DNA of 64,000 bases, from the NCBI RefSeq assembly GCF_011682145.1, contig NZ_WHJH01000002.1, positions 62,001 through 126,000 of the forward strand, written 5' to 3'. Below the pieces are notes generated by a model. It saw nothing but the letters and a program-made list of their open reading frames with translations. It had not been told where the DNA came from and searched no databases. Numbering within the stretch: position 1 is the first letter of the stretch; the number at the start of each line of letters is the position of its first letter. Positions 1 to 64,000 of this stretch are shown piece by piece. The position numbers and the translations under genes were made by a program. Source of the DNA: Massilia mucilaginosa. GTDB lineage: Bacteria > Pseudomonadota > Gammaproteobacteria > Burkholderiales > Burkholderiaceae_D.

Positions 1-566
1 TGGCCTCGGCATCGCGGCCGACTCCGGCGGCGCATGCGGACGACGGCCAGCTCGATGATGCCGAACAGCGCCTCAGCGCCGGCCTGATGCGCGTCAACCA
101 CGTGGGAGAAGTGTGCGCGCAGGCGCTGTACAACTCGCAATCGCGCTTTGCCAAGACCGAGGACATGCGCGCACAGTTCGCCGAAGCGGGACGCGAGGAA
201 GAAGACCACCTGGCGTGGACCGCCCAGCGGCTGGCCGAGCTCGGTTCGCGGCCGAGTTTGCTCAATCCCCTGTGGTATGCGGGCGCCTACGCGCTCGGTA
301 CGGTGGCGGCGCAACTGGGCGACGCGCGCAGCCTGGGCTTCGTGGTCGAGACCGAACGCCAGGTGGAGGCGCATCTGAACAGCCATTTGGATTTGCTGCC
401 GGCGCAGGACGCCAAGTCGCGCGCCATCGTGGACCAGATGCGCATCGACGAGATTGCGCACGGCGCGGCTGCGCAGGCGCTGGGCGCGGTGGCGGTGCCG
501 CCGCCGGTGCGCGGGGTGATGACGGCGATGGCGAAGGTGATGACGACGACCGCGTATTACGTTTAA
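1..566 (+). CDS. coq7: Ubiquinone biosynthesis hydroxylase Coq7 (5'-truncated)
   Basis: Hydroxylates the demethoxy-ubiquinone precursor at the last ring hydroxylation of ubiquinone synthesis. The reading frame (codons from base 3) is open to the left edge, so the N-terminus lies outside the window; about 187 residues are visible. Carboxylate-bridged diiron ligands of the Coq7 family are present: the Glu in NHVGE, the ExxH in EEEDHLAW, the Glu in VETERQVE, and the second ExxH in DEIAH. An in-frame ATG at 87 is internal, because conserved-looking sequence precedes it. The family's usual length is about 200-215 residues, so little is missing. Seen: motifs and open frame. Known: family function. 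Confidence 0.93.
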
Positions 567-618
567 CTGCTGTCAGCGTATTATTGCGGTTCTGCTATTG
601 GCACTGCCACCCTCAAAA

Positions 619-683
619 CCGTCGTCCCCGCCGAGAGTCGCCTTGGCGCGGGGAGTCGTTTCTGCCAGTGGCAGGAACGACGG
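619..683. repeat. Imperfect inverted repeat between coq7 and osmC
   Basis: CCGTCGT (619-625) is matched by ACGACGG (677-683), with a smaller dyad TGCCA-g-TGGCA inside (663-673). It lies between two convergent genes and could act as a weak bidirectional terminator or be an extragenic repeat. There is no T-run, so terminator function is uncertain. Copies elsewhere in the genome would decide between the two. Confidence 0.35.
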
Positions 684-720
684 CTAAACAGCTGGAGGCT
701 GGAACAATGGCAGCGCTGTT

Positions 721-1143
721 CTATCCCTCGATAATCTCGAACGAATGCGTGATCTCGGCCATCTTGGCCAGCATGATCGACGCCGAGCAATATTTGTCGT
801 GCGACAGGCTCACCGCGCGCTCCACCGCGCCCGGTTTCAGGTTCTTGCCGGTCACCGTGAAGTGAAAATGAATTTTGGTGAATACCTTGGGATCGGTCTC
901 GGCGCGTTCGGCCTTGAGCGTCACGTCGCAGCCGCGCACGTCTTCCCGTCCGCGCTTGAGAATGAGCACCACGTCATACGCCGTGCACCCACCGGTTCCC
1001 AGCAACACCATTTCCATCGGCCGTGGCGCCAGGTTGTGGCCGCCGCCCTCGGGCGCGCCATCCATGCTGACCATGTGGCCCGATCCCGTTTGCGCCCGAA
1101 AACTCATGCCCGACGGGCCATTCCAGCTGACTGTGACTTCCAT
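721..1143 (-). CDS. OsmC family protein
   Basis: A 140-residue OsmC/Ohr-superfamily protein, resembling the YhfA branch. These small dimeric thiol peroxidases use two cysteines to reduce hydroperoxides. Both are visible: one in GTGGCTAYD near residue 53 and one in HDKYCSAS near residue 118. The ATG at 1143 has a purine-rich stretch upstream. It converges on coq7 across a 150-bp gap. Substrate range cannot be told from the sequence; YhfA-like members are less well characterised than OsmC or Ohr. Confidence 0.88.
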   Translation of the reverse strand: MEVTVSWNGPSGMSFRAQTGSGHMVSMDGAPEGGGHNLAPRPMEMVLLGTGGCTAYDVVLILKRGREDVRGCDVTLKAERAETDPKVFTKIHFHFTVTGKNLKPGAVERAVSLSHDKYCSASIMLAKMAEITHSFEIIEG

Positions 1144-1220
1144 TCCATTCTCCGCTCATTGTTTCACTGTGTTTCCCCGGCCTATTGTAATGGAGCGCGG
1201 CCAGCCTTGCCGGCCAGCCC

Positions 1221-2401
1221 CTAGACCGACAGCACGTAGCGCTCGCTCTTCATGCGCCAGCTGGCGAATGCCACCGCGCCGAGCGCCGGCAGCATCGAAC
1301 TCAAGAAGGTCAGCACGAACGGCAGCGCGCCCAGTTCCTGGCCCTTGGCCAGTTCGCGCAGCAAGGTCTGGTTCGACAGCATCGGCACCACATACATCCA
1401 CATCGCCGTTTTCAATTCCAGCATCGACACCGCCAGCCCGGGCAGCATCGGGATCAGGGTCACCAGGCTGAGGATGCTCTGGGCTTCCTTGAACGAGCGC
1501 GCATTCATCGCCAGCGCAATATGCAGGCCGGCCGCCAGCAGGGACAGCGGCAGGGTGGCCACGCACACCCAGGCCAGCTGGGCCGAGGTGACCCGCCAGC
1601 TCATGCCGATTTCTTCCAGCGGCAGCCAGGACAGCACGCCATGCGCCAGCGCCAGTTCCAGGGTGATGCCGATCACGGCCAGCGAACCGGCCGCCAGCCA
1701 CTTGCCGGTGATCAGCGACCAGGGACTGGCCGGTTGCGCCATCAGCACTTCCAGCGAGCGCCGCTCGCGTTCGCCGGCGGTGCTGTCGACCGCCGCCGAC
1801 AGGCCGCAGATGAACGCCGGAAAGAACAAAAAGCCGAGAATCGCGCCGATCATCCCGGCCGAGCGCGCCGCCGAGCTGCCGGTGTCGTAGCGCTGCAGGC
1901 GAATCGGGGTCATGGTGGCGGGCGAGACCCCGTGCGCCAGCAGGCGCGCGCTGCTGATGCTCGAACTGTAGTGTTGCAGCACTTCCTCGACATCGCGCTG
2001 GCGCTGGCTGTTGTCGCTGGCCGAGTCGTACCACAGCTCGATCCGGGCCGGGCGCATGGCCTGGTAGTGTTCGCCGAACTCGGGATCGAGGCGCAGCAGC
2101 CCGACCACCTTGCGCGCGCGCAGCAGTGCGCCGATGGCGTCTTCGTCCATCTCCGCGACCGGCTGCACGGTGATGTTCTTTTGCTTGAGCTGCGCCATCA
2201 GGTTGGGCGCCTGGGCCGCGCCGATCACGGCCAGTTCCATGCCTTCGCGCTCGGACTGGGTGGCGCGCTTGATCTGCTGGTTCAGCATGTAGCCGAGCAT
2301 CAGCGGGTACATCAAGGTGAACAGGGCCAAGAGGCCCAGCGCGCGCCGGTCGCGCAGGGTTTCCTTGAATTCCTTCAGAAAAACGATGAGGAAAGTGGGC
2401 T

Positions 2402-2405
<4 letters not shown>
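1221..2405 (-). CDS. ABC-2 type permease (NatB-like)
   Basis: A 394-residue membrane subunit of an ABC exporter. It has the NatB layout: one transmembrane helix near the N-terminus (residues about 18-36), a long soluble loop of about 150 residues, then five C-terminal hydrophobic helices starting near residue 190. The start at 2405 (MKPTFLIVF) overlaps the end of the upstream ATPase gene by four bases (ATGA), which argues for a two-gene operon and translational coupling. An upstream extension of this frame is Arg-rich and unlike a protein start, so it was rejected. NatAB exports sodium in Bacillus; the substrate here is unknown. Confidence 0.85.
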
Positions 2406-3133
<728 letters not shown>

Positions 3134-3155
3134 CGTGGCCTCGGCGTGTTCAAAA

Positions 3156-4625
3156 CTAGGGGTGCGGACCGGCGCTGCCGACCTGGAAATTGGCGGCCGG
3201 AATCTCGTTGAGGCAGGCGGCGACCACCTGCCTGGCGGGCGCGTCGAGAAACTCGCGCAGCAGGCGCGGCGCGCAGCCGAGCGAGGAAATGCCGTGCCCG
3301 GCATTGGCCACCACCAGGTGCTGGGCTTTGGGAATGTGGCGCGCGGCGGCCTCGGCGCGGCGCGGCGGCGTGACCGGATCGAGCGCGCCCGACAGCAGCA
3401 GGGACGGCGCCAGGATCGGCGTCGGCGCGCGCCATGGCACGGCCGGCAGCTTGAGCGACTTGCACTGCTCCATCAACTGGCCCACGCGGCCGCTGCCGAG
3501 GAAGGAATTGGTGGCGTCCTCGGCCAGCAATTGCGGCGTCATGCGCGGATAGTCCTCGGCGCAGATCACCGCCATGTGCAGCACCAGCGCGGTGCCGCCT
3601 TCGCCGGCCAGGTCGGCGCCGACGTTGCGGCGCGCCACGAACGGCGCCCAGCGGCCCTGCCAGGCGCTGTGGATCAGGAACGGCAGGCGGCGTCCGTCCA
3701 GCGCCGAATACAGCACGTTGTGCACGGTGTTCAGGAAACGTTCCTTGGTCATGCTCATCTGCAAGGGCTCGGCGGTGCGCGGATTGGGCAGGTTCAGCGC
3801 TACCGGCGTGGCGCTGACTTTGGCCAGCAGGCTGTCGAACTCGCTGCGCAGGGCGGGATAGGCCTTGTTGCAGCCGGGGTCGGCCGCGCACTGGCGGAAC
3901 AGGGTGTCGAGCGCGGCCTGGCCGTCGCGCCCGGCGGCCGGGATGATCTGGTCGGGCGCGGCCACGCCGTCGAGCATCAGGCTGCGCACGGCGTCGGGAA
4001 AGGCGCGCGCGTAGGCCTGGGCCAGGCGGGTGCCGTAGGACGCGCCCCAGACGTTGATTTTGGGGTAGCCGAGCGCCAGGCGCACCTGTTCAATGTCGCG
4101 TGCGGCGTTGTCGGTGGTGTAGGCCGCCAGCGGCGCGCGGATGCCGGCCAGGCAGCGCCGCACGGCGGCGTTCTGCTCGTCGTCGCTGAGGTTCTCGGGC
4201 AAGTTGTCCTCATCGCAGTCGAGCTTGCCGGACAGGCCGGTGCCGCGCTGGTCGATGAACACGATGTCGCGCGTGGCGCGCGCGCGCCGGAAGATGGAAT
4301 GCAGCACTGGCAGCACGTCGCTGCCGGCCTGGCCGGGGCCGCCCGCCAGCACGAACACCGGATCGGGACGGGCCGACTCGCGGAAGGCCGGGGCCACGAC
4401 GACGTGCAGGGGCAGGGTGGCGCCGGTTTTCTGCTGGTAGTCGAGCGGAACGGTCAGGGTGCTGCAACGCAAGCCTTCCTCGGCGCCGGGCAGGTGGCAG
4501 ATGCGCGCGGGCGGGGCCGTGCCGGCCAGGCTGGGCGCCGCCAGGGTCGACAGCAGGGATAGTAGTGAAGCGGCAAGGCAGTATTTCAATATCACGAGGT
4601 CTCCCGACGATAAGTGCTCAGACAT
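3156..4625 (-). CDS. Secreted alpha/beta hydrolase, tripeptidyl aminopeptidase-like
   Basis: A 489-residue alpha/beta-hydrolase. The N-terminus has a hydrophobic stretch (about residues 12-35, ending ...PSLAGTAP) that looks like a signal peptide. The nucleophile elbow GASYGT (about residue 204), the oxyanion-type segment FVLAGGPGQAG, and a C-terminal Asp/His pair (SGALDPVTPP and NAGHGISS) complete a Ser-Asp-His triad. A TAP-like C-terminal domain follows the usual layout of proline or tripeptidyl aminopeptidases of Streptomyces and Xanthomonas. It lies 22 bp upstream of the ABC ATPase gene and may be co-transcribed. Substrate is inferred only at family level. Confidence 0.85.
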   Translation of the reverse strand: MSEHLSSGDLVILKYCLAASLLSLLSTLAAPSLAGTAPPARICHLPGAEEGLRCSTLTVPLDYQQKTGATLPLHVVVAPAFRESARPDPVFVLAGGPGQAGSDVLPVLHSIFRRARATRDIVFIDQRGTGLSGKLDCDEDNLPENLSDDEQNAAVRRCLAGIRAPLAAYTTDNAARDIEQVRLALGYPKINVWGASYGTRLAQAYARAFPDAVRSLMLDGVAAPDQIIPAAGRDGQAALDTLFRQCAADPGCNKAYPALRSEFDSLLAKVSATPVALNLPNPRTAEPLQMSMTKERFLNTVHNVLYSALDGRRLPFLIHSAWQGRWAPFVARRNVGADLAGEGGTALVLHMAVICAEDYPRMTPQLLAEDATNSFLGSGRVGQLMEQCKSLKLPAVPWRAPTPILAPSLLLSGALDPVTPPRRAEAAARHIPKAQHLVVANAGHGISSLGCAPRLLREFLDAPARQVVAACLNEIPAANFQVGSAGPHP

Positions 4626-4785
4626 AGTAGGTTGACATTGTTTCGGTGGTCAAGAAAGTTTTTCCCCGTCAATTAAGTGGTCGGCTGTGGAGCAGTCTAG
4701 GGCGGGCCGTGGGCCCGGCATTTGCGATTTATCTAGGGATGACGCCGATGTCATTTCGCTACGACTGCAACAGCGGCCGAAGGGC

Positions 4786-4815
4786 TTGACTCGGCCGTGG
4801 GGAGTGCGCTATAGT
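4786..4815 (+). promoter_or_regulatory. Sigma-70 promoter of rplM-rpsI
   Basis: TTGACT at 4786-4791 and TATAGT at 4810-4815, separated by 18 bp. Transcription would start near 4822, leaving a roughly 100-nt leader before rplM. This is the closest match to a consensus promoter in the window and fits a highly expressed ribosomal operon. Confidence 0.75.
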
Positions 4816-4924
4816 AGCCGGCTTTCCGTTTGCTCAGGAAAAGACAATAAGGCAGAGTCCGCGAGTTGTACGAGCGGAACCACCATTTGAGCGATTTAAT
4901 AAGTTTTATATTTAGGAAGTCAAC

Positions 4925-5359
4925 ATGAAAACTTTTTCCGCTAAGGGACATGAAGTCCAGCGCGATTGGTTCGTGGTTGACGCGACGGATCTGATCCTCG
5001 GACGTGTTGCCAGCGAAGTGGCACTCCGGTTGCGCGGCAAACACAAACCCGAATTCACTCCTCACGTCGACACCGGCGATTTCATCGTCGTGATCAACGC
5101 AGGCAAACTGCGCGTGACCGGTACCAAGGCAACCGAGAAGACGTACTACCGTCACTCCGGCTACCCAGGTGGTATCTACGAAACCAACTTCAAGAAAATG
5201 CAAGAGCGTTTTCCTGGTCGCGCGCTTGAAAAAGCGGTCAAGGGCATGCTGCCTAAGGGCCCGCTTGGCTACGCCATGATCAAGAAGCTCAAAGTGTACG
5301 CGGAAGGTTCCCACCCGCATGCTGCCCAGCAACCTACGGCACTCGTGCTGTTCAAGTAA
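4925..5359 (+). CDS. rplM: 50S ribosomal protein L13
   Basis: A 144-residue L13, very close to the 142 residues of E. coli L13. The N-terminus [15 protein letters not shown] and the segments [14 protein letters not shown] and [17 protein letters not shown] are typical. L13 is an early-assembly protein of the large subunit. The gene is followed after 9 bp by rpsI, the near-universal rplM-rpsI pair, behind the promoter at 4786-4815. A GGAAG ribosome binding site lies upstream of the ATG. In some bacteria L13 represses its own operon through the leader, but no defined structure was identified here. Confidence 0.98.
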
Positions 5360-5368
5360 GGAGCTGAC

Positions 5369-5761
5369 ATGATCGGTAACTACAATTACGGCACCGGCCG
5401 TCGCAAGAGTGCAGTCGCTCGCGTCTTCATCAAAGTTGGCACTGGCCAAATCATCGTTAACGGCAAACCAGCCGCTGACTACTTCTCGCGCGAAACGGGC
5501 CTGATGGTCATCCGTCAACCGCTGGAACTGACCGGCAATGTCGAGCGTTTCGACATCAAGGTCAACGTTCACGGTGGTGGCGAGTCCGGCCAGGCTGGCG
5601 CGGTTCGTCACGGCATCACCCGTGCACTGATCGACTACGACGCATCGTTGAAGGGCGACCTGGCACGTGCCGGTTTCGTTACCCGCGATGCACGTGAAGT
5701 CGAGCGTAAAAAAGTTGGTCTGCGCAAAGCACGTCGCGCAAAGCAATTCTCGAAGCGTTAA
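5369..5761 (+). CDS. rpsI: 30S ribosomal protein S9
   Basis: A 130-residue S9. It starts [20 protein letters not shown] and ends with the basic tail [17 protein letters not shown], which reaches toward P-site tRNA in the 30S subunit. Length equals the E. coli protein. It is the second gene of the rplM-rpsI operon, with a GGAG ribosome binding site 8 bp before the ATG, and is followed by a strong intrinsic terminator. Confidence 0.98.
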
Positions 5762-5796
5762 TTCGCCTCCAGCGCGCACTCCGGTGCGCCGCCTTC

Positions 5797-5833
5797 AAAA
5801 AAGCCGTCAACTGCGAAGTTGGCGGCTTTTTTG
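5797..5833 (+). terminator. Intrinsic terminator of rplM-rpsI
   Basis: AAGCCGTCAACT (5801-5812), loop GCGA, AGTTGGCGGCTT (5817-5828), then a run of T to 5831. There is one G-T mismatch-type position in a 12-bp stem. An A-run precedes the stem, so it may also work in the opposite direction. Confidence 0.9.
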
Positions 5834-5847
5834 TTTCCTGCCACCCC

Positions 5848-6096
5848 AACCGGGGTCAGAGCTCTGACTTGCAATTTTTTGCCGCATTTCATGAAATTTC
5901 TGACAACGGCGGTACTTCCGGCCAAATTCGTGGCAATTGCATCGGTTTGGCGGCATTTTTACCGAGTCGATGCGGATCTGTTTCGTACGTCGCAATAATC
6001 TTGAACAATCTTGCAAGTCAGAGCTCTGACCCCGGTTTAACAAGAGCTCTGACCCCGGTTTAACAATCTTGCAAGTCAGAGCTCTGACCCCGGTTT
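5848..6096. repeat. Palindromic REP-like repeat cluster I
   Basis: Four copies of a unit built on the perfect palindrome GTCAGAGCTCTGAC flanked by CCCCGGTT. Complete palindromes lie at 5855-5868, 6017-6030 and 6075-6088; a copy cut to AGAGCTCTGACCCCGGTT lies at about 6043-6060. The first copy is inverted relative to the others, and its TTGCAA flank is mirrored at 6011-6016, so 5848-6037 has terminal inverted repeats of about 27 bp around 135 bp of unique DNA. No ORF of note lies inside. This fills most of the 437-bp rpsI-argC gap. Confidence 0.85.
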
Positions 6097-6198
6097 TGGG
6101 TAAGGTTTGCGTTTTGCAGTGCTGCGCAGCGATTTGCTTGCGCTGTTAGAATCACCATCTTTCGGGCTTGGCCCGTCATTTACTTTCAAGGAATACAT

Positions 6199-7236
6199 AT
6201 GATCAAAGTTGGCATCGTCGGCGGTACGGGTTACACGGGCGTGGAATTGTTGCGACTGCTGTCGGTCCACCCTGATGTGGAGCTGACCGCGATTACTTCG
6301 CGTAAGGAAGATGGCTTGCCGGTCGCCGATATGTTTCCTTCGCTGCGCGGCAAGGTGGACCTGGCGTTTTCGGCACCGGACAAGGTCGACCTGACCAAGT
6401 GCGACGTGGTCTTCTTCGCCACCCCGCACGGCGTGGCCATGGCCCAGGCCCCGGCCCTGCTGGCCGCCGGCGTCAAGGTGATCGACCTGGCCGCCGACTT
6501 CCGCCTGAAAAACCAGGAGACCTTCGAGCAGTGGTACAAAATCCCGCATACCTGCCCGGAATTGCTGGAAGAGGCCGTCTACGGCTTGCCGGAACTGAAC
6601 CGCGAAGCCGTCAAGAACGCGCGCCTGATCGCTAATCCAGGTTGCTATCCGACCACGATGCAGCTGGGCTTCGTGCCGCTGCTCAAGGCCAATCTGATCG
6701 ACGCCAGCGCCCTGATCGCGGACGCCAAGTCGGGCGTGTCCGGCGCCGGCCGCAAGGCCGAGATCGCTACCCTGTTCTCGGAGTCGAGCGATAATTTCAA
6801 GGCCTACGGCGTGTCCGGCCATCGTCACACCCCGGAAACCGTGGCCCAGCTGCAGCGTTTCACCGGCCTGCCCGTCAACCTGATCTTCACGCCGCACCTG
6901 GTGCCGATGATTCGCGGCATGCATTCGACCCTGTACGCGCGCTTGACGACCGAGATCAGCAACGAAGCGCTGCAGGAGTTGTTCGAGACGACCTACAAGG
7001 ACGCCGCCTTCGTCGACGTCATGCCGTTCGGCTCGCACCCGGAAACCCGTTCAACGCGCGGTTCGAACATGCTGCGCCTGGCGCTGCATCGTCCGAACAA
7101 CGGCAATACCGTGGTGATCCTGGTGGTCCAGGATAACCTGGTCAAGGGCGCCTCCGGCCAGGCGGTCCAGTGCATGAACCTGATGTTCGGCCTGGAAGAA
7201 ACCCTGGGCCTGCAACAGGTCGCGCTGCTGCCGTAA
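6199..7236 (+). CDS. argC: N-acetyl-gamma-glutamyl-phosphate reductase
   Basis: A 345-residue ArgC, which reduces N-acetylglutamyl phosphate to the semialdehyde with NADPH in arginine synthesis. The dinucleotide-binding [17 protein letters not shown] is at residues 5-21, and the catalytic cysteine sits in NPGCYPTT near residue 150. The histidine-containing GHRHTPE segment near residue 208 is also typical. The ATG at 6199 follows AAGGAATAC. It stands alone, separated from rpsI by the REP-like cluster; other arginine genes are not in the window. Confidence 0.97.
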
Positions 7237-7251
7237 GGCGTCACCGGCACA

Positions 7252-7286
7252 GGCGGCAAGCGTCGACGCGCTCGATGCTTGCCGCC
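7252..7286 (+). terminator. Hairpin after argC
   Basis: GGCGGCAAGC (7252-7261) pairs perfectly with GCTTGCCGCC (7277-7286) across a 15-nt loop. It lies 16 bp after the argC stop. No T-run follows, so it would be a non-canonical terminator or a 3'-end stabilising hairpin. Confidence 0.5.
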
Positions 7287-7336
7287 CGCCCGCCAACTTA
7301 AGCTTTAATTAAGCTTTCCATTTAGTTAAGCAGTCT

Positions 7337-7364
7337 CTATGATGGGTGTATTTATCCATCATAG
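7337..7364 (+). promoter_or_regulatory. Dyad just upstream of the first PEP-CTERM gene
   Basis: CTATGATGG (7337-7345) is the exact inverse of CCATCATAG (7356-7364). The right arm abuts the AGAAAG ribosome binding site of the gene starting at 7375. A related but different dyad sits at the same place before the paralogue at 8698. It could be an operator or an RNA hairpin controlling translation. Confidence 0.5.
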
Positions 7365-7374
7365 AAAGATTGAC

Positions 7375-8511
7375 ATGACCTTCGGCCGTTCCCTGTTGTC
7401 CGCCCTCGTGCTCGGCATATTTGCCGCCCCCGTGTTCGCCGCTTCCCCTTCCTATTCCGTCACGATGGTCGACACCGGCGCCTGGGATAGCTGGCACCTG
7501 ATCGACAATGCCGGCACTTTGTACGGCTCGTCCATGGGCTTTTCGGCGTCGTATTCGAATGGCAACGTCAATGTGATGCATCTGAGCGACAGTCCGGCGC
7601 CCAGCGGCGCGGTGCTGGCCATCAGCAAGGCCGGCCATATCGCCAGCTATGAATACTGGACCACGGCACGCGATTACCCGGACGCCGACGGCTACCTGAC
7701 CTTCAACGGCACGACCACCCGGCTCGGCGCGCTCGGCAGCTATTACACCAGCCTGACCACCTTCGCCTACGGCGTCAACGACGCCGGCACGGTCGTGGGC
7801 GAATCGCGCACGAATATCCGGCTTCCCGGCGGCGAGCCGGGCTATCCCCGCTTCGAGAACCACGCATTTATTTACACTAACGGCACGATGCGCGACCTGG
7901 GCACCCTGGGCGGCACCGCCAGCAGCGCCGCGGCCATCAATAACGGCGGCACGATCGTGGGCACCGCCCAAAACGCCAGCCGCGACAATCGCGCCTTCAT
8001 TTACCAGAACGGCCGCATGAGCGACCTGGGCACGTTCGGCGGCAGCAGCAGCCTGGCGAACGACATCAATGATGCCGGCCTGGTCATCGGCCAGTCCACG
8101 CGCGACCAATCCGGCTATGTGACATCGGCCTTTGTGTATGCGAATGGCGCGATGACCGATCTGGGCTGGGGCGCGCAACGCAGCTCGAATGCCGTCGATA
8201 TCAATGAACTTGGCCAGATCGTCGGCTACGGCGCCGACGCGAGCGGCCAGCAACGCGGCTTCATTTACCAGAACGGCCAGTTGCTGCAACTCGACACGGC
8301 CGTCGACCCGCTCGACAACTGGATCATCAAGACCACCTACAGCATCAACGACAATGGTCTGATCCTGGCCGACGCGTGCAAGCTGGGCGTGTGTGGCACC
8401 GTGGTGCTGAGCCCGGTTCCGGAGCCGGAAACCTACGCCATGATGCTCGCCGGCCTCGGTTTGCTCGGGTTTTGCGCGCGCCGCCGCGCCCGTGCCGCCC
8501 GCGCCGCCTGA
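7375..8511 (+). CDS. HAF-repeat PEP-CTERM protein, copy 1
   Basis: A 378-residue exported protein. The signal peptide is residues 1 to about 20 (SLLSALVLGIFAAPVFA). The body has repeats of the HAF type, with core RAFIYQNGRMSDLGTFGG and INDAGLVIG-like turns, seen about five times between residues 120 and 310. The C-terminus carries a PEP-CTERM sorting signal: VPEPETYAMMLAG, a hydrophobic helix, then CARRRAR. Such proteins are processed by an exosortase and are linked to biofilm or envelope polysaccharide; no exosortase is in the window. The ATG at 7375 is chosen because the signal peptide and an AGAAAG site fit it; an in-frame ATG at 7339 lies inside the upstream dyad. A close paralogue follows. 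Confidence 0.88.
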   Translation: MTFGRSLLSALVLGIFAAPVFAASPSYSVTMVDTGAWDSWHLIDNAGTLYGSSMGFSASYSNGNVNVMHLSDSPAPSGAVLAISKAGHIASYEYWTTARDYPDADGYLTFNGTTTRLGALGSYYTSLTTFAYGVNDAGTVVGESRTNIRLPGGEPGYPRFENHAFIYTNGTMRDLGTLGGTASSAAAINNGGTIVGTAQNASRDNRAFIYQNGRMSDLGTFGGSSSLANDINDAGLVIGQSTRDQSGYVTSAFVYANGAMTDLGWGAQRSSNAVDINELGQIVGYGADASGQQRGFIYQNGQLLQLDTAVDPLDNWIIKTTYSINDNGLILADACKLGVCGTVVLSPVPEPETYAMMLAGLGLLGFCARRRARAARAA

Positions 8512-8662
8512 TCCGCGCAAGGTGCAGGAATTCACCAGGCTGCCGTAGAGCCAGCGGGCGGGCGGGGCAGCGCTTGGCGGCAGCTTCCCCGCGCGTGCGC
8601 GCCTGTGGCGCCGGAAACTTAAATTTCAACCAATGTTTACTTTTAGTTATCTTAACATCTAT

Positions 8663-8679
8663 GATGAATGGTATTCATC
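8663..8679 (+). promoter_or_regulatory. Dyad just upstream of the second PEP-CTERM gene
   Basis: GATGAAT (8663-8669) and ATTCATC (8673-8679) form an inverted repeat with a 3-nt centre, placed before the AGAAAG ribosome binding site. The sequence CTATGATG is shared with the dyad at 7337, but the arms differ while still pairing, suggesting that the dyad itself is conserved. Confidence 0.45.
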
Positions 8680-8697
8680 CCGCACAGAAAGAAGCTC

Positions 8698-9840
8698 ATG
8701 ACATGTGGCCGCTCCCTGCTGTCCGCCCTGCTGTTGGGCATCTTCGCCGCTCCCGCGTTCGCGGCAGCCCCGTCCTACTCGGTCAAGGCGGTCAATACCG
8801 GCGGCCAGTACGATTCCTGGCGCCTGATCGACAATGCCGGCACCTTGTATGGCCAGGCCATGGGGCGTTCGGCCTATCATTCCGGAGGAACGACGCATGT
8901 GCTGGACATGCCCACCATGCACGAGTATCCCAATGCCCGGGTCAGCGCCATCAGCAATGCCGGCCACATGGCGACGACCGAGATGTGGGATTCGTCCATG
9001 CTGGACGGGCCTGTCAAGGCCTATCTGACCGTGAACGGGGCGAACACGCATCTTAAGCCGCTCAGTGACGGATTCGGGCTGCCGACCGCCTGGGCCAACG
9101 GCGTCAACAACGCCGGCACGGTGGTGGGCAGTTCGAAGACCGATGTGCGGGTTCCCGGGGGCGACCCGTACAATCCGCGTTTCGCGTCTCACGCCTTTGC
9201 GTACAGCGACGGCGTCACAAAAGACCTGGGCACCTTGGGCGGGGTGCACAGCGGCGCGACCGCGATCAACAACGCCGGGACCATCGTCGGCTATGCCCAC
9301 AATACGTCATGGCGCGAGCGCGCTTTCATTTACCAGAACGGCCGGATGACCGACCTCGGCGCGTTCGAAGGCGGCTCCAGCGCGGCGACCGACATCAATG
9401 ACAGCGGCCAGATCATTGGCCAGTCCGCCCATACCTGGGACACGAGCGTGCAGTCGGCCTTTTTGTACGTGGATGGCGTCATGACCGACCTGGGCTGGTC
9501 GGCGGGCAAGTCGTCCAAGGCGGTCGATATCAACAACCTGGGCCAGGTGATCGGCTACGGCGCCGACGCCAAAGGCCTGCAACATGGCTTCATCTACCAG
9601 AACGGCCAGCTGCTGCAGCTCGACGCGGCGCTCGATCCGCTCGCCGGCTGGAGCATCCGATCCACCTACAGCATCAACGACCATGGCCAGATCCTGGCCG
9701 ATGCGTGCCAGCTCGGCGTGTGCGGCACGGTGCTGCTCAGTCCGGTGCCGGAGCCGGAACGCTACGCCATGATGCTGGCCGGACTCGGTTTGCTCGGTGT
9801 TTGCGCGCGCCGCCGCAAGCAGCGCAAGGCAGGCGCTTGA
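8698..9840 (+). CDS. HAF-repeat PEP-CTERM protein, copy 2
   Basis: A 380-residue paralogue of the preceding gene, similar along its whole length (signal peptide, RAFIYQNGRMTDLGAF-type HAF repeats, PEP-CTERM tail), so the pair arose by tandem duplication. The sorting motif reads VPEPERYAMMLAG, followed by a hydrophobic helix and CARRRKQRK. The ATG at 8698 matches the position chosen for copy 1 and follows CAGAAAGAAG. About 190 bp separate the two genes. HAF repeats occur in many exported proteins of unknown function; an envelope or extracellular-matrix role is inference. Confidence 0.88.
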   Translation: MTCGRSLLSALLLGIFAAPAFAAAPSYSVKAVNTGGQYDSWRLIDNAGTLYGQAMGRSAYHSGGTTHVLDMPTMHEYPNARVSAISNAGHMATTEMWDSSMLDGPVKAYLTVNGANTHLKPLSDGFGLPTAWANGVNNAGTVVGSSKTDVRVPGGDPYNPRFASHAFAYSDGVTKDLGTLGGVHSGATAINNAGTIVGYAHNTSWRERAFIYQNGRMTDLGAFEGGSSAATDINDSGQIIGQSAHTWDTSVQSAFLYVDGVMTDLGWSAGKSSKAVDINNLGQVIGYGADAKGLQHGFIYQNGQLLQLDAALDPLAGWSIRSTYSINDHGQILADACQLGVCGTVLLSPVPEPERYAMMLAGLGLLGVCARRRKQRKAGA

Positions 9841-9883
9841 ATTTCGGCCGAATGGCCGCATTGTAGGTACACTGGTGCAGCAG

Positions 9884-9901
9884 CCCCGGCCCGCGCCGGG
9901 G
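9884..9901 (+). terminator. GC-rich hairpin after the PEP-CTERM pair
   Basis: CCCCGGC (9884-9890), loop CCGC, GCCGGGG (9895-9901). It lies 43 bp after the stop of copy 2. There is no clear T-run, so termination is likely but unproven. Confidence 0.4.
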
Positions 9902-9957
9902 TGTTGCATTTGACGGTCGCCGGCAGTGGTCGCTGAGCGTGACTCGTCCCAACAGTC

Positions 9958-9963
9958 TATAAT
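9958..9963 (+). promoter_or_regulatory. Probable -10 element of erpA
   Basis: A perfect TATAAT at 9958-9963, 33 bp before the erpA start. No good -35 hexamer is present at 16-18 bp, so an activator may be needed. The ribosome binding site TAGGAG follows at about 9983. Confidence 0.45.
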
Positions 9964-9995
9964 GACTGATATCCGTTCCCCTGTAGGAGTTCCAA

Positions 9996-10358
9996 ATGAA
10001 TGCAGTTGCTGAAATGCCAGAAGTGATGCCGGCCCCGATCGTGTTTACCGATAGCGCCGCGCAAAAGGTTGCACAGCTGATCGAGGAAGAGGGCAATCCC
10101 GACCTCAAGTTGCGCGTCTTCGTGCAGGGCGGCGGCTGCTCGGGCTTCCAGTATGGCTTCACCTTCGACGAAATCGTCAATGAAGATGACACCACCATGG
10201 TCAAAAACGGCGTGCAACTGCTGATCGATTCGATGAGCTACCAGTATCTGGTCGGCGCCGAAATCGACTACAAGGACGACCTCGAAGGCGCCCAGTTCGT
10301 CATCAAGAATCCAACCGCCACCTCGACCTGCGGCTGCGGTTCGTCGTTCTCGGTCTAA
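9996..10358 (+). CDS. erpA: Iron-sulfur cluster insertion protein ErpA
   Basis: A 120-residue A-type Fe-S carrier that hands clusters to apo-proteins, including enzymes of isoprenoid synthesis. The three conserved cysteines are in GGGCSGFQY (about residue 48) and STCGCGSSF (about residues 112-114). Length matches other betaproteobacterial ErpA proteins. It is single, with its own -10 element, and converges on anmK. No isc or suf genes are present in the window. Confidence 0.96.
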
Positions 10359-10398
10359 GCTGCGCTAGCGCAGGCAGCCGTCGCGGCCGCCTGCCGTC

Positions 10399-11499
10399 TT
10401 ACGCAGGATAAAGGGCGCCCAGGATCCTGGGTCCCTTCGCCCCCGTCACCTGGGGCAGATTGCCCGTTTCGCGCCGTGTGAAGCGGTAGCCCAGCCACGC
10501 GAACGCCAGCGCTTCGACGTGATTCGGGGCGACGCCCAGGGCGTCGCTTGTTTCCACCTTGGTCTTGCCGCCCAGCGCTTGCGCCAGTTCGCGCAGCAGC
10601 GCGCCGTTGTACGCTCCGCCGCCGCACACATATACCGCTTCGACCTCGCTGGCCTGCTGATGGATGGCGCGCGCGATCGTCACTGCCGTCAGCGCGGTCA
10701 GGGTCGCCTGCACGTCTTCAGGCGGCATCGATGGCGCCTGCGCCAGGCCGTGCGCCAGCCAGTCGGCGTGGAACAGGTCGCGCCCGGTGCTTTTCGGCGC
10801 CGCCAGGCGAAAATACGGTTCGTCGAGCAAAATGCCGAGCAGGGTCGGATCGACTCGTCCGCTGGCCGCCCAGGCGCCGCCGGCGTCGTAGGCCTTGCCT
10901 TGGTGCAGGCCGATCCAGTGATCCATCAGCACATTGCCGGGACCGGTATCGAAGCCGCTGACCGAGCCGTCGGCATGCAGCACGCTGATGTTGGCGATGC
11001 CGCCGATATTGATCACCACGCGGACCTGGCCGGGCTGGCCGAAGCAGGCCTGGTGGAAAGCCGGCACCAGCGGCGCGCCCTGGCCGCCGGCGGCCACGTC
11101 GCGCGCGCGGAAGTCGGCGATGACGTCGATCCCGGTCAGTTCGGCCAGCAGGGCGGGGTGGTTGATCTGGCGCGTGTAGCCGAGCTCGGGCCGGTGACGC
11201 ACCGTTTGCCCGTGCGCGGCCAGTGCCCGCACCGGGCCGGGCGCGGCCGGCAGCAGGGCCGCCACGCATTCGGCGTAGCAGCCGGCCAGGTGCGCGGCGG
11301 CCAGCGCTTCGCGGGCGATTTCATTGTCGCCGCTGCCTTGCAGGGCCATCAGGTCGGCGCGCAGGGCGTCGGGGAAGGGCACGAAGGCCGCTTCCAGGGT
11401 GCGGATGGCGCCGCCGGCAAAATCGGCCAGCACGCCATCGACGCCATCCATGCTGGTCCCGGACATCATGCCGATGTAGAGGGTCGAATCCGTGCTCAT
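10399..11499 (-). CDS. anmK: Anhydro-N-acetylmuramic acid kinase
   Basis: A 366-residue sugar kinase that phosphorylates and hydrates 1,6-anhydro-MurNAc released in peptidoglycan recycling. The N-terminal [11 protein letters not shown] motif, the IGGIANISV segment and the C-terminal [14 protein letters not shown] and [14 protein letters not shown] blocks are diagnostic. It lies downstream of a murein endopeptidase gene on the same strand, separated by a terminator, so the two share a theme (wall turnover) but probably have separate transcripts. Confidence 0.96.
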
Positions 11500-11527
11500 G
11501 TCTGTTCCGATCTGAAAATTGCAGGCG

Positions 11528-11565
11528 AAAAAAAGGGCAGGAGCCGGTCATCCGGTTCCTGCCCT
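11528..11565 (-). terminator. Intrinsic terminator of the M23 peptidase gene
   Basis: On the minus strand a 14-bp stem with one mismatch (11552-11565 with 11534-11547, loop of 4) is followed by a run of seven T (plus-strand A at 11528-11534). It lies 22 bp after the peptidase stop and 30 bp before the anmK start. Confidence 0.88.
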
Positions 11566-11586
11566 CGTATGGTACGCGCTGAAGCG

Positions 11587-12951
11587 TTAGCGCGCCATGT
11601 TCGATGCCGTGGTCGGACGCAGCAGCGCGAAGCGGTGCGACATGTCGCCCGCGGCGATCTGGAAGCGGGCGCGTTCGGCCGGGGTCATTGGCGCTTGCGC
11701 CAGGACCTTGATCGACATCGGATCGACGGCTTCGTTGTTGACGCGGAATTCGTAGTGCAGGTGGGCGCCGGTCGACCAGCCGGTCGAGCCGACATAGCCG
11801 ATCACATCACCCTGGCTGACCTTGCTACCCTTGCGGATGCCCGGCGCGAAACGGCTCATGTGGGCGTAGGCGGTGGTGTAGTTGGCCCAGTGCTTGATGC
11901 TGACCAGGTTGCCGTAGCCGCCCTGCACGCCGGCGAAGTCGATCACGCCGTCGCCGGACGCGCGGATCGGCGTGCCGTTGGCAGCGGCGAAGTCGACGCC
12001 TTTGTGGGCTTTCCAGGAGCCGGAAATCGGATGCGAGCGCATCGAGAAGCCGGAGGAAATACGGGAAAATTCGAGGGGGGATTTGAGGAAGGCTTTTTTG
12101 AGGGCTTTGCCGTCGAAGGTGTAGTAGCCACCTTGCTTGCTGATCGGGTCTTCGTACCAGACGGACTGGTAAGTCACGCCGCGGTTGACGAATTCGCCTG
12201 CCAGGATGCGCCCGGCGCGTACCATTTCGCCGTCTTGCCAGAAGGTTTCGTAGACCACGTTGAAGCGGTCGCCGCGTTTCAGGTCGGAACGGAAGTCGAT
12301 ACTGGTGGAGAACATTTCGATGATCTGGGCGACGATCGCGTCGGGCAGCTTGCCGCCGTCGGTGGTGGCGTCGGTCGCCGAGTAGAGCGAGTTGTTGATT
12401 TCGCGGGCCCGCATTTCAACCCGGCGTTCCAGCTTCGCTGGTGCTTCCTCGGCGGCGAACTTGTCGCCGCTGCGGGTGATCGAAATCTGTTTGACCGGGG
12501 TGTCGCGACCGTCGGCGACGGTGGCGCGCAACCATTGCAGTTCGCCATTTTCATCGGTCTGCGCCTGGACCCGCTTGCCGGTCTTGAGTTGCATCACGGC
12601 TTTGGCGACTTTATCGGACTTGATGAATTCGACTGCTGCGGCATCGTCCACACCCAGACGCGTGAGCAGGGCGGCGAGCGTATCGCCCGGACGCACCTTC
12701 TCTTCGTGGATGAATTGCTGGTCGTCTTTCTGCAGCGCAGCGATCTGGTCGGCCAGGTTCGGCAGTTCCAGATTTTGTGCGATCGATTTGACCGGCAGGT
12801 CGGACGCATCGGGGGCCAGGGGCGCTACGCCCGCGGCACCGAATGCGCACACTGCGAGAAAGACCGCGCCAGCGCTGACGATGCGCTGCTTTCGCGTTGT
12901 TCCTAGCAGGCCGGTCAAGCGTTTGCCTGTGAATTTGTTTGTAGGGTCCAT
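11587..12951 (-). CDS. M23 family murein endopeptidase
   Basis: A 454-residue membrane-anchored peptidase resembling MepM/YebA. A hydrophobic segment near residues 25-45 is an anchor or signal. A LysM/OapA-like stretch (VRPGDTLAALLTRLG) precedes a Csd3-type middle domain. The catalytic domain holds the zinc ligands His316 and Asp320 (HKGVD) and the HLHYEF motif near residue 397. Such enzymes cut peptide cross-links to let the wall expand. The start at 12951 (MDPTNKF) is preferred to the upstream in-frame ATG at 12981. It is divergent from tyrS, an arrangement common in Burkholderiales. Confidence 0.93.
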   Translation of the reverse strand: MDPTNKFTGKRLTGLLGTTRKQRIVSAGAVFLAVCAFGAAGVAPLAPDASDLPVKSIAQNLELPNLADQIAALQKDDQQFIHEEKVRPGDTLAALLTRLGVDDAAAVEFIKSDKVAKAVMQLKTGKRVQAQTDENGELQWLRATVADGRDTPVKQISITRSGDKFAAEEAPAKLERRVEMRAREINNSLYSATDATTDGGKLPDAIVAQIIEMFSTSIDFRSDLKRGDRFNVVYETFWQDGEMVRAGRILAGEFVNRGVTYQSVWYEDPISKQGGYYTFDGKALKKAFLKSPLEFSRISSGFSMRSHPISGSWKAHKGVDFAAANGTPIRASGDGVIDFAGVQGGYGNLVSIKHWANYTTAYAHMSRFAPGIRKGSKVSQGDVIGYVGSTGWSTGAHLHYEFRVNNEAVDPMSIKVLAQAPMTPAERARFQIAAGDMSHRFALLRPTTASNMAR

Positions 12952-13123
12952 GCAATCAGTTAAAATTTGCCGCTTGAACATTCGCGTTGAGCACTGAACT
13001 ATTTCTTGTTATTGTTTTGTTTAGTTTTCATTGGGCAAGATTAATCGGATCGAGCAGTATATCAAACTTTTGAAGCTTCCCAACAATTTCGACACTTTGC
13101 TACAGATTTATTACAAAGCACCT

Positions 13124-14389
13124 ATGACAACATCTGCCACCTCCAAGCCTGCCGCCCCTGCGCAAGGGTCACCTGTACTGCCGCTGACGGACACCGTGCT
13201 GGAAGCGCTGGCCATCACCAAGCGCGGCGTCGACGAGCTGCTGATCGAGAGCGAATTCGCCCAAAAGCTGGCCCGCTCCGAGAAATCCGGCACGCCGCTG
13301 CGCATCAAGCTCGGCCTCGACCCGACCGCCCCCGACCTGCATCTGGGCCACACCGTGGTGCTGAACAAGATGCGCCAGCTGCAAGACCTCGGCCACCAGG
13401 TCATCTTCTTGATCGGCGACTTTACCTCGATGATCGGCGATCCGTCGGGCCGCAACGTCACGCGCCCGCCGCTCACTAAAGAGCAGATCGAAGAAAACGC
13501 GATGACCTACTTCAAGCAGGCTTCGCTGGTGCTGGACCCGTCGCGCACGGAAATTCGCTACAACTCCGAGTGGTGCGATCCGCTCGGCGCGCGCGGCATG
13601 ATCCAGCTGTCTTCGCGTTACACCGTTGCCCGCATGATGGAACGGGACGACTTCACCAAGCGTTTCAAGAGTGGGACACCAATATCGATCCACGAGTTCC
13701 TTTATCCTTTGATGCAGGGGTACGATTCGGTCGCCTTGAAGGCCGATCTGGAGCTGGGCGGTACCGACCAGAAATTCAATTTGCTGGTCGGCCGCGAGCT
13801 GCAGAAGGATTACGGCCAGGAACAGCAGTGCATCCTGACCATGCCGCTGCTCGAAGGGCTCGACGGTGTGGACAAGATGTCCAAGTCGAAGAACAACTAT
13901 ATCGGTATCACCGAACCGGCCAACACCATGTTCGCCAAGCTGATGAGCATTTCGGACGTGATGATGTGGCGTTACTTCGAGCTGCTGTCCTTCCGTTCGA
14001 TGGCCGATATCGCCGCCCTCAAGGCGGAAATCGACGGCGGGCGCAATCCGCGCGATGCTAAAGTGGCTCTGGGGCAAGAAATCGTCACGCGTTTCCACTC
14101 GGCCGCAGCCGCGGAAAGCGCGCTGGCCGACTTCGTCAACCGTTCCGCAGGAGGCATTCCCGATGATGCGCCTGAAATGACGGTCGATGGCGCGCCAATG
14201 GGCATTGCCCACTTGCTCAAGAAAACCGGCCTGTGTGCGTCGACCTCGGAAGCGATGCGTATGGTTGAGCAGGGCGGGGTGCGCATCGACAGCGCCGTGG
14301 TCAGCGACAAGACCTTGAAAATCGAAGCCGGCAGCTTCGTGCTGCAAGTTGGCCGCCGCAAGTTCGCCCGCGTGACCTTCAAGGCATGA
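13124..14389 (+). CDS. tyrS: Tyrosyl-tRNA synthetase
   Basis: A 421-residue class I synthetase. The HIGH motif is HLGH in [13 protein letters not shown], and the KMSKS loop is [11 protein letters not shown]-terminal S4 RNA-binding domain ([13 protein letters not shown]...[15 protein letters not shown]) completes it. The ATG at 13124 is chosen; an in-frame upstream start at 13031 would add 31 residues translated from AT-rich leader DNA. The last four bases overlap dtd (ATGA), a sensible pairing because Dtd removes D-tyrosine mischarged by this enzyme. Confidence 0.97.
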
Positions 14390-14832
14390 TCGCGCTGCTG
14401 CAACGGGTCAGCCACGCCAGCGTGGTGGTCGATGGCGCCACCATCGGCGCCATCGAGGCTGGTTTACTGGTCTTGCTGTGCGCCGAAAAGGGCGACAGCG
14501 AGAAGGAAGGCGACGCCCTGCTGACCAAATTGCTCGGCTACCGCGTGTTTGGCGACGAAGCCGGCAAGATGAACCGCAGCGTGCTTGATACCAACGGCGG
14601 TCTGTTGCTGGTGCCCCAGTTCACTCTGGCGGCGGACACCAAATCGGGCACGCGGCCGTCGTTCACCCCGGCTGCCAGCCCGCAGGATGGCTTGCGCCTG
14701 TTCGACCATGTGGTGCGCCAGGCCCGCGCCCGCCATGCTACGGTCGAGACCGGCCAGTTCGGTGCCGACATGAAAGTGTCGCTGACGAATGACGGACCGG
14801 TCACTTTTTGGCTGCAAGTGCACCCAAAATGA
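14386..14832 (+). CDS. dtd: D-aminoacyl-tRNA deacylase
   Basis: A 148-residue Dtd, which hydrolyses D-amino acids (and glycine) from tRNA as a chirality check. The family's two motifs are seen as PQFTLAADT (SQFT in E. coli, so the first residue differs) near residue 80 and NDGPVTFWL (GPxT, the cross-subunit Gly-cisPro) near residue 136. Length matches the family. It is translationally coupled to tyrS by a 4-bp overlap. Confidence 0.96.
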
Positions 14833-14880
14833 AACCAAGCGGGCCGTTTGTGGTCAATATCATCAGTACAGGAGGTTGCG

Positions 14881-15546
14881 ATGAGACTCTGGAGTGATTC
14901 CTTTACCGATGGCGGCCTGATTCCCGCCGCGTGCGCCTTTGCCGCGATCGACCCAGGCGCGCACACCTGCCTGTCCACCAACCGCAACCCGCACCTGGCC
15001 TGGGACGATGTGCCCAGCGGCACCCAGTCGCTGATCCTGTTTTGCTACGATATCGACGCGCCCACGGTCGGCACCAATGTCAACAAGGAAGGCGTGGTCG
15101 TGGCGGAAGAGTTGCCGCGCGCCGATTTCTATCACTGGACCCTGGTCGATATTCCCGTCGCCATGCGCTCGGTTACCGAAGGCAAGTTCTCGGAAGGGGT
15201 CACGCCGCACGGCAAACCGGGGCCGCTGGTGCCGTTCACCATCAAGAACGGCACCGAACATCAGTTGCGCCAGGGCGTGAACGATTACACCAGCTGGTTC
15301 GTGAGCGATCCGGACATGGCGGGCGAGTATTACGGCTACGATGGCCCATGTCCACCGTGGAACGACCTGCGCGTGCATACGTATATATTCTGCATCTACG
15401 CGCTCGACATTCCGCGCCTGGCGCTCGAAGGGCGCTTTACCGGGCCGGAAGCACGCCTGGCCATTCGCGGCCACATCCTCGACGAGGCGCAGATGGTGGG
15501 CGTGTATTCGCTCAATCCCGAACTCGCCGCCACCCTGGTTCCTTAA
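14881..15546 (+). CDS. YbhB/YbcL family PEBP-like protein
   Basis: A 221-residue phosphatidylethanolamine-binding-protein-like fold. Markers are NPHLAWDDVPSGTQSLILFCYDIDAPT (ligand-pocket DPDAP-like region), FYHWTLVDIP and YYGYDGPCPPWNDLRVHTYIF. No signal peptide is apparent, unlike YbcL. An AGGAGG site (14870-14875) precisely sets the start at 14881 rather than at an upstream in-frame codon. Bacterial members have no settled function; kinase regulation is known only for eukaryotic relatives. Confidence 0.88.
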   Translation: MRLWSDSFTDGGLIPAACAFAAIDPGAHTCLSTNRNPHLAWDDVPSGTQSLILFCYDIDAPTVGTNVNKEGVVVAEELPRADFYHWTLVDIPVAMRSVTEGKFSEGVTPHGKPGPLVPFTIKNGTEHQLRQGVNDYTSWFVSDPDMAGEYYGYDGPCPPWNDLRVHTYIFCIYALDIPRLALEGRFTGPEARLAIRGHILDEAQMVGVYSLNPELAATLVP

Positions 15547-15591
15547 AGAACGCAACCTTTTCAGTCCGGGCACGGCGTGCCCGGCTTACCC

Positions 15592-16239
15592 ATGCCCCCG
15601 ACCACTATCATTCTGATCCGCCACGGCGAAACCGCCTGGAACGCCGAACGCCGCCTCCAGGGCCATATCGACATCGCCCTCAACGACGAGGGCCTGCGCC
15701 AGGCCGCAGCCACGGCCGGCGCCCTGGCAAGCGAGCGGATCGACGTGATCGTGTCGAGCGACCTGCAACGCGCCGCCGCGACCGCCGACGCCGTGGCCCG
15801 CACGCGCGCCATGCCGGTGCAACGCGATCCCTTGCTGCGCGAACGCTGCTTCGGCGGCTTCGAAGGCTTGCTGTACAGCGAGATCGAACAGCGCTTTCCG
15901 GTCGAGTTCGCCGCCTGGCAGGCACGCGAAATCGATGCGCCGATGCCGTCCGGCGCCCGGGTGGCCGAAACGTTCCGCCAGTTTTACCAGCGCGCCGTCG
16001 CGGCCATCGTCCACTGGGGCGACGCGCATCCCGGCCAGACCCTGGCCCTGGTGGCCCACGGCGGCGTGCTCGAATGCGCCTACCGCGCCGCCCTCGGCCT
16101 GTCGCTGGAAACGCCACGCGACTTTCCGGTGCTCAACGCCAGCATCAACCGCTTCCGCGTGGACGGCGGCAAGCTGAGCCTGGTCGGCTGGGGCGAGGTC
16201 GGCCACCTGCAAGCGAAGGTGCTGGACGAGCTCAGCTGA
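15592..16239 (+). CDS. Histidine phosphatase / phosphoglycerate mutase-like protein
   Basis: A 215-residue histidine phosphatase. The catalytic motif is LIRHGETAWN at about residues 8-17, with the second histidine in ALVAHGGVLEC near residue 158 and conserved Arg/Glu in LLRERCFGGFEG. It resembles GpmB/CobC-type enzymes that dephosphorylate small metabolites; the true substrate is not predictable. The ATG at 15592 is favoured; a GTG at 15577 would add five residues. No strong ribosome binding site is seen. It follows the PEBP-like gene by 45 bp. Confidence 0.85.
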   Translation: MPPTTIILIRHGETAWNAERRLQGHIDIALNDEGLRQAAATAGALASERIDVIVSSDLQRAAATADAVARTRAMPVQRDPLLRERCFGGFEGLLYSEIEQRFPVEFAAWQAREIDAPMPSGARVAETFRQFYQRAVAAIVHWGDAHPGQTLALVAHGGVLECAYRAALGLSLETPRDFPVLNASINRFRVDGGKLSLVGWGEVGHLQAKVLDELS

Positions 16240-16328
16240 GACGCGGGAACCCTGCCCGATCCGGTTTTTGTGGTGCGGCGGTGCTGTCAAATGAAAAATA
16301 GTGCTTATTAATTGAGCAGCACTTCGGG

Positions 16329-16334
16329 TAAAAT
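16329..16334 (+). promoter_or_regulatory. Candidate -10 of the dusB-fis operon
   Basis: TAAAAT at 16329-16334, 33 bp before the GTG start. A weak TTATTA lies 17 bp upstream (16306-16311). The gap 16240-16367 is more AT-rich than its surroundings, as expected for a promoter. Confidence 0.4.
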
Positions 16335-16367
16335 AGAGGGTTCCCGCAAACTCTGAGCGTCCCGCCC

Positions 16368-17393
16368 GTGCAAATTGGTCCTTACTTGCTGCGCAATAAT
16401 GTTTTCGTTGCACCCATGGCGGGCGTGACGGATCGTCCTTTCCGACAACTGTGCAAACAGCTGGGCGCCGGCTATGCGGTGTCCGAAATGGCCGCCTCGA
16501 ACCCGCGCCTGTGGGCCACCGAAAAGAGTTCGCGCCGCACCGACCACGAAGGCGAAATGGAGCCGAAAGCGGTCCAGATCGCCGGCGCCGATCCGCAAGA
16601 CCTGGCCGACTGCGCCAAATTCAATGTCGACCGTGGCGCCCAGATCATCGATATCAATATGGGTTGCCCGGTCAAGAAGGTGTGCAACAGCTGGTGCGGC
16701 TCGGCCTTGCTGCAGCACGAAGACCTGGTCGAACAGATTTTGGTCGCCGTGGTGCGCGCGGTCGACGTGCCGGTGACATTGAAGTTTCGCACCGGCTGGA
16801 ACCGCGAAAACAAGAACGCCCTGCGCATCGCCCGCATCGCCGAACAGGCCGGCATCCAGATGCTGACCCTGCACGGCCGCACCCGCGCCGACGGCTACAG
16901 CGGCGACGCCGAGTACGACACCATTGCCGCCGTCAAGGCGCAGGTAGCCATTCCGGTGGTCGCCAACGGCGACATCACCACGCCCGAAAAGGCCAAACAC
17001 GTGCTGGCCGTCACCGGGGCCGACGCGATCATGATCGGGCGCGCGGCGCAAGGCCGGCCATGGATCTGCCGCGAAGTCGACCATTACCTGCGTACCGGCC
17101 TGCACCTGCCGGCCCCGGCCGTGGAAGAAGTGCGCGCGCTGATGAACGAACACTTGCAGGCGCACTATGCTTTCTATGGCGAGTTTTTGGGCGTGCGCAC
17201 GGCGCGCAAGCATATCGGCTGGTATGTACGCGACCTGATCGGCGGCGAAGAATTCCGCCAGCAAATGAACCTGCTCGAATCGACCGATGCGCAGTTGCGC
17301 GCCGTCGATGCATTTTTTGAAACCCAACACATTCATGGCGAACGGTTACAATACCGGCCCGCGGGCGTTGCTCAAGTAGCATTGGCAGCCTGA
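16368..17393 (+). CDS. dusB: tRNA-dihydrouridine synthase (DusB type)
   Basis: A 341-residue FMN enzyme that reduces uridine to dihydrouridine in tRNA. Visible features are VAPMAGVTDRPFR at the N-terminus, the catalytic cysteine in NMGCPVKKV (about residue 103), LHGRTRADGYSG, and the FMN-phosphate segment VVANGDI plus IMIGRAAQGRPW. It starts with GTG at 16368. The position directly upstream of fis is the conserved dusB-fis operon, in which dusB is the first gene. Confidence 0.94.
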   Translation: MQIGPYLLRNNVFVAPMAGVTDRPFRQLCKQLGAGYAVSEMAASNPRLWATEKSSRRTDHEGEMEPKAVQIAGADPQDLADCAKFNVDRGAQIIDINMGCPVKKVCNSWCGSALLQHEDLVEQILVAVVRAVDVPVTLKFRTGWNRENKNALRIARIAEQAGIQMLTLHGRTRADGYSGDAEYDTIAAVKAQVAIPVVANGDITTPEKAKHVLAVTGADAIMIGRAAQGRPWICREVDHYLRTGLHLPAPAVEEVRALMNEHLQAHYAFYGEFLGVRTARKHIGWYVRDLIGGEEFRQQMNLLESTDAQLRAVDAFFETQHIHGERLQYRPAGVAQVALAA

Positions 17394-17487
17394 CACGGCA
17401 CTCAGCTAGCAAGACGACATACCGGAACGACCGCTGCCTGCAGAGCCGCGGCGAAACATTTAATCCGCAGAAAAGCACCAACATCAT

Positions 17488-17721
17488 ATGAGCAAAGAAA
17501 GTATCCAGGAAGTTGTCCAGAAGAGTCTTGAAGAGTATTTCAACGACCTGGGCGAGCAGCAGGCATCGAACATCTACGACATGGTGGTCCTCACCGTCGA
17601 AAAGCCGATTCTCGAAGTCGTCATGACGCGAGCGGAAGGCAACCAGTCGCACGCGGCCCAGATGCTGGGCATCAACCGTAATACCTTGCGGAAGAAATTG
17701 CAGGAACACGGATTGCTGTAA
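17488..17721 (+). CDS. fis: DNA-binding protein Fis
   Basis: A 77-residue Fis-family nucleoid protein. The C-terminal helix-turn-helix is clear (EGNQSHAAQMLGINRNTLRKKLQEHGLL), as is the preceding dimer helix (YDMVVLTVEKPILEVVM). Beta-proteobacterial Fis is shorter than the 98-residue E. coli protein at the N-terminus. It lies 95 bp after dusB in the conserved dusB-fis order and 108 bp before purH. It bends DNA and influences rRNA transcription and recombination in enterobacteria; the same role here is inference. Confidence 0.95.
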   Translation: MSKESIQEVVQKSLEEYFNDLGEQQASNIYDMVVLTVEKPILEVVMTRAEGNQSHAAQMLGINRNTLRKKLQEHGLL

Positions 17722-17828
17722 TTAGTCATTAGCACACACTGAGTGGCCGTGCTATCGAGCGCGAGCCCATCGCGCCCGAGGGGTGCGCCAGTGCAAATAC
17801 CGAATACTCCACAACCAGGCCACTCACC

Positions 17829-19400
<1,572 letters not shown>

Positions 19401-19422
19401 TGTCGACGGGGCGCGCAAGTTT

Positions 19423-19452
19423 GGTATACCGAAGTTTCTCCGGCGGTATACC
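19423..19452 (+). promoter_or_regulatory. Twin GGTATACC palindromes upstream of ruvC
   Basis: The 8-bp palindrome GGTATACC occurs at 19423-19430 and again at 19445-19452, 22 bp centre to centre, i.e. two helical turns apart. The second ends 8 bp before the ruvC ATG. The layout resembles a two-site operator; it does not match a LexA box. The second copy may double as a weak -10. Confidence 0.5.
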
Positions 19453-19460
19453 ATTCGTCC

Positions 19461-19997
19461 ATGATTATTCTTGGCATTGACCCGGGCCTGCGCACCACAG
19501 GCTTCGGGCTTATCGAAAAGCAGGGCAACAAGCTGCGCTACATCGCGTCCGGCACCATCAAGACGGTGTCGGAAGGCGAGCTCCCGGGCCGTCTCAAGAT
19601 CATCCTCAATGGGATCGCCGAGATCGTCCGCACCTACCAGCCCGATTGCGCGGCGGTGGAAAAAGTCTTCGTCAACGTCAATCCCCAATCGACCTTGCTG
19701 CTCGGGCAAGCACGCGGCGCCGCCATTACCGCGCTGGTCGGCGCCGACCTGTCGGTGGCCGAGTACACCGCCTTGCAGGTCAAGCAGGCCGTCACCGGCC
19801 ACGGCAAGGCGGCCAAGGAACAGGTGCAGGAAATGGTGGCGCGCCTGCTGGTGCTGCCCGGCCTGCCCGGGACCGATGCCGCCGATGCGCTCGGCGTGGC
19901 CATCTGCCATGCCAACAGTGTCGACGCGCTGGCGCTGCTCGGCGCGCTGGCGCCTTCGCTTTCCGGCCTGCGCATGAAGCGCGGCCGTCTCGTTTAA
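19461..19997 (+). CDS. ruvC: Holliday junction resolvase RuvC
   Basis: A 178-residue endonuclease that cuts four-way junctions delivered by RuvAB. Acidic catalytic residues are in [12 protein letters not shown] (Asp7), AAVEKVFVN (Glu), AKEQVQEMV and [12 protein letters not shown] (Asp). Length is normal. It is first of a ruvC-ruvA-ruvB cluster; ruvA starts 20 bp after its stop. The twin GGTATACC boxes upstream may control the whole cluster. Confidence 0.97.
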
Positions 19998-20017
19998 CCT
20001 CGCTTGAAGGTCCCCCC

Positions 20018-20596
20018 ATGATCGGACGTATTTCCGGAATTTTGCTCGAAAAAAATCCGCCGCAGTTGCTGGTCGATTGCAACGGCGTCGGCTATGAAAT
20101 CGATGTGCCGATGAGTACCTATTACGACTTGCCGGCGCTCGGCGCGCAGGTCACCCTGTTCACGCACCAGGCGATCCGCGAGGATGCGCACCTGCTGTTT
20201 GGCTTCGGCAATGCGGCCGAGCGCGCCGTGTTCCGCCAGTTGATCAAGATCACTGGCGTGGGGGCGCGCACGGCGCTGTCGATCCTGTCCGGCATGACGG
20301 TCAACGACCTGGCGCAGGCCGTGACCTTGCAGGAAGCGGGGCGCCTGGTGAAGGTGCCCGGCATCGGCAAGAAGACGGCGGAACGTTTGCTGCTGGAACT
20401 GAAAGGCAAGCTCGGCGCCGACCTCGGCTCGGTGGGCGGCGTGGTGCAGCACGATGCGCAATCCGACATTTTGAATGCGCTGCTGGCCTTGGGGTATTCT
20501 GACAAGGAAGCCACGGCCGCGCTGCGCAATATGCCGGCCGGCAGCACCGTTTCGGACGGCATCAAGTTCGCGCTCAAGGCGCTGTCCAAAGGCTGA
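20018..20596 (+). CDS. ruvA: Holliday junction DNA helicase subunit RuvA
   Basis: A 192-residue RuvA, the tetrameric junction-binding subunit. [15 protein letters not shown] begins the OB-fold; two helix-hairpin-helix motifs follow ([16 protein letters not shown] and [20 protein letters not shown]); the flexible linker and C-terminal RuvB-contacting domain ([19 protein letters not shown]) end it. The start at 20018 follows GAAGG. It lies between ruvC and ruvB on one strand, probably one operon. Confidence 0.97.
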
Positions 20597-20633
20597 GTTT
20601 CAGCTGCGCTAACATTTACCCTAAGGTTCATTC

Positions 20634-21698
20634 ATGAGTATCCAGACCGACGACTTCAGCGAGCAGCGCATCATTGCGCCCACGCCCGCGTCGCCCAACG
20701 AAGAGGCGATCGAACGCGCGCTGCGGCCCAAGCAGCTCGACGAATACGTCGGCCAGGAGAAGATTCGCGGCCAGCTCGAGATTTTCATCTCGGCCGCGCG
20801 CAAGCGGCGCGAAGCGCTCGACCACACCTTGCTGTTCGGGCCGCCGGGGCTGGGCAAGACCACCCTGGCGCACATCATCGCGCGCGAAATGGGCGTGAAC
20901 CTGCGCCAGACCTCCGGCCCGGTGCTGGAGCGCCCGGGCGACCTGGCGGCGATATTGACCAATCTCGAAGCGAACGACGTGCTGTTCATCGACGAGATCC
21001 ACCGCCTGTCGCCGGTGGTGGAAGAGATCCTGTATCCGGCGCTGGAAGACTACCAGATCGACATCATGATCGGCGAAGGGCCGGCGGCGCGGTCGGTCAA
21101 GCTCGATTTGCAGCCGTTTACGCTGGTGGGGGCGACCACGCGCGCCGGCATGCTGACCAATCCGCTGCGCGACCGCTTCGGCATCGTGGCGCGGCTGGAG
21201 TTCTATAACACGGCGGAACTGACGCGCATCGTCACGCGCAGCGCGTCCTTGCTCAATGCGCCGATCGTCGAAGAAGGCGCGCGCGAAATCGCCCTGCGCG
21301 CGCGCGGCACGCCGCGTATCGCCAACCGCCTGCTGCGGCGCGTGCGCGATTACGCCGAGGTCAAGGGTACCGGCGAAATCACCAAGCCCATGGCCGATGC
21401 CGCGCTGGTCATGCTGGACGTCGACTCGGTCGGTTTCGACGTCATGGACCGCAAACTCCTTGAAGCGGTGCTGTTCAAGTTCGGCGGCGGCCCGGTCGGC
21501 ATCGGCAACCTGGCGGCGGCCATCGGCGAAGAGAGCGATACGATCGAAGACGTGCTCGAACCCTATCTGATCCAGCAGGGCTATTTGCAGCGCACCCCGC
21601 GCGGGCGGATCGCCACGCCGCTGGCCTACCAGCACTTCGGCCTGGCCGCGCCGCGCACCAGCCCGACGGGCGACTTGTGGGATAACCTGGCGCCCTGA
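20634..21698 (+). CDS. ruvB: Holliday junction branch migration ATPase RuvB
   Basis: A 354-residue AAA+ motor of branch migration. Walker A is [12 protein letters not shown] (about residue 66), Walker B is [10 protein letters not shown], sensor 1 is LVGATTRAG, and the arginine finger lies in NPLRDRFG. A winged-helix C-terminus ends ...[20 protein letters not shown]. The start at 20634 follows AAGG. The cluster ends here; the next gene, yidD-like, converges with only 1 bp between stops. Confidence 0.98.
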
Positions 21699-21699
21699 G

Positions 21700-22152
21700 T
21701 CAGCGGCGTTGGTCGCGCGGGTTGCGTGGCGGGATGTAGAGGAGTTCTTCTTCCTGGCGCCGTTTGCGGCGATCCCGCCACCAGTCCCAGCAATCTTTGG
21801 CGTCGACGCAGTTCGATACCGCATCGCAGGCATTGCAGGGGGAGAGCTGGTCGCACGAACGGTCGCAGGGGAGGTCGCAGGGCAGGTCGCAATCGCCGTT
21901 CTGCCTGGGCTTGACCAGCAAGGGCCGTGGTGGAGGCGGGCGATAGCGGCGATAGGCGACGCCGCATTTGCGCAGGCGTCCGCGCAGCACCGCCATGCCA
22001 TCCCACACGCCATAGCGGCGGATGGCGCGCGCGCCGAAGGCGGAGCAGCTGGCGTTGCCCGTGTAGGCGCAGTAGGCGCAGCAAAACCCCTTGTAGGGCG
22101 ACAGATGGCGCTGGTAGAAACCGATCGCCGAGAGCGCGAGTGTTTTCATCAT
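21700..22152 (-). CDS. YidD-like protein with Cys-rich C-terminal extension
   Basis: A 150-residue protein. Residues 1-70 resemble YidD (membrane protein insertion efficiency factor): GFYQRHLSPYKGFCCAYCAY, then ASCSAFGARAIRRYGVWDG. Ordinary YidD is about 70-100 residues. Here a tail of about 75 residues follows with ten or so cysteines, including a block with Cys every fourth residue (CDLPCDLPCDRSC, about residues 90-102), and ends basic (DRRKRRQEEE). YidD proteins help YidC insert inner-membrane proteins. The tail's job is unknown; metal binding or disulfides are possible. It ends 1 bp from ruvB on the opposite strand. Confidence 0.75.
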   Translation of the reverse strand: MMKTLALSAIGFYQRHLSPYKGFCCAYCAYTGNASCSAFGARAIRRYGVWDGMAVLRGRLRKCGVAYRRYRPPPPRPLLVKPRQNGDCDLPCDLPCDRSCDQLSPCNACDAVSNCVDAKDCWDWWRDRRKRRQEEELLYIPPRNPRDQRR

Positions 22153-22293
22153 GGTGGGCTTGTCGCCATCGCTGGGCGCGGCGCCTGTTTTGACTTCAGG
22201 AAATATTGTTTTTCAGGAGTATGATCTTGCGATCCTTCCAGAACAAGCAGGTATTTACGAGGATTATCTACCGTAAACTAGGAGAGAAGACGC

Positions 22294-22878
22294 ATGCATG
22301 CATCGATTCAGGGGACATCGGACGTGCCCCAGCGGCAGATTCGCGCCGTGTACGACGACGCCACCATCCGCGTCTACCAGGCGTATTCGAACGAAGTTGC
22401 CGATGCCGCCCTTGCGAGGGGAACCTTCGTGTCGCCGCCATTCAAGATGGAGCGCATGACCTGGATCAAGCCATCGTTTCTGTGGATGATGTACCGCGCC
22501 GGATGGGGCTTCAAGGATGCCGGCCAGCGCCGCATCCTGGCGATTGATATCAGCCGGGAAGGGTTCGCCTGGGCGCTGGAGCACGGCTGCCTGAGTCACG
22601 CGGAAGGCGATGTCGACGCTGCCGCCGGGTTCAATAAGGATCTGTTTCCGGTGCGCATACAGTGGGACCCGGAACGCGACCTGCATCTGCACAAGCTGCC
22701 GCACCGCTCGATTCAGATTGGGCTGAGCAAGGAAGCGGTGAAGCTGTACGTGACGCAGTGGATACGCGGCATCACCGACGTCACGCCGCTGGCGCACGAG
22801 ATTCATGCGCTGGTGCAAGCGGGGCGGCTGGAGGAGGCGCGCGCCAGGCTGCCGGTGGAACGGGTGTATCGATCGTGA
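22294..22878 (+). CDS. DUF4291 family protein
   Basis: A 194-residue protein matching the DUF4291 family: RQIRAVYDDATIRVYQAY at the N-terminus, then FKMERMTWIKPSFLWMMYRAGW and IQWDPERDLHLHKLPHRSIQIGL. The function is unknown for the whole family, and no catalytic motif can be named. No signal peptide or membrane segment. GGAGAGAAG lies just before the ATG at 22294. The next gene begins 47 bp after, so co-transcription is possible. Confidence 0.85.
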   Translation: MHASIQGTSDVPQRQIRAVYDDATIRVYQAYSNEVADAALARGTFVSPPFKMERMTWIKPSFLWMMYRAGWGFKDAGQRRILAIDISREGFAWALEHGCLSHAEGDVDAAAGFNKDLFPVRIQWDPERDLHLHKLPHRSIQIGLSKEAVKLYVTQWIRGITDVTPLAHEIHALVQAGRLEEARARLPVERVYRS

Positions 22879-22924
22879 ACGGCGCCCGACAGCTTGGGCT
22901 GACGCACACTGAAAAGGAAACGGT

Positions 22925-23254
22925 TTGGACATCCTGAAGCTGGTGCTGCTCTTCTTCGTGACCGCGCTGGCGGAAATCGTCGGCTGTTACCTGCCGTGGC
23001 TGGTGCTCAAGCAAGGCAAGAGCGCGTGGCTGCTGATTCCGGCGGCCCTGTCGCTGGCCCTGTTCGCGTGGCTGCTCACGCTGCATCCGGCGGCGGCGGG
23101 ACGCACCTACGCGGCTTACGGTGGGGCGTACATTTGCGTGGCCCTGCTGTGGTTGCGGTTTGTCGATGGTGTGGCGCTGAGCCGTTTCGATGTCGCCGGA
23201 GCCGCGCTGGCGCTGGCGGGGATGGCGATGATTGCCTTGCAGCCGTCGCAGTAG
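22925..23254 (+). CDS. YnfA/UPF0060 family inner membrane protein
   Basis: A 109-residue protein with four hydrophobic helices. It has the UPF0060 signature: [19 protein letters not shown] in the first helix pair, then [24 protein letters not shown]. YnfA-like proteins belong to the drug/metabolite superfamily and some act as small multidrug exporters. The start is TTG at 22925, preceded by AAAAGGAAA; no ATG lies nearby in frame. Confidence 0.9.
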
Positions 23255-23477
23255 GAGCATCGTTGCGGCAAGCGCATTTGCCCGGCCCATATTTGAGAAA
23301 AATTGCCGCGCCAACGCGCCAACAAAGCCGATCAAAAAATACAACTGACGTCGTCGAAACCACGCAATATTCTTCAGCTGCGCTTGCGCGCAGTGTCGTC
23401 ACTTAAGTGAATTCACATCCTCAAATGATATGAATTACACCGAACCGCACGATGCAGTTCTTCGGATCGGCGCCAAA

Positions 23478-24053
23478 CTAACGTAACCCATGTTCAGAGC
23501 ACATTTTGCTCACGACCTTGTCCTGCGATGGCGTCATGGTCCCTGAGCGGAGTTTTCGGATCCGCGTGCGCTCCACCCTGTACGTGGTCGAAGTGACTAT
23601 ACCCCTGTGCTCATCGATCGCCTCTACCACCCCGGGCCTGCCCGGACTTGGGTAAATGCAGGCACTGCTGCTGATCGTACCGATTTCTTTAACGTCATTG
23701 GTACGAAGCTTGAAATACCTGATCGTACGCTGGTGCGCGCCCTCGCCATATCCGATACCGGCGACACCAGCCGGCCAACCGTATTGGTTTGGAAGAAGAA
23801 TGACTGGCGCTATCCCATCCATGGCCTCGAGCTTGATGAGGAGCTTGTTTCTGTGGACGGCAAAAACAAACTGACCCGACCCCCGATCATCCGCGCTGTA
23901 CAAGCTGACTTGAAACCCCAGGTTCTCGACAAGAAGAGGTTTGGTGTCGATCAAAGGCAATATCCAGTCGGTGGCTGCCCGTGCCGGCATCAGCGTTGCC
24001 GCCCCGGCAAGGAAAACGACGGTCAGGTGCGACGTTATCTTATCCATCCTCAT
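23478..24053 (-). CDS. Secreted protein of unknown function
   Basis: A 191-residue protein not recognised. The N-terminus is a plausible signal peptide (TVVFLAGAATLMPARA, cleavage near residue 27). The mature part has two cysteines that could form a disulfide (SSACIYPS near residue 132 and SKMCSEHG near the end). The ATG at 24053 lies 4 bp after the stop of the small membrane protein gene on the same strand, so the two form an operon. An in-frame ATG at 24047 is an alternative start. Confidence 0.6.
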   Translation of the reverse strand: MRMDKITSHLTVVFLAGAATLMPARAATDWILPLIDTKPLLVENLGFQVSLYSADDRGSGQFVFAVHRNKLLIKLEAMDGIAPVILLPNQYGWPAGVAGIGYGEGAHQRTIRYFKLRTNDVKEIGTISSSACIYPSPGRPGVVEAIDEHRGIVTSTTYRVERTRIRKLRSGTMTPSQDKVVSKMCSEHGLR

Positions 24054-24057
24054 GATA

Positions 24058-24234
24058 TTACTGGCCTGGCGGCGGATTTTTCCGGTCCCGCGTCAGGAAT
24101 TTTTTCCACGCCGAGAGTTCGAAGAACATGCCGAGCAGCGCGAAACCGGCTGCGTATTCTATCGATGGCATATAGAAATACAGTGCGACGGCCAGCGCGA
24201 AGCAGACTGTTGCCGTGAGATGCGGTTTTTTCAT
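24058..24234 (-). CDS. Small two-helix membrane protein
   Basis: A 58-residue protein (MKKPHLTATVCF...). Two hydrophobic stretches (about residues 6-20 and 26-40) are followed by a basic tail (KKFLTRDRKN). It is not assigned to a family. It lies just upstream of the secreted protein gene at 24053 and is probably co-transcribed with it. A longer in-frame version starting at 24294 is possible, but its extra residues do not look like protein. Confidence 0.5.
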   Translation of the reverse strand: MKKPHLTATVCFALAVALYFYMPSIEYAAGFALLGMFFELSAWKKFLTRDRKNPPPGQ

Positions 24235-24379
24235 GACAGCCAATTCCAAGCGTTGCGGACTGCGGAGTATGCTCCGCAAATTACGCTGGATCAAGGCTGC
24301 TCATCGGCTGTGCCGGCGCCCGCTGGCATGCGTGGTCAGTCAAGCTTGGATAAGCATTGCACTTTCTTGTCTAGTAGAC

Positions 24380-24799
24380 TTAGTGAAGTGGCATGCCATC
24401 TTCTGCGCGCTTGCGCCAGCGCGCCGGCCGATACCCCGGATCGCGCCTGGCCGGCCACACAAACGAGGTGAACATGAACACCGACACGCACAGCAGCGAT
24501 AACATCACGCCCAGCGCGGCCGGTTCCGGATACCGGTAGATCATGGCGCCGCCCGCAAACAGCTGGAACAGCACAATCAGCACCGCCAGCCTGCGCCGCC
24601 AGGCCGAGCGCAGCGTACGAGAGCCGCTCACCGCAAAGAAAAAGTAACCGCCGGCGAACGCCAGAATACCCGCAAGCATCAACGGCAAGGTCGCGCCGCC
24701 GGCAAACGGATGCAGCTGCGCCGGCGGCAGCAAGGTGATCGAGGTGGCCAACAAGGCAGCCAGGCCCGCCAGGAAGGCGAGCGCCTGTAAAAGTAACAT
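24380..24799 (-). CDS. Inner membrane protein of unknown function
   Basis: A 139-residue protein with four predicted membrane helices (starting near residues 3, 38, 68 and 92). The segment RSAWRRRLAVL between helices 2 and 3 is basic and likely cytoplasmic, and the C-terminus is basic and soluble. No family was recognised. The ATG at 24799 is the only good start. It stands alone between the secreted/membrane pair and yaiI. Confidence 0.6.
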   Translation of the reverse strand: MLLLQALAFLAGLAALLATSITLLPPAQLHPFAGGATLPLMLAGILAFAGGYFFFAVSGSRTLRSAWRRRLAVLIVLFQLFAGGAMIYRYPEPAALGVMLSLLCVSVFMFTSFVWPARRDPGYRPARWRKRAEDGMPLH

Positions 24800-24987
24800 C
24801 CGGACTCCGTATGATGCAACGGACCAGTGTCCGGCAAGGTTTACAGAAAAATTGCATGATCATTATCAAACTTGTCGGAAGATAACACATGTTTCGATGT
24901 GGTGCCAACGCGCCGCCAAGGCGAGGCGCCAAGGCGAAGCGCTATACTGCGCGCACCCGCTGCCAACCCGTCAAGAAAGAACTGAAG

Positions 24988-25446
24988 ATGATGCAAATCT
25001 GGGTCGATGCCGATGCCTGTCCGGTCGTGATCAAAGACATCCTGTACCGCGTGGCCGAGCGCCTGCAACTGAACGTGACCCTGGTCGCCAACCAGCTCAT
25101 GCGGGTGCCGCCGTCGCGCTTCGTGCGCGCGGTGCAGGTGCCGTCCGGGGCCGATGTGGCCGATGCCGAAATCGTGCGCCTGCTCAACCCGGGCGACCTG
25201 GTGGTGACCGGCGACATTCCGCTGGCCGCCGACGTGCTGCTCAAGGGCGGCTTCGCGCTCAATCCGCGCGGCGAGTTCTACACCAACGACAACATCGCCC
25301 AGATGCTCACCATGCGCAAATTCATGGATGAATTGCGCGGCAGCGGCGTCGACACCGGCGGCCCGGCACCTTTCGGCCAGGCCGACCGCCAGAACTTCGC
25401 CAACCAGCTTGACCGCCATCTGGCGCGCTATGCCAAACGAGCCTGA
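24988..25446 (+). CDS. YaiI/YqxD (UPF0178) family protein
   Basis: A 152-residue UPF0178 protein. The PIN-like fold shows as [16 protein letters not shown] at the N-terminus, [13 protein letters not shown] in the middle (GDIPLA is a family mark) and [18 protein letters not shown]. The acidic residues suggest a metal-dependent nuclease, but no activity is established. Adjacent ATGs at 24988 and 24991 both fit. The decayed Lgt-like sequence begins 15 bp after the stop. Confidence 0.9.
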
Positions 25447-25461
25447 GGAGGTGTAGGATGA

Positions 25462-25782
25462 GGCTTCGGCGTCGATTTCGGCGACGGCATTGCGCGCCAT
25501 CCCACCCAGCTCTATGACATCCTGTTCGTGCTCGCGTGGGACGACCTGCTGCTGGCGCTGCGCGCGCGCTGGCGCGACAAGCCGGGCCTGATGTTCAAGC
25601 TGTTCTTGTCCGGCTACCTGGCCTGGCGCCTCGCCATCGACGCCATCAAGCCGCTGCGCTACGATTACGGCGCGGGCATGGGCGGCGTGCAGCTGGTGTG
25701 CCTGGCCGCGCTGCTCTGTTATCTGCCCTTGCTCGCCAGGCAGCTCGGCGTGCCGGCGCCACTGAAAGCGATCGAACCATGA
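25462..25782 (+). pseudogene. Remnant of an Lgt-like diacylglyceryl transferase
   Basis: The frame opens at 25462 after an in-frame stop and reads GVDFGDGIARHPTQLYD before a hydrophobic C-terminal part with two or three helices. This corresponds to the last third of prolipoprotein diacylglyceryl transferase family proteins (RHPTQLYE is the family motif). No start codon fits the conserved part; a GTG at 25528 would give only 84 residues. The N-terminal two thirds, including the catalytic histidine region, are missing. It overlaps the radical SAM remnant by 4 bp (ATGA), suggesting the intact ancestor was a coupled operon. Confidence 0.7.
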
Positions 25783-26291
25783 GCCGGAAAACCCGTCGCT
25801 ACCTGTTTTACGATACCACCACCTCGGTGTGTTCGAGCTGCCTGCATCCGGTCGAGGCCAAGATCATCTTCAAGGGCAGCGATGTCTTCATGGACAAGTG
25901 GTGCAGCGCGCACGGCGCCGAACGCGTAGGCGGTGCCGCTGACGCGCTACCTCGATCCGCAAACGCTGGTCGAAGGCAGCGGCAACACCATCGTCTTCGA
26001 GCGCGACGAGACGCTGAAAAAAGCATGAAGGAACATATCTTCAAGCTGTTCGCGACCAATCATTCGCCCGAGTCGCAGGCTAACTGCCTGTCGGAGTCGA
26101 TGTGCTGCCTGCCGCTGATCGACGCGCCAGCCGGCCTCGGTTACGAGAACGTGTTCCGCGCGCTGATCGTGCAGTTCATGGACGCATATTCGCTCGATGT
26201 GCCCGCGCTGAAAAAATCATGCATCCACTTCGCGCAGCAGAGCGCGCAGCGCAAGGGGACGCGCAAGGTCATTCCGATCGGGGCGCGCTAG
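25779..26291 (+). pseudogene. Internally deleted, frameshifted radical SAM protein remnant
   Basis: The ATG at 25779 opens a frame reading YDTTTSVCSSCLHPVEAKI and CSAHG, the N-terminal Cys-rich domain of large radical SAM proteins related to tetraether-lipid synthases. After about 50 residues the frame turns nonsensical. From about 25934 another frame reads VPLTRYLDPQTLVEGSGN and ends in a stop at AAAAAAGCATGA. The first frame then resumes (MKEHIFKLFATNHSPES... KKSCIHFAQQSAQRKG), a plausible C-terminus. The whole CxxxCxxC radical SAM core is absent. So the locus carries a large deletion plus shifts. The assignment to the family is inference from N- and C-terminal resemblance. Confidence 0.65.
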
Positions 26292-26305
26292 CATGCGCGT
26301 CGGCG

Positions 26306-27067
26306 TCAGCGTGGTGAGCGTTTGATGGCGATGACTTCCCCGAGCGAATGGGCGCCCGGTGCGTACAGTGCCATCCCGGCTCCCAGCACGGCCACCGTCA
26401 CGGCGGTGGCCAGGAATGTCCAGCGGGTGCGGCGGATGGCCGGTTCGATCCAGTGGGCGCGGTCCAGGCCCCGCAGGCGCCGGTACAGGCTGGCCGACAG
26501 CAGCCCGTCGACCAGCAGCTCGGCGAACAGCAGCGGCGCCGACGACACCAGCGAAAACATCATGAAAACGGCGGCGCTGCTGGCGGCGCAAATCGCCGCC
26601 AGCAGCGCAAGTGGAATGAGCAGGTCTTCCGCGCTGCCGACCGCGTCGAGCGCGCCGTCGCCGACACTGTCGAACAAGCCGTTACCGGACGGCTCGTAAT
26701 TGCCGCTCGCGCCGCCGCCGTCGAAGCTGCCGCCGTTGCCGCAGTAGGAGTCGCCCGAGCCGCGCCCGGACGGGCTCAGGTCGACAGATGCATCGCCACC
26801 CTCGTCGCCGCGCCAGCGCAGCCAGATCCACAGCAGCATCAGGAAGACCGCATACGCAATGGCGATCGATGCCGGGTAGCGCAGCCACATGGCACGCAGT
26901 CCGGCCAGCAGCAGCAAAAATGAAGCCAGAAAGCCCGCCGCGCCGGTCAGCGTGACCAGCAGCAGCATCTGCAAGCGCGGATAGCTGTCGCGTTCTAGCT
27001 TGCCGCGCAGGCGGGCGATGTCGCGCTCGCGCTGCGGCACGGGGACACGTCTTCTCATGCGCGACAT
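26306..27067 (-). CDS. Membrane protein of unknown function
   Basis: A 253-residue protein. Two hydrophobic helices (about residues 33-55 and 65-83) precede a Gly/Ser/Asp-rich linker (residues about 90-135, including SGRGSGDSYCGNGG). Two longer hydrophobic regions (about 147-185) and a final one (about 220-240) follow. The basic N-terminus is rich in Arg. No family was recognised. It is followed 15 bp upstream on the same strand by the VOC gene, so they may share a transcript. Confidence 0.6.
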   Translation of the reverse strand: MSRMRRRVPVPQRERDIARLRGKLERDSYPRLQMLLLVTLTGAAGFLASFLLLLAGLRAMWLRYPASIAIAYAVFLMLLWIWLRWRGDEGGDASVDLSPSGRGSGDSYCGNGGSFDGGGASGNYEPSGNGLFDSVGDGALDAVGSAEDLLIPLALLAAICAASSAAVFMMFSLVSSAPLLFAELLVDGLLSASLYRRLRGLDRAHWIEPAIRRTRWTFLATAVTVAVLGAGMALYAPGAHSLGEVIAIKRSPR

Positions 27068-27082
27068 CGGCGGGACTGCGCG

Positions 27083-27481
27083 TCAGGCTTCAGGCGTGTG
27101 GCACACCGCTTCGATATTGTGGCCATCGGGTCCGATGACAAAGGCGCCGTAGTAGTCCGGATGATAGTGTGCGCGGATGCCCGGCGCGCCGTTATCGCTG
27201 GCGCCCGCTTCGAGCGCGGCGGCGTGGAACTGGCGCACCTGTTCGCGGCTCTCGGCCGCGAAGGCCACATGCATCTGGCACCGGGCCGGACCGCCCAGCG
27301 CCGGTCCGCCCTGGCCGAACCAGAATTCCGGCTTGCCGTTCTTGCCCAGCCCCGCCCAGCCTTTGACTTCGGTGATCAAGGAAATGCCGAGCGGCGCCAG
27401 CGCCTTGCCGAAGAAGGCTTTGCTCTCCTCATAGTTACTTACCTTAAAGCCAAGATGGTCGATGATCATGTCCAGGTCCAA
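27083..27481 (-). CDS. VOC family (glyoxalase-like) protein
   Basis: A 132-residue vicinal-oxygen-chelate protein. It begins with IIDHLGFKVSNYEESKAFFGKALAPLG, a typical first beta-alpha-beta unit with a metal-binding His, and ends YYGAFVIGPDGHNIEAVCH, with the C-terminal metal Glu. These folds serve in glyoxalases, dioxygenases and resistance proteins; the substrate is unknown. The start may be 27481 (MDLDM) or the internal ATG at 27469. Confidence 0.88.
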   Translation of the reverse strand: MDLDMIIDHLGFKVSNYEESKAFFGKALAPLGISLITEVKGWAGLGKNGKPEFWFGQGGPALGGPARCQMHVAFAAESREQVRQFHAAALEAGASDNGAPGIRAHYHPDYYGAFVIGPDGHNIEAVCHTPEA

Positions 27482-27617
27482 TAGTGAGTTAACGTGATAA
27501 AGGCTGCCATGTATGCGATGGCAACCTTATGCTTTGAATAATATCAGAGGAGCGCTTGGCGATCAGCAACAATCTTGACCGCCATCGTACAGAATGCGCA
27601 GGACGCGCGGGAGGGGC

Positions 27618-28067
27618 TTACTCTTCGCGCACCCAGACCTGGGAGCGGCCGAACATCGGCATGCCGACGTAGCCGCGCACGTTGAGCTTCTTGCCGCCTT
27701 CGACGACTTTCAGCTTGCTCTTGTAGACTTTGCCGTTGTCCGGGTCGAGGATCTGGCCGCCGGTGTATTCGTCGCCTTCTTTTTTCAGGCCGCTCATGAA
27801 GGTCATGCCGAGGATCGGCTGGTCCTTGTTGACGCCTTCGCACTTGTTGCACTTGGGATTCTGCTCGGTGCCTTCGGGGCGGAACAGTTTTTCCAGTTTG
27901 CCCTGGATCTCGCCGTTGTTCTCGCTGATGCGGATCAGCGCCTTCGGCTTGCCGGTCACGTCATCGATGTTCTTCCACAGGCCGACCGGGGACGCTGTTT
28001 CCTGCGCCATTGCCGGCGTCATGGCCAGCATGGCGGCGATCAGGGTGGCTGTTGTCAGTGCTTTCAT
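27618..28067 (-). CDS. DUF2147 family secreted protein
   Basis: A 149-residue exported protein. The signal peptide is MKALTTATLIAAMLAMTPAMAQ. The mature part fits DUF2147: VGLWKNIDDVTGKPKALIRI near the start, then a CxxC (KCNKCEG) and GGQILDPDNGKVYKSKL near the end. The family is predicted to be a small beta-barrel lipocalin-like fold; no activity is known. It is a lone gene, well separated on both sides. Confidence 0.9.
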   Translation of the reverse strand: MKALTTATLIAAMLAMTPAMAQETASPVGLWKNIDDVTGKPKALIRISENNGEIQGKLEKLFRPEGTEQNPKCNKCEGVNKDQPILGMTFMSGLKKEGDEYTGGQILDPDNGKVYKSKLKVVEGGKKLNVRGYVGMPMFGRSQVWVREE

Positions 28068-28228
28068 GGTGTCTCCAGTATTGTTGGTTTGTCCAGCGTT
28101 GCTAGTGTAGCAAACTGGCTTTGCAGTGACTCCACAACTTTGTATCAGGTTGTGTGAGCTTTACCGGGACGGGAGGAAAAGCGATGCACGCCGACGCCTG
28201 CGCCCGGGTGGGGCAGGCGTCAGTGAAA

Positions 28229-29191
28229 TCAGGGCGCCGCGATGATCTTGACGATCTCGACGCGCGTGCCGGGCACCAGCGCGCCCTGGACGGTTTGCTC
28301 TTCGGTGCGGATCCAGCCAAAGCCTTTCGCGCGCCATGCCATCGATATCTGGCCTGCAACCGAGCCTGGCGAGGCTATCTTGCACGCGTTTGCGAACGTG
28401 CGGCCAGCGAGCGTAATCGTGTCGAAGCCGACGAATGTCAATTCATCGGACAGCGTTGCGACGTCGGTGCTGGTCACCGTGCTCGCTGCACCGGACTTGT
28501 CGAATTCCAGGCGCCAGCTGGTGCTCGTGCTGGTGAAGTTGGCCATGGCCGTCTGGCCCGGCACCATCGTCAGCGGGAATGACGCTTCCTTGGAAAACAC
28601 GTCCTTGCCCTTCTGGACGCCGCTCGTATCGTATTGGCCCACGCCCACCATCCGGTAGGCATTGTTGTCCGTTACGAAGTAGGGGCCGCCACGGCGCGCG
28701 CCGTTATCGCGCAGTTCCATGATGCCGTAGGCCATGACACCCTCGAACATCTCTTTGACAACCACATGGGTGTAGGTATTCGACGTTGTGTATTGCGTGC
28801 CCGGTGTTACTTGGAAGCAGTCGGCGAAGGAGGCCGAGGCGGACGTCGATGTGGTGGAAACTGGCGCTGGCGCTGGCGCTGGCGCCGGTGCAGGGGAGGG
28901 CGCTGGTACCTGCACAGGCACGGGCACAGGAGCGGGCACAGGCACAGGAGCGGGCGTCGGTGCTGGTACAGGAGCAGGGACCGGCATCGGTTCCGGGATG
29001 ACCACCGGTGCGGGCGCGACGACGACCGGCTCCAGCGTCACCACGGGAGCCGGCGCAGGCGCAGGCGCCGGGACCACGACCACCGGCGCCGCCGGCGCCA
29101 TGGCCGGTGCGGTCGAATGATCGGACGATCCGCCGCCGCAACCGGTGATCAGGACGCTGGACAGGGCGATGGCATAAGCTGATTGTTTCAT
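28229..29191 (-). CDS. Proline-rich lipoprotein of unknown function
   Basis: A 320-residue lipoprotein. The lipobox is LITGC at about residues 15-19, followed by GGGSS. Residues about 35-110 are a low-complexity spacer of PAPAP, PVPAP and VEP-type units, probably a cell-wall or periplasm-spanning stalk. The globular C-terminal domain (about 120-320) has two cysteines (FADCFQV, ANACKIA) and was not recognised. The start at 29191 (MKQSAYAIALSSVL) gives a clean lipoprotein signal and follows GAGGAAT; an upstream extension was rejected. Confidence 0.75.
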   Translation of the reverse strand: MKQSAYAIALSSVLITGCGGGSSDHSTAPAMAPAAPVVVVPAPAPAPAPVVTLEPVVVAPAPVVIPEPMPVPAPVPAPTPAPVPVPAPVPVPVQVPAPSPAPAPAPAPAPVSTTSTSASASFADCFQVTPGTQYTTSNTYTHVVVKEMFEGVMAYGIMELRDNGARRGGPYFVTDNNAYRMVGVGQYDTSGVQKGKDVFSKEASFPLTMVPGQTAMANFTSTSTSWRLEFDKSGAASTVTSTDVATLSDELTFVGFDTITLAGRTFANACKIASPGSVAGQISMAWRAKGFGWIRTEEQTVQGALVPGTRVEIVKIIAAP

Positions 29192-29625
29192 GTAATTCCT
29201 CTTCAAAAATTCGTCGTGCTCGCGCCAGCCGATGGGTATCCCATACGGCCATGCCGCGCTCTTGCACAAGTTGCTTGTCTGCGTGCCGGCGTCAACCGGT
29301 GAATGATGTTGTTATGCGCGCTGGGAACGCCGGATCTGTGCAGGCGCACGGAAACGGGTAACAGGGTGGCTGTCGATGGCAGGCATCGATCAACGGGAAC
29401 AAATCAGGGACATCGCAGGTGTTAATCGGAGAACCAATAGCGGGACTGGATCCGACTCACCAAAGAACGATAGTATAGAGAAAATTTAAGTTCTTATCGG
29501 AAAAATATTGTCAAATGTTAACTGAATAAGACAGTCTCTATTTTCAACTTGACATTTTTTCTGGTACGTACAGCGCGCCTTTTCTTCCTGCTGGAATCAA
29601 AAGCGCGCTGTACCGTTGCGACAGC
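29192..29625. other. Gene-free, partly AT-rich interval with a long inverted repeat
   Basis: No coding sequence was found in this 434-bp gap between two minus-strand genes. The part at about 29440-29560 is clearly AT-richer than the surroundings and should hold the promoter for the lipoprotein gene; TATACT occurs on the minus strand (29472-29477), and a lone TTGACA on the same strand (29509-29514) is too far away to pair with it. GTACAGCGCGC (29568-29578) and GCGCGCTGTAC (29603-29613) form a perfect 11-bp inverted repeat 13 bp after the valS stop, a probable valS 3' hairpin without a T-run. Confidence 0.55.
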
Positions 29626-32436
29626 TTACGCTGTCGGCAGCTTGGCCAGCTGCTCGCGCAGCTTCTCGATGGTGGCCGAGAACGCCACCAGGCGCTCTTT
29701 TTCCTGCGCAACAACCGCCTCGGGCGCGCGCGCCACGAAGCTTTCGTTACCCAGCTTGCCGTTCACCTTGGCGATTTCGCCTTCGATGCGCGCGATTTCC
29801 TTCGACATGCGCTCACGCTCGGCGGCGACATCGATCTCCACCTTCAGCATCAGCTTGGTCGCGCCCACCACCGCCACCGCCGCCGGCGATTCCGGCAAGG
29901 TGTCGACGATGTTCACTTCCGACAGCTTGCCCAGGGTCTGCACGTAAGCCGCATAGCTTTCCAGGCGCGCCCGGTCGGCGCTATCTGCCGCTTCGACGAT
30001 CAGCGGCACGCGCATCGACTCCGGCAGCTTCATTTCGCCGCGCAGGGTACGGGTGCCGTCGGTCAGCGCCTTGAGCTGGACCATCCACTCTTCCGCGCGC
30101 TCGTCGATGAGCGCCGGATTGGCTTCCGGGTACGGCTGCACCATGATCGAGTCGCCCGCCGGGTTGAGCGTTTTGCCGGCCAGCGGCGCGACGGTCTGCC
30201 ACAGCGTTTCGGTCACGAACGGAATGATCGGATGCGCCAGGCGCAGGATCACTTCCAGCACGCGCAGCAAGGTGTTGCGGGTAGCGCGCTGCTGGCCTTC
30301 GGTGCCGTGCTGGATCTGGACCTTGGCCATTTCGAGGTACCAGTCGCAGTAGTCGTACCACACGAACTTGTGGATGGCCGAGGCGATGTTATCGAAGCGG
30401 TAGTCGTCGAAGCCCTTGGCCACTTCCATCTCGGCGCGCTGCATGGTCGACAAAATCCAGCGGTCGCCCTGCGACAGGTCGGTATCGGCCGGCACGCCGC
30501 AATCCTTCTCCTGGGTGTTCATCAGCACGAAGCGGGTGGCGTTCCACAGCTTGTTGTTGAAGTTGCGGTAGCCCTCGGCGCGGCCCAGGTCGAAGTTGAT
30601 GTTGCGGCCCAGCGAAGCGTAGCTGGCCATGGTGAAGCGCACAGCATCGGTGCCGTAGGCTGCAATCCCCGCCGGGAATTCCTTGCGCGTGGCCTTGGCG
30701 ATCTTTTCGGCGTCGCGCGGGTTCATCAAGCCGGTGGTGCGCTTTTCGACCAGCGCTTCCACGTCGATACCGTCGATCAGGTCGATCGGGTCGAGCGTAT
30801 TGCCCTTCGACTTGGACATCTTCTGCCCGCTCGAATCGCGCACCAGGCCATGCACGTACACGGTCTCGAACGGCACCTTGCCGGTGAAGTGCGCGGTCAT
30901 CATGACCATGCGCGCCACCCAGAAGAAGATGATGTCGAAGCCCGTCACCAGCACCGACGACGGCAGGAAGGTCTTGAGGTCGACCGTCTCTTGCGGCCAG
31001 CCCATGGTGGAGAAGGGCACCAGCGCCGACGAGAACCAGGTATCGAGCACGTCGTCGTCGCGGCGCAGCGGCGCCGTCACGCCGGCCGCCAGCGCCTTGG
31101 CCTTGGCTTCTTCTTCGGTCTTGGCGACAAAGATATTGCCGGCATCGTCGTACCATGCCGGGATCTGGTGGCCCCACCACAGCTGGCGCGAAATGCACCA
31201 GTCCTGGATGTTGTTGAGCCACTGGTTGTAGGTGGTGTTCCAGTTCTCGGGTACGAACTTGATTTCGCCGCTGGCGACTTTGTCGAGCGCCACTTCGGCG
31301 ATCGATTTACCCGGGAAGAAAGTGCCTTCCGGCGCCGGCTTGGTCATCGCCACGAACCACTGGTCGGTCAGCATCGGCTCGATCACGACACCGGTGCGGT
31401 CGCCGCGCGGCACCATCAGCTTGTGCGGCTTGACTTCCTGCAGCAGGCCTTGCGCATCGAGGTCGGCCACGATTTTTTTGCGCGCGACAAAGCGGTCCAG
31501 GCCACGGTAGGCTTGCGGTGCTTCCTCGTTCATTTTGGCGTCGAGCGTCATCACGCAGATCATCGGCAGCTTGTGGCGCTGGCCGACGGCGTAGTCGTTC
31601 AGGTCGTGCGCAGGGGTGATCTTCACGCAGCCGGTGCCGAAGGCCTTGTCGACGTATTCGTCGGCGATGATCGGGATTTCGCGCTCGGTCAGCGGCAGCT
31701 TGAGCATCTTGCCGACCATCGCTTCGTAACGCTCGTCGGTCGGATCGACCGCCACGGCGACGTCGCCGAGCAGCGTTTCAGGACGCGTGGTGGCCACCGT
31801 CAGATGGCCGCTGCCGTCCACGAACGGATAGCGGATGTACCACATCGAGCCGTCTTCTTCTTCCGACACCACTTCCAGGTCGGATACGGCCGTGCCCAGC
31901 TTGGGGTCCCAGTTCACCAGGCGCTTGCCGCGGTAGATCAGGCCCTGCTCGAACAGGCGCACGAACACGTCGGTCACGACTTTCGAGCGCGGTTCGTCCA
32001 TGGTGAAGTATTCGCGCGCCCAGTCGGGCGAGGTGCCCATGCGGCGCATCTGGCCGGTGATGATGTTGCCCGACTTTTCTTTCCATTCCCAGACTTTGGC
32101 GACGAACTTCTCGCGGCCCAGGTCGTGGCGCGAGACTTTCTGCGCGTCGAGCTGGCGCTCCACCACGATCTGGGTGGCGATGCCGGCATGGTCGGTGCCC
32201 GGAACCCAGGCGGTGTTAAAGCCGCGCATGCGGTAGTAGCGGGTCAGGCCATCCATGATGGTCTGGTTGAACGCATGGCCCATGTGCAGGGTGCCGGTGA
32301 CGTTCGGCGGCGGCAGCTGGATGCAAAACGACGGCTTGTCGGCGTCGGTGGTCGCGGCGAAGTAGCCGCGTTTTTCCCACTCCGCGCGCCAGTAGCGTTC
32401 AATATCGGCGGGCTCGAAAGATTTGTCTAATTCCAT
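29626..32436 (-). CDS. valS: Valyl-tRNA synthetase
   Basis: A 936-residue class I synthetase. The HIGH motif is HMGH in [14 protein letters not shown] (near residue 52) and the KMSKS loop is [10 protein letters not shown] (near residue 535). Between them is the editing domain that removes threonine ([15 protein letters not shown], about residue 215). The anticodon-binding and C-terminal coiled-coil segments are present ([19 protein letters not shown] near residue 870). Length is normal. Single gene; the START-like gene upstream is 67 bp away. Confidence 0.98.
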
Positions 32437-32503
32437 GGTTTGTCGTGTATTTTTGCGAAAACGTTCATTATAGAGGAGGACGGGGCGCAGCCGGGATGGG
32501 CAG

Positions 32504-33103
32504 CTATTGGGCGGCGGCGCGCTGGCGCAGCGCTTCCAGTGTCTTGGGCATGCTTCCGCGGCTCATGCTGTCGACGATCCAGCCCAATCCCACCGGCACC
32601 GGCCCCGGATCGGTGTAGACCATGTACTTGACCACGGTCTTGTTCTTGTCAGGCGCGTGCGGCGCCAGCAGCCAGTAGCCGGTGGTGTCGGCAATCGCTT
32701 CCTCTTCCTTCACGCCCGGCCAGGGCAGCATTTTCCAGCTCAGCTGGCACTGCGCGGCCGACACCTTCGGCTCCATGCGCAGGCGGTATTTTTTCACCTT
32801 CCCGAGCGGCAGCTTGAGCGTCATGTCGACCTGCGCCGCGTCGTCCTTGCGCACCACCGCCACCTTGTCCACGTTCGGCATGAACGACGGGTAGGCGGCG
32901 TAATCCTGGATCATCGCGCACAGTTTGGGCACCGGGGCGTTGATGATGGTGGCGGCCATGAAGGCCTTGCCGGGCTGTCCGGCCTTGCTGACGTCGGCCA
33001 GGGCGACGCCGGTTTCGGTGAGTTTGGCGGTGTCGATGCCGGTGTCGGCCAACGCGCCGGCGCAGGTGCTGAACAGGGTTGCGGCGAATAAGTGTTTGGT
33101 CAT
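32504..33103 (-). CDS. START/SRPBCC-like secreted protein
   Basis: A 199-residue protein. The signal peptide is [19 protein letters not shown]. The mature part looks like a START/polyketide-cyclase fold: [31 protein letters not shown] near residues 48-78 and the C-terminal helix [28 protein letters not shown]. Such proteins bind hydrophobic ligands in a helix-grip pocket; the ligand is unknown. The start at 33103 is preferred, since the frame further upstream overlaps the neighbour. Confidence 0.75.
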
Positions 33104-33122
33104 CGTGCTTTTTTCAATGTCA

Positions 33123-34265
33123 TCAATTGGAGGGCGTGCGGAGCGGCGTGCCCAGTACATGGCCGAGCACCTCGCCGGCGGCATGCGCGCGGCCCAGGGT
33201 ACGTGCGCGCGCGCTCATGGCCGCCAGTTGGCCGGGATGCGCCAGCAGGTGCGCGATGCGGTATTCCAGGGTCGGGCCGTCGACCGCCTTGAGCGCGACG
33301 CCCTGTTCGAGCAGGTAATCGGCGTTGCGCTCTTCCTGCCCCGGAATCGGCGAATTGACGATCATCGGCAGGCCCATGGCCAGGCATTCCGAACTTGTCA
33401 GCCCGCCCGGCTTGGTGATGACCAGGTCCGCGCACGCCATCAGGCGTTCCACCTTGTCGGTAAATCCCTGCGCCAGCAAGCGTCCCGGAAAGCGCGCTTC
33501 CAAAAGCTTGAGCGCGGCCAGCGCCTTGGCGTTCTTGCCGGCCAAAACGATCAGCTGGAAGCTGCCCTCCAGGGCCAGCAGGCGTTCGGCCACCGTCTCC
33601 AGGCTGCCCAGGCCGGCACCGCCGCCCATCAGCAGGAAGGTGGTGCTTGTCGGATCGAGTCCGAACTCGCGCGCGCAGGCGGCGCGTTCTAACGTCTGGC
33701 CGAAGGCCGGCATGATCGGAATGCCGGTCACGTGGATGCGTTCGGGCGCAATGCCGCAGCGCCGCATGCGGTAGGCGACTTCTTCGTTGCCGGCGAAGTA
33801 GCCGGCCATGTTCTCGTGCACCCACATGCGGTGCAGGTCGAAGTCGGTCACCTGCACCCACACCGGGGTGGTGAAGCCGCGCTTGCGGATCGCGCGCGCC
33901 AGGATTTCGGCCGGCAGGAAGTGGGTGCAGACGATGGCGTCCGGCTGCGCCTCGTCGATGGCGCTCATCAGCGCGCGCGTATTGAGGCGTTCGAGGCCGC
34001 GCCGCAGCTGCTGCATGGTGCTGTCCGGGCGGGCGTCGTTGCTGGCCTGGTACAGGTAGCCCCACAGCGCCGGCGCCTTGTTCACCAGCTTGAGGTAAAA
34101 CTCGGTGTACATCTTGCGAAAGGCGGAAGGGACGTAGTCCATCACGTCCAGGTGGGTCGCTTCGACGTCGCCCGGCGCCGCGTTGGCGGCGGCGCGAATC
34201 GCCTCGGCCGCGCGCATATGGCCGGCGCCGGCGGAAACGCTTAACAGCAAAATCTTTTTGGTCAT
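33123..34265 (-). CDS. MGDG synthase-type glycosyltransferase
   Basis: A 380-residue GT-B glycosyltransferase. The N-terminal acceptor domain of the MGDG_synth family is visible (ILLLSVSAGAGHMRAAEAI, then FYLKLVNKAPALWGYLY). The donor-binding C-terminal half has FLLMGGGAGLGSLE, VITKPGGLTSSECLAMGLP and PIPGQEERNADYL. Relatives add hexose to diacylglycerol or GlcNAc to lipid II, so a glycolipid or envelope product is likely. The start at 34265 follows AGG; the frame continues upstream into the inverted-repeat element, which is not real coding sequence. Confidence 0.85.
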   Translation of the reverse strand: MTKKILLLSVSAGAGHMRAAEAIRAAANAAPGDVEATHLDVMDYVPSAFRKMYTEFYLKLVNKAPALWGYLYQASNDARPDSTMQQLRRGLERLNTRALMSAIDEAQPDAIVCTHFLPAEILARAIRKRGFTTPVWVQVTDFDLHRMWVHENMAGYFAGNEEVAYRMRRCGIAPERIHVTGIPIMPAFGQTLERAACAREFGLDPTSTTFLLMGGGAGLGSLETVAERLLALEGSFQLIVLAGKNAKALAALKLLEARFPGRLLAQGFTDKVERLMACADLVITKPGGLTSSECLAMGLPMIVNSPIPGQEERNADYLLEQGVALKAVDGPTLEYRIAHLLAHPGQLAAMSARARTLGRAHAAGEVLGHVLGTPLRTPSN

Positions 34266-34312
34266 ACGTGCCTGAGATGGGAAGGGGCGCGGCGCGCCCC
34301 GGATAAACAAGC

Positions 34313-34433
34313 GGGGGCCTCGAAAAACCGTAGCGAGCGGTGTCAGTTTCGTACGAGAAGCGCAACCGTACGAAGGTACGGTGAGCATCGCAGTGCGAAA
34401 ATGACGCCGCGCAGTAGGTTTTTCGAGGTCCCC
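34313..34433. repeat. 121-bp element with long terminal inverted repeats
   Basis: GGGGGCCTCGAAAAACC (34313-34329) is matched by GGTTTTTCGAGGTCCCC (34417-34433), with one difference. A second dyad, CCGTAC-gaag-GTACGG (34366-34381), is at the centre. It is non-coding and folds into one long hairpin on either strand. It resembles a miniature mobile or REP-like element placed between two minus-strand genes, where it may terminate or process the protease transcript. Confidence 0.75.
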
Positions 34434-34476
34434 AAAAGTTTATCAGCGTACCATCTCTGCACGGTCCTGCGTCAGA

Positions 34477-36042
34477 TCAGCTTCCGCAACCCAGTAACTT
34501 GATGCGGTCGTAGGCGGCTTTTGCCTGCACCAGGCCAAAACCGAACTTGGTGTCGCGTCCCGCCGTGCCCAGGTCGAGCGCGCTCCTGCCGAGCGAGTTG
34601 CGGATTTGCGTTCCGCTGCAGGTCGGGAAGTAGCTCCACACCAGCGCCGCCACCGCCGACACGTGCGGCGTCGCCATCGAGGTGCCGTCGAAGTAGGCGT
34701 AGCTGGCCGGCGTGACCGCCACCGTGGCGCTCTGGCCCAACTGTGTTTTCAGCTGCGCGCCCTGGGTGCTTGATGCCGATACCGACGGAATCAAGGTGGC
34801 CGTGCCGACCGTGCCGCTAAACGCACCGGCGACATTGTTGTACACCACCGCGCCCACGCCGCCGCTGTTCTGGCAGTTGGCAACCTTGGTGGCGAAATCG
34901 ATGCTGCCGCGCGCGATCAGGCACACCTTGCCCGAGACGGCGGCATTGGTCTTGTCGCCCAGGCCGAAGTCGGCCAGCGGCGCGGTGGCAGTCCTGACCG
35001 GGGAACCGTCCATGGAGCCCGGCGCGTACACGGTGGCGCCCACCGTCAGGGCCGGCGTCCTGCCGCTGTTCATCGGCACGGTCGAGAGCACGCCCACGCC
35101 GGGAGCGGCGATTTCGACCTTGCTGTTGTACTGCGAGAAGCTGGCCCAGGCCTTGTTCTCGTCCAGCGCGCCGACCATCATCACGCTGGCGTAGCCGGCC
35201 GGGTACGACACCACCGTGTTGCCATCGTTGCCGGCGGCGGCGATGCTCAAGACACCTTTGGCGGCCAGCGCGTCGAAAGCGCGCTGCTCGGTCTTGCTGG
35301 CGCGCGCGCCGCCGAGCGACATGCTGATCACGTTCGCGCCGGCGCCGCCGCACTTGTTGGCGGCCGTCGCCAGGGTCGAGGAATAGGCCCAGCCAGCGGC
35401 GCCGAACACCTTCACGATGTGCAGTTTCAAGAGGCGGTTGGCGGTCACGCCGACCACGCCGGTGCCGCTGTTGTTGATCGCCGCAATGGTGCCCGCGACG
35501 TGCGTGCCGTGGTGGTTTTCGTCGGTGTACCAGTTGCCGGTACCGGCGTCGTACTCGCCGGCGACGCTGTTGGCGCCCAGGTCTTCATGCGCGCGCTCGT
35601 AGCCGGAATCGATGATGCACACCTTGCGGTTGGCGGCATTCGCATCCGGCAGCAGGTCGGCCTGCACCATCTTGATCCCGTACGGGACCAGCTGGCCGGT
35701 GGCGTACGGCGTGCCGGTCGACGCCGAGGTCAGGGCGAAGGCCTTGCGCACCACGTCTTCCTCGATGTATTCCACGTTCGGATTGCGCAGCAAACCTTGC
35801 AGGGCCTGGGCCGGCACCTCGATCGCCATCGCATTCATGCCGTGGATCTCGTGCTTGACCGCGCCGTGCGCGCCGGATACCGCCGCCTTGACGATGGCCG
35901 CCTTGCCGGGTTTGAAGGCCACGATCACGCGCGTGGTATCCGCCGCCGCCGAGGCATGCGTGACGACGCCGATGGCAACAGCGGCCAATAACAGTTTGAC
36001 CGCGCTGGCGATTGGGGACATTTCAGGCTCGGTGTGCATCAT
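34477..36042 (-). CDS. Subtilisin-like S8 serine protease with PA domain
   Basis: A 521-residue secreted protease. A signal segment at about residues 14-33 is followed by an I9-type propeptide (RVIVAFKPGK ... NVEYIEEDVV, to about residue 100). The catalytic triad is Asp145 (CIIDSGYER), His178 (HHGTHVAGT) and Ser455 (DGTSMATPH). The oxyanion Asn is in AAGNDGNT. A protease-associated domain (about residues 355-445, SGKVCLIARGSIDF and GAVVYNN) is inserted before the serine. The ATG at 36042 has GGAG 7 bp upstream; an internal ATG at 36021 could also serve. It probably degrades external protein. Confidence 0.93.
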   Translation of the reverse strand: MMHTEPEMSPIASAVKLLLAAVAIGVVTHASAAADTTRVIVAFKPGKAAIVKAAVSGAHGAVKHEIHGMNAMAIEVPAQALQGLLRNPNVEYIEEDVVRKAFALTSASTGTPYATGQLVPYGIKMVQADLLPDANAANRKVCIIDSGYERAHEDLGANSVAGEYDAGTGNWYTDENHHGTHVAGTIAAINNSGTGVVGVTANRLLKLHIVKVFGAAGWAYSSTLATAANKCGGAGANVISMSLGGARASKTEQRAFDALAAKGVLSIAAAGNDGNTVVSYPAGYASVMMVGALDENKAWASFSQYNSKVEIAAPGVGVLSTVPMNSGRTPALTVGATVYAPGSMDGSPVRTATAPLADFGLGDKTNAAVSGKVCLIARGSIDFATKVANCQNSGGVGAVVYNNVAGAFSGTVGTATLIPSVSASSTQGAQLKTQLGQSATVAVTPASYAYFDGTSMATPHVSAVAALVWSYFPTCSGTQIRNSLGRSALDLGTAGRDTKFGFGLVQAKAAYDRIKLLGCGS

Positions 36043-36347
36043 GGCAGTTCTCCGGAAGGATCGTTTCAAGGTTGCCGCAGGCATTGCAGAACGACTCGCC
36101 CTGCGGACCAGAAATCCAGTGTATTGGGGAACGACTGGAGGAATCAACCGAGATACTTGTACTCTTGAGATAAACGTTGTTTTCTCTGGGAAACTACAAT
36201 TTTCGCCGTGCGCTCACTGCGGCATGTGAGAATTGGTGATATTGTTTTGCGCTTCCCATTGCAACAGTCTGGCCGCAACGGCAATCATGGCAGGCAAGCC
36301 ACGCCCTGGCGTGCCGAAAAAGCCATGTTGTCGGGCCTATCAGGGGG

Positions 36348-36353
36348 TATAAT
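36348..36353 (+). promoter_or_regulatory. Probable -10 of the thiamine operon
   Basis: A perfect TATAAT, about 26 bp before the riboswitch begins. TTGTCG lies at 36328-36333 but with a short 14-bp spacer, so the -35 is uncertain. The 506-bp gap 36043-36548 contains this promoter, the riboswitch and nothing else recognised. Confidence 0.5.
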
Positions 36354-36378
36354 TGCGCTCGCTGCCGCAAGGCGGCAC

Positions 36379-38474
<2,096 letters not shown>

Positions 38475-38476
38475 CC

Positions 38477-38689
38477 GTGATCGAGATCGAGATCGAAGTC
38501 AACGGCGAGGCGCGGCGCGTGGCGCCGGGCGCCTCCCTGCTCGACCTGGTCGAGGAACTTGGCCTGCCGCCCGGGCAGGCCATGGCGCTGGCGGTCAACC
38601 GCCAGGTGGTGCCGCGCCAGCAATGGCCGCAACGCGCCGTGCTGGCGCAAGACAAAATCGAGATCGTGCGCGCCATCGGCGGCGGCTGA
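38477..38689 (+). CDS. thiS: Sulfur carrier protein ThiS
   Basis: A 70-residue ubiquitin-like sulfur carrier. It ends in IGGG with the C-terminal Gly-Gly that is thiocarboxylated to donate sulfur for the thiazole ring. The GTG at 38477 is chosen because AAGG (38466-38469) is well spaced; a GTG at 38471 overlapping the thiC stop is an alternative. It sits between thiC and its partner thiG. Confidence 0.93.
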   Translation: MIEIEIEVNGEARRVAPGASLLDLVEELGLPPGQAMALAVNRQVVPRQQWPQRAVLAQDKIEIVRAIGGG

Positions 38690-38704
38690 CAAAAGGAATC
38701 CACA

Positions 38705-39502
38705 ATGAACATGAACGAGAACAAGCAGGACCTGCTGACCATCGCAGGCAAGACCTACAATTCGCGCCTGCTGGTCGGCAGCGGCAAGTACCGCGACCTG
38801 GCGCAAACCCGCGAGGCGACCGATGCCGCGCAGGCCGAAATCATTACCGTGGCGATCCGCCGCGTGAACATCGGCCAGGACCGCAACGCGCCCAATCTGC
38901 TGGACGTGCTGCCGCCCGACCAGTACACCATCCTGCCCAACACGGCCGGCTGCTACAACGCCAGGGATGCGGTCTACACCTTGCAGATGGCGCGCGAGCT
39001 GCTGGGCGGGCGCAATCTGGTCAAGCTCGAAGTGCTGGGCGACGAAAAAACCCTGTTCCCGCACATGCCCGAAACCCTGGTCGCGGCCGAAGCGCTGGTC
39101 AAGGACGGCTTCGACGTCATGGTCTACTGCAGCGACGATCCGATCCAGGCGCGCCTGCTCGAAGAAATCGGCTGCGTGGCGGTGATGCCGCTCGCGTCCC
39201 TGATCGGCTCGGGCATGGGCATCCTCAACCCCTGGAACCTGCAGCTGATCATCGAGCAGGCCAAGGTGCCGGTGCTGGTCGACGCCGGCGTGGGCACCGC
39301 GTCGGACGCGGCGATTGCCATGGAACTCGGTTGCGACGGCGTGTTGATGAACAGCGCCATTGCCGGCGCGCGCGATCCGGTGCGCATGGCCGGCGCCATG
39401 CGCCTGGCGGTGCGGGCCGGGCGTGAAGCCTTTTTGGCCGGGCGCATGCCCAAGCGCTTCGCCGCCGTGCCGTCGTCGCCCGTGACCGGCAAAGTCGCGT
39501 GA
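38705..39502 (+). CDS. thiG: Thiazole synthase ThiG
   Basis: A 265-residue TIM-barrel enzyme that builds the thiazole phosphate from deoxyxylulose phosphate, dehydroglycine and ThiS thiocarboxylate. The Schiff-base lysine region ([14 protein letters not shown]) and phosphate-binding [28 protein letters not shown] are clear. Start at 38705 follows AAAGGAA. Its last four bases overlap thiD. Confidence 0.97.
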
Positions 39503-40257
39503 CAGGGGCAAGCGCATCCATGCCGCTGGTGCTGGTGTTCGCCGGTCTCGATCCGTCGGGCGGCGCCGGCATCGCGGCCGACCTGAGCGCGATCGCGGCG
39601 CAGGGTGCGCACGCGCTGCCAGTGGTCACCGCGCTGACGGTGCAGGACCATAACCGGGTGTACGAGGTCGTACCGGTCGACCCCGGCCTGCTGGCGCGCC
39701 AGGCGCAGGCGCTGATCGACAGCGTGCAGATTGGCGCCGTCAAACTCGGCATCCCCGGCAACCGCGCCAACGCCGAAGCGATCGCCGCGCTGGTCAATCA
39801 GCTGCGCCGGCGCGATCCCGCCTTGCAGGTGGTGCTCGACCCGGTGCTGGCCAGCGGCCATGGCGATCTGCTTTCGCGCGGCGACGCGCTGGCGGCCCTT
39901 GCGCCTTTGCTGGCCGTGGCCACCCTGGTGGTGCCGAACCTGCGCGAAGCGGCCGCCCTCGGCCCGCTCGCGTGCCCGCACGTGCTGGTCACCGGCGGCC
40001 ATGGCGACGGGCCGGAGGTGGTCAACCGCTGGCGCGCTGGGGATCACCAACAGGAGTGGCGCTGGCCGCGCCTGCCCGGCGAGTTCCACGGCAGCGGCTG
40101 CACCCTGGCCGCGGCGATTGCCGCCCGTCTCGCGCTGGGCGAATCGATGCAGGACGCCCTCGAACGCGGCCAGTCCTATACCCATCAAAGCCTGGCCCAA
40201 TCGTTCCCGATCGGCGCCGGGCAGCGCATTCCACAGCGCTTACCTTCCTTACTATGA
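39499..40257 (+). CDS. thiD: Hydroxymethylpyrimidine (phosphate) kinase ThiD
   Basis: A 252-residue ribokinase-fold enzyme phosphorylating HMP or HMP-P. Features are [16 protein letters not shown] at the N-terminus, [21 protein letters not shown], and the catalytic anion-hole motif [14 protein letters not shown] near residue 200. The start is GTG at 39499, overlapping the thiG stop; an ATG at 39520 is also possible. Its stop overlaps the ATG of thiE. Confidence 0.93.
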
Positions 40258-40925
40258 CACTGAAAGCGACACTCCCCATGCGCGGACTTTACCTGGTCAC
40301 CCCCAACTGGGACGATACCGAAAGACTGCTCGACTGCACCCGCGCCGCCCTCGATGGCGGGGTGGCGCTGGTCCAGTACCGCCACAAGGACGCCAGCCCG
40401 GATCTGCGCCGGCGCCAGGGCGCGGCGCTGCTGGCCCTGTGCCGCCGCTACGGCCGGCCGCTGGTGATCAACGACCATCTTGAGCTGTGCCTGACGCTCG
40501 GCGCCGACGGCGTGCACGTGGGCGGCACGGACGCCAGCGTGGCGAAGGTGCGCGCCGTGCTGGGGCCGAACAAGATCGTCGGCGCCTCCTGCTACGGCGA
40601 CCTGGCCCTGGCGCGCGCGGCCGAACGCGATGGCGCCACCTACGCCGCCTTCGGCGGCTTCTATCCGTCCCCGGTCAAGCGCTACAGCTTCACCACCGAG
40701 CCCGATATCTTGCTGGAGGCGCGCAGCCAGCTCGCGCTGCCGCTGGTGGTCATCGGCGGCATGACGCCCGAGAACGCGGCGCCGCTGGTCGATCGCGGCG
40801 CCGACATGGTCGCGGCGATCACCTCGGTGTATGCCAGCCTTGATCCCACGGCCAGCGCGCGCGCGTTCGATGCCTTGTTCGGCGCGCAGCGGAAAGCGTG
40901 CGCGAACGTGACCGGGGCCGTATAA
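40254..40925 (+). CDS. thiE: Thiamine-phosphate synthase ThiE
   Basis: A 223-residue TIM-barrel enzyme that joins HMP pyrophosphate and thiazole phosphate. Typical blocks are LYLVTPNWDD, LVQYRHKDAS, VINDHLELCLTLGADGVHVGG, VGASCYGDLALARAAERDGATYAAFGGFYPS and VVIGGMTPENA. Overlap with thiD (ATGA) marks the end of the thiC-S-G-D-E operon. The gene order lets one riboswitch control both the pyrimidine and thiazole branches and their joining. Confidence 0.96.
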   Translation: MTLKATLPMRGLYLVTPNWDDTERLLDCTRAALDGGVALVQYRHKDASPDLRRRQGAALLALCRRYGRPLVINDHLELCLTLGADGVHVGGTDASVAKVRAVLGPNKIVGASCYGDLALARAAERDGATYAAFGGFYPSPVKRYSFTTEPDILLEARSQLALPLVVIGGMTPENAAPLVDRGADMVAAITSVYASLDPTASARAFDALFGAQRKACANVTGAV

Positions 40926-40961
40926 TCTTTTTACACTTCTTCCCAGCGTAAAAGGACTGCC

Positions 40962-41597
40962 GTGCCAAATTCCGCCCCTGTCGCGAAACGTCGCATCCTC
41001 ATCGTCGACGACGACCCGCTGCTCCTGCAGTTTCTCAATGAAGTCATCGGCCACGCCGGTTACGACACCGTGACCGCATCGTCCGGCGAAGAAGCGCTGC
41101 AGCAGATCGCCGCCGGCGAGCCCGACATGGCCCTGCTCGACATCACCATGCCCGGCATGAGCGGGCTGGAACTGGCGCACCACCTCAAGACCCACACCAC
41201 GGTGCCGTTCATGTTCCTGTCGGCCATCGGCGACAGCGAATCGACCAGGCAGGCCGCCGCCTATGGCGCGCTGGGCTACCTGGTCAAGCCGGTCGACGCC
41301 GAGCGCCTGATGCCGGCCTTCGAAGCCGGTCTGGCGCGCGCCGACGATATCCGCGAGCTGCGCCGCACCGAATTGAACCTGAACGCGGCGCTGGCCGCCG
41401 GGCGCGAGACCAGCCTGGCCGTGGGCCTGCTGATGGGCAAGTTCCAGACCGACCGCAACACCGCCTTCGAAGTGCTGCGCGACCATGCGCGTTCAAGCCG
41501 GCGCAAGATCAACGAAGTGGCCGACCAGCTGCTTGCCGCTGAAGAAACATTGAACAGTTTGCACTCCGGATTTGCCAATCGTCTCAAGGCCAAGTGA
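40962..41597 (+). CDS. Response regulator with ANTAR RNA-binding output
   Basis: A 211-residue protein. The receiver domain (residues about 10-125) keeps the acidic pocket VDDDP, the phospho-acceptor in MALLDITMPGMSG (Asp59-60 region), the Ser in FLSAIGD and Lys in LVKPVD. The C-terminus (about residues 145-205) has the ANTAR pattern AVGLLMGKFQTDRNTAFEVLRDHARSS. ANTAR proteins bind paired hairpins in nascent RNA to prevent termination (AmiR, NasT, EutV). The start is GTG at 40962. The gene lies 36 bp after thiE; no kinase is nearby. Its RNA targets are unknown. Confidence 0.88.
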   Translation: MPNSAPVAKRRILIVDDDPLLLQFLNEVIGHAGYDTVTASSGEEALQQIAAGEPDMALLDITMPGMSGLELAHHLKTHTTVPFMFLSAIGDSESTRQAAAYGALGYLVKPVDAERLMPAFEAGLARADDIRELRRTELNLNAALAAGRETSLAVGLLMGKFQTDRNTAFEVLRDHARSSRRKINEVADQLLAAEETLNSLHSGFANRLKAK

Positions 41598-41665
41598 TTG
41601 CGCATGAAGGCGTTGCGCATTGCGGACGCTTTCCAATAAAAATTTCTCGTGAACTGTTCCCGTAG

Positions 41666-41684
41666 AGCAAATATTTGCTACACT
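41666..41684 (+). promoter_or_regulatory. Palindrome overlapping a probable promoter
   Basis: The perfect 14-bp palindrome AGCAAATATTTGCT spans 41666-41679. It merges into TACACT (41679-41684), a plausible -10 for the receiver-domain genes that follow about 220 bp downstream. The rest of the 308-bp gap 41598-41905 shows nothing else recognisable. It looks like an operator within a promoter. Confidence 0.45.
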
Positions 41685-41905
41685 AAACGCGTGAATTGCA
41701 GTTTGTTCACACAGTTTCTTGCGTGATTGAGCCCTGACCCGCTCGCGTCCGCCCCTTTTTCAGCGCCGCCTTTCCCCTGCGGCCGATAGATGTTTTCGGC
41801 CCAGCTCCGCCGATTGTTCCCCTGATGTCGTTGCGCCTTTGCCCTGTGCGTTGTTGCGCCGCCACGTCCGGATATCGATCGAACCGGTTCAGAAAGGATG
41901 TCGCC

Positions 41906-42496
41906 ATGAAAGCGACCGCTAACTACAAACTCTGCGTTTCCGCCGCTCCCGCGCAATTCGTCGCCAAAGAGCGCCGCACCCTGTTTTCCCACACCCCGCG
42001 GCGCTGGCCGACCGGCCCGACCTTCATCGGCATCGATGCCGACGCACCGCGCCTGAGCGCGCCCATGATGGATGCGGCGCTGGTGCTCACGGCCCGGCCG
42101 CGCGCCGACGACCACGGCGACGGCGCCGGCGCTGCCCGCAACGCGCCGCGCGTGCTGCACATCGACAGCGACGAAAAGACCGCACTGGTGCTGTCCACCC
42201 TCTTGATGCCGGAAGCGAACGTGACCCACGTGGCCACCATCGCCGAAGCGCGCCGCGTGCTCGCTACCCAGCTGTTTTCGCTGGTGGTGCTCGACCCCGG
42301 CCTGTCCGACGGCGACGGCCGCGCGCTCATGCCCGAGCTGTTGACCACGCCCCTGCTGGTGTACTCGGCGCGCCTGCCCGACGCGCGCGACCCGGTGCGC
42401 GCCTTTTTGCCCAAGCCGTGGACCTCGCCGCGCCAGCTGTGGAGCACCATTTCGTCCATGCTCGGGATTGCACCGTGCGTGGCGGCGGGGGACTAG
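41906..42496 (+). CDS. Receiver-domain protein with N-terminal extension
   Basis: A 196-residue protein. The first 80 residues are not recognised and look partly disordered. Residues about 83-190 form a degenerate CheY-like receiver: VLHIDSDEKTALVLSTLL, a possible phospho-acceptor in LVVLDPGLSDGDG, and FLPKPW with the conserved Lys-Pro. No output domain follows. The ATG at 41906 has AAAGGA upstream. The next receiver gene starts 2 bp after its stop, so the two are co-expressed. Confidence 0.7.
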   Translation: MKATANYKLCVSAAPAQFVAKERRTLFSHTPRRWPTGPTFIGIDADAPRLSAPMMDAALVLTARPRADDHGDGAGAARNAPRVLHIDSDEKTALVLSTLLMPEANVTHVATIAEARRVLATQLFSLVVLDPGLSDGDGRALMPELLTTPLLVYSARLPDARDPVRAFLPKPWTSPRQLWSTISSMLGIAPCVAAGD

Positions 42497-42498
42497 CC

Positions 42499-42909
42499 AT
42501 GCACACCGACACGAACCACAGCCTGAAATCGATCCTGTACGTCGAAGACGACCTGCACGTGCGCACCACGGCCAAGCTGGTGCTGGAAGTGATCGGCAAA
42601 TTCGACGTGCGCGACTGCGGTTCGGGGCGCGAAGCGCTGCTGGCCGCGATGCATTTCAAGCCCGACCTGATTTTGCTGGACGTGATGATGCCGGAACTGG
42701 ACGGCCTGGCGACCCTGGCCATGCTGCGCCGGATACCGCACCTGGCCCACACGCCGGCGCTGTTCGTGACCGGGTTGACGGCGGAGGCCGACATTGCGCG
42801 CTATGCCGAGGTGGGCGCGATCGGGGTCATTCCCAAACCCCTGATGCCGCTGCGCCTGACCGGGCAGCTGCATGCGCTGTGGGAGCAGCATGCGCTGACG
42901 GTGGCCTGA
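42499..42909 (+). CDS. Single-domain response regulator
   Basis: A 136-residue CheY-like protein. The receiver motifs are complete: YVEDDLHVR, LILLDVMMPELDG (phospho-acceptor Asp), the Thr in LFVTGLT and the Lys in VIPKPLMP. There is no output domain. The ATG at 42499 is 2 bp after the preceding stop. Single-domain receivers shuttle phosphate or act by protein contact; the partner kinase is not in the window. Confidence 0.88.
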   Translation: MHTDTNHSLKSILYVEDDLHVRTTAKLVLEVIGKFDVRDCGSGREALLAAMHFKPDLILLDVMMPELDGLATLAMLRRIPHLAHTPALFVTGLTAEADIARYAEVGAIGVIPKPLMPLRLTGQLHALWEQHALTVA

Positions 42910-43000
42910 CGCGCAAATATGCACGCTTGTCCCTGGCTTGATATGATGGCGAAACTGCGCCCTTGCGGCGCAATCCGATCATCTGAGGGACAGGAACAAC

Positions 43001-44107
43001 ATGAAAACCAAGGCAGCGATTGCATGGAAGGCGGGCCAGCCGCTGACGATTGAAGAAGTCGACCTGGAAGGCCCGCGCGCGGGCGAGGTACTGGTCGAAA
43101 TCAAGGCCACCGGCATTTGCCACACCGATTACTACACCCTCTCCGGCGCCGATCCCGAAGGGATCTTCCCCTCCATCCTCGGGCACGAAGGCGCCGGCGT
43201 GGTGGTCGACGTCGGACCCGGCGTGACCAGCCTGCGCAAGGACGATCACGTCATCCCGCTGTACACCCCCGAATGCCGCCAGTGCAAATTCTGCCTGTCG
43301 CAGAAAACCAATCTGTGCCAGTCGATCCGCTCGACCCAGGGCCGCGGGCTGATGCCCGACGCGACCAGCCGCTTCTCGATCGACGGCAAGCCGATTTACC
43401 ACTACATGGGCACATCGACCTTCTCGAACTACATCGTGGTGCCCGAGATCGCGCTGGCCAAGGTGCGTTCCGACGCGCCGTTCGACAAGATCTGCTACAT
43501 CGGCTGCGGCGTGACCACCGGCGTGGGCGCGGTGCTGTTTACCGCCAAGGTGGAAGCGGGCGCCAACGTGGTGGTGTTCGGCCTGGGCGGCATCGGCCTG
43601 AACGTGATCCAGGCGGCCAAAATGGTCGGCGCCGACAAGATCATCGGCGTGGACCTGAACCCCGAGCGCGAAGCGATGGCGCGCAAGTTCGGCATGACCC
43701 ACTTCATCAACCCGTCCAAGGTGGAGAACGTGGTCGACACGATCATCGGGCTCACCGACGGCGGCTCCGACTACAGTTTCGAGTGCATCGGCAACGTGAC
43801 CACCATGCGCCAGTCGCTCGAATCGTCGCACAAGGGCTGGGGCCAGTCGATCATCATCGGCGTGGCGGCGGCGGGGCAGGAGATTTCGACCCGTCCGTTC
43901 CAGCTGGTCACCGGCCGCGTATGGAAAGGCTCCGCCTTCGGCGGCGCGCGCGGGCGCACCGACGTGCCGAAGATCGTCGACTGGTACATGGAAGGCAAGC
44001 TCAATATCGACGACCTGATCACGCACCGCCTGCCGCTCGAACGCATCAACGAAGGCTTCGACCTGATGAAGAGCGGCGAGTCGATCCGCTCGGTCGTGCT
44101 TTACTAA
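43001..44107 (+). CDS. frmA: S-(hydroxymethyl)glutathione dehydrogenase / class III alcohol dehydrogenase
   Basis: A 368-residue zinc alcohol dehydrogenase that oxidises the glutathione adduct of formaldehyde and also reduces S-nitrosoglutathione. Catalytic zinc ligands lie in TGICHTD and GHEGAGVV. The structural zinc site is CRQCKFCLSQKTNLC. The NAD site is VFGLGGIGLNVIQAAKM. Length is that of the class III family. An AGGGACAGG-type site precedes the ATG. No FrmR regulator or esterase gene is adjacent. Confidence 0.96.
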   Translation: MKTKAAIAWKAGQPLTIEEVDLEGPRAGEVLVEIKATGICHTDYYTLSGADPEGIFPSILGHEGAGVVVDVGPGVTSLRKDDHVIPLYTPECRQCKFCLSQKTNLCQSIRSTQGRGLMPDATSRFSIDGKPIYHYMGTSTFSNYIVVPEIALAKVRSDAPFDKICYIGCGVTTGVGAVLFTAKVEAGANVVVFGLGGIGLNVIQAAKMVGADKIIGVDLNPEREAMARKFGMTHFINPSKVENVVDTIIGLTDGGSDYSFECIGNVTTMRQSLESSHKGWGQSIIIGVAAAGQEISTRPFQLVTGRVWKGSAFGGARGRTDVPKIVDWYMEGKLNIDDLITHRLPLERINEGFDLMKSGESIRSVVLY

Positions 44108-44154
44108 CGCAAACGCGCCGGATCCGGCGCGGGTCCGGCGCTCCCTGCCGTCAA

Positions 44155-44670
44155 TCAGCCGTTGAACCTGGCGGCCAGGCGCGGCAGCCTGGCGTCGACG
44201 GCGTCTTCGTCCCAGCTTTCGCCATGCGGACCATTCTGGAACGCATACGTGTGCTGCGGGAAGTCGTCGCCCGGACGCCCGGTTTTTTCCTCCCATGCCT
44301 TGCCGGGCGCGTACAGGATTCCCTCGACCTGGCATTCGTCGTCGATCTCGTCGACCACGCCGGCCAGGCTGTCCGCATCGCGCAGCGCGGTCTCGAACAC
44401 CTGTTCGCCTTTGCCGATCAGCCAGCCCGTGAAATCCATGAAGCCATCGTCCGAGCAGCCGCCGCCGATGATGTAGGCCGCCGCCCATAGATCCCAGTGA
44501 TACGCGCGATTGACGTGCTCGGCCATGAGACGGTCGAATTCGACGATCTCGTCCGCTTCCAGCTGCAACAGCAGCTCGCCCAGCGTGTCGACTTGCGCTT
44601 CAGGGTCGTTGTCCGCAGCCAGGCGCGATGCATCGATCAATTTCCAGAAATTCTTCTTGTCCAAGTTCAT
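44155..44670 (-). CDS. DUF4240 family protein
   Basis: A 171-residue protein whose N-terminus (MNLDKKNFWKLIDASR), followed by ELLLQLEADEIVEFDRLMAEHVNRAYHWDLWAAAYIIGGGCSDDGF-type sequence in consecutive blocks, matches DUF4240. The middle segment FMDFTGWLIGKG is also typical. The function is unknown. The start at 44670 follows GGGAG (minus strand). It is convergent with frmA and divergent from the lanthipeptide-like cluster, with which it shares the 218-bp intergenic region. Confidence 0.82.
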   Translation of the reverse strand: MNLDKKNFWKLIDASRLAADNDPEAQVDTLGELLLQLEADEIVEFDRLMAEHVNRAYHWDLWAAAYIIGGGCSDDGFMDFTGWLIGKGEQVFETALRDADSLAGVVDEIDDECQVEGILYAPGKAWEEKTGRPGDDFPQHTYAFQNGPHGESWDEDAVDARLPRLAARFNG

Positions 44671-44888
44671 CTCCCTAGTGAAATGTATGCCAGCAGGCAT
44701 TCTAACGGAGCTGCCGCCGCCGCTGAAAGGCAGCCCAGGCCGGACACCGTCGTGCGCAAGTCCGGGTTTGGGCATGATCAAAAACCGCGCCGTCGCGCCG
44801 ACCTATATTGAACTTCCCGGGGTGCCGTACGTCCTTAGCCAATTTGCAAGTGCACCCCCTGTAGTGCTTCGTCTTGTGGAGGTTTCAA

Positions 44889-45332
44889 ATGGATCCCAAA
44901 GTATTCCAGAGCCTGGTCGAAAAGGCCAAAGCCGATCCCGCATTTTTCCATCAGTTGATCTTTACGCCGGAAACCATCATCGCCCAGGTAAGCGATCTTG
45001 ACCGCCAGGCCAAAGGCGCGCTGGTGGGCCAGGATCCGGCTGGCCTGATCGCGCGCGCCGTCGGCATCTTGCGCGCTTGCGGAAATACCTGCTCCAGCAG
45101 CTGCGACAACACCTGCGGCGGCAGCTGCGGCTACACCACCAACCTGACCGCCGAGATGGCGGTCAGCACGCCCGCCGTCGATTACTTCTCGCGCGTGAGC
45201 GGCGCATTGCAACGCTGCGGCAATACCTGTTCTAGCAGCTGCGACAACACCTGCGGCGAAAGCTGCGGCTACACCACCAACTTTACCGACATGGGTAATG
45301 TGGTCATCAATCCGGCAGCCTGGAACCGCTAA
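44889..45332 (+). CDS. Putative RiPP precursor A with two Cys-every-fourth cores
   Basis: A 147-residue peptide. Residues 1-62 form a helical, cysteine-free leader (MDPKVFQSLVEKAKADP...). Two near-identical cores follow: Cys at 64, 68, 72, 76, 80 and again at 110, 114, 118, 122, 126, i.e. strict CxxxCxxxCxxxCxxxC blocks. The first core begins CGNTCSSSCDNTCGG and continues SCGYTTN. Every cysteine after the first in each core is preceded by Ser or Thr. A 29-residue linker separates the cores. GGAGG (44878-44882) lies 6 bp before the ATG at 44889. With the next peptide gene and the lanthionine synthetase it forms one operon. The function as a lanthipeptide precursor is inferred from this context; a Cys-rich metal-binding protein is the main alternative. 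Confidence 0.8.
   Translation: MDPKVFQSLVEKAKADPAFFHQLIFTPETIIAQVSDLDRQAKGALVGQDPAGLIARAVGILRACGNTCSSSCDNTCGGSCGYTTNLTAEMAVSTPAVDYFSRVSGALQRCGNTCSSSCDNTCGESCGYTTNFTDMGNVVINPAAWNR
45078..45281 (+). repeat. Duplicated core-encoding segment in precursor A
   Basis: Two direct repeats of 66 bp (45078-45143 and 45216-45281), 138 bp apart, encode the two CxxxC cores. They differ at only a few positions, some silent (for example GGA/GGC for glycine and TCC/TCT for serine), showing a duplication kept by selection at protein level. Confidence 0.85.
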
Positions 45333-45406
45333 GCGGCAAGGCGGCGCGCTGCTCCGCTGCGGCGCGTCGCTTCCCGGCCCCGCACCACCCGAACAAGGAG
45401 TCCGCC

Positions 45407-45781
45407 ATGGACAGAACGACCTTCGCCCGCCTGGTCGGCGAGCTGCGTGGCAACGCAGAATTGTTTCAGACCTTCCTCAGCGACCCGGCCGCCGCGCTGG
45501 CCACGCTGCCCTACCTCGATGACGCCACGCGGCGCGCGATGGGCGCCGTCGATCCGCGCGCCTTCATCGCCGACGCCAGCGCGCTGATGGAGCGCGACCG
45601 CGTGCTGCAAGCCTGCGGCCCCCGATACACCTGTTCCTGCACCTCGTACACCTGCGGCGGCGTCACTTGCGGCGGCTCGACCTGCGACGTCACCTGCACC
45701 GAGTTCAGTTGCGGCAATACCTGCGGCGACAGCTGCGGCTTCACCACCAACTTCGAATCGCGCTTCTTCGTCTGGAAATGA
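45407..45781 (+). CDS. Putative RiPP precursor B
   Basis: A 124-residue peptide. The leader (residues 1-69) has the same plan as precursor A: MDxxxFxxLV at the start, Phe20, and a VDP near residue 49 where A has QDP. The core (residues 70-124) holds ten cysteines at 70, 76, 78, 83, 88, 93, 97, 102, 106 and 110, mostly in TC or SC pairs, then a tail FTTNFESRFFVWK. Its last part (SCGNTCGDSCGFTTNF) matches the end of the A cores. AAGGAG lies before the ATG at 45407. Its stop overlaps the synthetase start as ATGA, so precursor and enzyme are translated together. Confidence 0.8.
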   Translation: MDRTTFARLVGELRGNAELFQTFLSDPAAALATLPYLDDATRRAMGAVDPRAFIADASALMERDRVLQACGPRYTCSCTSYTCGGVTCGGSTCDVTCTEFSCGNTCGDSCGFTTNFESRFFVWK

Positions 45782-48459
45782 GCCAAGCCATGAATCCATC
45801 ACCTGACAGCGCACTGCCGGACACCACTACCTACCACGACCATCTGCGTCAAGCGGGCTTCTCGCCCACGACCGGCGGCGTCTGGCTCAAGGCCGGCCGC
45901 AGCGAGCGCGTGCAAGGCTGGAAGCTGCACGTCTCGAGCGTGCCGGCCGAGGCGCACGCCCTGCTGGAGGCCATCCTTCCCGTCCTGCGCGCCAGCCAGG
46001 TGCCGTTCAAGATCGCCAGGGACGCCACCATCCTGGGACTGCTCAACGAAGGCGGCCTGGGCGCCACCCAGGTCGGCAAATTCTGCACCATCTACCCGGC
46101 CGACGACGCCGCCGCCAGCGCGCTCGCCGCGCAGCTGGTAGCGGCCACGCGGGGCTTCAACGGCCCCGTGATCACGTCCGACATGGCGCTCGGGAACCTG
46201 GTGTACGCGCGCTACGGCGGCTTCAACACCATCGTCGAGCGCGACCTGCTCGGCCAGCACCATCTGTACATCCGCGACGGCGCGGGAGAACTCATTGCCG
46301 ACGCCTACACCCAGCCTTTCGTGGCGCCGTCGTTCGCCGCGTGCCCGTTCGACGGCGTACCCGCCACCGCCGCGCGCCGCGCCGGCGGTCCCGCCACCTT
46401 CGGCCCCGGCTATGTGCTGGTGGACGTCATCAAGCAGCATGCCAAGGGCAATGTCTACCTGGCGATCCTGGCCAGCTCGCAGGACAGCGTGGCCGCACGG
46501 GTGATCAAGGAAGGGCGCAAGCACTGCCTGTCCGACATCCACGGGCGCGACATCCGGGTGCGCCTGCGGCGCCAGGGCGAAATCCACGCGCGCCTCGAAG
46601 GCCTGGTGCCGGTGCCGGCGTGCGATCCGTACTTCGAGGTCGAGGGCGACGGCTATCTGCCGATGGCGTACCTGGCGGGCGCCGACCTCGAAAGCGTGGT
46701 CCAGGCGACCCTGAAACGCGGCCCCTGGAGCGCGGCCGGCCGCGCCGGACAACTGCGCCTGCTGGGCGCGCTGCGCCAGCTGACCGGCGCCGTGCAGCGG
46801 CTGCACGGCGCCGGCTTCGTGCACCGCGACCTGAGCGTGTCGAACGTCTGGCTCGGGGACGACGGCAACACCTGGCTGCTCGACCTGGAGATCGCGCAGC
46901 ATGTGGGCGACCCCAGTCCCGTGTTCGGCAAGGGCACGCCGGGCTTCATGGCGCCGGAACAGGAAGCCGGCGCCGCGCCCACCTTCGCCCAGGACATCCA
47001 TGCGGTGGCGGCGCTGATCCTGTTCGCCCTGACCGGCCTCGATCCGCGCCGCACCCTGTTCGCGCGCGCCGACTCGCGCGCGCGCAACGTGCGCCACCTG
47101 GCCGCGTCGGTGCCCGATGCGCTTCTGGACGTGGTGCTGGCCGGGGTGGACGACGACCCACTGGCGCGGCCCGCGCTGGCCGCCATCGGGCAGCAGCTGG
47201 CGGCGTACGAGGCCGGCCTGCGCGCAGGCTGCGCGCCCGGCGCCACGCCGCCGGCCGCGCCCATCGACTTTGCAGCCTGCGCGCACGCTGCGGGCCTCGG
47301 CCTGCTGCATCACGCGTTTCGCGACCCGCACTCGGGACTGTGGCTGTCGGCGGGCATCGCGAATGCGGGCGGCGGCCAGGAACAGGCCTCATCGTACGAA
47401 CTGCGGCGCGGCGCCAATCGCGGCGTGGCGGGCGTGGTGTACGCGCTGGCGCGCCTGCAACGCGCCGGCATCGCGCTCGGCGACGCCGCGCCTGCGCTCG
47501 GACAGGCGGTCGACTGGCTGCTGTCGGACGCCGTCACGCCCGACCGCGGCATGCCGGGCCTGCACTTCGGCGACGCCGGCGTGGCCGTTGGCATCGCCGA
47601 AGCCGTGTGCGCCGGACTGGTGCCGGCCACGCCGCGCATCGGCGAGCTGATCGAGCGCGTGTTCGCTGCGCCCATCACCTGGCCCGACCTCACGCACGGC
47701 GCGGCGGGCCAGGGCCTGGCCGCCATGATGTGCGCCGACAGCCTGGGCACGCACGCGCCGCTGGCCATGGCGCAGCGCTGCGCGCGCTACCTGGCCGAGA
47801 CCCAGGCGCCCGATGGCTCCTGGGTCATGCCCGACGGCGTGCCCGGCATGTCCGGCGAAACCCTGAGCGGCTTCGCCCACGGCGTGGCCGGCATGGTGTT
47901 TTTCCTGCTTGAGCATGGCGCCCGCTTCAATGACCGCACCAGCGGCGCCAGTGCCGCGCGCGGCCTGCGCTGGCTCGAAGGGCATGCCTTGCCGGTGGAC
48001 GGCACGGCGGCGCTGCAGTGGCACTACAGCGACCGCCAGGGCGCCGTGTGGAACTGGTGGTGCCACGGCGCGCCGGGCATCGCGCTGACGTTTCTGCGCG
48101 CCTACCGGCATACCAGGGACCCCGCCATGGCGCTGCTGGCGCGGCGCGCGCTGGACGCCGTCGATCCCCATCTGCGCGCACCGAACCTGACCATCTGCCA
48201 CGGCCTGGCCGGGATCGGCGAGATCTTGCTGGAGGCGGCGCAGACGCTGGGCGAGCCGGCCTGGCGCGACAAGGCGGCCACCCTGGCCGGCACCATCGTG
48301 CATCTGGGGCATCGCTGCGCCGACGGCAGCCTGGTGTGGCTGGCCGAAGATCCGGTGGCGCCGACCGCCGACCTGATGGTCGGCATGGGCGGCGTCGCGC
48401 ACTTCCTGGCGCGCCTGGGCGAGGGCGGCCCGGCGCTCGGTTTTCCACTGCTGCCATAG
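45778..48459 (+). CDS. Three-domain lanthionine synthetase (LanKC/LanL-like)
   Basis: An 893-residue enzyme. Residues about 20-200 resemble the phospho-Ser/Thr lyase domain, with the expected Lys/His/Arg sites: K49 and H51 (GWKLHVSS), K78 (FKIARD), K101 (GKFCTIYP) and R145 (YARYGGF). A protein kinase domain follows: K244 (RVIKEG), HRDLSVSN at 349-356, and DLE (369-371) in place of DFG. Residues about 500-893 are a LanC-like cyclase with repeated GVAG/HGxAG helices and intact zinc ligands C762 (WWCHG) and C807-H808 (ICHGLAG). Zinc ligands are kept in class IV (LanL) and lost in class III (LanKC). It should phosphorylate Ser/Thr, eliminate phosphate, and add cysteine. Start at 45778 overlaps precursor B. 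Confidence 0.88.
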   Translation: MSQAMNPSPDSALPDTTTYHDHLRQAGFSPTTGGVWLKAGRSERVQGWKLHVSSVPAEAHALLEAILPVLRASQVPFKIARDATILGLLNEGGLGATQVGKFCTIYPADDAAASALAAQLVAATRGFNGPVITSDMALGNLVYARYGGFNTIVERDLLGQHHLYIRDGAGELIADAYTQPFVAPSFAACPFDGVPATAARRAGGPATFGPGYVLVDVIKQHAKGNVYLAILASSQDSVAARVIKEGRKHCLSDIHGRDIRVRLRRQGEIHARLEGLVPVPACDPYFEVEGDGYLPMAYLAGADLESVVQATLKRGPWSAAGRAGQLRLLGALRQLTGAVQRLHGAGFVHRDLSVSNVWLGDDGNTWLLDLEIAQHVGDPSPVFGKGTPGFMAPEQEAGAAPTFAQDIHAVAALILFALTGLDPRRTLFARADSRARNVRHLAASVPDALLDVVLAGVDDDPLARPALAAIGQQLAAYEAGLRAGCAPGATPPAAPIDFAACAHAAGLGLLHHAFRDPHSGLWLSAGIANAGGGQEQASSYELRRGANRGVAGVVYALARLQRAGIALGDAAPALGQAVDWLLSDAVTPDRGMPGLHFGDAGVAVGIAEAVCAGLVPATPRIGELIERVFAAPITWPDLTHGAAGQGLAAMMCADSLGTHAPLAMAQRCARYLAETQAPDGSWVMPDGVPGMSGETLSGFAHGVAGMVFFLLEHGARFNDRTSGASAARGLRWLEGHALPVDGTAALQWHYSDRQGAVWNWWCHGAPGIALTFLRAYRHTRDPAMALLARRALDAVDPHLRAPNLTICHGLAGIGEILLEAAQTLGEPAWRDKAATLAGTIVHLGHRCADGSLVWLAEDPVAPTADLMVGMGGVAHFLARLGEGGPALGFPLLP

Positions 48460-48465
48460 CCCCTT

Positions 48466-48487
48466 GCAAGCCGGCTTGCCGGCTTGC
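48466..48487 (+). terminator. Hairpin after the lanthionine synthetase gene
   Basis: GCAAGCCGGC (48466-48475) and GCCGGCTTGC (48478-48487) form a perfect stem with a tight centre, 6 bp after the stop. It is a likely end of the three-gene operon, although no T-run follows. Confidence 0.55.
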
Positions 48488-48638
48488 GTTGCATCCGATG
48501 CGCGCGCCAGTCGCGCATTCCGGTCGCCTGTTCCTCCAAATCGACCGCCCATCGCCCCTCGCTGGAACGCGCTTGCCCTCCCGTCTACAGTTATGCTCAG
48601 CGAGGCCGCGCCAGCGCGCCGCCAAGTAGAAAAATAGT

Positions 48639-48658
48639 TCTAGACAAAATTATCTAGA
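48639..48658 (+). promoter_or_regulatory. Paired TCTAGA sites before the M56 gene
   Basis: TCTAGA occurs at 48639-48644 and 48653-48658 in an AT-rich island (48627-48675) inside GC-rich DNA. The pair, with 8 bp between, looks like a promoter-operator region for the gene at 48715. It is not a textbook BlaI box (TACA/TGTA). Confidence 0.45.
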
Positions 48659-48694
48659 TATTTTATTCTACATTCACCCTACGACGGAGAGACC

Positions 48695-48718
48695 ATGCAC
48701 GCAGGAACCCATCCATGA
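48695..48718 (+). CDS. Possible 7-codon leader ORF coupled to the M56 gene
   Basis: ATG at 48695, preceded by GGAGAG, opens a seven-residue frame (MHAGTHP) whose TGA stop overlaps the ATG of the M56 gene (ATGA at 48715-48718). It occupies the place where a coupled upstream cistron (normally blaI in this family) would end. It may set translation of the next gene, or be chance. Confidence 0.3.
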   Translation: MHAGTHP

Positions 48719-50649
48719 ACGACATGCTCGCCGTCATCGTGCCCAGCCTGGGCTGGGCGCTGCTCGATTTTGTGTGGCAGGGCGTGCTGGTCGGCTGCCT
48801 GGCCGCGCTGGTCATGGGCCTGCTGCGCGGCGCGCGTCCGCAGCTGCGCTACGCCGCCGGCTGCGGCGCGCTGCTGCTGTGCGCCGCCTTGCCGCTGGCC
48901 GGCACGGTGCAGCGCGTGCTCGATGCGCAGGCCGCAGCCACCACGATGTTGCCGCTGGCCGCGATCGGCATGCCGGCCGGCGCGGCCGGCGCCCCGATGC
49001 TGGCCGCGCAGCTGGCCAGCTGGGAACCGCTCTTGCAGCAGCGCCTGCCGTTGCTGATGTTTTTCTGGAGCTGCGGCGCCGGCCTGCTGGCGCTGCGCCT
49101 GATGCTCGGGCTGGCGTGGGTGCGGCGCCGCAGCCAGCCGGGCCGCTACCTGCACGATGCCGCCTGGCAGGCGCGGGTGGACCGGCTGGCGCTGCGCTTC
49201 GGCGTGGCGCGCCAGGTCGCACTGGGGCTGGTGCATGACTTGCCCAGTCCCGTCACGGCCGGCTGGTGGCGCCCGGTGATCCTGGTGCCGGCGTCGCTGG
49301 TCACGGGCATGCCGCCCGACCTGCTCGAAGCCCTGCTGGCCCACGAAATGGCGCATATCAAGCGCTTCGATTACCTGGTCAACCTGATCCAGAGCGCGAT
49401 CGAAATCGTGCTGTTCTATCACCCGGCGGTGTGGTGGCTGTCGCACCGGGTGCGGATCGAGCGCGAACAGATTGCGGATGATTTAGCAGCAAGCATGCTC
49501 GGCGAACCGCGGCGTCTGGCGCTTGCATTATCCGAACTGGACCAGTTCCAGTTCTCCACACCTCAACTCGCCCATGGGGCTCACGGAGGAAATCTTATGT
49601 CCCGCATCAAACGCCTGGTCCGCCCGGATACCGAACCACTGAACTGGAAGATGGCGCTGCCGATTCTCGGCCTGTCGGCCGCCTGCGCCGCGTTCTACGC
49701 CAACGCGCAGAGCGTGCCTTTGCCCGCCGCCAAAACAGCGCGCGCCGTCAGCGCGCCGCCGGTGCCGCCCGCGCCGCCTGCTCCGCCCGCCGCCGGCGCC
49801 ATGCCGGCCGCGCCGATGACGGTGGCGGCGCTGGCACCGGTAGCGCCGGTGCCGCCCGCGCCGCCGGCGCCGCCGCGCCCAGCCGTAAGCATCACCAAAG
49901 GCGCCGGCGAGATGTCGTATGCGCTGGTGCAGGGGCCGGAACGCAAAGGCATGTTAAGTGGCGACAGCCGCGATATCGACGACATCGCCGCCGCCAGGCA
50001 CGCCGTCGCCGGGGACTTCTTGTGGTTCCGCCAGGGCGGCACGGCCTACGTCGTGCAGGACCCGGCCCTGGTGGCGAAGGCGAGCGAAGCCTACGCGCCG
50101 CTCAAGCGCCTCGGCGAACGGATGGAAGTCCATGGCAAGGAGATGGAAAAGCACGGCAAGGTGGTCGAGCAGCTGGGCCGCGAAATGGAACGCAAGGCCG
50201 GCGCCAGCCAGCCGGAGCATGCCGAGACGCAGCGCATCGCCGGCCTGGTCGCGGCGCTGTCGGCCCAGCAGGCGCGCCTGCAGCGCGAGATCGTGCAGCT
50301 CGAACGCCGGATCGACGACGCCGGCGGCGCCGCGCGGGCGCAGTTGTCGGGCCAGCGCGACCAGCTCAACGTCAAGCTGGGCGACATCGAACGCCAGCTC
50401 GACGTGCAGCACGCGCAGCTCGAGCGCCAGCACGGCAGGATCGAGCAGGCGCGCGCGCCGCTCGACGCCATCGGCGAGCGGATGAAGGAAGCCGGCAAGC
50501 CGATGGACGCGCTGGGCAAACAGATGAACGTGCTGGGGCGCGAGATGGACCAGCACAGCAAGGTGGCCGAGCGGGTCATGCGCGAGGTGCTGCGCGACGC
50601 CGTCGCGCGCGGCCTGGCACGGCCCGTGCCCGGGCAGCGCGCGCCCTGA
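48715..50649 (+). CDS. BlaR1-like M56 family membrane metallopeptidase
   Basis: A 644-residue protein. Four membrane helices lie in the first 330 residues. The zinc peptidase motif HEMAH is near residue 210 (ALLAHEMAHIKRFDYLVN), and the third-ligand region is EREQIADDLAA. A Pro/Ala-rich linker (about residues 345-395, PPAPPAPP runs) leads to a periplasmic part. It ends in a long charged coiled coil (about residues 455-620, with LGERMEVHGKEMEKHGK-type heptads). BlaR1/MecR1 relatives sense beta-lactams and cleave a repressor; this protein has no penicillin-binding domain, and no BlaI gene is adjacent. The signal sensed is unknown. Confidence 0.85.
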   Translation: MNDMLAVIVPSLGWALLDFVWQGVLVGCLAALVMGLLRGARPQLRYAAGCGALLLCAALPLAGTVQRVLDAQAAATTMLPLAAIGMPAGAAGAPMLAAQLASWEPLLQQRLPLLMFFWSCGAGLLALRLMLGLAWVRRRSQPGRYLHDAAWQARVDRLALRFGVARQVALGLVHDLPSPVTAGWWRPVILVPASLVTGMPPDLLEALLAHEMAHIKRFDYLVNLIQSAIEIVLFYHPAVWWLSHRVRIEREQIADDLAASMLGEPRRLALALSELDQFQFSTPQLAHGAHGGNLMSRIKRLVRPDTEPLNWKMALPILGLSAACAAFYANAQSVPLPAAKTARAVSAPPVPPAPPAPPAAGAMPAAPMTVAALAPVAPVPPAPPAPPRPAVSITKGAGEMSYALVQGPERKGMLSGDSRDIDDIAAARHAVAGDFLWFRQGGTAYVVQDPALVAKASEAYAPLKRLGERMEVHGKEMEKHGKVVEQLGREMERKAGASQPEHAETQRIAGLVAALSAQQARLQREIVQLERRIDDAGGAARAQLSGQRDQLNVKLGDIERQLDVQHAQLERQHGRIEQARAPLDAIGERMKEAGKPMDALGKQMNVLGREMDQHSKVAERVMREVLRDAVARGLARPVPGQRAP

Positions 50650-50776
50650 GCCGAAGCGGCTCCAGGTACAGTCGAAGCGATGCCGGCAATTTGGCAAGCA
50701 TGTCGAATGAATAAGTGTTTAGAATGGCGGCGCCGATGCCGGCATCCTTCTTCAATTCAACCGTACCAGGGAACCA

Positions 50777-51178
50777 ATGAAAACAACTTTACGCGCAGGC
50801 GTGGCGGCGATGGCTGTCCTGTTCTGCGCCCACGCGCATGCCGCTCCGGTGGACATCAAGGGACGCTGGGTAGTCGACACCGCGCCGATGCTGGCCCAGG
50901 CCAAGACCATGAAACAAGCGGAAAAATGGATTGCGAGCATCAAGAAAACCTACACGGGGGGCTTGATGGTGATCGATGCCAACACCATGAAAATGTCGAT
51001 CATCGGCTTGTCCGGCGACCCGGTGCTTTATCAGTACAAGATCGCTTCCGCCAAGGACAACTGCGTGAGCATCGTGCTCGGCCCCGCACCGCAACCGATC
51101 CGCTTCTGCATCAGCGGCGAGGTCCTGTCGATCATCGATCCCACGACGCCGCTGATCGTGACCCACCGGCGTCAATAA
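50777..51178 (+). CDS. Secreted protein of unknown function, paralogue 1
   Basis: A 133-residue protein with signal peptide MKTTLRAGVAAMAVLFCAHAHA. The mature part (PVDIKGRWVVDTAPMLAQAK...) has a lipocalin-like opening (GRWVVD) and two cysteines (KDNCVSIV, IRFCISGE) that probably bridge. It is similar throughout to the next gene. No family is recognised. The ATG at 50777 follows AGGGAACCA. Confidence 0.65.
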   Translation: MKTTLRAGVAAMAVLFCAHAHAAPVDIKGRWVVDTAPMLAQAKTMKQAEKWIASIKKTYTGGLMVIDANTMKMSIIGLSGDPVLYQYKIASAKDNCVSIVLGPAPQPIRFCISGEVLSIIDPTTPLIVTHRRQ

Positions 51179-51304
51179 CACGCTTGGGGCAAGGCCCGGC
51201 TTGTCCTTGTTAACTTAATTACATGTTTATTGTGCAATGGTTTAGAATCACGCTTCGGCTCGTATCGGAAGCGTTACCACCATCGGCTCACCGTAAAGGA
51301 AAAC

Positions 51305-51814
51305 ATGAACAAAGCTCTACACGCTGGTTTTGCGGCGCTTGCCGTGCTGTGCGCCGCCCAGTCGCGGGCCGCCCCGCTTGACATCGAGGGGCGCTGGGTC
51401 ATCGACCTGCCGCCCATGGTCGCGCAGGCCAAGGCCATGAAGGGCGGCGCCAAGGAGATTGCCAATCTCGAGCGCACCTTCAAGGGCGGCGTGATGGTGA
51501 TCGATGCCAAAACTGTGAGCCTGTCGCTTGCCGGTGGCGAGGGCGAGCCGCTCAGCTATCCCTACAAGATCGCCGCCGCCGATCCGAACAAGCCGCAGTG
51601 CGTCAACTTGCTGATGGCTGCCTTGCCCAAGCCGCTGGCGTATTGCGTCAACGATGGCGTGCTGTCGGTCAACGACCCGACCAGCGCGCTGGTGTCGACC
51701 TATCGCCGCGCCGGGCCGGACCAGGCCAAGGACGCGGCCAAGGCCGAGGCCAAGGCCCAGGCCAAGGCCGAGGCCGACACCGACACCGCGGCCAAACCGG
51801 AAGCCGGCGCCTGA
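51305..51814 (+). CDS. Secreted protein of unknown function, paralogue 2
   Basis: A 169-residue paralogue of the previous gene: signal peptide (HAGFAALAVLCAAQSRA), PLDIEGRWVIDLPPMVAQAKAMK, and the same two cysteines (KPQCVNLL, LAYCVNDG). It differs by a C-terminal tail of about 40 residues made of KAEAK-like units (AKAEAKAQAKAEADTDTAAKPE), a likely unstructured or coiled extension. The ATG at 51305 follows AAAGGAAAAC. The 126-bp gap between the two suggests a tandem duplication, perhaps with separate promoters. Confidence 0.65.
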   Translation: MNKALHAGFAALAVLCAAQSRAAPLDIEGRWVIDLPPMVAQAKAMKGGAKEIANLERTFKGGVMVIDAKTVSLSLAGGEGEPLSYPYKIAAADPNKPQCVNLLMAALPKPLAYCVNDGVLSVNDPTSALVSTYRRAGPDQAKDAAKAEAKAQAKAEADTDTAAKPEAGA

Positions 51815-51863
51815 GAAGCCCGTTCGCCAGCAAACCCGCCGCGTTCGCGCGGCGGCGCGCCGG

Positions 51864-51869
51864 TATAAT
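51864..51869 (+). promoter_or_regulatory. -10 element placed for a leaderless uvrD transcript
   Basis: A perfect TATAAT at 51864-51869 lies 6 bp before the ATG at 51876. With standard spacing, transcription would begin at or next to the A of the start codon. No ribosome binding site is visible. The -35 region is weak. Confidence 0.55.
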
Positions 51870-51875
51870 CACGGT

Positions 51876-54185
51876 ATGCAAAATCTCCTCCACAACCTCA
51901 ATCCCGAACAACTCGCCGCCGTCACCCTGCCGCCGCAGAGCGCCCTGATTCTCGCGGGCGCCGGCTCCGGCAAGACGCGCGTGCTGACGACCCGCATCGC
52001 CTGGCTGATCCAGACCGGCCAGGTCTCGCCGGCCGGGATCATGGCGGTGACGTTTACCAACAAGGCCGCGAAGGAAATGCTGACCCGCCTGTCGGCCATG
52101 CTGCCGGTCAGCACGCGCGGTATGTGGATCGGCACCTTCCACGGCCTGTGCAACCGCTTCCTGCGCACCCATTACCGCGATGCCGCGCTGCCGCAAACCT
52201 TCCAGATCCTCGATTCGCAGGATCAGTTGTCGATGATTAAACGTTTGCTCAAAGCGAACAATGTCGACGACGAAAAGTATCCGGCCAAGAACCTGATGTA
52301 TTTCATCAACAACGCCAAGGACCAGGGCCTGCGCGCCAACCGGGTCGAGGCGCACGACCCGATCGAACGCAAGATGGTCGAGTTGTACGAGCTGTACGAC
52401 AACCAGTGCCAGCGCGAAGGCGTGGTCGATTTTGCCGAACTGCTGCTGCGCGCCTACGAGCTGCTGCAACGCAACCAGCCGCTGCGCGAGCATTACCAGG
52501 CGCGCTTCAAGCACATCCTGGTCGACGAGTTTCAGGATACCAACGACCTGCAATACAACCTGCTCAAGCTGCTGGCGGGGCAGGGCCAGCAGGTGGCCGG
52601 CGCGCTGTTCGCCGTGGGCGACGACGACCAGAGCATTTACGCCTTCCGCGGCGCCAATGTGGGCAACATGAGCGCCTTCGAGCGCGAATTCCGGGTCGAG
52701 AACCTGATCAAGCTGGAGCAGAACTACCGCTCGCACGGCCACATCCTCGACAGCGCCAACCACTTGATCGCCAACAACAGCAAGCGCCTGGGCAAGAACC
52801 TGCGCACCGACGCCGGTCATGGCGAGCCGGTGCGCATCTACGAAGCCTCGTCCGACCTGGAAGAGGCGCAGTGGATCATCGAGGAAGCCAAGAGCCTGAT
52901 GGCCGAAGGTTCATTGCGGCGCGAGATCGCGATTCTGTACCGCTCGAATGCGCAGTCGCGCGTGATCGAGCACGCCCTGTTCGCGGCCGGGCTGCCGTAC
53001 ATTGTGTACGGCGGCCAGCGCTACTTCCAGCGCGCCGAGGTCAAGCACGCCATTGCCTACCTCCAGCTGATGGACAATCCGCACAACGATTCGGCTTTTC
53101 TGCGGGTGGTGAACTTTCCCACGCGCGGCATCGGCATGCGTTCGATCGAAGCGCTGCAGGCGGCCGCCGAGCAGCAGGGCATCTCGCTGTACGCGGCGGT
53201 GCCGTACGTGGCCGGCAAATCGGGTTCCTCGCTGAACAGTTTTGTTAAGCTGGTCGAAGGCGCCCGTTTCGAGACCCAGCAACTGGCGCTGCCCGAGATG
53301 GTGCGCGTGGTGCTCGAAGCCAGCGGCCTGCTGCTGCACTACCAGAACGAAAAAGAAGGCGCCGACCGCATCGAAAATCTGGAGCAGATGGTCAATGCGG
53401 CCACCCAGTTCGTGCAGGAAGAAGGCTTCGGCCAGGGCGCGCCGGCCTACCTCGGCCCCAGGACCCACGCCAGCGCGGGCGAATTGCTGGTCGAGGGCGA
53501 CGGCGTCGAGATCATCGACGCCGACACACCGCTCAACATCGTCATGTCGCCGCTGTCGGCCTTCCTGTCGCACGCCTCGCTCGAAGCGGGCGACGCCCAG
53601 GCCCAGGCCGGGCAGGATGCGCTGCAACTGATGACGGTGCACTCGGCCAAGGGACTCGAATTCGACGCCGTGTTCATCACGGGCCTGGAAGAAGGCCTGT
53701 TCCCGCACGAGAGCAGTTCGCGCGAGATGGATGGTGTGGACGAAGAACGGCGCCTGATGTACGTGGCCATCACGCGCGCGCGCAAGCGCCTGTACATGAG
53801 TTTTACGCAGACGCGCATGCTGCACGGGCAAACCCGCTACAACATGAAGTCGCGCTTCTTCAACGAGCTGCCCGAAGAGGCGCTCAAGTGGCTGTCGCCT
53901 CGGGTGCAGTCGCACTGGTTCGGGAACAAGAAGTCGGCCTGGGACGACGCCAAATTCAGCGGCGGCTCGGACAACAAGATCGCCCAGCAGATCGCGCAAA
54001 AAGCGGCCAGCAACGGGCCCGGATGGCGCATCGGCGAATCGGTGGCGCACGCCAAGTTCGGCGAAGGGGTGATTGTCAATATCGAAGGCGGTGGGAGCAA
54101 CGCGCGCGCCCAGATCAACTTCGGCAAGGCCGGCATGAAGGTGCTCGACCTGTCGGTTGCCAAGCTGGAACGGGTAGGGCGCTGA
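51876..54185 (+). CDS. uvrD: UvrD/Rep-type ATP-dependent DNA helicase
   Basis: A 769-residue superfamily 1A helicase acting in mismatch and excision repair. Walker A is AGAGSGKT (residues 27-34); motif Ia is VTFTNKAAKEM; Walker B is LVDEFQDTN; motif III is VGDDDQSIYAFRGA; motif V is TVHSAKGLEFD; motif VI is VAITRARKRLYM. The C-terminal tail (WRIGESVAHAKFGEGVIVNIEG) is the UvrD/PcrA Tudor-like domain that contacts RNA polymerase. The ATG at 51876 is chosen because the frame upstream is an Arg/Pro-rich shadow of the previous gene. UvrD is likelier than Rep because of that tail. Confidence 0.93.
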   Translation: MQNLLHNLNPEQLAAVTLPPQSALILAGAGSGKTRVLTTRIAWLIQTGQVSPAGIMAVTFTNKAAKEMLTRLSAMLPVSTRGMWIGTFHGLCNRFLRTHYRDAALPQTFQILDSQDQLSMIKRLLKANNVDDEKYPAKNLMYFINNAKDQGLRANRVEAHDPIERKMVELYELYDNQCQREGVVDFAELLLRAYELLQRNQPLREHYQARFKHILVDEFQDTNDLQYNLLKLLAGQGQQVAGALFAVGDDDQSIYAFRGANVGNMSAFEREFRVENLIKLEQNYRSHGHILDSANHLIANNSKRLGKNLRTDAGHGEPVRIYEASSDLEEAQWIIEEAKSLMAEGSLRREIAILYRSNAQSRVIEHALFAAGLPYIVYGGQRYFQRAEVKHAIAYLQLMDNPHNDSAFLRVVNFPTRGIGMRSIEALQAAAEQQGISLYAAVPYVAGKSGSSLNSFVKLVEGARFETQQLALPEMVRVVLEASGLLLHYQNEKEGADRIENLEQMVNAATQFVQEEGFGQGAPAYLGPRTHASAGELLVEGDGVEIIDADTPLNIVMSPLSAFLSHASLEAGDAQAQAGQDALQLMTVHSAKGLEFDAVFITGLEEGLFPHESSSREMDGVDEERRLMYVAITRARKRLYMSFTQTRMLHGQTRYNMKSRFFNELPEEALKWLSPRVQSHWFGNKKSAWDDAKFSGGSDNKIAQQIAQKAASNGPGWRIGESVAHAKFGEGVIVNIEGGGSNARAQINFGKAGMKVLDLSVAKLERVGR

Positions 54186-54212
54186 CAGGGCGCGCCGGCG
54201 CACTTACTTAGC

Positions 54213-54989
54213 CTACTTCGCGAGATCGACTGGTTTGGACAGCAGCGACGGATCGCCGAAGATCTGGCGGTAGGCGGCGAAGATCGCACATTGCATCAGC
54301 AGCATGAACTGCAGCATCAGCCAGAGCACGGCAATCTGCCCGCCCTTGCTGCTGCCTAGTATCATTCCAATCAGCAACGTGGCGCCGAAGAACATGGCGG
54401 TCCACGCCATGAGCATCACCACGAAGGGGCGGATCGCCCCGAAGATACCGAACACGCTGTAAAAGGTCGCCTTGCCCGGTTTCATCTGCTGCCAGTAGGC
54501 CAGCGGCGGCGCAAAGCACATCAGCAGCAGCGCCACGCCTTGCAGCAGGCCGGCCAGCAGCACCACCTGCATGTCGGCCGGGCTGATTTTGATGGCACCG
54601 CGCTCGGCCAGCGGCACGCTCATCTGCTTGATGAATTCGGGCGAAATCATGAACGCCGGAATCAAGCCGAGCACGATCGAGATCAACAGGTAAATCAGGC
54701 CCAGCTTGCACAGGCGCTTCAGGGCTGGCTGGCGAAAGCCGGTCAGCAGCACGCCAGGGGTGACCGGCTGGTCTTGCCCGATCAGGTTACAGGCTTGCAT
54801 GATGGCCATGCTGAACGAGGGAATCAGGACCATCGTCATGATTTGCCCCAGCAGCGGAATGGTGGCCAGGGTCAGGCTCATCAAGAGGGTGGCGAACAGC
54901 AGCATCGTCAGGATGGCGGGCTGCTTGCGGAACAGGGCGAAACCCTGCTTGATCCAGTGCCATCCGGTGATGGCGGGAAGGCGGCTCAT
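54213..54989 (-). CDS. BPSS1780-family membrane protein
   Basis: A 258-residue inner membrane protein with about six helices, resembling the BPSS1780 family found next to thrB in Burkholderiales. The N-terminal [18 protein letters not shown] is the family's amphipathic entry helix. No function is known. The start at 54989 overlaps the thrB stop by 4 bp (ATGA), so it is translated with thrB. Confidence 0.82.
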
Positions 54990-55945
54990 GCGAGTAATCC
55001 TGGGGCGGGGGTGGCGATGCGTTCGCGCAAAATACGCTCGAAATGGGTCGGGTCGTGCGGCGTGAGCATTTCGGCTTCGCGCGGCAGGTAGAGGTCGTAC
55101 AGGCGCGAGAGCCAGAAACGCAGCGCGGCGGCGCGCAGCATCGGCTGCCAGGCGGCTTGCTCGTCGGCCGTGAACGGGCGCACCGCGTGGTAGGCGTCGA
55201 GCAGGGCGCGCACGCGGGCCGGATCGAGCACGCCGCTGCCGAGGTCGATGCACCAGTCGTTCACGGTGACGGCCACATCGAACAGCCAGGTGTCGCAGCC
55301 GGCGAAATAGAAATCGAAGAAACCGGTCAGGCGCTCGCCGACGAACATCACGTTGTTGCGGAACAGGTCGGCATGGATCGGACCGCGCCCGAGGTGGTGG
55401 TAATGGTCGCAGGCCGCAAACGCGCTCTGGAAATGCATCTCGGCGCGCAGCAGATGGGCGTTGCGCTCATCGAGGAAAGGCAGCACCAGCGGCGTGGTGT
55501 CGTTCCACCAGTCCAGCCCGCGCAAGTTCGGCTGCTGCAGCGCAAAGTCGCGTCCGGCCATGTGCATCGTCGCCAGCATGGTCCCGACGGCGGCGCAATG
55601 GACCGGCTGCGGCGCCATTTGCGAGCCGCCTTCGAGCTTGCTGACGATGGCGGCCGGCTTGCCGTGCAGCGGCACCACCAGCTCGCCCGCCTCGTCCGGC
55701 ACCGGAGCCGGCACCAGCACCCCGCGTTCGGCCAGATGGCGCATCAGCTGCAGATAAAACGGCAGCTGCGCGAAGGAGAGGTTCTCGAAAATCGTCAGCA
55801 CGTACTCGCCGCGCTCCGTATCGATGAAAAAATTACTGTTTTCGATGCCGGAACTGATCCCTTTGATGCCGATAGCATTTCCTAATGGAAACTTTTTCAG
55901 CAACAAAGTCAGGTCATCCAGGGTGACCGCGGTAAAAACTGCCAT
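54986..55945 (-). CDS. thrB: Homoserine kinase (APH-fold type)
   Basis: A 319-residue homoserine kinase of the aminoglycoside-phosphotransferase fold, the form used in many alpha- and betaproteobacteria for threonine synthesis. The catalytic loop is [11 protein letters not shown] (HxDxxxxN), followed by the metal Asp in GFFDFYFAG. The N-terminus is [19 protein letters not shown] and the substrate side [12 protein letters not shown]. It lies between DUF2782 and the BPSS1780-like gene in an operon-like order that is conserved in Burkholderiales. Confidence 0.93.
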
Positions 55946-56023
55946 GTGAAAGCGAAGGGTAAGGTAAGTTGGTCGATATGAGCGCCCGCGCGCCATTGAG
56001 CAGGCGCGGGCGGATGGGGCGGA

Positions 56024-56440
56024 TTACTTGGCTGCGGGCGGTGCCGGCACCGGTGCAGCGTCGGTCTCGGCGGCGGCTTCGCTGGCGGCCTTTTTCTTCT
56101 TGTTCAGGTCGAATTCGCCGACTTGCCATTGCGGGCCGCGCAGGTTGGAGCCGTTGGCATCGAGGCCGGAGCTGCCGGCGGCGGGATTGGTGCCCTTCAT
56201 CGTATAGCTGCTCTTGCCGGATTTAACTTTCACTTCCGTGGTGCGGCCGTTCTCGCGTTTCTCGCTGATTTTCGGCTCGTTGGCGCGCGGCGCCACGATC
56301 GCGGGCGCCAGGTTGGCATCGTCGAGGCGTTCGAGCTTCGGCGGAGCATCGCTCGGCTTGGATTGCTGGGCGCCGGCCAGGCTGGCCGAAGCGAGCAGGC
56401 ACAAGGCCAGGAGATTGCGGAAAGAAGAAGTGCGCAGCAT
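56024..56440 (-). CDS. DUF2782 family protein
   Basis: A 138-residue protein. A signal peptide (FRNLLALCLLASASLAGAQ) precedes a short DUF2782 domain: APKLERLDD-like start (APPKLERLDDANL), EPKISEKRENGRTTEVKVKSGK and YTMKGTNP. The C-terminal quarter is charged then Ala/Pro-rich (DLNKKKKAAS...). Function unknown; conserved between polA and thrB in this order. The 5' side reaches the REP-like cluster at 56552. Confidence 0.85.
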   Translation of the reverse strand: MLRTSSFRNLLALCLLASASLAGAQQSKPSDAPPKLERLDDANLAPAIVAPRANEPKISEKRENGRTTEVKVKSGKSSYTMKGTNPAAGSSGLDANGSNLRGPQWQVGEFDLNKKKKAASEAAAETDAAPVPAPPAAK

Positions 56441-56551
56441 GATAGGGTCGCCTTTTGGTCGTGTAGACCATTGTAACAAACCCCCGCCCCGCCTGTGGAA
56501 ACACATCGTACAAGCCCCTGTAATTCCTACACCGCCCCGTCTTCCCCCTAC

Positions 56552-56763
56552 AACCGGGGTCAGAGCTCTGATTAGCAACGAAAGCGCCGAAAGCTGTCAT
56601 GCCGGTTCAATACTGCGCACAAACCTTGGGTTTGCCAAACAATCGCCGACTGAAGGCGCCAGAACCGGGTCAACGCCCGTTCGTGGCAGCTAAACGTTGC
56701 TAGTCAGAGCTCTGACCCCGGTTTGGAGGCTAAACGTTGCTAGTCAGAGCTCTGACCCCGGTT
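56552..56763. repeat. Palindromic REP-like repeat cluster II
   Basis: Three copies of the unit seen at 5848-6096. An inverted, slightly altered copy is at 56552-56570 (CCGGGGTCAGAGCTCTGATT), and two direct copies lie at 56703-56716 and 56743-56756 (palindrome positions) inside a 40-bp tandem unit that starts GGCTAAACGTTGCTAG. The outer pair again has matching inverted flanks (TTAGCAAC and GTTGCTAG), so 56552-56723 is a 172-bp segment with terminal inverted repeats and unrelated interior DNA. The last copy abuts the polA promoter. Confidence 0.85.
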
Positions 56764-56768
56764 CGGGC

Positions 56769-56797
56769 TTCGAGGCGGGCGTGCTTTCTGCGATAAT
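56769..56797 (+). promoter_or_regulatory. Probable promoter of polA
   Basis: An extended -10, TGC then GATAAT (56792-56797), with TTCGAG at 56769-56774 as a modest -35 at 17 bp. It leaves a leader of about 50 nt before polA. The REP-like cluster ends within 10 bp of the -35. Confidence 0.5.
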
Positions 56798-56852
56798 GAC
56801 CGGTACGCTGCCGCGCCTGTTCCTGTCCCGGCTCAACCTCATTTTTGGCACT

Positions 56853-59597
56853 ATGCAAAATACCCTGCTGTTAGTCGACGGTTCCAGTTATCTGTACCGT
56901 GCTTTTCATGCCCTGCCCGATCTGCGCAGCCCGGATGGACATCCCACCGGCGCCATGCATGGCATGGTCAACATGCTGCGCCGCTTGCGCCAGGATTTTC
57001 CGGCCGCGTATATCGCTTGCGTGTTCGATGCCAAGGGCAAGACTTTTCGCGACGATATGTATCCGGAATACAAGGCCACGCGCGCGTCCATGCCGGACGA
57101 CCTGCGCCTGCAAATCGAGCCGATCCACGAAGTGGTGCGCCACATGGGCTGGCCGATCCTGATGGTCGAGGGCGTCGAGGCCGACGATGTGATCGGCACG
57201 CTGTCGGTCCAGGCCTCCAGCCTGGGCATGAATACGGTGGTGTCCACCGGCGACAAGGACCTGGCGCAGCTGGTCAACGACAAGGTCATGCTGATCAATA
57301 CGATGAGCAACGAAAAGCTCGACGAAGCCGGCGTGCTGGCCAAGTTCGGCGTGCCGCCCCAGCGCATCATCGATTACCTGACCCTGATCGGCGACACGGT
57401 CGATAACATTCCGGGCGTGGCCAAGTGCGGCCCCAAGACGGCCCTCAAGTGGCTGGCGCTGCACGACAGCCTCGATGGCGTGATCGCCAACGCGGCGTCG
57501 ATCGGCGGCGCGGTCGGCGAGAACCTGCGCCAGGCGCTCCCGTGGCTGCCGCAGGGCCGCGCCCTGATCACCGTCAAGACCGATTGCGACCTGGCCGCGC
57601 ACATGGTGTCGATCGCCGATACCCTGGTGGCGCAGCCGGAAAACAAGGAGGGCCTGAAGGCCTTCTTCGAGCGCTATGGTTTCAAGACCTTGCTGCGCGA
57701 AGTGGTCCAGCGCGACGACGAGGGCGCCCCGCGCGCGCTGCTCAATTCTCCCGAGGGCGACTTGTTCCCCGGCGCCGCGCTGCCGGTCATGCGCGGCGAG
57801 TACGAAACGGTGGTCACCGAGGCCGCCCTGGAACGCTGGCTGGCCCTGGTCGATGCCGCCGAACTGACCTCGGTCGATACCGAAACCACCTCGCTCGATC
57901 CGCTCACGGCGCAGATGGTCGGCATCTCGCTGTCGGTCGAAGCGGGCAAGGGCGCCTACATCCCGCTGGCGCACCGCTACGCCGGCGTGCCCGAGCAATT
58001 GAACCGCGAGGCGGTCCTGGCGCGCATGAAGCCATGGCTGGAAGACGCTGCGAAGCCGAAGGTCGGCCAGAACCTCAAGTACGACAGCCACATTTTCTCC
58101 AACCACGGCGTGACCCTGCGCGGGATCGTGCACGACACCCTGCTCGAGTCGTACGTGTTCGAGTCGCACAAGCCGCACGACATGGACAGCATGGCCCTGC
58201 GCCACCTGGGCTACACCACGATTGCCTTCGCCGAGGTCTGCGGCAAGGGGGCCGGCCAGATCTGCTTCGACCAGGTGGACCTTGAGCGCGCGACCGAATA
58301 CGCGGCCGAGGATTCCGACATCACCCTGCGCCTGCACCAGGCCATGAAGGGCCATGTCGAGAGCGACGAGAAGCTCGATTTCATCTATCGCAAGATCGAG
58401 CTGCCGACCTCCGTGGTGCTGCACAAGATCGAGCGCAACGGGGTGCTGATCGATGCCGAGCTGCTGGGCGTGCAGTCGGGCGAACTCGGTGCGCGCATCA
58501 TGGAGCTCGAACAAAAAGCCTACGAGCTGGCCGGCGGTCCGTTCAACCTCGGTTCGCCCAAGCAGATCGGCGAGATCTTCTTCGGTAAGCTCCAGCTGCC
58601 GGTGATCAAGAAGACCCCGAGCGGCGCGCCGTCGACCGACGAGGAAGTGCTGCAAAAGCTGGCCGAAGACTTCCCGCTGCCGAAAATCCTGCTCGAATAC
58701 CGCGGCATGTCCAAGCTCAAGTCGACCTACACCGACAAGCTGCCCAAGATGGTCAACCGCGACACCGGCCGCGTGCACACCAACTACGCGCAGGCGGTCG
58801 CGGTCACCGGGCGCCTGTCGTCGAACGAGCCGAATCTGCAGAACATCCCGATCCGCACCGCCGAAGGGCGCCGCATCCGCGAAGCCTTCATCGCCGGCCC
58901 GGGCAAGGTGATCGTCTCGGCCGACTATTCGCAGATCGAGCTGCGCATCATGGCCCATATTTCGGAAGACGCGGCCATGCTGCGCGCCTTTGCCGAGGGC
59001 GAGGATATCCACCGCGCCACCGCCGCCGAGATCTTCGGAATTCCCCCGGCCGACGTGCAGGGCGAGCAGCGCCGCTATGCGAAGGTGATCAACTTCGGCC
59101 TGATCTACGGCATGAGCGCCTTCGGGCTGGCCGCCAACCTGGGCATCGAACGCTCGGCGGCGCAACACTATATCGACAAGTACTTCGCGCGCTTTTCGGG
59201 CGTGCGCCAGTACATGGAAGACACGCGCATGCAGGCCAAGGCGCGCGGCTATGTCGAAACCGTGTTCGGCCGGCGCCTGTGGCTGCCGGAGATCAACTCC
59301 CCGAACGGCCCGCGCCGTCAGGGCGCGGAACGGGCCGCGATCAACGCGCCGATGCAGGGCACCGCGGCCGACCTGATCAAGCTGGCCATGATCGCGGTAC
59401 AGGACTGGCTCGAGGCCGACCGGCTCGGCACGCGCATGATCATGCAGGTGCACGATGAACTCGTGCTCGAAGTGCCGCAGGCGGAACTGGAGCTGGTCAA
59501 AACCAGGCTGCCGCAACTGATGGCGGGCGTGGCGGCCCTGAAAGTGCCCCTGCTGGCCGAGGTGGGTATCGGTAAAAACTGGGATGAAGCACACTAA
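56853..59597 (+). CDS. polA: DNA polymerase I
   Basis: A 914-residue PolI (E. coli 928). The 5'-nuclease domain (residues 1 to about 300) has LVDGSSYLYRAFHAL, VEGVEADDVIGTL and TGDKDLAQLV. The proofreading domain keeps DTETTSLDPL (DxE, about residue 342), NLKYDSHIF and YAAEDSDIT (YxxxD), so 3'-5' exonuclease is probably active. The polymerase domain has DYSQIELRIMAH, RRYAKVINFGLIYGMSAFG and VHDELVLEVP. The ATG at 56853 is chosen; upstream the frame runs into repeat DNA. It is divergent from DUF2782. Confidence 0.97.
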   Translation: MQNTLLLVDGSSYLYRAFHALPDLRSPDGHPTGAMHGMVNMLRRLRQDFPAAYIACVFDAKGKTFRDDMYPEYKATRASMPDDLRLQIEPIHEVVRHMGWPILMVEGVEADDVIGTLSVQASSLGMNTVVSTGDKDLAQLVNDKVMLINTMSNEKLDEAGVLAKFGVPPQRIIDYLTLIGDTVDNIPGVAKCGPKTALKWLALHDSLDGVIANAASIGGAVGENLRQALPWLPQGRALITVKTDCDLAAHMVSIADTLVAQPENKEGLKAFFERYGFKTLLREVVQRDDEGAPRALLNSPEGDLFPGAALPVMRGEYETVVTEAALERWLALVDAAELTSVDTETTSLDPLTAQMVGISLSVEAGKGAYIPLAHRYAGVPEQLNREAVLARMKPWLEDAAKPKVGQNLKYDSHIFSNHGVTLRGIVHDTLLESYVFESHKPHDMDSMALRHLGYTTIAFAEVCGKGAGQICFDQVDLERATEYAAEDSDITLRLHQAMKGHVESDEKLDFIYRKIELPTSVVLHKIERNGVLIDAELLGVQSGELGARIMELEQKAYELAGGPFNLGSPKQIGEIFFGKLQLPVIKKTPSGAPSTDEEVLQKLAEDFPLPKILLEYRGMSKLKSTYTDKLPKMVNRDTGRVHTNYAQAVAVTGRLSSNEPNLQNIPIRTAEGRRIREAFIAGPGKVIVSADYSQIELRIMAHISEDAAMLRAFAEGEDIHRATAAEIFGIPPADVQGEQRRYAKVINFGLIYGMSAFGLAANLGIERSAAQHYIDKYFARFSGVRQYMEDTRMQAKARGYVETVFGRRLWLPEINSPNGPRRQGAERAAINAPMQGTAADLIKLAMIAVQDWLEADRLGTRMIMQVHDELVLEVPQAELELVKTRLPQLMAGVAALKVPLLAEVGIGKNWDEAH

Positions 59598-59635
59598 TAA
59601 CTAATTAATTGATCTACCTACTGAAAGAGGGAACG

Positions 59636-60883
59636 ATGAAGAGCACATTTATCCGCCTTGGCACGGCAAGCACCGTAGTGGCCGCGATGGCCCTGGCAGC
59701 ATGCGGCGGCGGCGGCGGCAGCCCCGGCAAAAACAGCGTGAGCAACCCCGGCACCACGCCGCCGGCGCTCGGCGGCACGTCCGGCACCTTGAACATCGCG
59801 CTGACCGATGCCCCGGCCTGCGGCTTCGACGCCGTCAACGTCACCGTCAGCAAGGTGCGCGTGCACCAGAGCGCGACGGCGGCCGATGCCGACACCGGCT
59901 GGTCCGAGGTGGTACTTGCGCCGGCGCGCAAGATCAATCTGCTCAACCTGACCAACGGCGTGCTCGATCCGCTCGGTTCGGTCAGCGTGCCCGCCGGGCG
60001 CTACACCCAGGTGCGCCTGATGCTCGATCCGAATACCGGCAGCGGCTTCGCCAACAGCGTCACGCCGACCTCGACCAAGGTCGAAACCACCCTGGAAACC
60101 CCGGCGGCGGTGCAGGCCGGCGTCAAGATCACCAGTGATTTCGAGGTCGTGGCCGGCCAGCCGTACAACCTGGTGCTCGATTTCGACGCCTGCCGCTCGG
60201 TCGTCACCAAGGCGGGCGGCGGTTATCTGCTGACGCCGTCCGTGACCGCCATGGCGGCTGCGGGCAGCGGCATCAGCGGTTATGTCAGTACCCTGGTCTC
60301 CGGCAGCGGCGTGGTAGTGAGCGCCCAGCGAAACGGCAAGGTGGTCGCCAGCACCACGGTCAATCCGACCACCGGCGCGTTTGCGATCAGCCGCCTGAAC
60401 CCGGGTGCCTACGATGTCGTGTTCGTCGGTTCCGGCCGCGCCGCAGCCGTCATCGGCGACGTGAGCGTGCCCGGCGGCGCCAGCAATATCGCACTCGGCA
60501 CGACGGCCTCGCCGATCACCATGCCGGCCAGCCTGACACGCTCGGTCAGCGGCGCGGTCAGCCTGCTGCCGCTGGCGCCAAGCGTCAAGCCCTACGTCTC
60601 CGCCTCGCAGACGGTGGTGAGCGGCAAGACGGTGGTGATCCAGGCGATGGATGCGGCCGCCGGCACCGGCGCCTACACGATCGGCTCGCTGCCGGTCGGC
60701 GCGCCGCAGTACGCCGCCTACAGCGCCACCGCGCCGCTGGTGTTCAGCAGCGCCGCGCCAACCCAGGGCGTGGGCAACTATCGCATCGATGCGGTCGCCA
60801 CCGGCTACACCGCCAAATCGGTGTCGCCAGTCAATGTCCTGAACGGCGACCAGGCCAATATCAACCTGCAACTGACGCCGTAA
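59636..60883 (+). CDS. DUF4382 domain lipoprotein
   Basis: A 415-residue lipoprotein. The lipobox is ALAAC at about residues 18-22, then GGGGGSPG. Residues about 45-195 fit DUF4382 (GTLNIALTDAPACGFDAVNVTVSKVRVH and VPAGRYTQVRLMLDPN). Two carboxypeptidase-regulatory-like beta domains follow (GISGYVSTLVSGSGVVV ... AISRLNPGAYDVVFVG, and the RSVSGAVSL region). It is probably an outer-membrane surface protein; function unknown. GAGGGAACG fits the ATG at 59636. It stands 38 bp after polA. Confidence 0.82.
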   Translation: MKSTFIRLGTASTVVAAMALAACGGGGGSPGKNSVSNPGTTPPALGGTSGTLNIALTDAPACGFDAVNVTVSKVRVHQSATAADADTGWSEVVLAPARKINLLNLTNGVLDPLGSVSVPAGRYTQVRLMLDPNTGSGFANSVTPTSTKVETTLETPAAVQAGVKITSDFEVVAGQPYNLVLDFDACRSVVTKAGGGYLLTPSVTAMAAAGSGISGYVSTLVSGSGVVVSAQRNGKVVASTTVNPTTGAFAISRLNPGAYDVVFVGSGRAAAVIGDVSVPGGASNIALGTTASPITMPASLTRSVSGAVSLLPLAPSVKPYVSASQTVVSGKTVVIQAMDAAAGTGAYTIGSLPVGAPQYAAYSATAPLVFSSAAPTQGVGNYRIDAVATGYTAKSVSPVNVLNGDQANINLQLTP

Positions 60884-60959
60884 GGCGACGCCTGGCGCCG
60901 GGCTGGCCGCCCGGCGCCATTGGCACCGAACTGGGCAATCCTCTGCGCGGAGCGGTACA

Positions 60960-61778
60960 ATGCCCTGCTTGCGACCATCGCAAGTTCGTTCAAGAGGCTT
61001 CCAAATCGATCCAATCCTCATTTCCATCCTGCTGGCAACGACCATCGGGGGTGTGCTCAGCATTTCCGCCGCCGCAGTGTTTTCGTTCGCCCTGCTCTCG
61101 AAGATGGTCGAGCGGATGGTCAGCCTGTCGGTCGGGATCATGCTGTCGACTTCGCTCCTGCATGCCTTGCCGGAAGCGTTCGAATCGGGCGCCGACCCGC
61201 GCAGCCTGTTCGCCACCTTGCTGGCCGGCTTGCTGGCATTTTTCATGCTGGAAAAATTCGCCATCCTGCGCCATTCGCACCATCACGAAGGCGACGGTCA
61301 CCACCATGCCCACGGGCACGACAAGCGCGAGGCAGGCAAGGCCGGCTGGATGATCCTGCTGGGCGATGGCATGCACAACTTTACCGACGGCATCCTGATC
61401 GCCGCCGCCTTCCTGGCCAATCCGGAACTGGGCATCGTGACCGGGCTGGCCATCATCGCCCACGAAATCCCGCAGGAAATCGGCGACTTCATCGTCTTGC
61501 TCAATGCCGGCTTTTCGCGCACCCGCGCCTATCTGTTCAACCTGCTGTGCAGCCTCATGGCCGTGGCCGGCGGCTTGCTCGGCTATTTCACCCTGGACCG
61601 CGCCAGCGGGCTGATTCCTTACGTGCTGGTGTTTGCCTCCTCGGGCTTCCTGTACATTGCCGTCAGCGATTTGATGCCGCAGATGCAACGCCGGGCCACC
61701 GTGCGCGAATCCATTCCGCAAGTCTTGCTGATCGGCGTAGGCGTGCTGATTGTCTTGTTTCTCACCAACGGACGATAA
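60960..61778 (+). CDS. ZIP family metal transporter
   Basis: A 272-residue, eight-helix ZIP transporter for zinc or other divalent metals. A His-rich loop (SHHHEGDGHHHAHGHDK, about residues 103-119) lies between helices 3 and 4. The binuclear site motifs are GDGMHNFTDGILIAAAF (helix 4) and IIAHEIPQEIGDF (helix 5). The annotated ATG at 60960 is doubtful: a TACAAT (60956-60961) overlaps it like a -10 element, and no other ATG occurs before the first helix, so a non-ATG start further in is possible. The closest relatives are GufA/ZupT-like. Confidence 0.88.
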   Translation: MPCLRPSQVRSRGFQIDPILISILLATTIGGVLSISAAAVFSFALLSKMVERMVSLSVGIMLSTSLLHALPEAFESGADPRSLFATLLAGLLAFFMLEKFAILRHSHHHEGDGHHHAHGHDKREAGKAGWMILLGDGMHNFTDGILIAAAFLANPELGIVTGLAIIAHEIPQEIGDFIVLLNAGFSRTRAYLFNLLCSLMAVAGGLLGYFTLDRASGLIPYVLVFASSGFLYIAVSDLMPQMQRRATVRESIPQVLLIGVGVLIVLFLTNGR

Positions 61779-61999
61779 ACTTCACAGCGGCATGTTATTG
61801 CCGCTGGCAATCGAGATATTCCGCTCCGGATATCAAATTTCTTTCTGTCATACACCTTGGGCGGGAATGCGCCATGCATTTAGTCCCGGTCAAGTCCGCG
61901 CTATTGTTAAGTCCGCCAGCCTCCCCAATAATGAAGACTGAAGCAGCAATCCGGTGAAGCGAGACCACCTTTTGCCTCGTAGCCAGTTTAGGAGGATAT

Positions 62000-62266
62000 A
62001 TGGCTGAAATCGTCCTGTTTGAACATGCCAATTATCACGGTGCCCATAAACATTTGTTCACCTCGGAACTGAATCTGAATGCGCCCGATGATAATTTTTT
62101 CAATGACAAGATTTCGTCGTTTGTCATCTTGTCGGGGCGCTGGCAGTTCTATCGCGATGCCAATTTCCAGGGGCCGGCGTCGCGGGTATTCGGGCCGGGT
62201 CTGTATAACTGGGTCGAAGCGGTGAATATTCCGAACGATTCCATCTCATCGGTCAGGCACGTGTAA
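62000..62266 (+). CDS. Beta/gamma-crystallin domain protein, copy 1
   Basis: An 88-residue single beta/gamma-crystallin domain. Two Greek-key halves start with AEIVLFEHANYHG and WQFYRDANFQG. Each ends in the calcium-binding (N/D)(N/D)xxSS motif: NDKISS (about residue 36) and NDSISS (about residue 79). There is no signal peptide. AGGAGG lies directly upstream. Bacterial homologues bind Ca2+ and are linked to stress or dormancy (protein S of Myxococcus); the role here is inferred. Its paralogue follows after 79 bp. Confidence 0.9.
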   Translation: MAEIVLFEHANYHGAHKHLFTSELNLNAPDDNFFNDKISSFVILSGRWQFYRDANFQGPASRVFGPGLYNWVEAVNIPNDSISSVRHV

Positions 62267-62345
62267 CTGAAACAGGGTTGCCATGGCGGTGCTCGCGGCA
62301 GTTAAATCGGACGCGCTCGCCGCTATTATCAGGTAAGGAGGATAT

Positions 62346-62618
62346 ATGGCTGAAGTCGTGTTATACCAACATATTAACTTTCGCGGTCGCGAAAAACATT
62401 TGTATGGGTCGGAACCGAACCTGAATGCGCCGGACGATAATTTCTTCAATGATAAATGTTCCTCATTCGTCGTGGTAGCGGGGCGCTGGAAGTTTTATCG
62501 CGACAGTAATTATCGCGGACCCGCATCGCGCGTATTCGGACCGGGCCGCTATTCGTGGGTGGAAGCGGTGAATATTCCCAACGATTCCGTCTCGTCGGTG
62601 CGGCTGATGTCGGCCTGA
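62346..62618 (+). CDS. Beta/gamma-crystallin domain protein, copy 2
   Basis: A 90-residue paralogue of the preceding gene, including the same start context (AGGAGGATATATGGCTGAA). The Greek-key halves begin AEVVLYQHINFRG and WKFYRDSNYRG, with calcium sites NDKCSS and NDSVSS. The cysteine in the first site is new relative to copy 1. Strong conservation of both Ca2+ motifs shows both copies are under selection. No signal peptide. Confidence 0.9.
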   Translation: MAEVVLYQHINFRGREKHLYGSEPNLNAPDDNFFNDKCSSFVVVAGRWKFYRDSNYRGPASRVFGPGRYSWVEAVNIPNDSVSSVRLMSA

Positions 62619-62738
62619 TTCACGGCCGCCCTCAGCATGGCAAGCGCAGTGGTGAATCATTCCAAGCGCTTGTCATCAAGCTGTCATGATCGTATGCGAG
62701 GCTGTGCTCATAAAAAAACAACAAGGGAGAAAGAGAAC

Positions 62739-62927
62739 ATGCTCAGTACCGTTACCAGCCACATCAACACCTTCCGCGCCGCCCGCCTCACGCACCAGTC
62801 GCCGTACCGGGCCGAAATGGCCGATCTCCCCGCCACGCTGTACCCCTTCTGGAAGCGCACGGCGCAGCACGAATTCAAAGGCATCCCACAGGATGCCTTT
62901 TTTTCGCCCGCGCCGCCGAAGGGCTGA
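62739..62927 (+). CDS. N-terminal part of a split gene of unknown function
   Basis: A 62-codon frame (MLSTVTSHINTFRAARLTHQ...) with a good GGGAGAAAGAG site. It runs into a string of seven T (62898-62904) and then stops at TGA 62925-62927. If one T is added or the ribosome slips back by one base at TTTTTTT, the frame continues as DAFFFARAAEGLMAFFDCV into the next ORF and gives a single protein of about 253 residues. The original gene was probably continuous. The segment HQSPYRAEMADLPATLYPFWKR is not recognised. Confidence 0.55.
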   Translation: MLSTVTSHINTFRAARLTHQSPYRAEMADLPATLYPFWKRTAQHEFKGIPQDAFFSPAPPKG

Positions 62928-63499
62928 TGGCGTTTTTCGACTGCGTGCGCCAGGCGGAGCTGCCGTGCGGCCTGCCCTCGATGGCGGCCGACTCGGTGTG
63001 GCACGCCTGGATGCGCCTCTCGCCGACCGGTTTGAACGCCTTCTGCCGCAAGCACTTCGGGCGCGTGATCCCGCACGTGGAGGCGCCCGAGATGAGCGGC
63101 GGCATGGGGCGCGCGCTGGCCGTATGCCTGGTGCGGGCGCGCCGCATCGAGCGCATGCCGGTGGCCGGTTCCAACCTGCCGCGCCTGTTCGCGCTGGACC
63201 GCATGCTGGCCATGCCGCGCGGTTGCGGCTACCTGCTGTTCAACGGCCAGGTGGCCTCGCTGGCGCTCGACGAGCGCGGACGCGTGATCGGCGTGCCGGC
63301 CTGTGTCGATAGCCTGACGCCGGAGCAGTTGCTGGCGGCCGGCTTGATCAGCGAAACGGAGTACCGGCCGCACGCGCGCAAGACGCGCGTCAAGGGCGAT
63401 CGCGGCACCAGCGACCGCCATTCACCGTGCGGCACCGGCGCTTACGAAGGCGGCGGGGACGCCGGCTGCGGCGGCGCTTGCGGCGGTGGGGGCGACTAA
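62927..63499 (+). CDS. C-terminal part of the split gene, Gly/Cys-rich tail
   Basis: A 190-residue frame whose ATG overlaps the stop of the preceding frame (TGATG), so it could be expressed by re-initiation or frameshift. It has ASCII-plain features only: cysteines in VRQAELPCG and NAFCRKHFG, a region SGGMGRALAVCLVRARRIER, and a tail rich in glycine and cysteine (EGGGDAGCGGACGGGGD). No family was recognised. It does not look like a complete protein because the N-terminus MAFFDCV starts in mid-helix relative to the upstream frame. Confidence 0.55.
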   Translation: MAFFDCVRQAELPCGLPSMAADSVWHAWMRLSPTGLNAFCRKHFGRVIPHVEAPEMSGGMGRALAVCLVRARRIERMPVAGSNLPRLFALDRMLAMPRGCGYLLFNGQVASLALDERGRVIGVPACVDSLTPEQLLAAGLISETEYRPHARKTRVKGDRGTSDRHSPCGTGAYEGGGDAGCGGACGGGGD

Positions 63500-63525
63500 G
63501 GCAGGGTCAGTCGCCGCTGCTGTTG

Positions 63526-64000
63526 TCAGGCCCCGGTCGCCACTGGCCGTGCCGGATCGGCGCACCATTCGCTCCACGAACCCGGATACAGCGCGGCACC
63601 GGGCAAACCGGCCACTTCCAGCGCCAGCAGGTTGTGGCACGCGGTCACGCCGGAGCCGCACTGCATGATGGCGTCCTGCGGATTGCCCACCAGCGGCGCC
63701 AGTTCGGCCTTGAGGCGGGCGGCATCCTTGAAGCGCCCGTCCGGCGCCAGGTTATCCTTGAAGAAGTGATTCTTCGCCCCCGGAATATGCCCGCCCACCG
63801 GATCGATGGTTTCGTTTTCGCCGCGGAAGCGGTCGGCCGCGCGCGCGTCGAGCACCACGCGCTTGCCGCTCTGGATATTATCGAGCACGTCGGCCGCCGA
63901 CACGGTGGTCACCAGCGGCGCGCGTTCGGCAAAGCTGCCGCTCTTCGGCGCCGCGGCAGCGGTCGACAGCGCCAGGCCCGCCGCCTGCCATGCCGCCATG
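63526..64000 (-). CDS. sseA: Sulfurtransferase (rhodanese family), 5'-truncated
   Basis: The visible 157 residues are the C-terminal rhodanese domain of a two-domain thiosulfate or mercaptopyruvate sulfurtransferase. They include VVLDARAADRFRGENE, DPVGGHIPGAKNHFFKDNL, the active-site loop MQCGSGVTACHNLLAL (the CGSGVTA loop is typical of 3-mercaptopyruvate sulfurtransferases), and the end GAALYPGSWSEWCADP. The ATG at the edge (63999) is inside the protein, because conserved AAWQAAGL sequence begins there; the first domain lies beyond the window. Confidence 0.88.
   Translation of the reverse strand, partial: MAAWQAAGLALSTAAAAPKSGSFAERAPLVTTVSAADVLDNIQSGKRVVLDARAADRFRGENETIDPVGGHIPGAKNHFFKDNLAPDGRFKDAARLKAELAPLVGNPQDAIMQCGSGVTACHNLLALEVAGLPGAALYPGSWSEWCADPARPVATGA

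Follow-up and report, generated by a model that had tools for sequence, protein, structure and literature searches.

What would a lanthionine synthetase make of two small peptides that are exceptionally dense in cysteine, and between which residues would the rings close? The question is posed by a three-gene unit of Massilia mucilaginosa, which lies in a window of 64,000 nucleotides (assembly GCF_011682145.1, contig NZ_WHJH01000002.1, positions 62,001 to 126,000, forward strand). The unit, comprising peptide A, peptide B and the synthetase, spans positions 44889-48459 of the window, on the + strand like every feature described below. Judged by the reactions of known families, the trio probably represents a leader-guided, thioether-forming lanthipeptide pathway.

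Layout of the unit and its leaders

The initial annotation described two small cysteine-rich genes followed, with an ATGA overlap, by a synthetase, and the exact coordinates agree with this description. Peptide A (44889..45332) is a double-core precursor of 147 aa with a homologue in Haematobacter (48% identity). Its likely ribosome-binding site, read from the sequence, is GGAGG at 44878..44882, and GTGGAGGTTYCAA likewise stands 5' of A in all six Massilia loci. Peptide B (45407..45781), preceded by AAGGAG as its likely ribosome-binding site (45395..45400, also read from the sequence), is a precursor of 124 aa with a single long ten-cysteine core. The gene for the class IV-like synthetase (893 aa, 45778..48459) starts within the last 4 bases of the B gene. 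The order A-B-synthetase recurs in 6/6 Massilia loci read (the window, L015-L018 and L039); in M. atriviolacea, for example, B (L018:5627-6013) overlaps the synthetase start at 6010. The hairpin between A and B is no stronger than those in shuffled sequences. A promoter and terminator scan returned 1 and 2 hits, against 0.2 and 2.1 in shuffles.

The leader of A (63 aa, 44889..45077) is weakly NHLP-like, and the kinship of the A and B leaders that had been claimed is upheld by their alignments, which hhalign relates with 95.1% probability over 61 columns. All NHLP models score below their cut-offs (NF038399 at best 20.2 of 40 bits, TIGR03793 14.5 of 50.9 bits). With leaders of 63-69 aa and total lengths of 124 and 147 aa, the window precursors are not of the short class III/IV type, a point against the pathway; no ALQxL motif is conserved in the leader alignments, and the short ALQxL-type precursor by which class IV is recognized is not what the unit encodes.

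Domains and class of the synthetase

The predicted lyase-kinase-cyclase architecture was confirmed, as RamC_N, Pkinase and LANC_like all exceed the Pfam cut-off in one chain. The phospho-Ser/Thr lyase domain (RamC_N, 45850..46383) contains K49, H51, K78, K101 and R145; the kinase domain (46444..47049) contains K244, H349-R350-D351, N356 and D369; and the LanC-like cyclase domain (47644..48426 from Pfam) has, by residue comparison, the zinc ligands C762 (48061..48063) and C807 and H808 (48196..48201). The lyase, kinase and zinc residues are invariant across six Massilia synthetases and kept in Haematobacter. Residues 32-883 match the solved chain 8car (E 2.2e-51).

Assignment as a putative class IV-type enzyme is well supported by sequence, and class IV is preferred to class III because the zinc ligands are present: a cysteine at the C762 position occurs in both annotated class IV LanLs and is missing from four annotated class III rows. 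The best NCBIfam model is likewise that of class IV LanL (518 bits, compared with 328 bits for class III), although its cut-off of 650 bits (NF038150) is missed by the synthetases of the window (518), Haematobacter (551.2) and Rhodococcus (489.9). In a tree which, like the residue table, drew on 3/6 synthetases from Massilia and on 11 of 75 matching plasmid records, Massilia, Haematobacter and Rhodococcus form a group of their own (99/98) beside the annotated LanLs. The class III rows separate at 95/96, and the class IV rows share with the Massilia group a branch that stands at 92/93 and is not starred.

Two other classes were considered and set aside. Class III (LanKC) was rejected on the zinc ligands and on a score of 328 bits against the NF038151 cut-off of 575. 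The domains named for class V are LanK and LanY (PMC10604976); those found here are RamC_N, kinase and LanC.

Core sequences of peptides A and B

Peptide A contains two cores, core 1 at 45078..45143 and core 2 at 45216..45281, each built of five Cys-x-x-[Ser/Thr] units (CGNT-CSSS-CDNT-CG[GE]S-CGYT-TN, the fourth unit being CGGS in core 1 and CGES in core 2). They are joined by a variable linker (45144..45215, pN/pS 0.575) and followed by a C-terminal tail (45282..45329). Ser or Thr stands at +3 of all five cysteines in each core, which has a P of ~0.009 per core given the composition; 10/10 over both cores was reached by 2/5000 shuffles. In peptide B, the ten cysteines lie in a single core (45614..45751) at steps of 6,2,5,5,5,4,5,4,4, and its CSC step leaves one cysteine with no partner at a workable distance inside its own module. 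Of the initial description, ten cysteines per peptide is thus right for both A and B, and the strict every-fourth-residue spacing applies to A, twice over, and fails for the uneven B. The broader expectation of ring-dense lanthipeptides fares similarly: a lanthipeptide-type system with cysteine-dense cores is supported by the conserved residues, by co-occurrence and by the Haematobacter relative, with strict spacing restricted to A.

The A cores are the most conserved parts of the unit, with the lowest pN/pS values (0.000 for core 1 over six loci, 0.062 for core 2) compared with 0.112 for the B core and 0.33 for the enzyme; the B value comes from five loci, since the fused double B gene of genome G192 was excluded. 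Between Massilia and Haematobacter, all core cysteines and +3 Ser/Thr are unchanged, whereas 7/10 intervening columns vary. Across the 14 A-type cores compared, Ser/Thr at +3 is invariant in 5/5 units, against 1/5 invariant columns at +1 and 2/5 at +2; invariance of all five +3 columns has a P of 0.019, to be read with the cores being related and hence non-independent.

Direction and arrangement of the predicted rings

The A-B-synthetase trio probably constitutes a minimal lanthipeptide pathway. The synthetase would bind either peptide, A or B, by its long leader and phosphorylate Ser/Thr in the core; its lyase domain would then strip the phosphate to give dehydroalanine or dehydrobutyrine, to which the zinc-dependent cyclase would add cysteine thiols, forming thioether rings. 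In each A core, five short (methyl)lanthionine rings would most likely form next to one another without overlap, each linking a cysteine to the Ser/Thr three residues downstream, and B would give a longer series of rings of mixed sizes. This side-by-side map, in which partners and direction are read from the residue pattern, we hold at slightly below an even chance. It is favored by the counts over five core examples, in which a Ser/Thr occurs at least two residues downstream and before the next cysteine for 29/30 cysteines, and at least two residues upstream and after the previous cysteine for 8/30.

In most characterized lanthipeptides, Ser/Thr is N-terminal to its partner cysteine. A variant inside the same pathway would follow this canonical direction, the Ser/Thr before one cysteine joining a cysteine farther downstream, so that the rings overlap and interlock. 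Ser/Thr does stand immediately before every cysteine but the first (8/8 in A, 9/9 in B and 8/8 in Haematobacter), and at -5 of cysteine in 6/6 positions in both A and Haematobacter. The -1 Ser/Thr is thus common to A, B and Haematobacter, and coincides with the +3 residue in A and not in B; overlapping rings are therefore a serious alternative, to which we assign roughly a third of the weight. They would leave the first cysteine of every core with no partner close by, and the invariant pair of Thr at the end would stay idle. Moreover, the first core of the double B peptide of G192, a diverged one, has Gly before one non-first cysteine, whereas 5/5 of its cysteines keep a downstream Ser/Thr.

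The most specific form of the proposal is accordingly put forward tentatively: peptide A may become a thioether ladder of ten equal four-residue rings, arranged as two sets of five and each closed from cysteine to downstream Ser/Thr, by a class IV-type beta-/alphaproteobacterial synthetase lineage whose substrates carry repeated cores behind long NHLP-like leaders.

Neighboring genes

For leader removal and export, the pathway would depend on genes located away from the unit. The six flanking proteins scanned include no recognizable leader protease, peptide exporter or immunity protein, which weighs against the pathway; their sole peptidase is that of a downstream M56 gene which also stands at the empty site. 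Nor does the Haematobacter gene table, incomplete by its own terms, contain any of the three.

Ser/Thr-Cys pairs resemble thiopeptide-like cores, and TCSCTSYTC in the B core is of this kind, such that an unlinked YcaO enzyme might instead convert the cysteines to thiazolines or thiazoles while the synthetase makes dehydro residues only. Three above-cut-off YcaO matches do exist elsewhere in the genome (the scan of these loci was limited to small Cys-rich reading frames). As YcaO is absent from the six flanking proteins and un-annotated in the Haematobacter stretch, and the zinc ligands of the cyclase are conserved, we regard this route as very improbable.

Distribution and relatives

Peptides and synthetase co-occur in the identical 6/17 genomes of the genus. 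Peptide B matched 8 genomes, two of which were set aside: the match in G095 (E 8.1e-4) overlies an opposite-strand 974-aa reading frame and has an inner stop, and that in G162 (E 9.7e-4) has no precursor-like frame around it.

The peptides might alternatively work as proteins with free thiols, disulfides or bound metal, and the synthetase have another target or merely phosphorylate them. A CxxxC ladder would bring thiols into proximity, the bufferins are a known case of ribosomal peptides that chelate metal (PMC12452194), and TIGR04114, a model of Cxxx-repeat radical-SAM targets, weakly matches 7/7 A-type precursors (best 14.2 bits, cut-off 20). Peptides standing apart from any synthetase, which the initial annotation had set against its own proposal, are absent from the 17 genus genomes and from a 398-genome sample of the phylum. 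Together with the conserved lyase and cyclase residues, and with the +3 Ser/Thr conserved alongside cysteine while the columns between them vary, this makes the alternative unlikely, and thioether formation remains our preferred reading.

The alphaproteobacterium Haematobacter massiliensis has, on plasmid pOT1-4, an A-type precursor 48% identical to peptide A and an adjoining synthetase of 41% identity; its records annotate these as 'hypothetical protein' and 'lanthionine synthetase LanC family protein'. The Salipiger plasmid record has no cyclase and was dropped from the rows of the tree and residue table. A plasmid search with the Haematobacter precursor recovers only itself, and viral contigs searched with the synthetase and the precursor alignment gave no relative. 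One family of the phylum, guessed to be Rhodobacteraceae, gave no match in 315 genomes, an empty answer that carries no weight.

Precursor lengths across the group are 124 to 250 aa. Of two surveys, one discarded reading frames >120 aa (PMC7268733) and the other covered precursors of 29 to 100 aa (PMC11251773). From these limits we infer that such surveys may have missed the present group, pointing to a possible blind spot for long precursors.

Comparison with known systems

No described lanthipeptide with a strict CxxxCxxxCxxxCxxxC core was known to the initial annotation, yet a conserved CxxxCxxxC motif has been published for a clade of Actinobacteria close to the nisin group of class I (PMC11251773). 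The annotation's further statement, that three-domain synthetases are mainly actinobacterial or firmicute, stands insofar as they are rare elsewhere. The rarity is not absolute: E. coli has been used to produce class III and class IV compounds from Myxococcus fulvus and Chondromyces crocatus, which the source lists under Pseudomonadota (PMC9576775).

With the unit, beta- and alphaproteobacterial members come to stand beside the class IV enzymes. Its five-unit Cys-x-x-Ser/Thr core, doubled and near-frozen, offers a clean natural test of repeat travel and of ring-partner choice by a three-domain synthetase, and the regularity and conservation of the core make the predicted chemistry directly testable.

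The radical-SAM targets of TIGR04114 and TIGR04117 share the cysteine at each fourth residue, but the matches are below cut-off (for the Cxxx-repeat target, rejected as an identity, at best 14.2 of 20 bits), and no radical-SAM family occurs in the six flanking proteins or the Haematobacter annotation. NHLP leaders usually go with other enzymes. Weak NHLP profile matches do fall on the leaders of A and B, the best being that of the M. frigida B peptide (20.2 bits, E 4.7e-4, cut-off 40), but Gly-Gly is missing from the leaders of both window peptides and of the Haematobacter precursor. The Haematobacter locus shares a single double-core A-type precursor directly 5' of the synthetase, and differs in having no annotated B peptide, a 77-base gap, a plasmid location and other neighbors. 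LanKC enzymes of class III have the same three domains, but none of the four annotated rows has the zinc ligands, and these rows group apart. The Kitasatospora LanL is annotated alongside two 39-aa precursors, compared with 124 and 147 aa in the window. Although the synthetases of the window (518 bits) and Haematobacter (551) fall short of the 650 bits set for LanL and form their own group beside it, they are closest to LanL in their lyase-kinase-LanC order, their Cys and Cys-His zinc ligands, their best family score and their neighboring position in the tree.

Organization and genomic setting of the unit

The unit consists of three genes in the same direction, which encode peptide A (147 aa; 44889-45332), peptide B (124 aa; 45407-45781) and the synthetase (893 aa; 45778-48459); the last two genes overlap by ATGA. 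The genome that carries them comprises 416 contigs and 7.7 Mb. In all six Massilia loci the unit is flanked on one side by a gene of the alcohol dehydrogenase type (43001-44107), which has the Pfam domains ADH_N and ADH_zinc_N and which we take to encode an S-(hydroxymethyl)glutathione dehydrogenase, and on the other by a gene for an M56 peptidase (48715-50649). Four of these loci have a DUF4240 gene between the two flanks as well. The site was inspected in five of the 11 non-carriers in the genus. One of them (G148) has an empty site, the two flank genes lying ~320 bases apart, and the other four retain the dehydrogenase with no close M56 gene (in one, G094, the M56 gene is at 27%). Because the flanks are constant in carriers and the site is empty in G148, the unit was either gained or lost as a block at a single place. 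The six flanking proteins include no recognisable leader protease, peptide exporter or immunity protein, and the M56 gene is present also where the unit is absent. In a class III case, the leader protease likewise lies outside the cluster (PMC10604976).

Directly 3′ of the synthetase stop, a strong hairpin (48455-48500; z −3.3 versus shuffles) could be a terminator that lacks a T run. Downstream of the M56 gene, two small proteins with signal-like starts are encoded in a row (50777-51178 and 51230-51814); they resemble each other by eye, and related copies occur in several other Massilia loci.

A class IV-type synthetase

Three Pfam domains score above cut-off in the synthetase: RamC_N (135 bits), LANC_like (93.1) and Pkinase (44.7). 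Among NCBIfam models, the class IV LanL model scored highest, at 518 bits (under the cut-off, 650), followed by the class III model at 328 bits (cut-off 575), and the best solved relative is 8car, named a serine/threonine protein kinase, aligned over residues 32-883. The lyase residues K49, H51, K78, K101 and R145, the kinase residues K244, D351, N356 and D369 and the cyclase residues C762, C807 and H808, for which we assume the catalytic status assigned in the respective families, do not vary among the six Massilia synthetases, nor when the Haematobacter enzyme is added. In a comparison of 14 synthetases, the three Massilia rows, Haematobacter, Rhodococcus, the two annotated class IV rows, Embleya and S. 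clavuligerus all have the zinc ligands, and the four annotated class III rows and Lacticaseibacillus lack them; class III cyclases are described as lacking zinc-binding residues (PMC7268733). The synthetase tree, rooted for drawing only, joins Massilia and Haematobacter with support of 100/100, then Rhodococcus on a long branch (99/98), and places the class IV rows next to these three (92/93), with class III separate (95/96). Judged from its sequence, the class IV-type assignment of the enzyme appears secure.

The M. aquatica synthetase alone among the six carries Arg in place of Gly after the zinc-binding His (motif TVCHRLAG).

Distribution

Peptides matching the A-type model and the synthetase co-occur in the same 6 of 17 Massilia genomes, namely M. 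aquatica (the nearest named relative by synthetase, 91%), M. rubra, M. frigida, M. atriviolacea, the window's genome and G192. The named carriers come from a scan of genome contigs for exact-word matches to the window's protein, a search that distant relatives would escape. The window's own genome holds one such synthetase, three other matches being confined to the kinase region (E 1.5e-9 to 1.1e-5). It was also the only genome matched by the LanL model (1e-40) or the precursor model (1e-3) in a phylum sample of 398 genomes, and by the synthetase (1e-60) in an order sample of 399. Peptide B matched in 8 of 392 genomes of the family, six of them in Massilia; the remaining two matches were set aside as chance. 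The sole occurrence found outside the genus, among 72,556 plasmid records, is on a plasmid of Haematobacter massiliensis OT1, where the synthetase is 41% identical to that of the window over 878 positions.

Precursor leaders and cores

Comparison by hhalign relates the leader of A to that of B (95.1%, E 3.2e-8). Both also show a weak likeness to leaders of the NHLP clan, which is a lead and not membership: with E up to 10, NH_RiPP_Os17 matched six of the seven A-type precursors and leader_NHLP three, and the best single NHLP-clan match, the M. frigida B peptide, reached 20.2 bits (E 4.7e-4), below the cut-off of 40. The window's peptide B gave no leader-model match at E up to 1.

Peptide A contains two cores of 22 residues that hold all ten of its Cys and read in fours as Cys-x-x-Thr, Cys-x-Ser-Ser, Cys-x-x-Thr, Cys-x-x-Ser and Cys-Gly-Tyr-Thr, then Thr-Asn. 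The Haematobacter precursor (146 aa) has two mutually identical cores, CDVT CTSS CGAT CAQS CGYT TN. Across 14 A-type cores (two each from six Massilia loci and Haematobacter), the Cys columns and all five columns at +3, the third residue downstream of each Cys, are invariant, compared with only one of five columns at +1 and two of five at +2. By chance, the five +3 columns would all lie within the invariant set of non-Cys columns (8 of 15) with P = 0.019, a modest value, and the cores are related; the variation is almost wholly a single Massilia-Haematobacter difference, with two core positions varying within Massilia.

The ten Cys of peptide B are unevenly spaced and follow a looser rule than in A: Ser/Thr stands at +3 for six of the ten, and directly before each of the nine non-first Cys. 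Its last five modules (CDVT CTEFS CGNT CGDS CGFT TN) resemble an A-type core into which one residue has been inserted. In G192, peptide B (L039:5002-5754) is a double in which a pair of leader-core units is fused in one frame; the first core is diverged and has five Cys, each with Ser/Thr at +3 or +4.

Pairwise pN/pS was computed from uncorrected proportions for six Massilia loci, or five in the case of B. It was 0.246 for the peptide A leader, 0.000 for core 1, 0.575 for the linker, 0.062 for core 2 and 0.477 for the tail; 0.447, 0.112 and 1.461 for the leader, core and tail of peptide B, the tail value coming from nine codons; and 0.331 for the synthetase. Synonymous change, too, was lower in the two cores of A, at 0.270 and 0.203 against 0.415 in its leader.

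Predicted ring pattern

Partners were counted in five core examples: both window A cores, Haematobacter, window B and the diverged first core of the G192 fusion. A Ser/Thr lies at least two residues downstream and before the next Cys for 29 of 30 Cys, against 8 of 30 with one at least two residues upstream and after the previous Cys. This imbalance favours an arrangement in which each Cys would join a downstream Ser/Thr to form side-by-side rings, over its main rival, overlapping rings. A thioether product is likely, and the side-by-side ring map is a testable proposal.

Comparison with other systems

Rhodococcus oxybenzonivorans plasmid pRB98 (L056:1829-2236 and 2860-5469) carries a class IV-type synthetase and, upstream of it, an unrelated 135-aa protein with a Cys-rich end (CCCSSCCFTC...); the pair is perhaps a second long-precursor system. 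On a plasmid of Salipiger sp. CCB-MM3 (L065:2431-2706 and 2836-4407), a protein of 523 aa has lyase and kinase domains but no cyclase domain. Next to it are encoded a methyltransferase and a peptide of 91 aa whose C-terminus is rich in Thr and has three Cys, and the locus may make dehydro-rich peptides. Elsewhere in the window's genome there are three YcaO matches above cut-off (G000:C33:122307-123269, C155:59928-60935 and C288:66848-67840), near which a scan for small Cys-rich frames gave no clear precursor.

Searches of one open-access library listed no title or abstract start that deals with lanthipeptides from Massilia or Haematobacter; in that library lanthipeptide and Haematobacter never appear together, and Massilia is mentioned once or twice in each of the six papers in which it accompanies lanthipeptide. 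Ren et al. (2020, cited in PMC9576775) reportedly described a class IV lanthipeptide whose rings do not overlap. The enzyme chemistry of the Massilia unit is of a known kind, and its lineage and substrate are both unusual.
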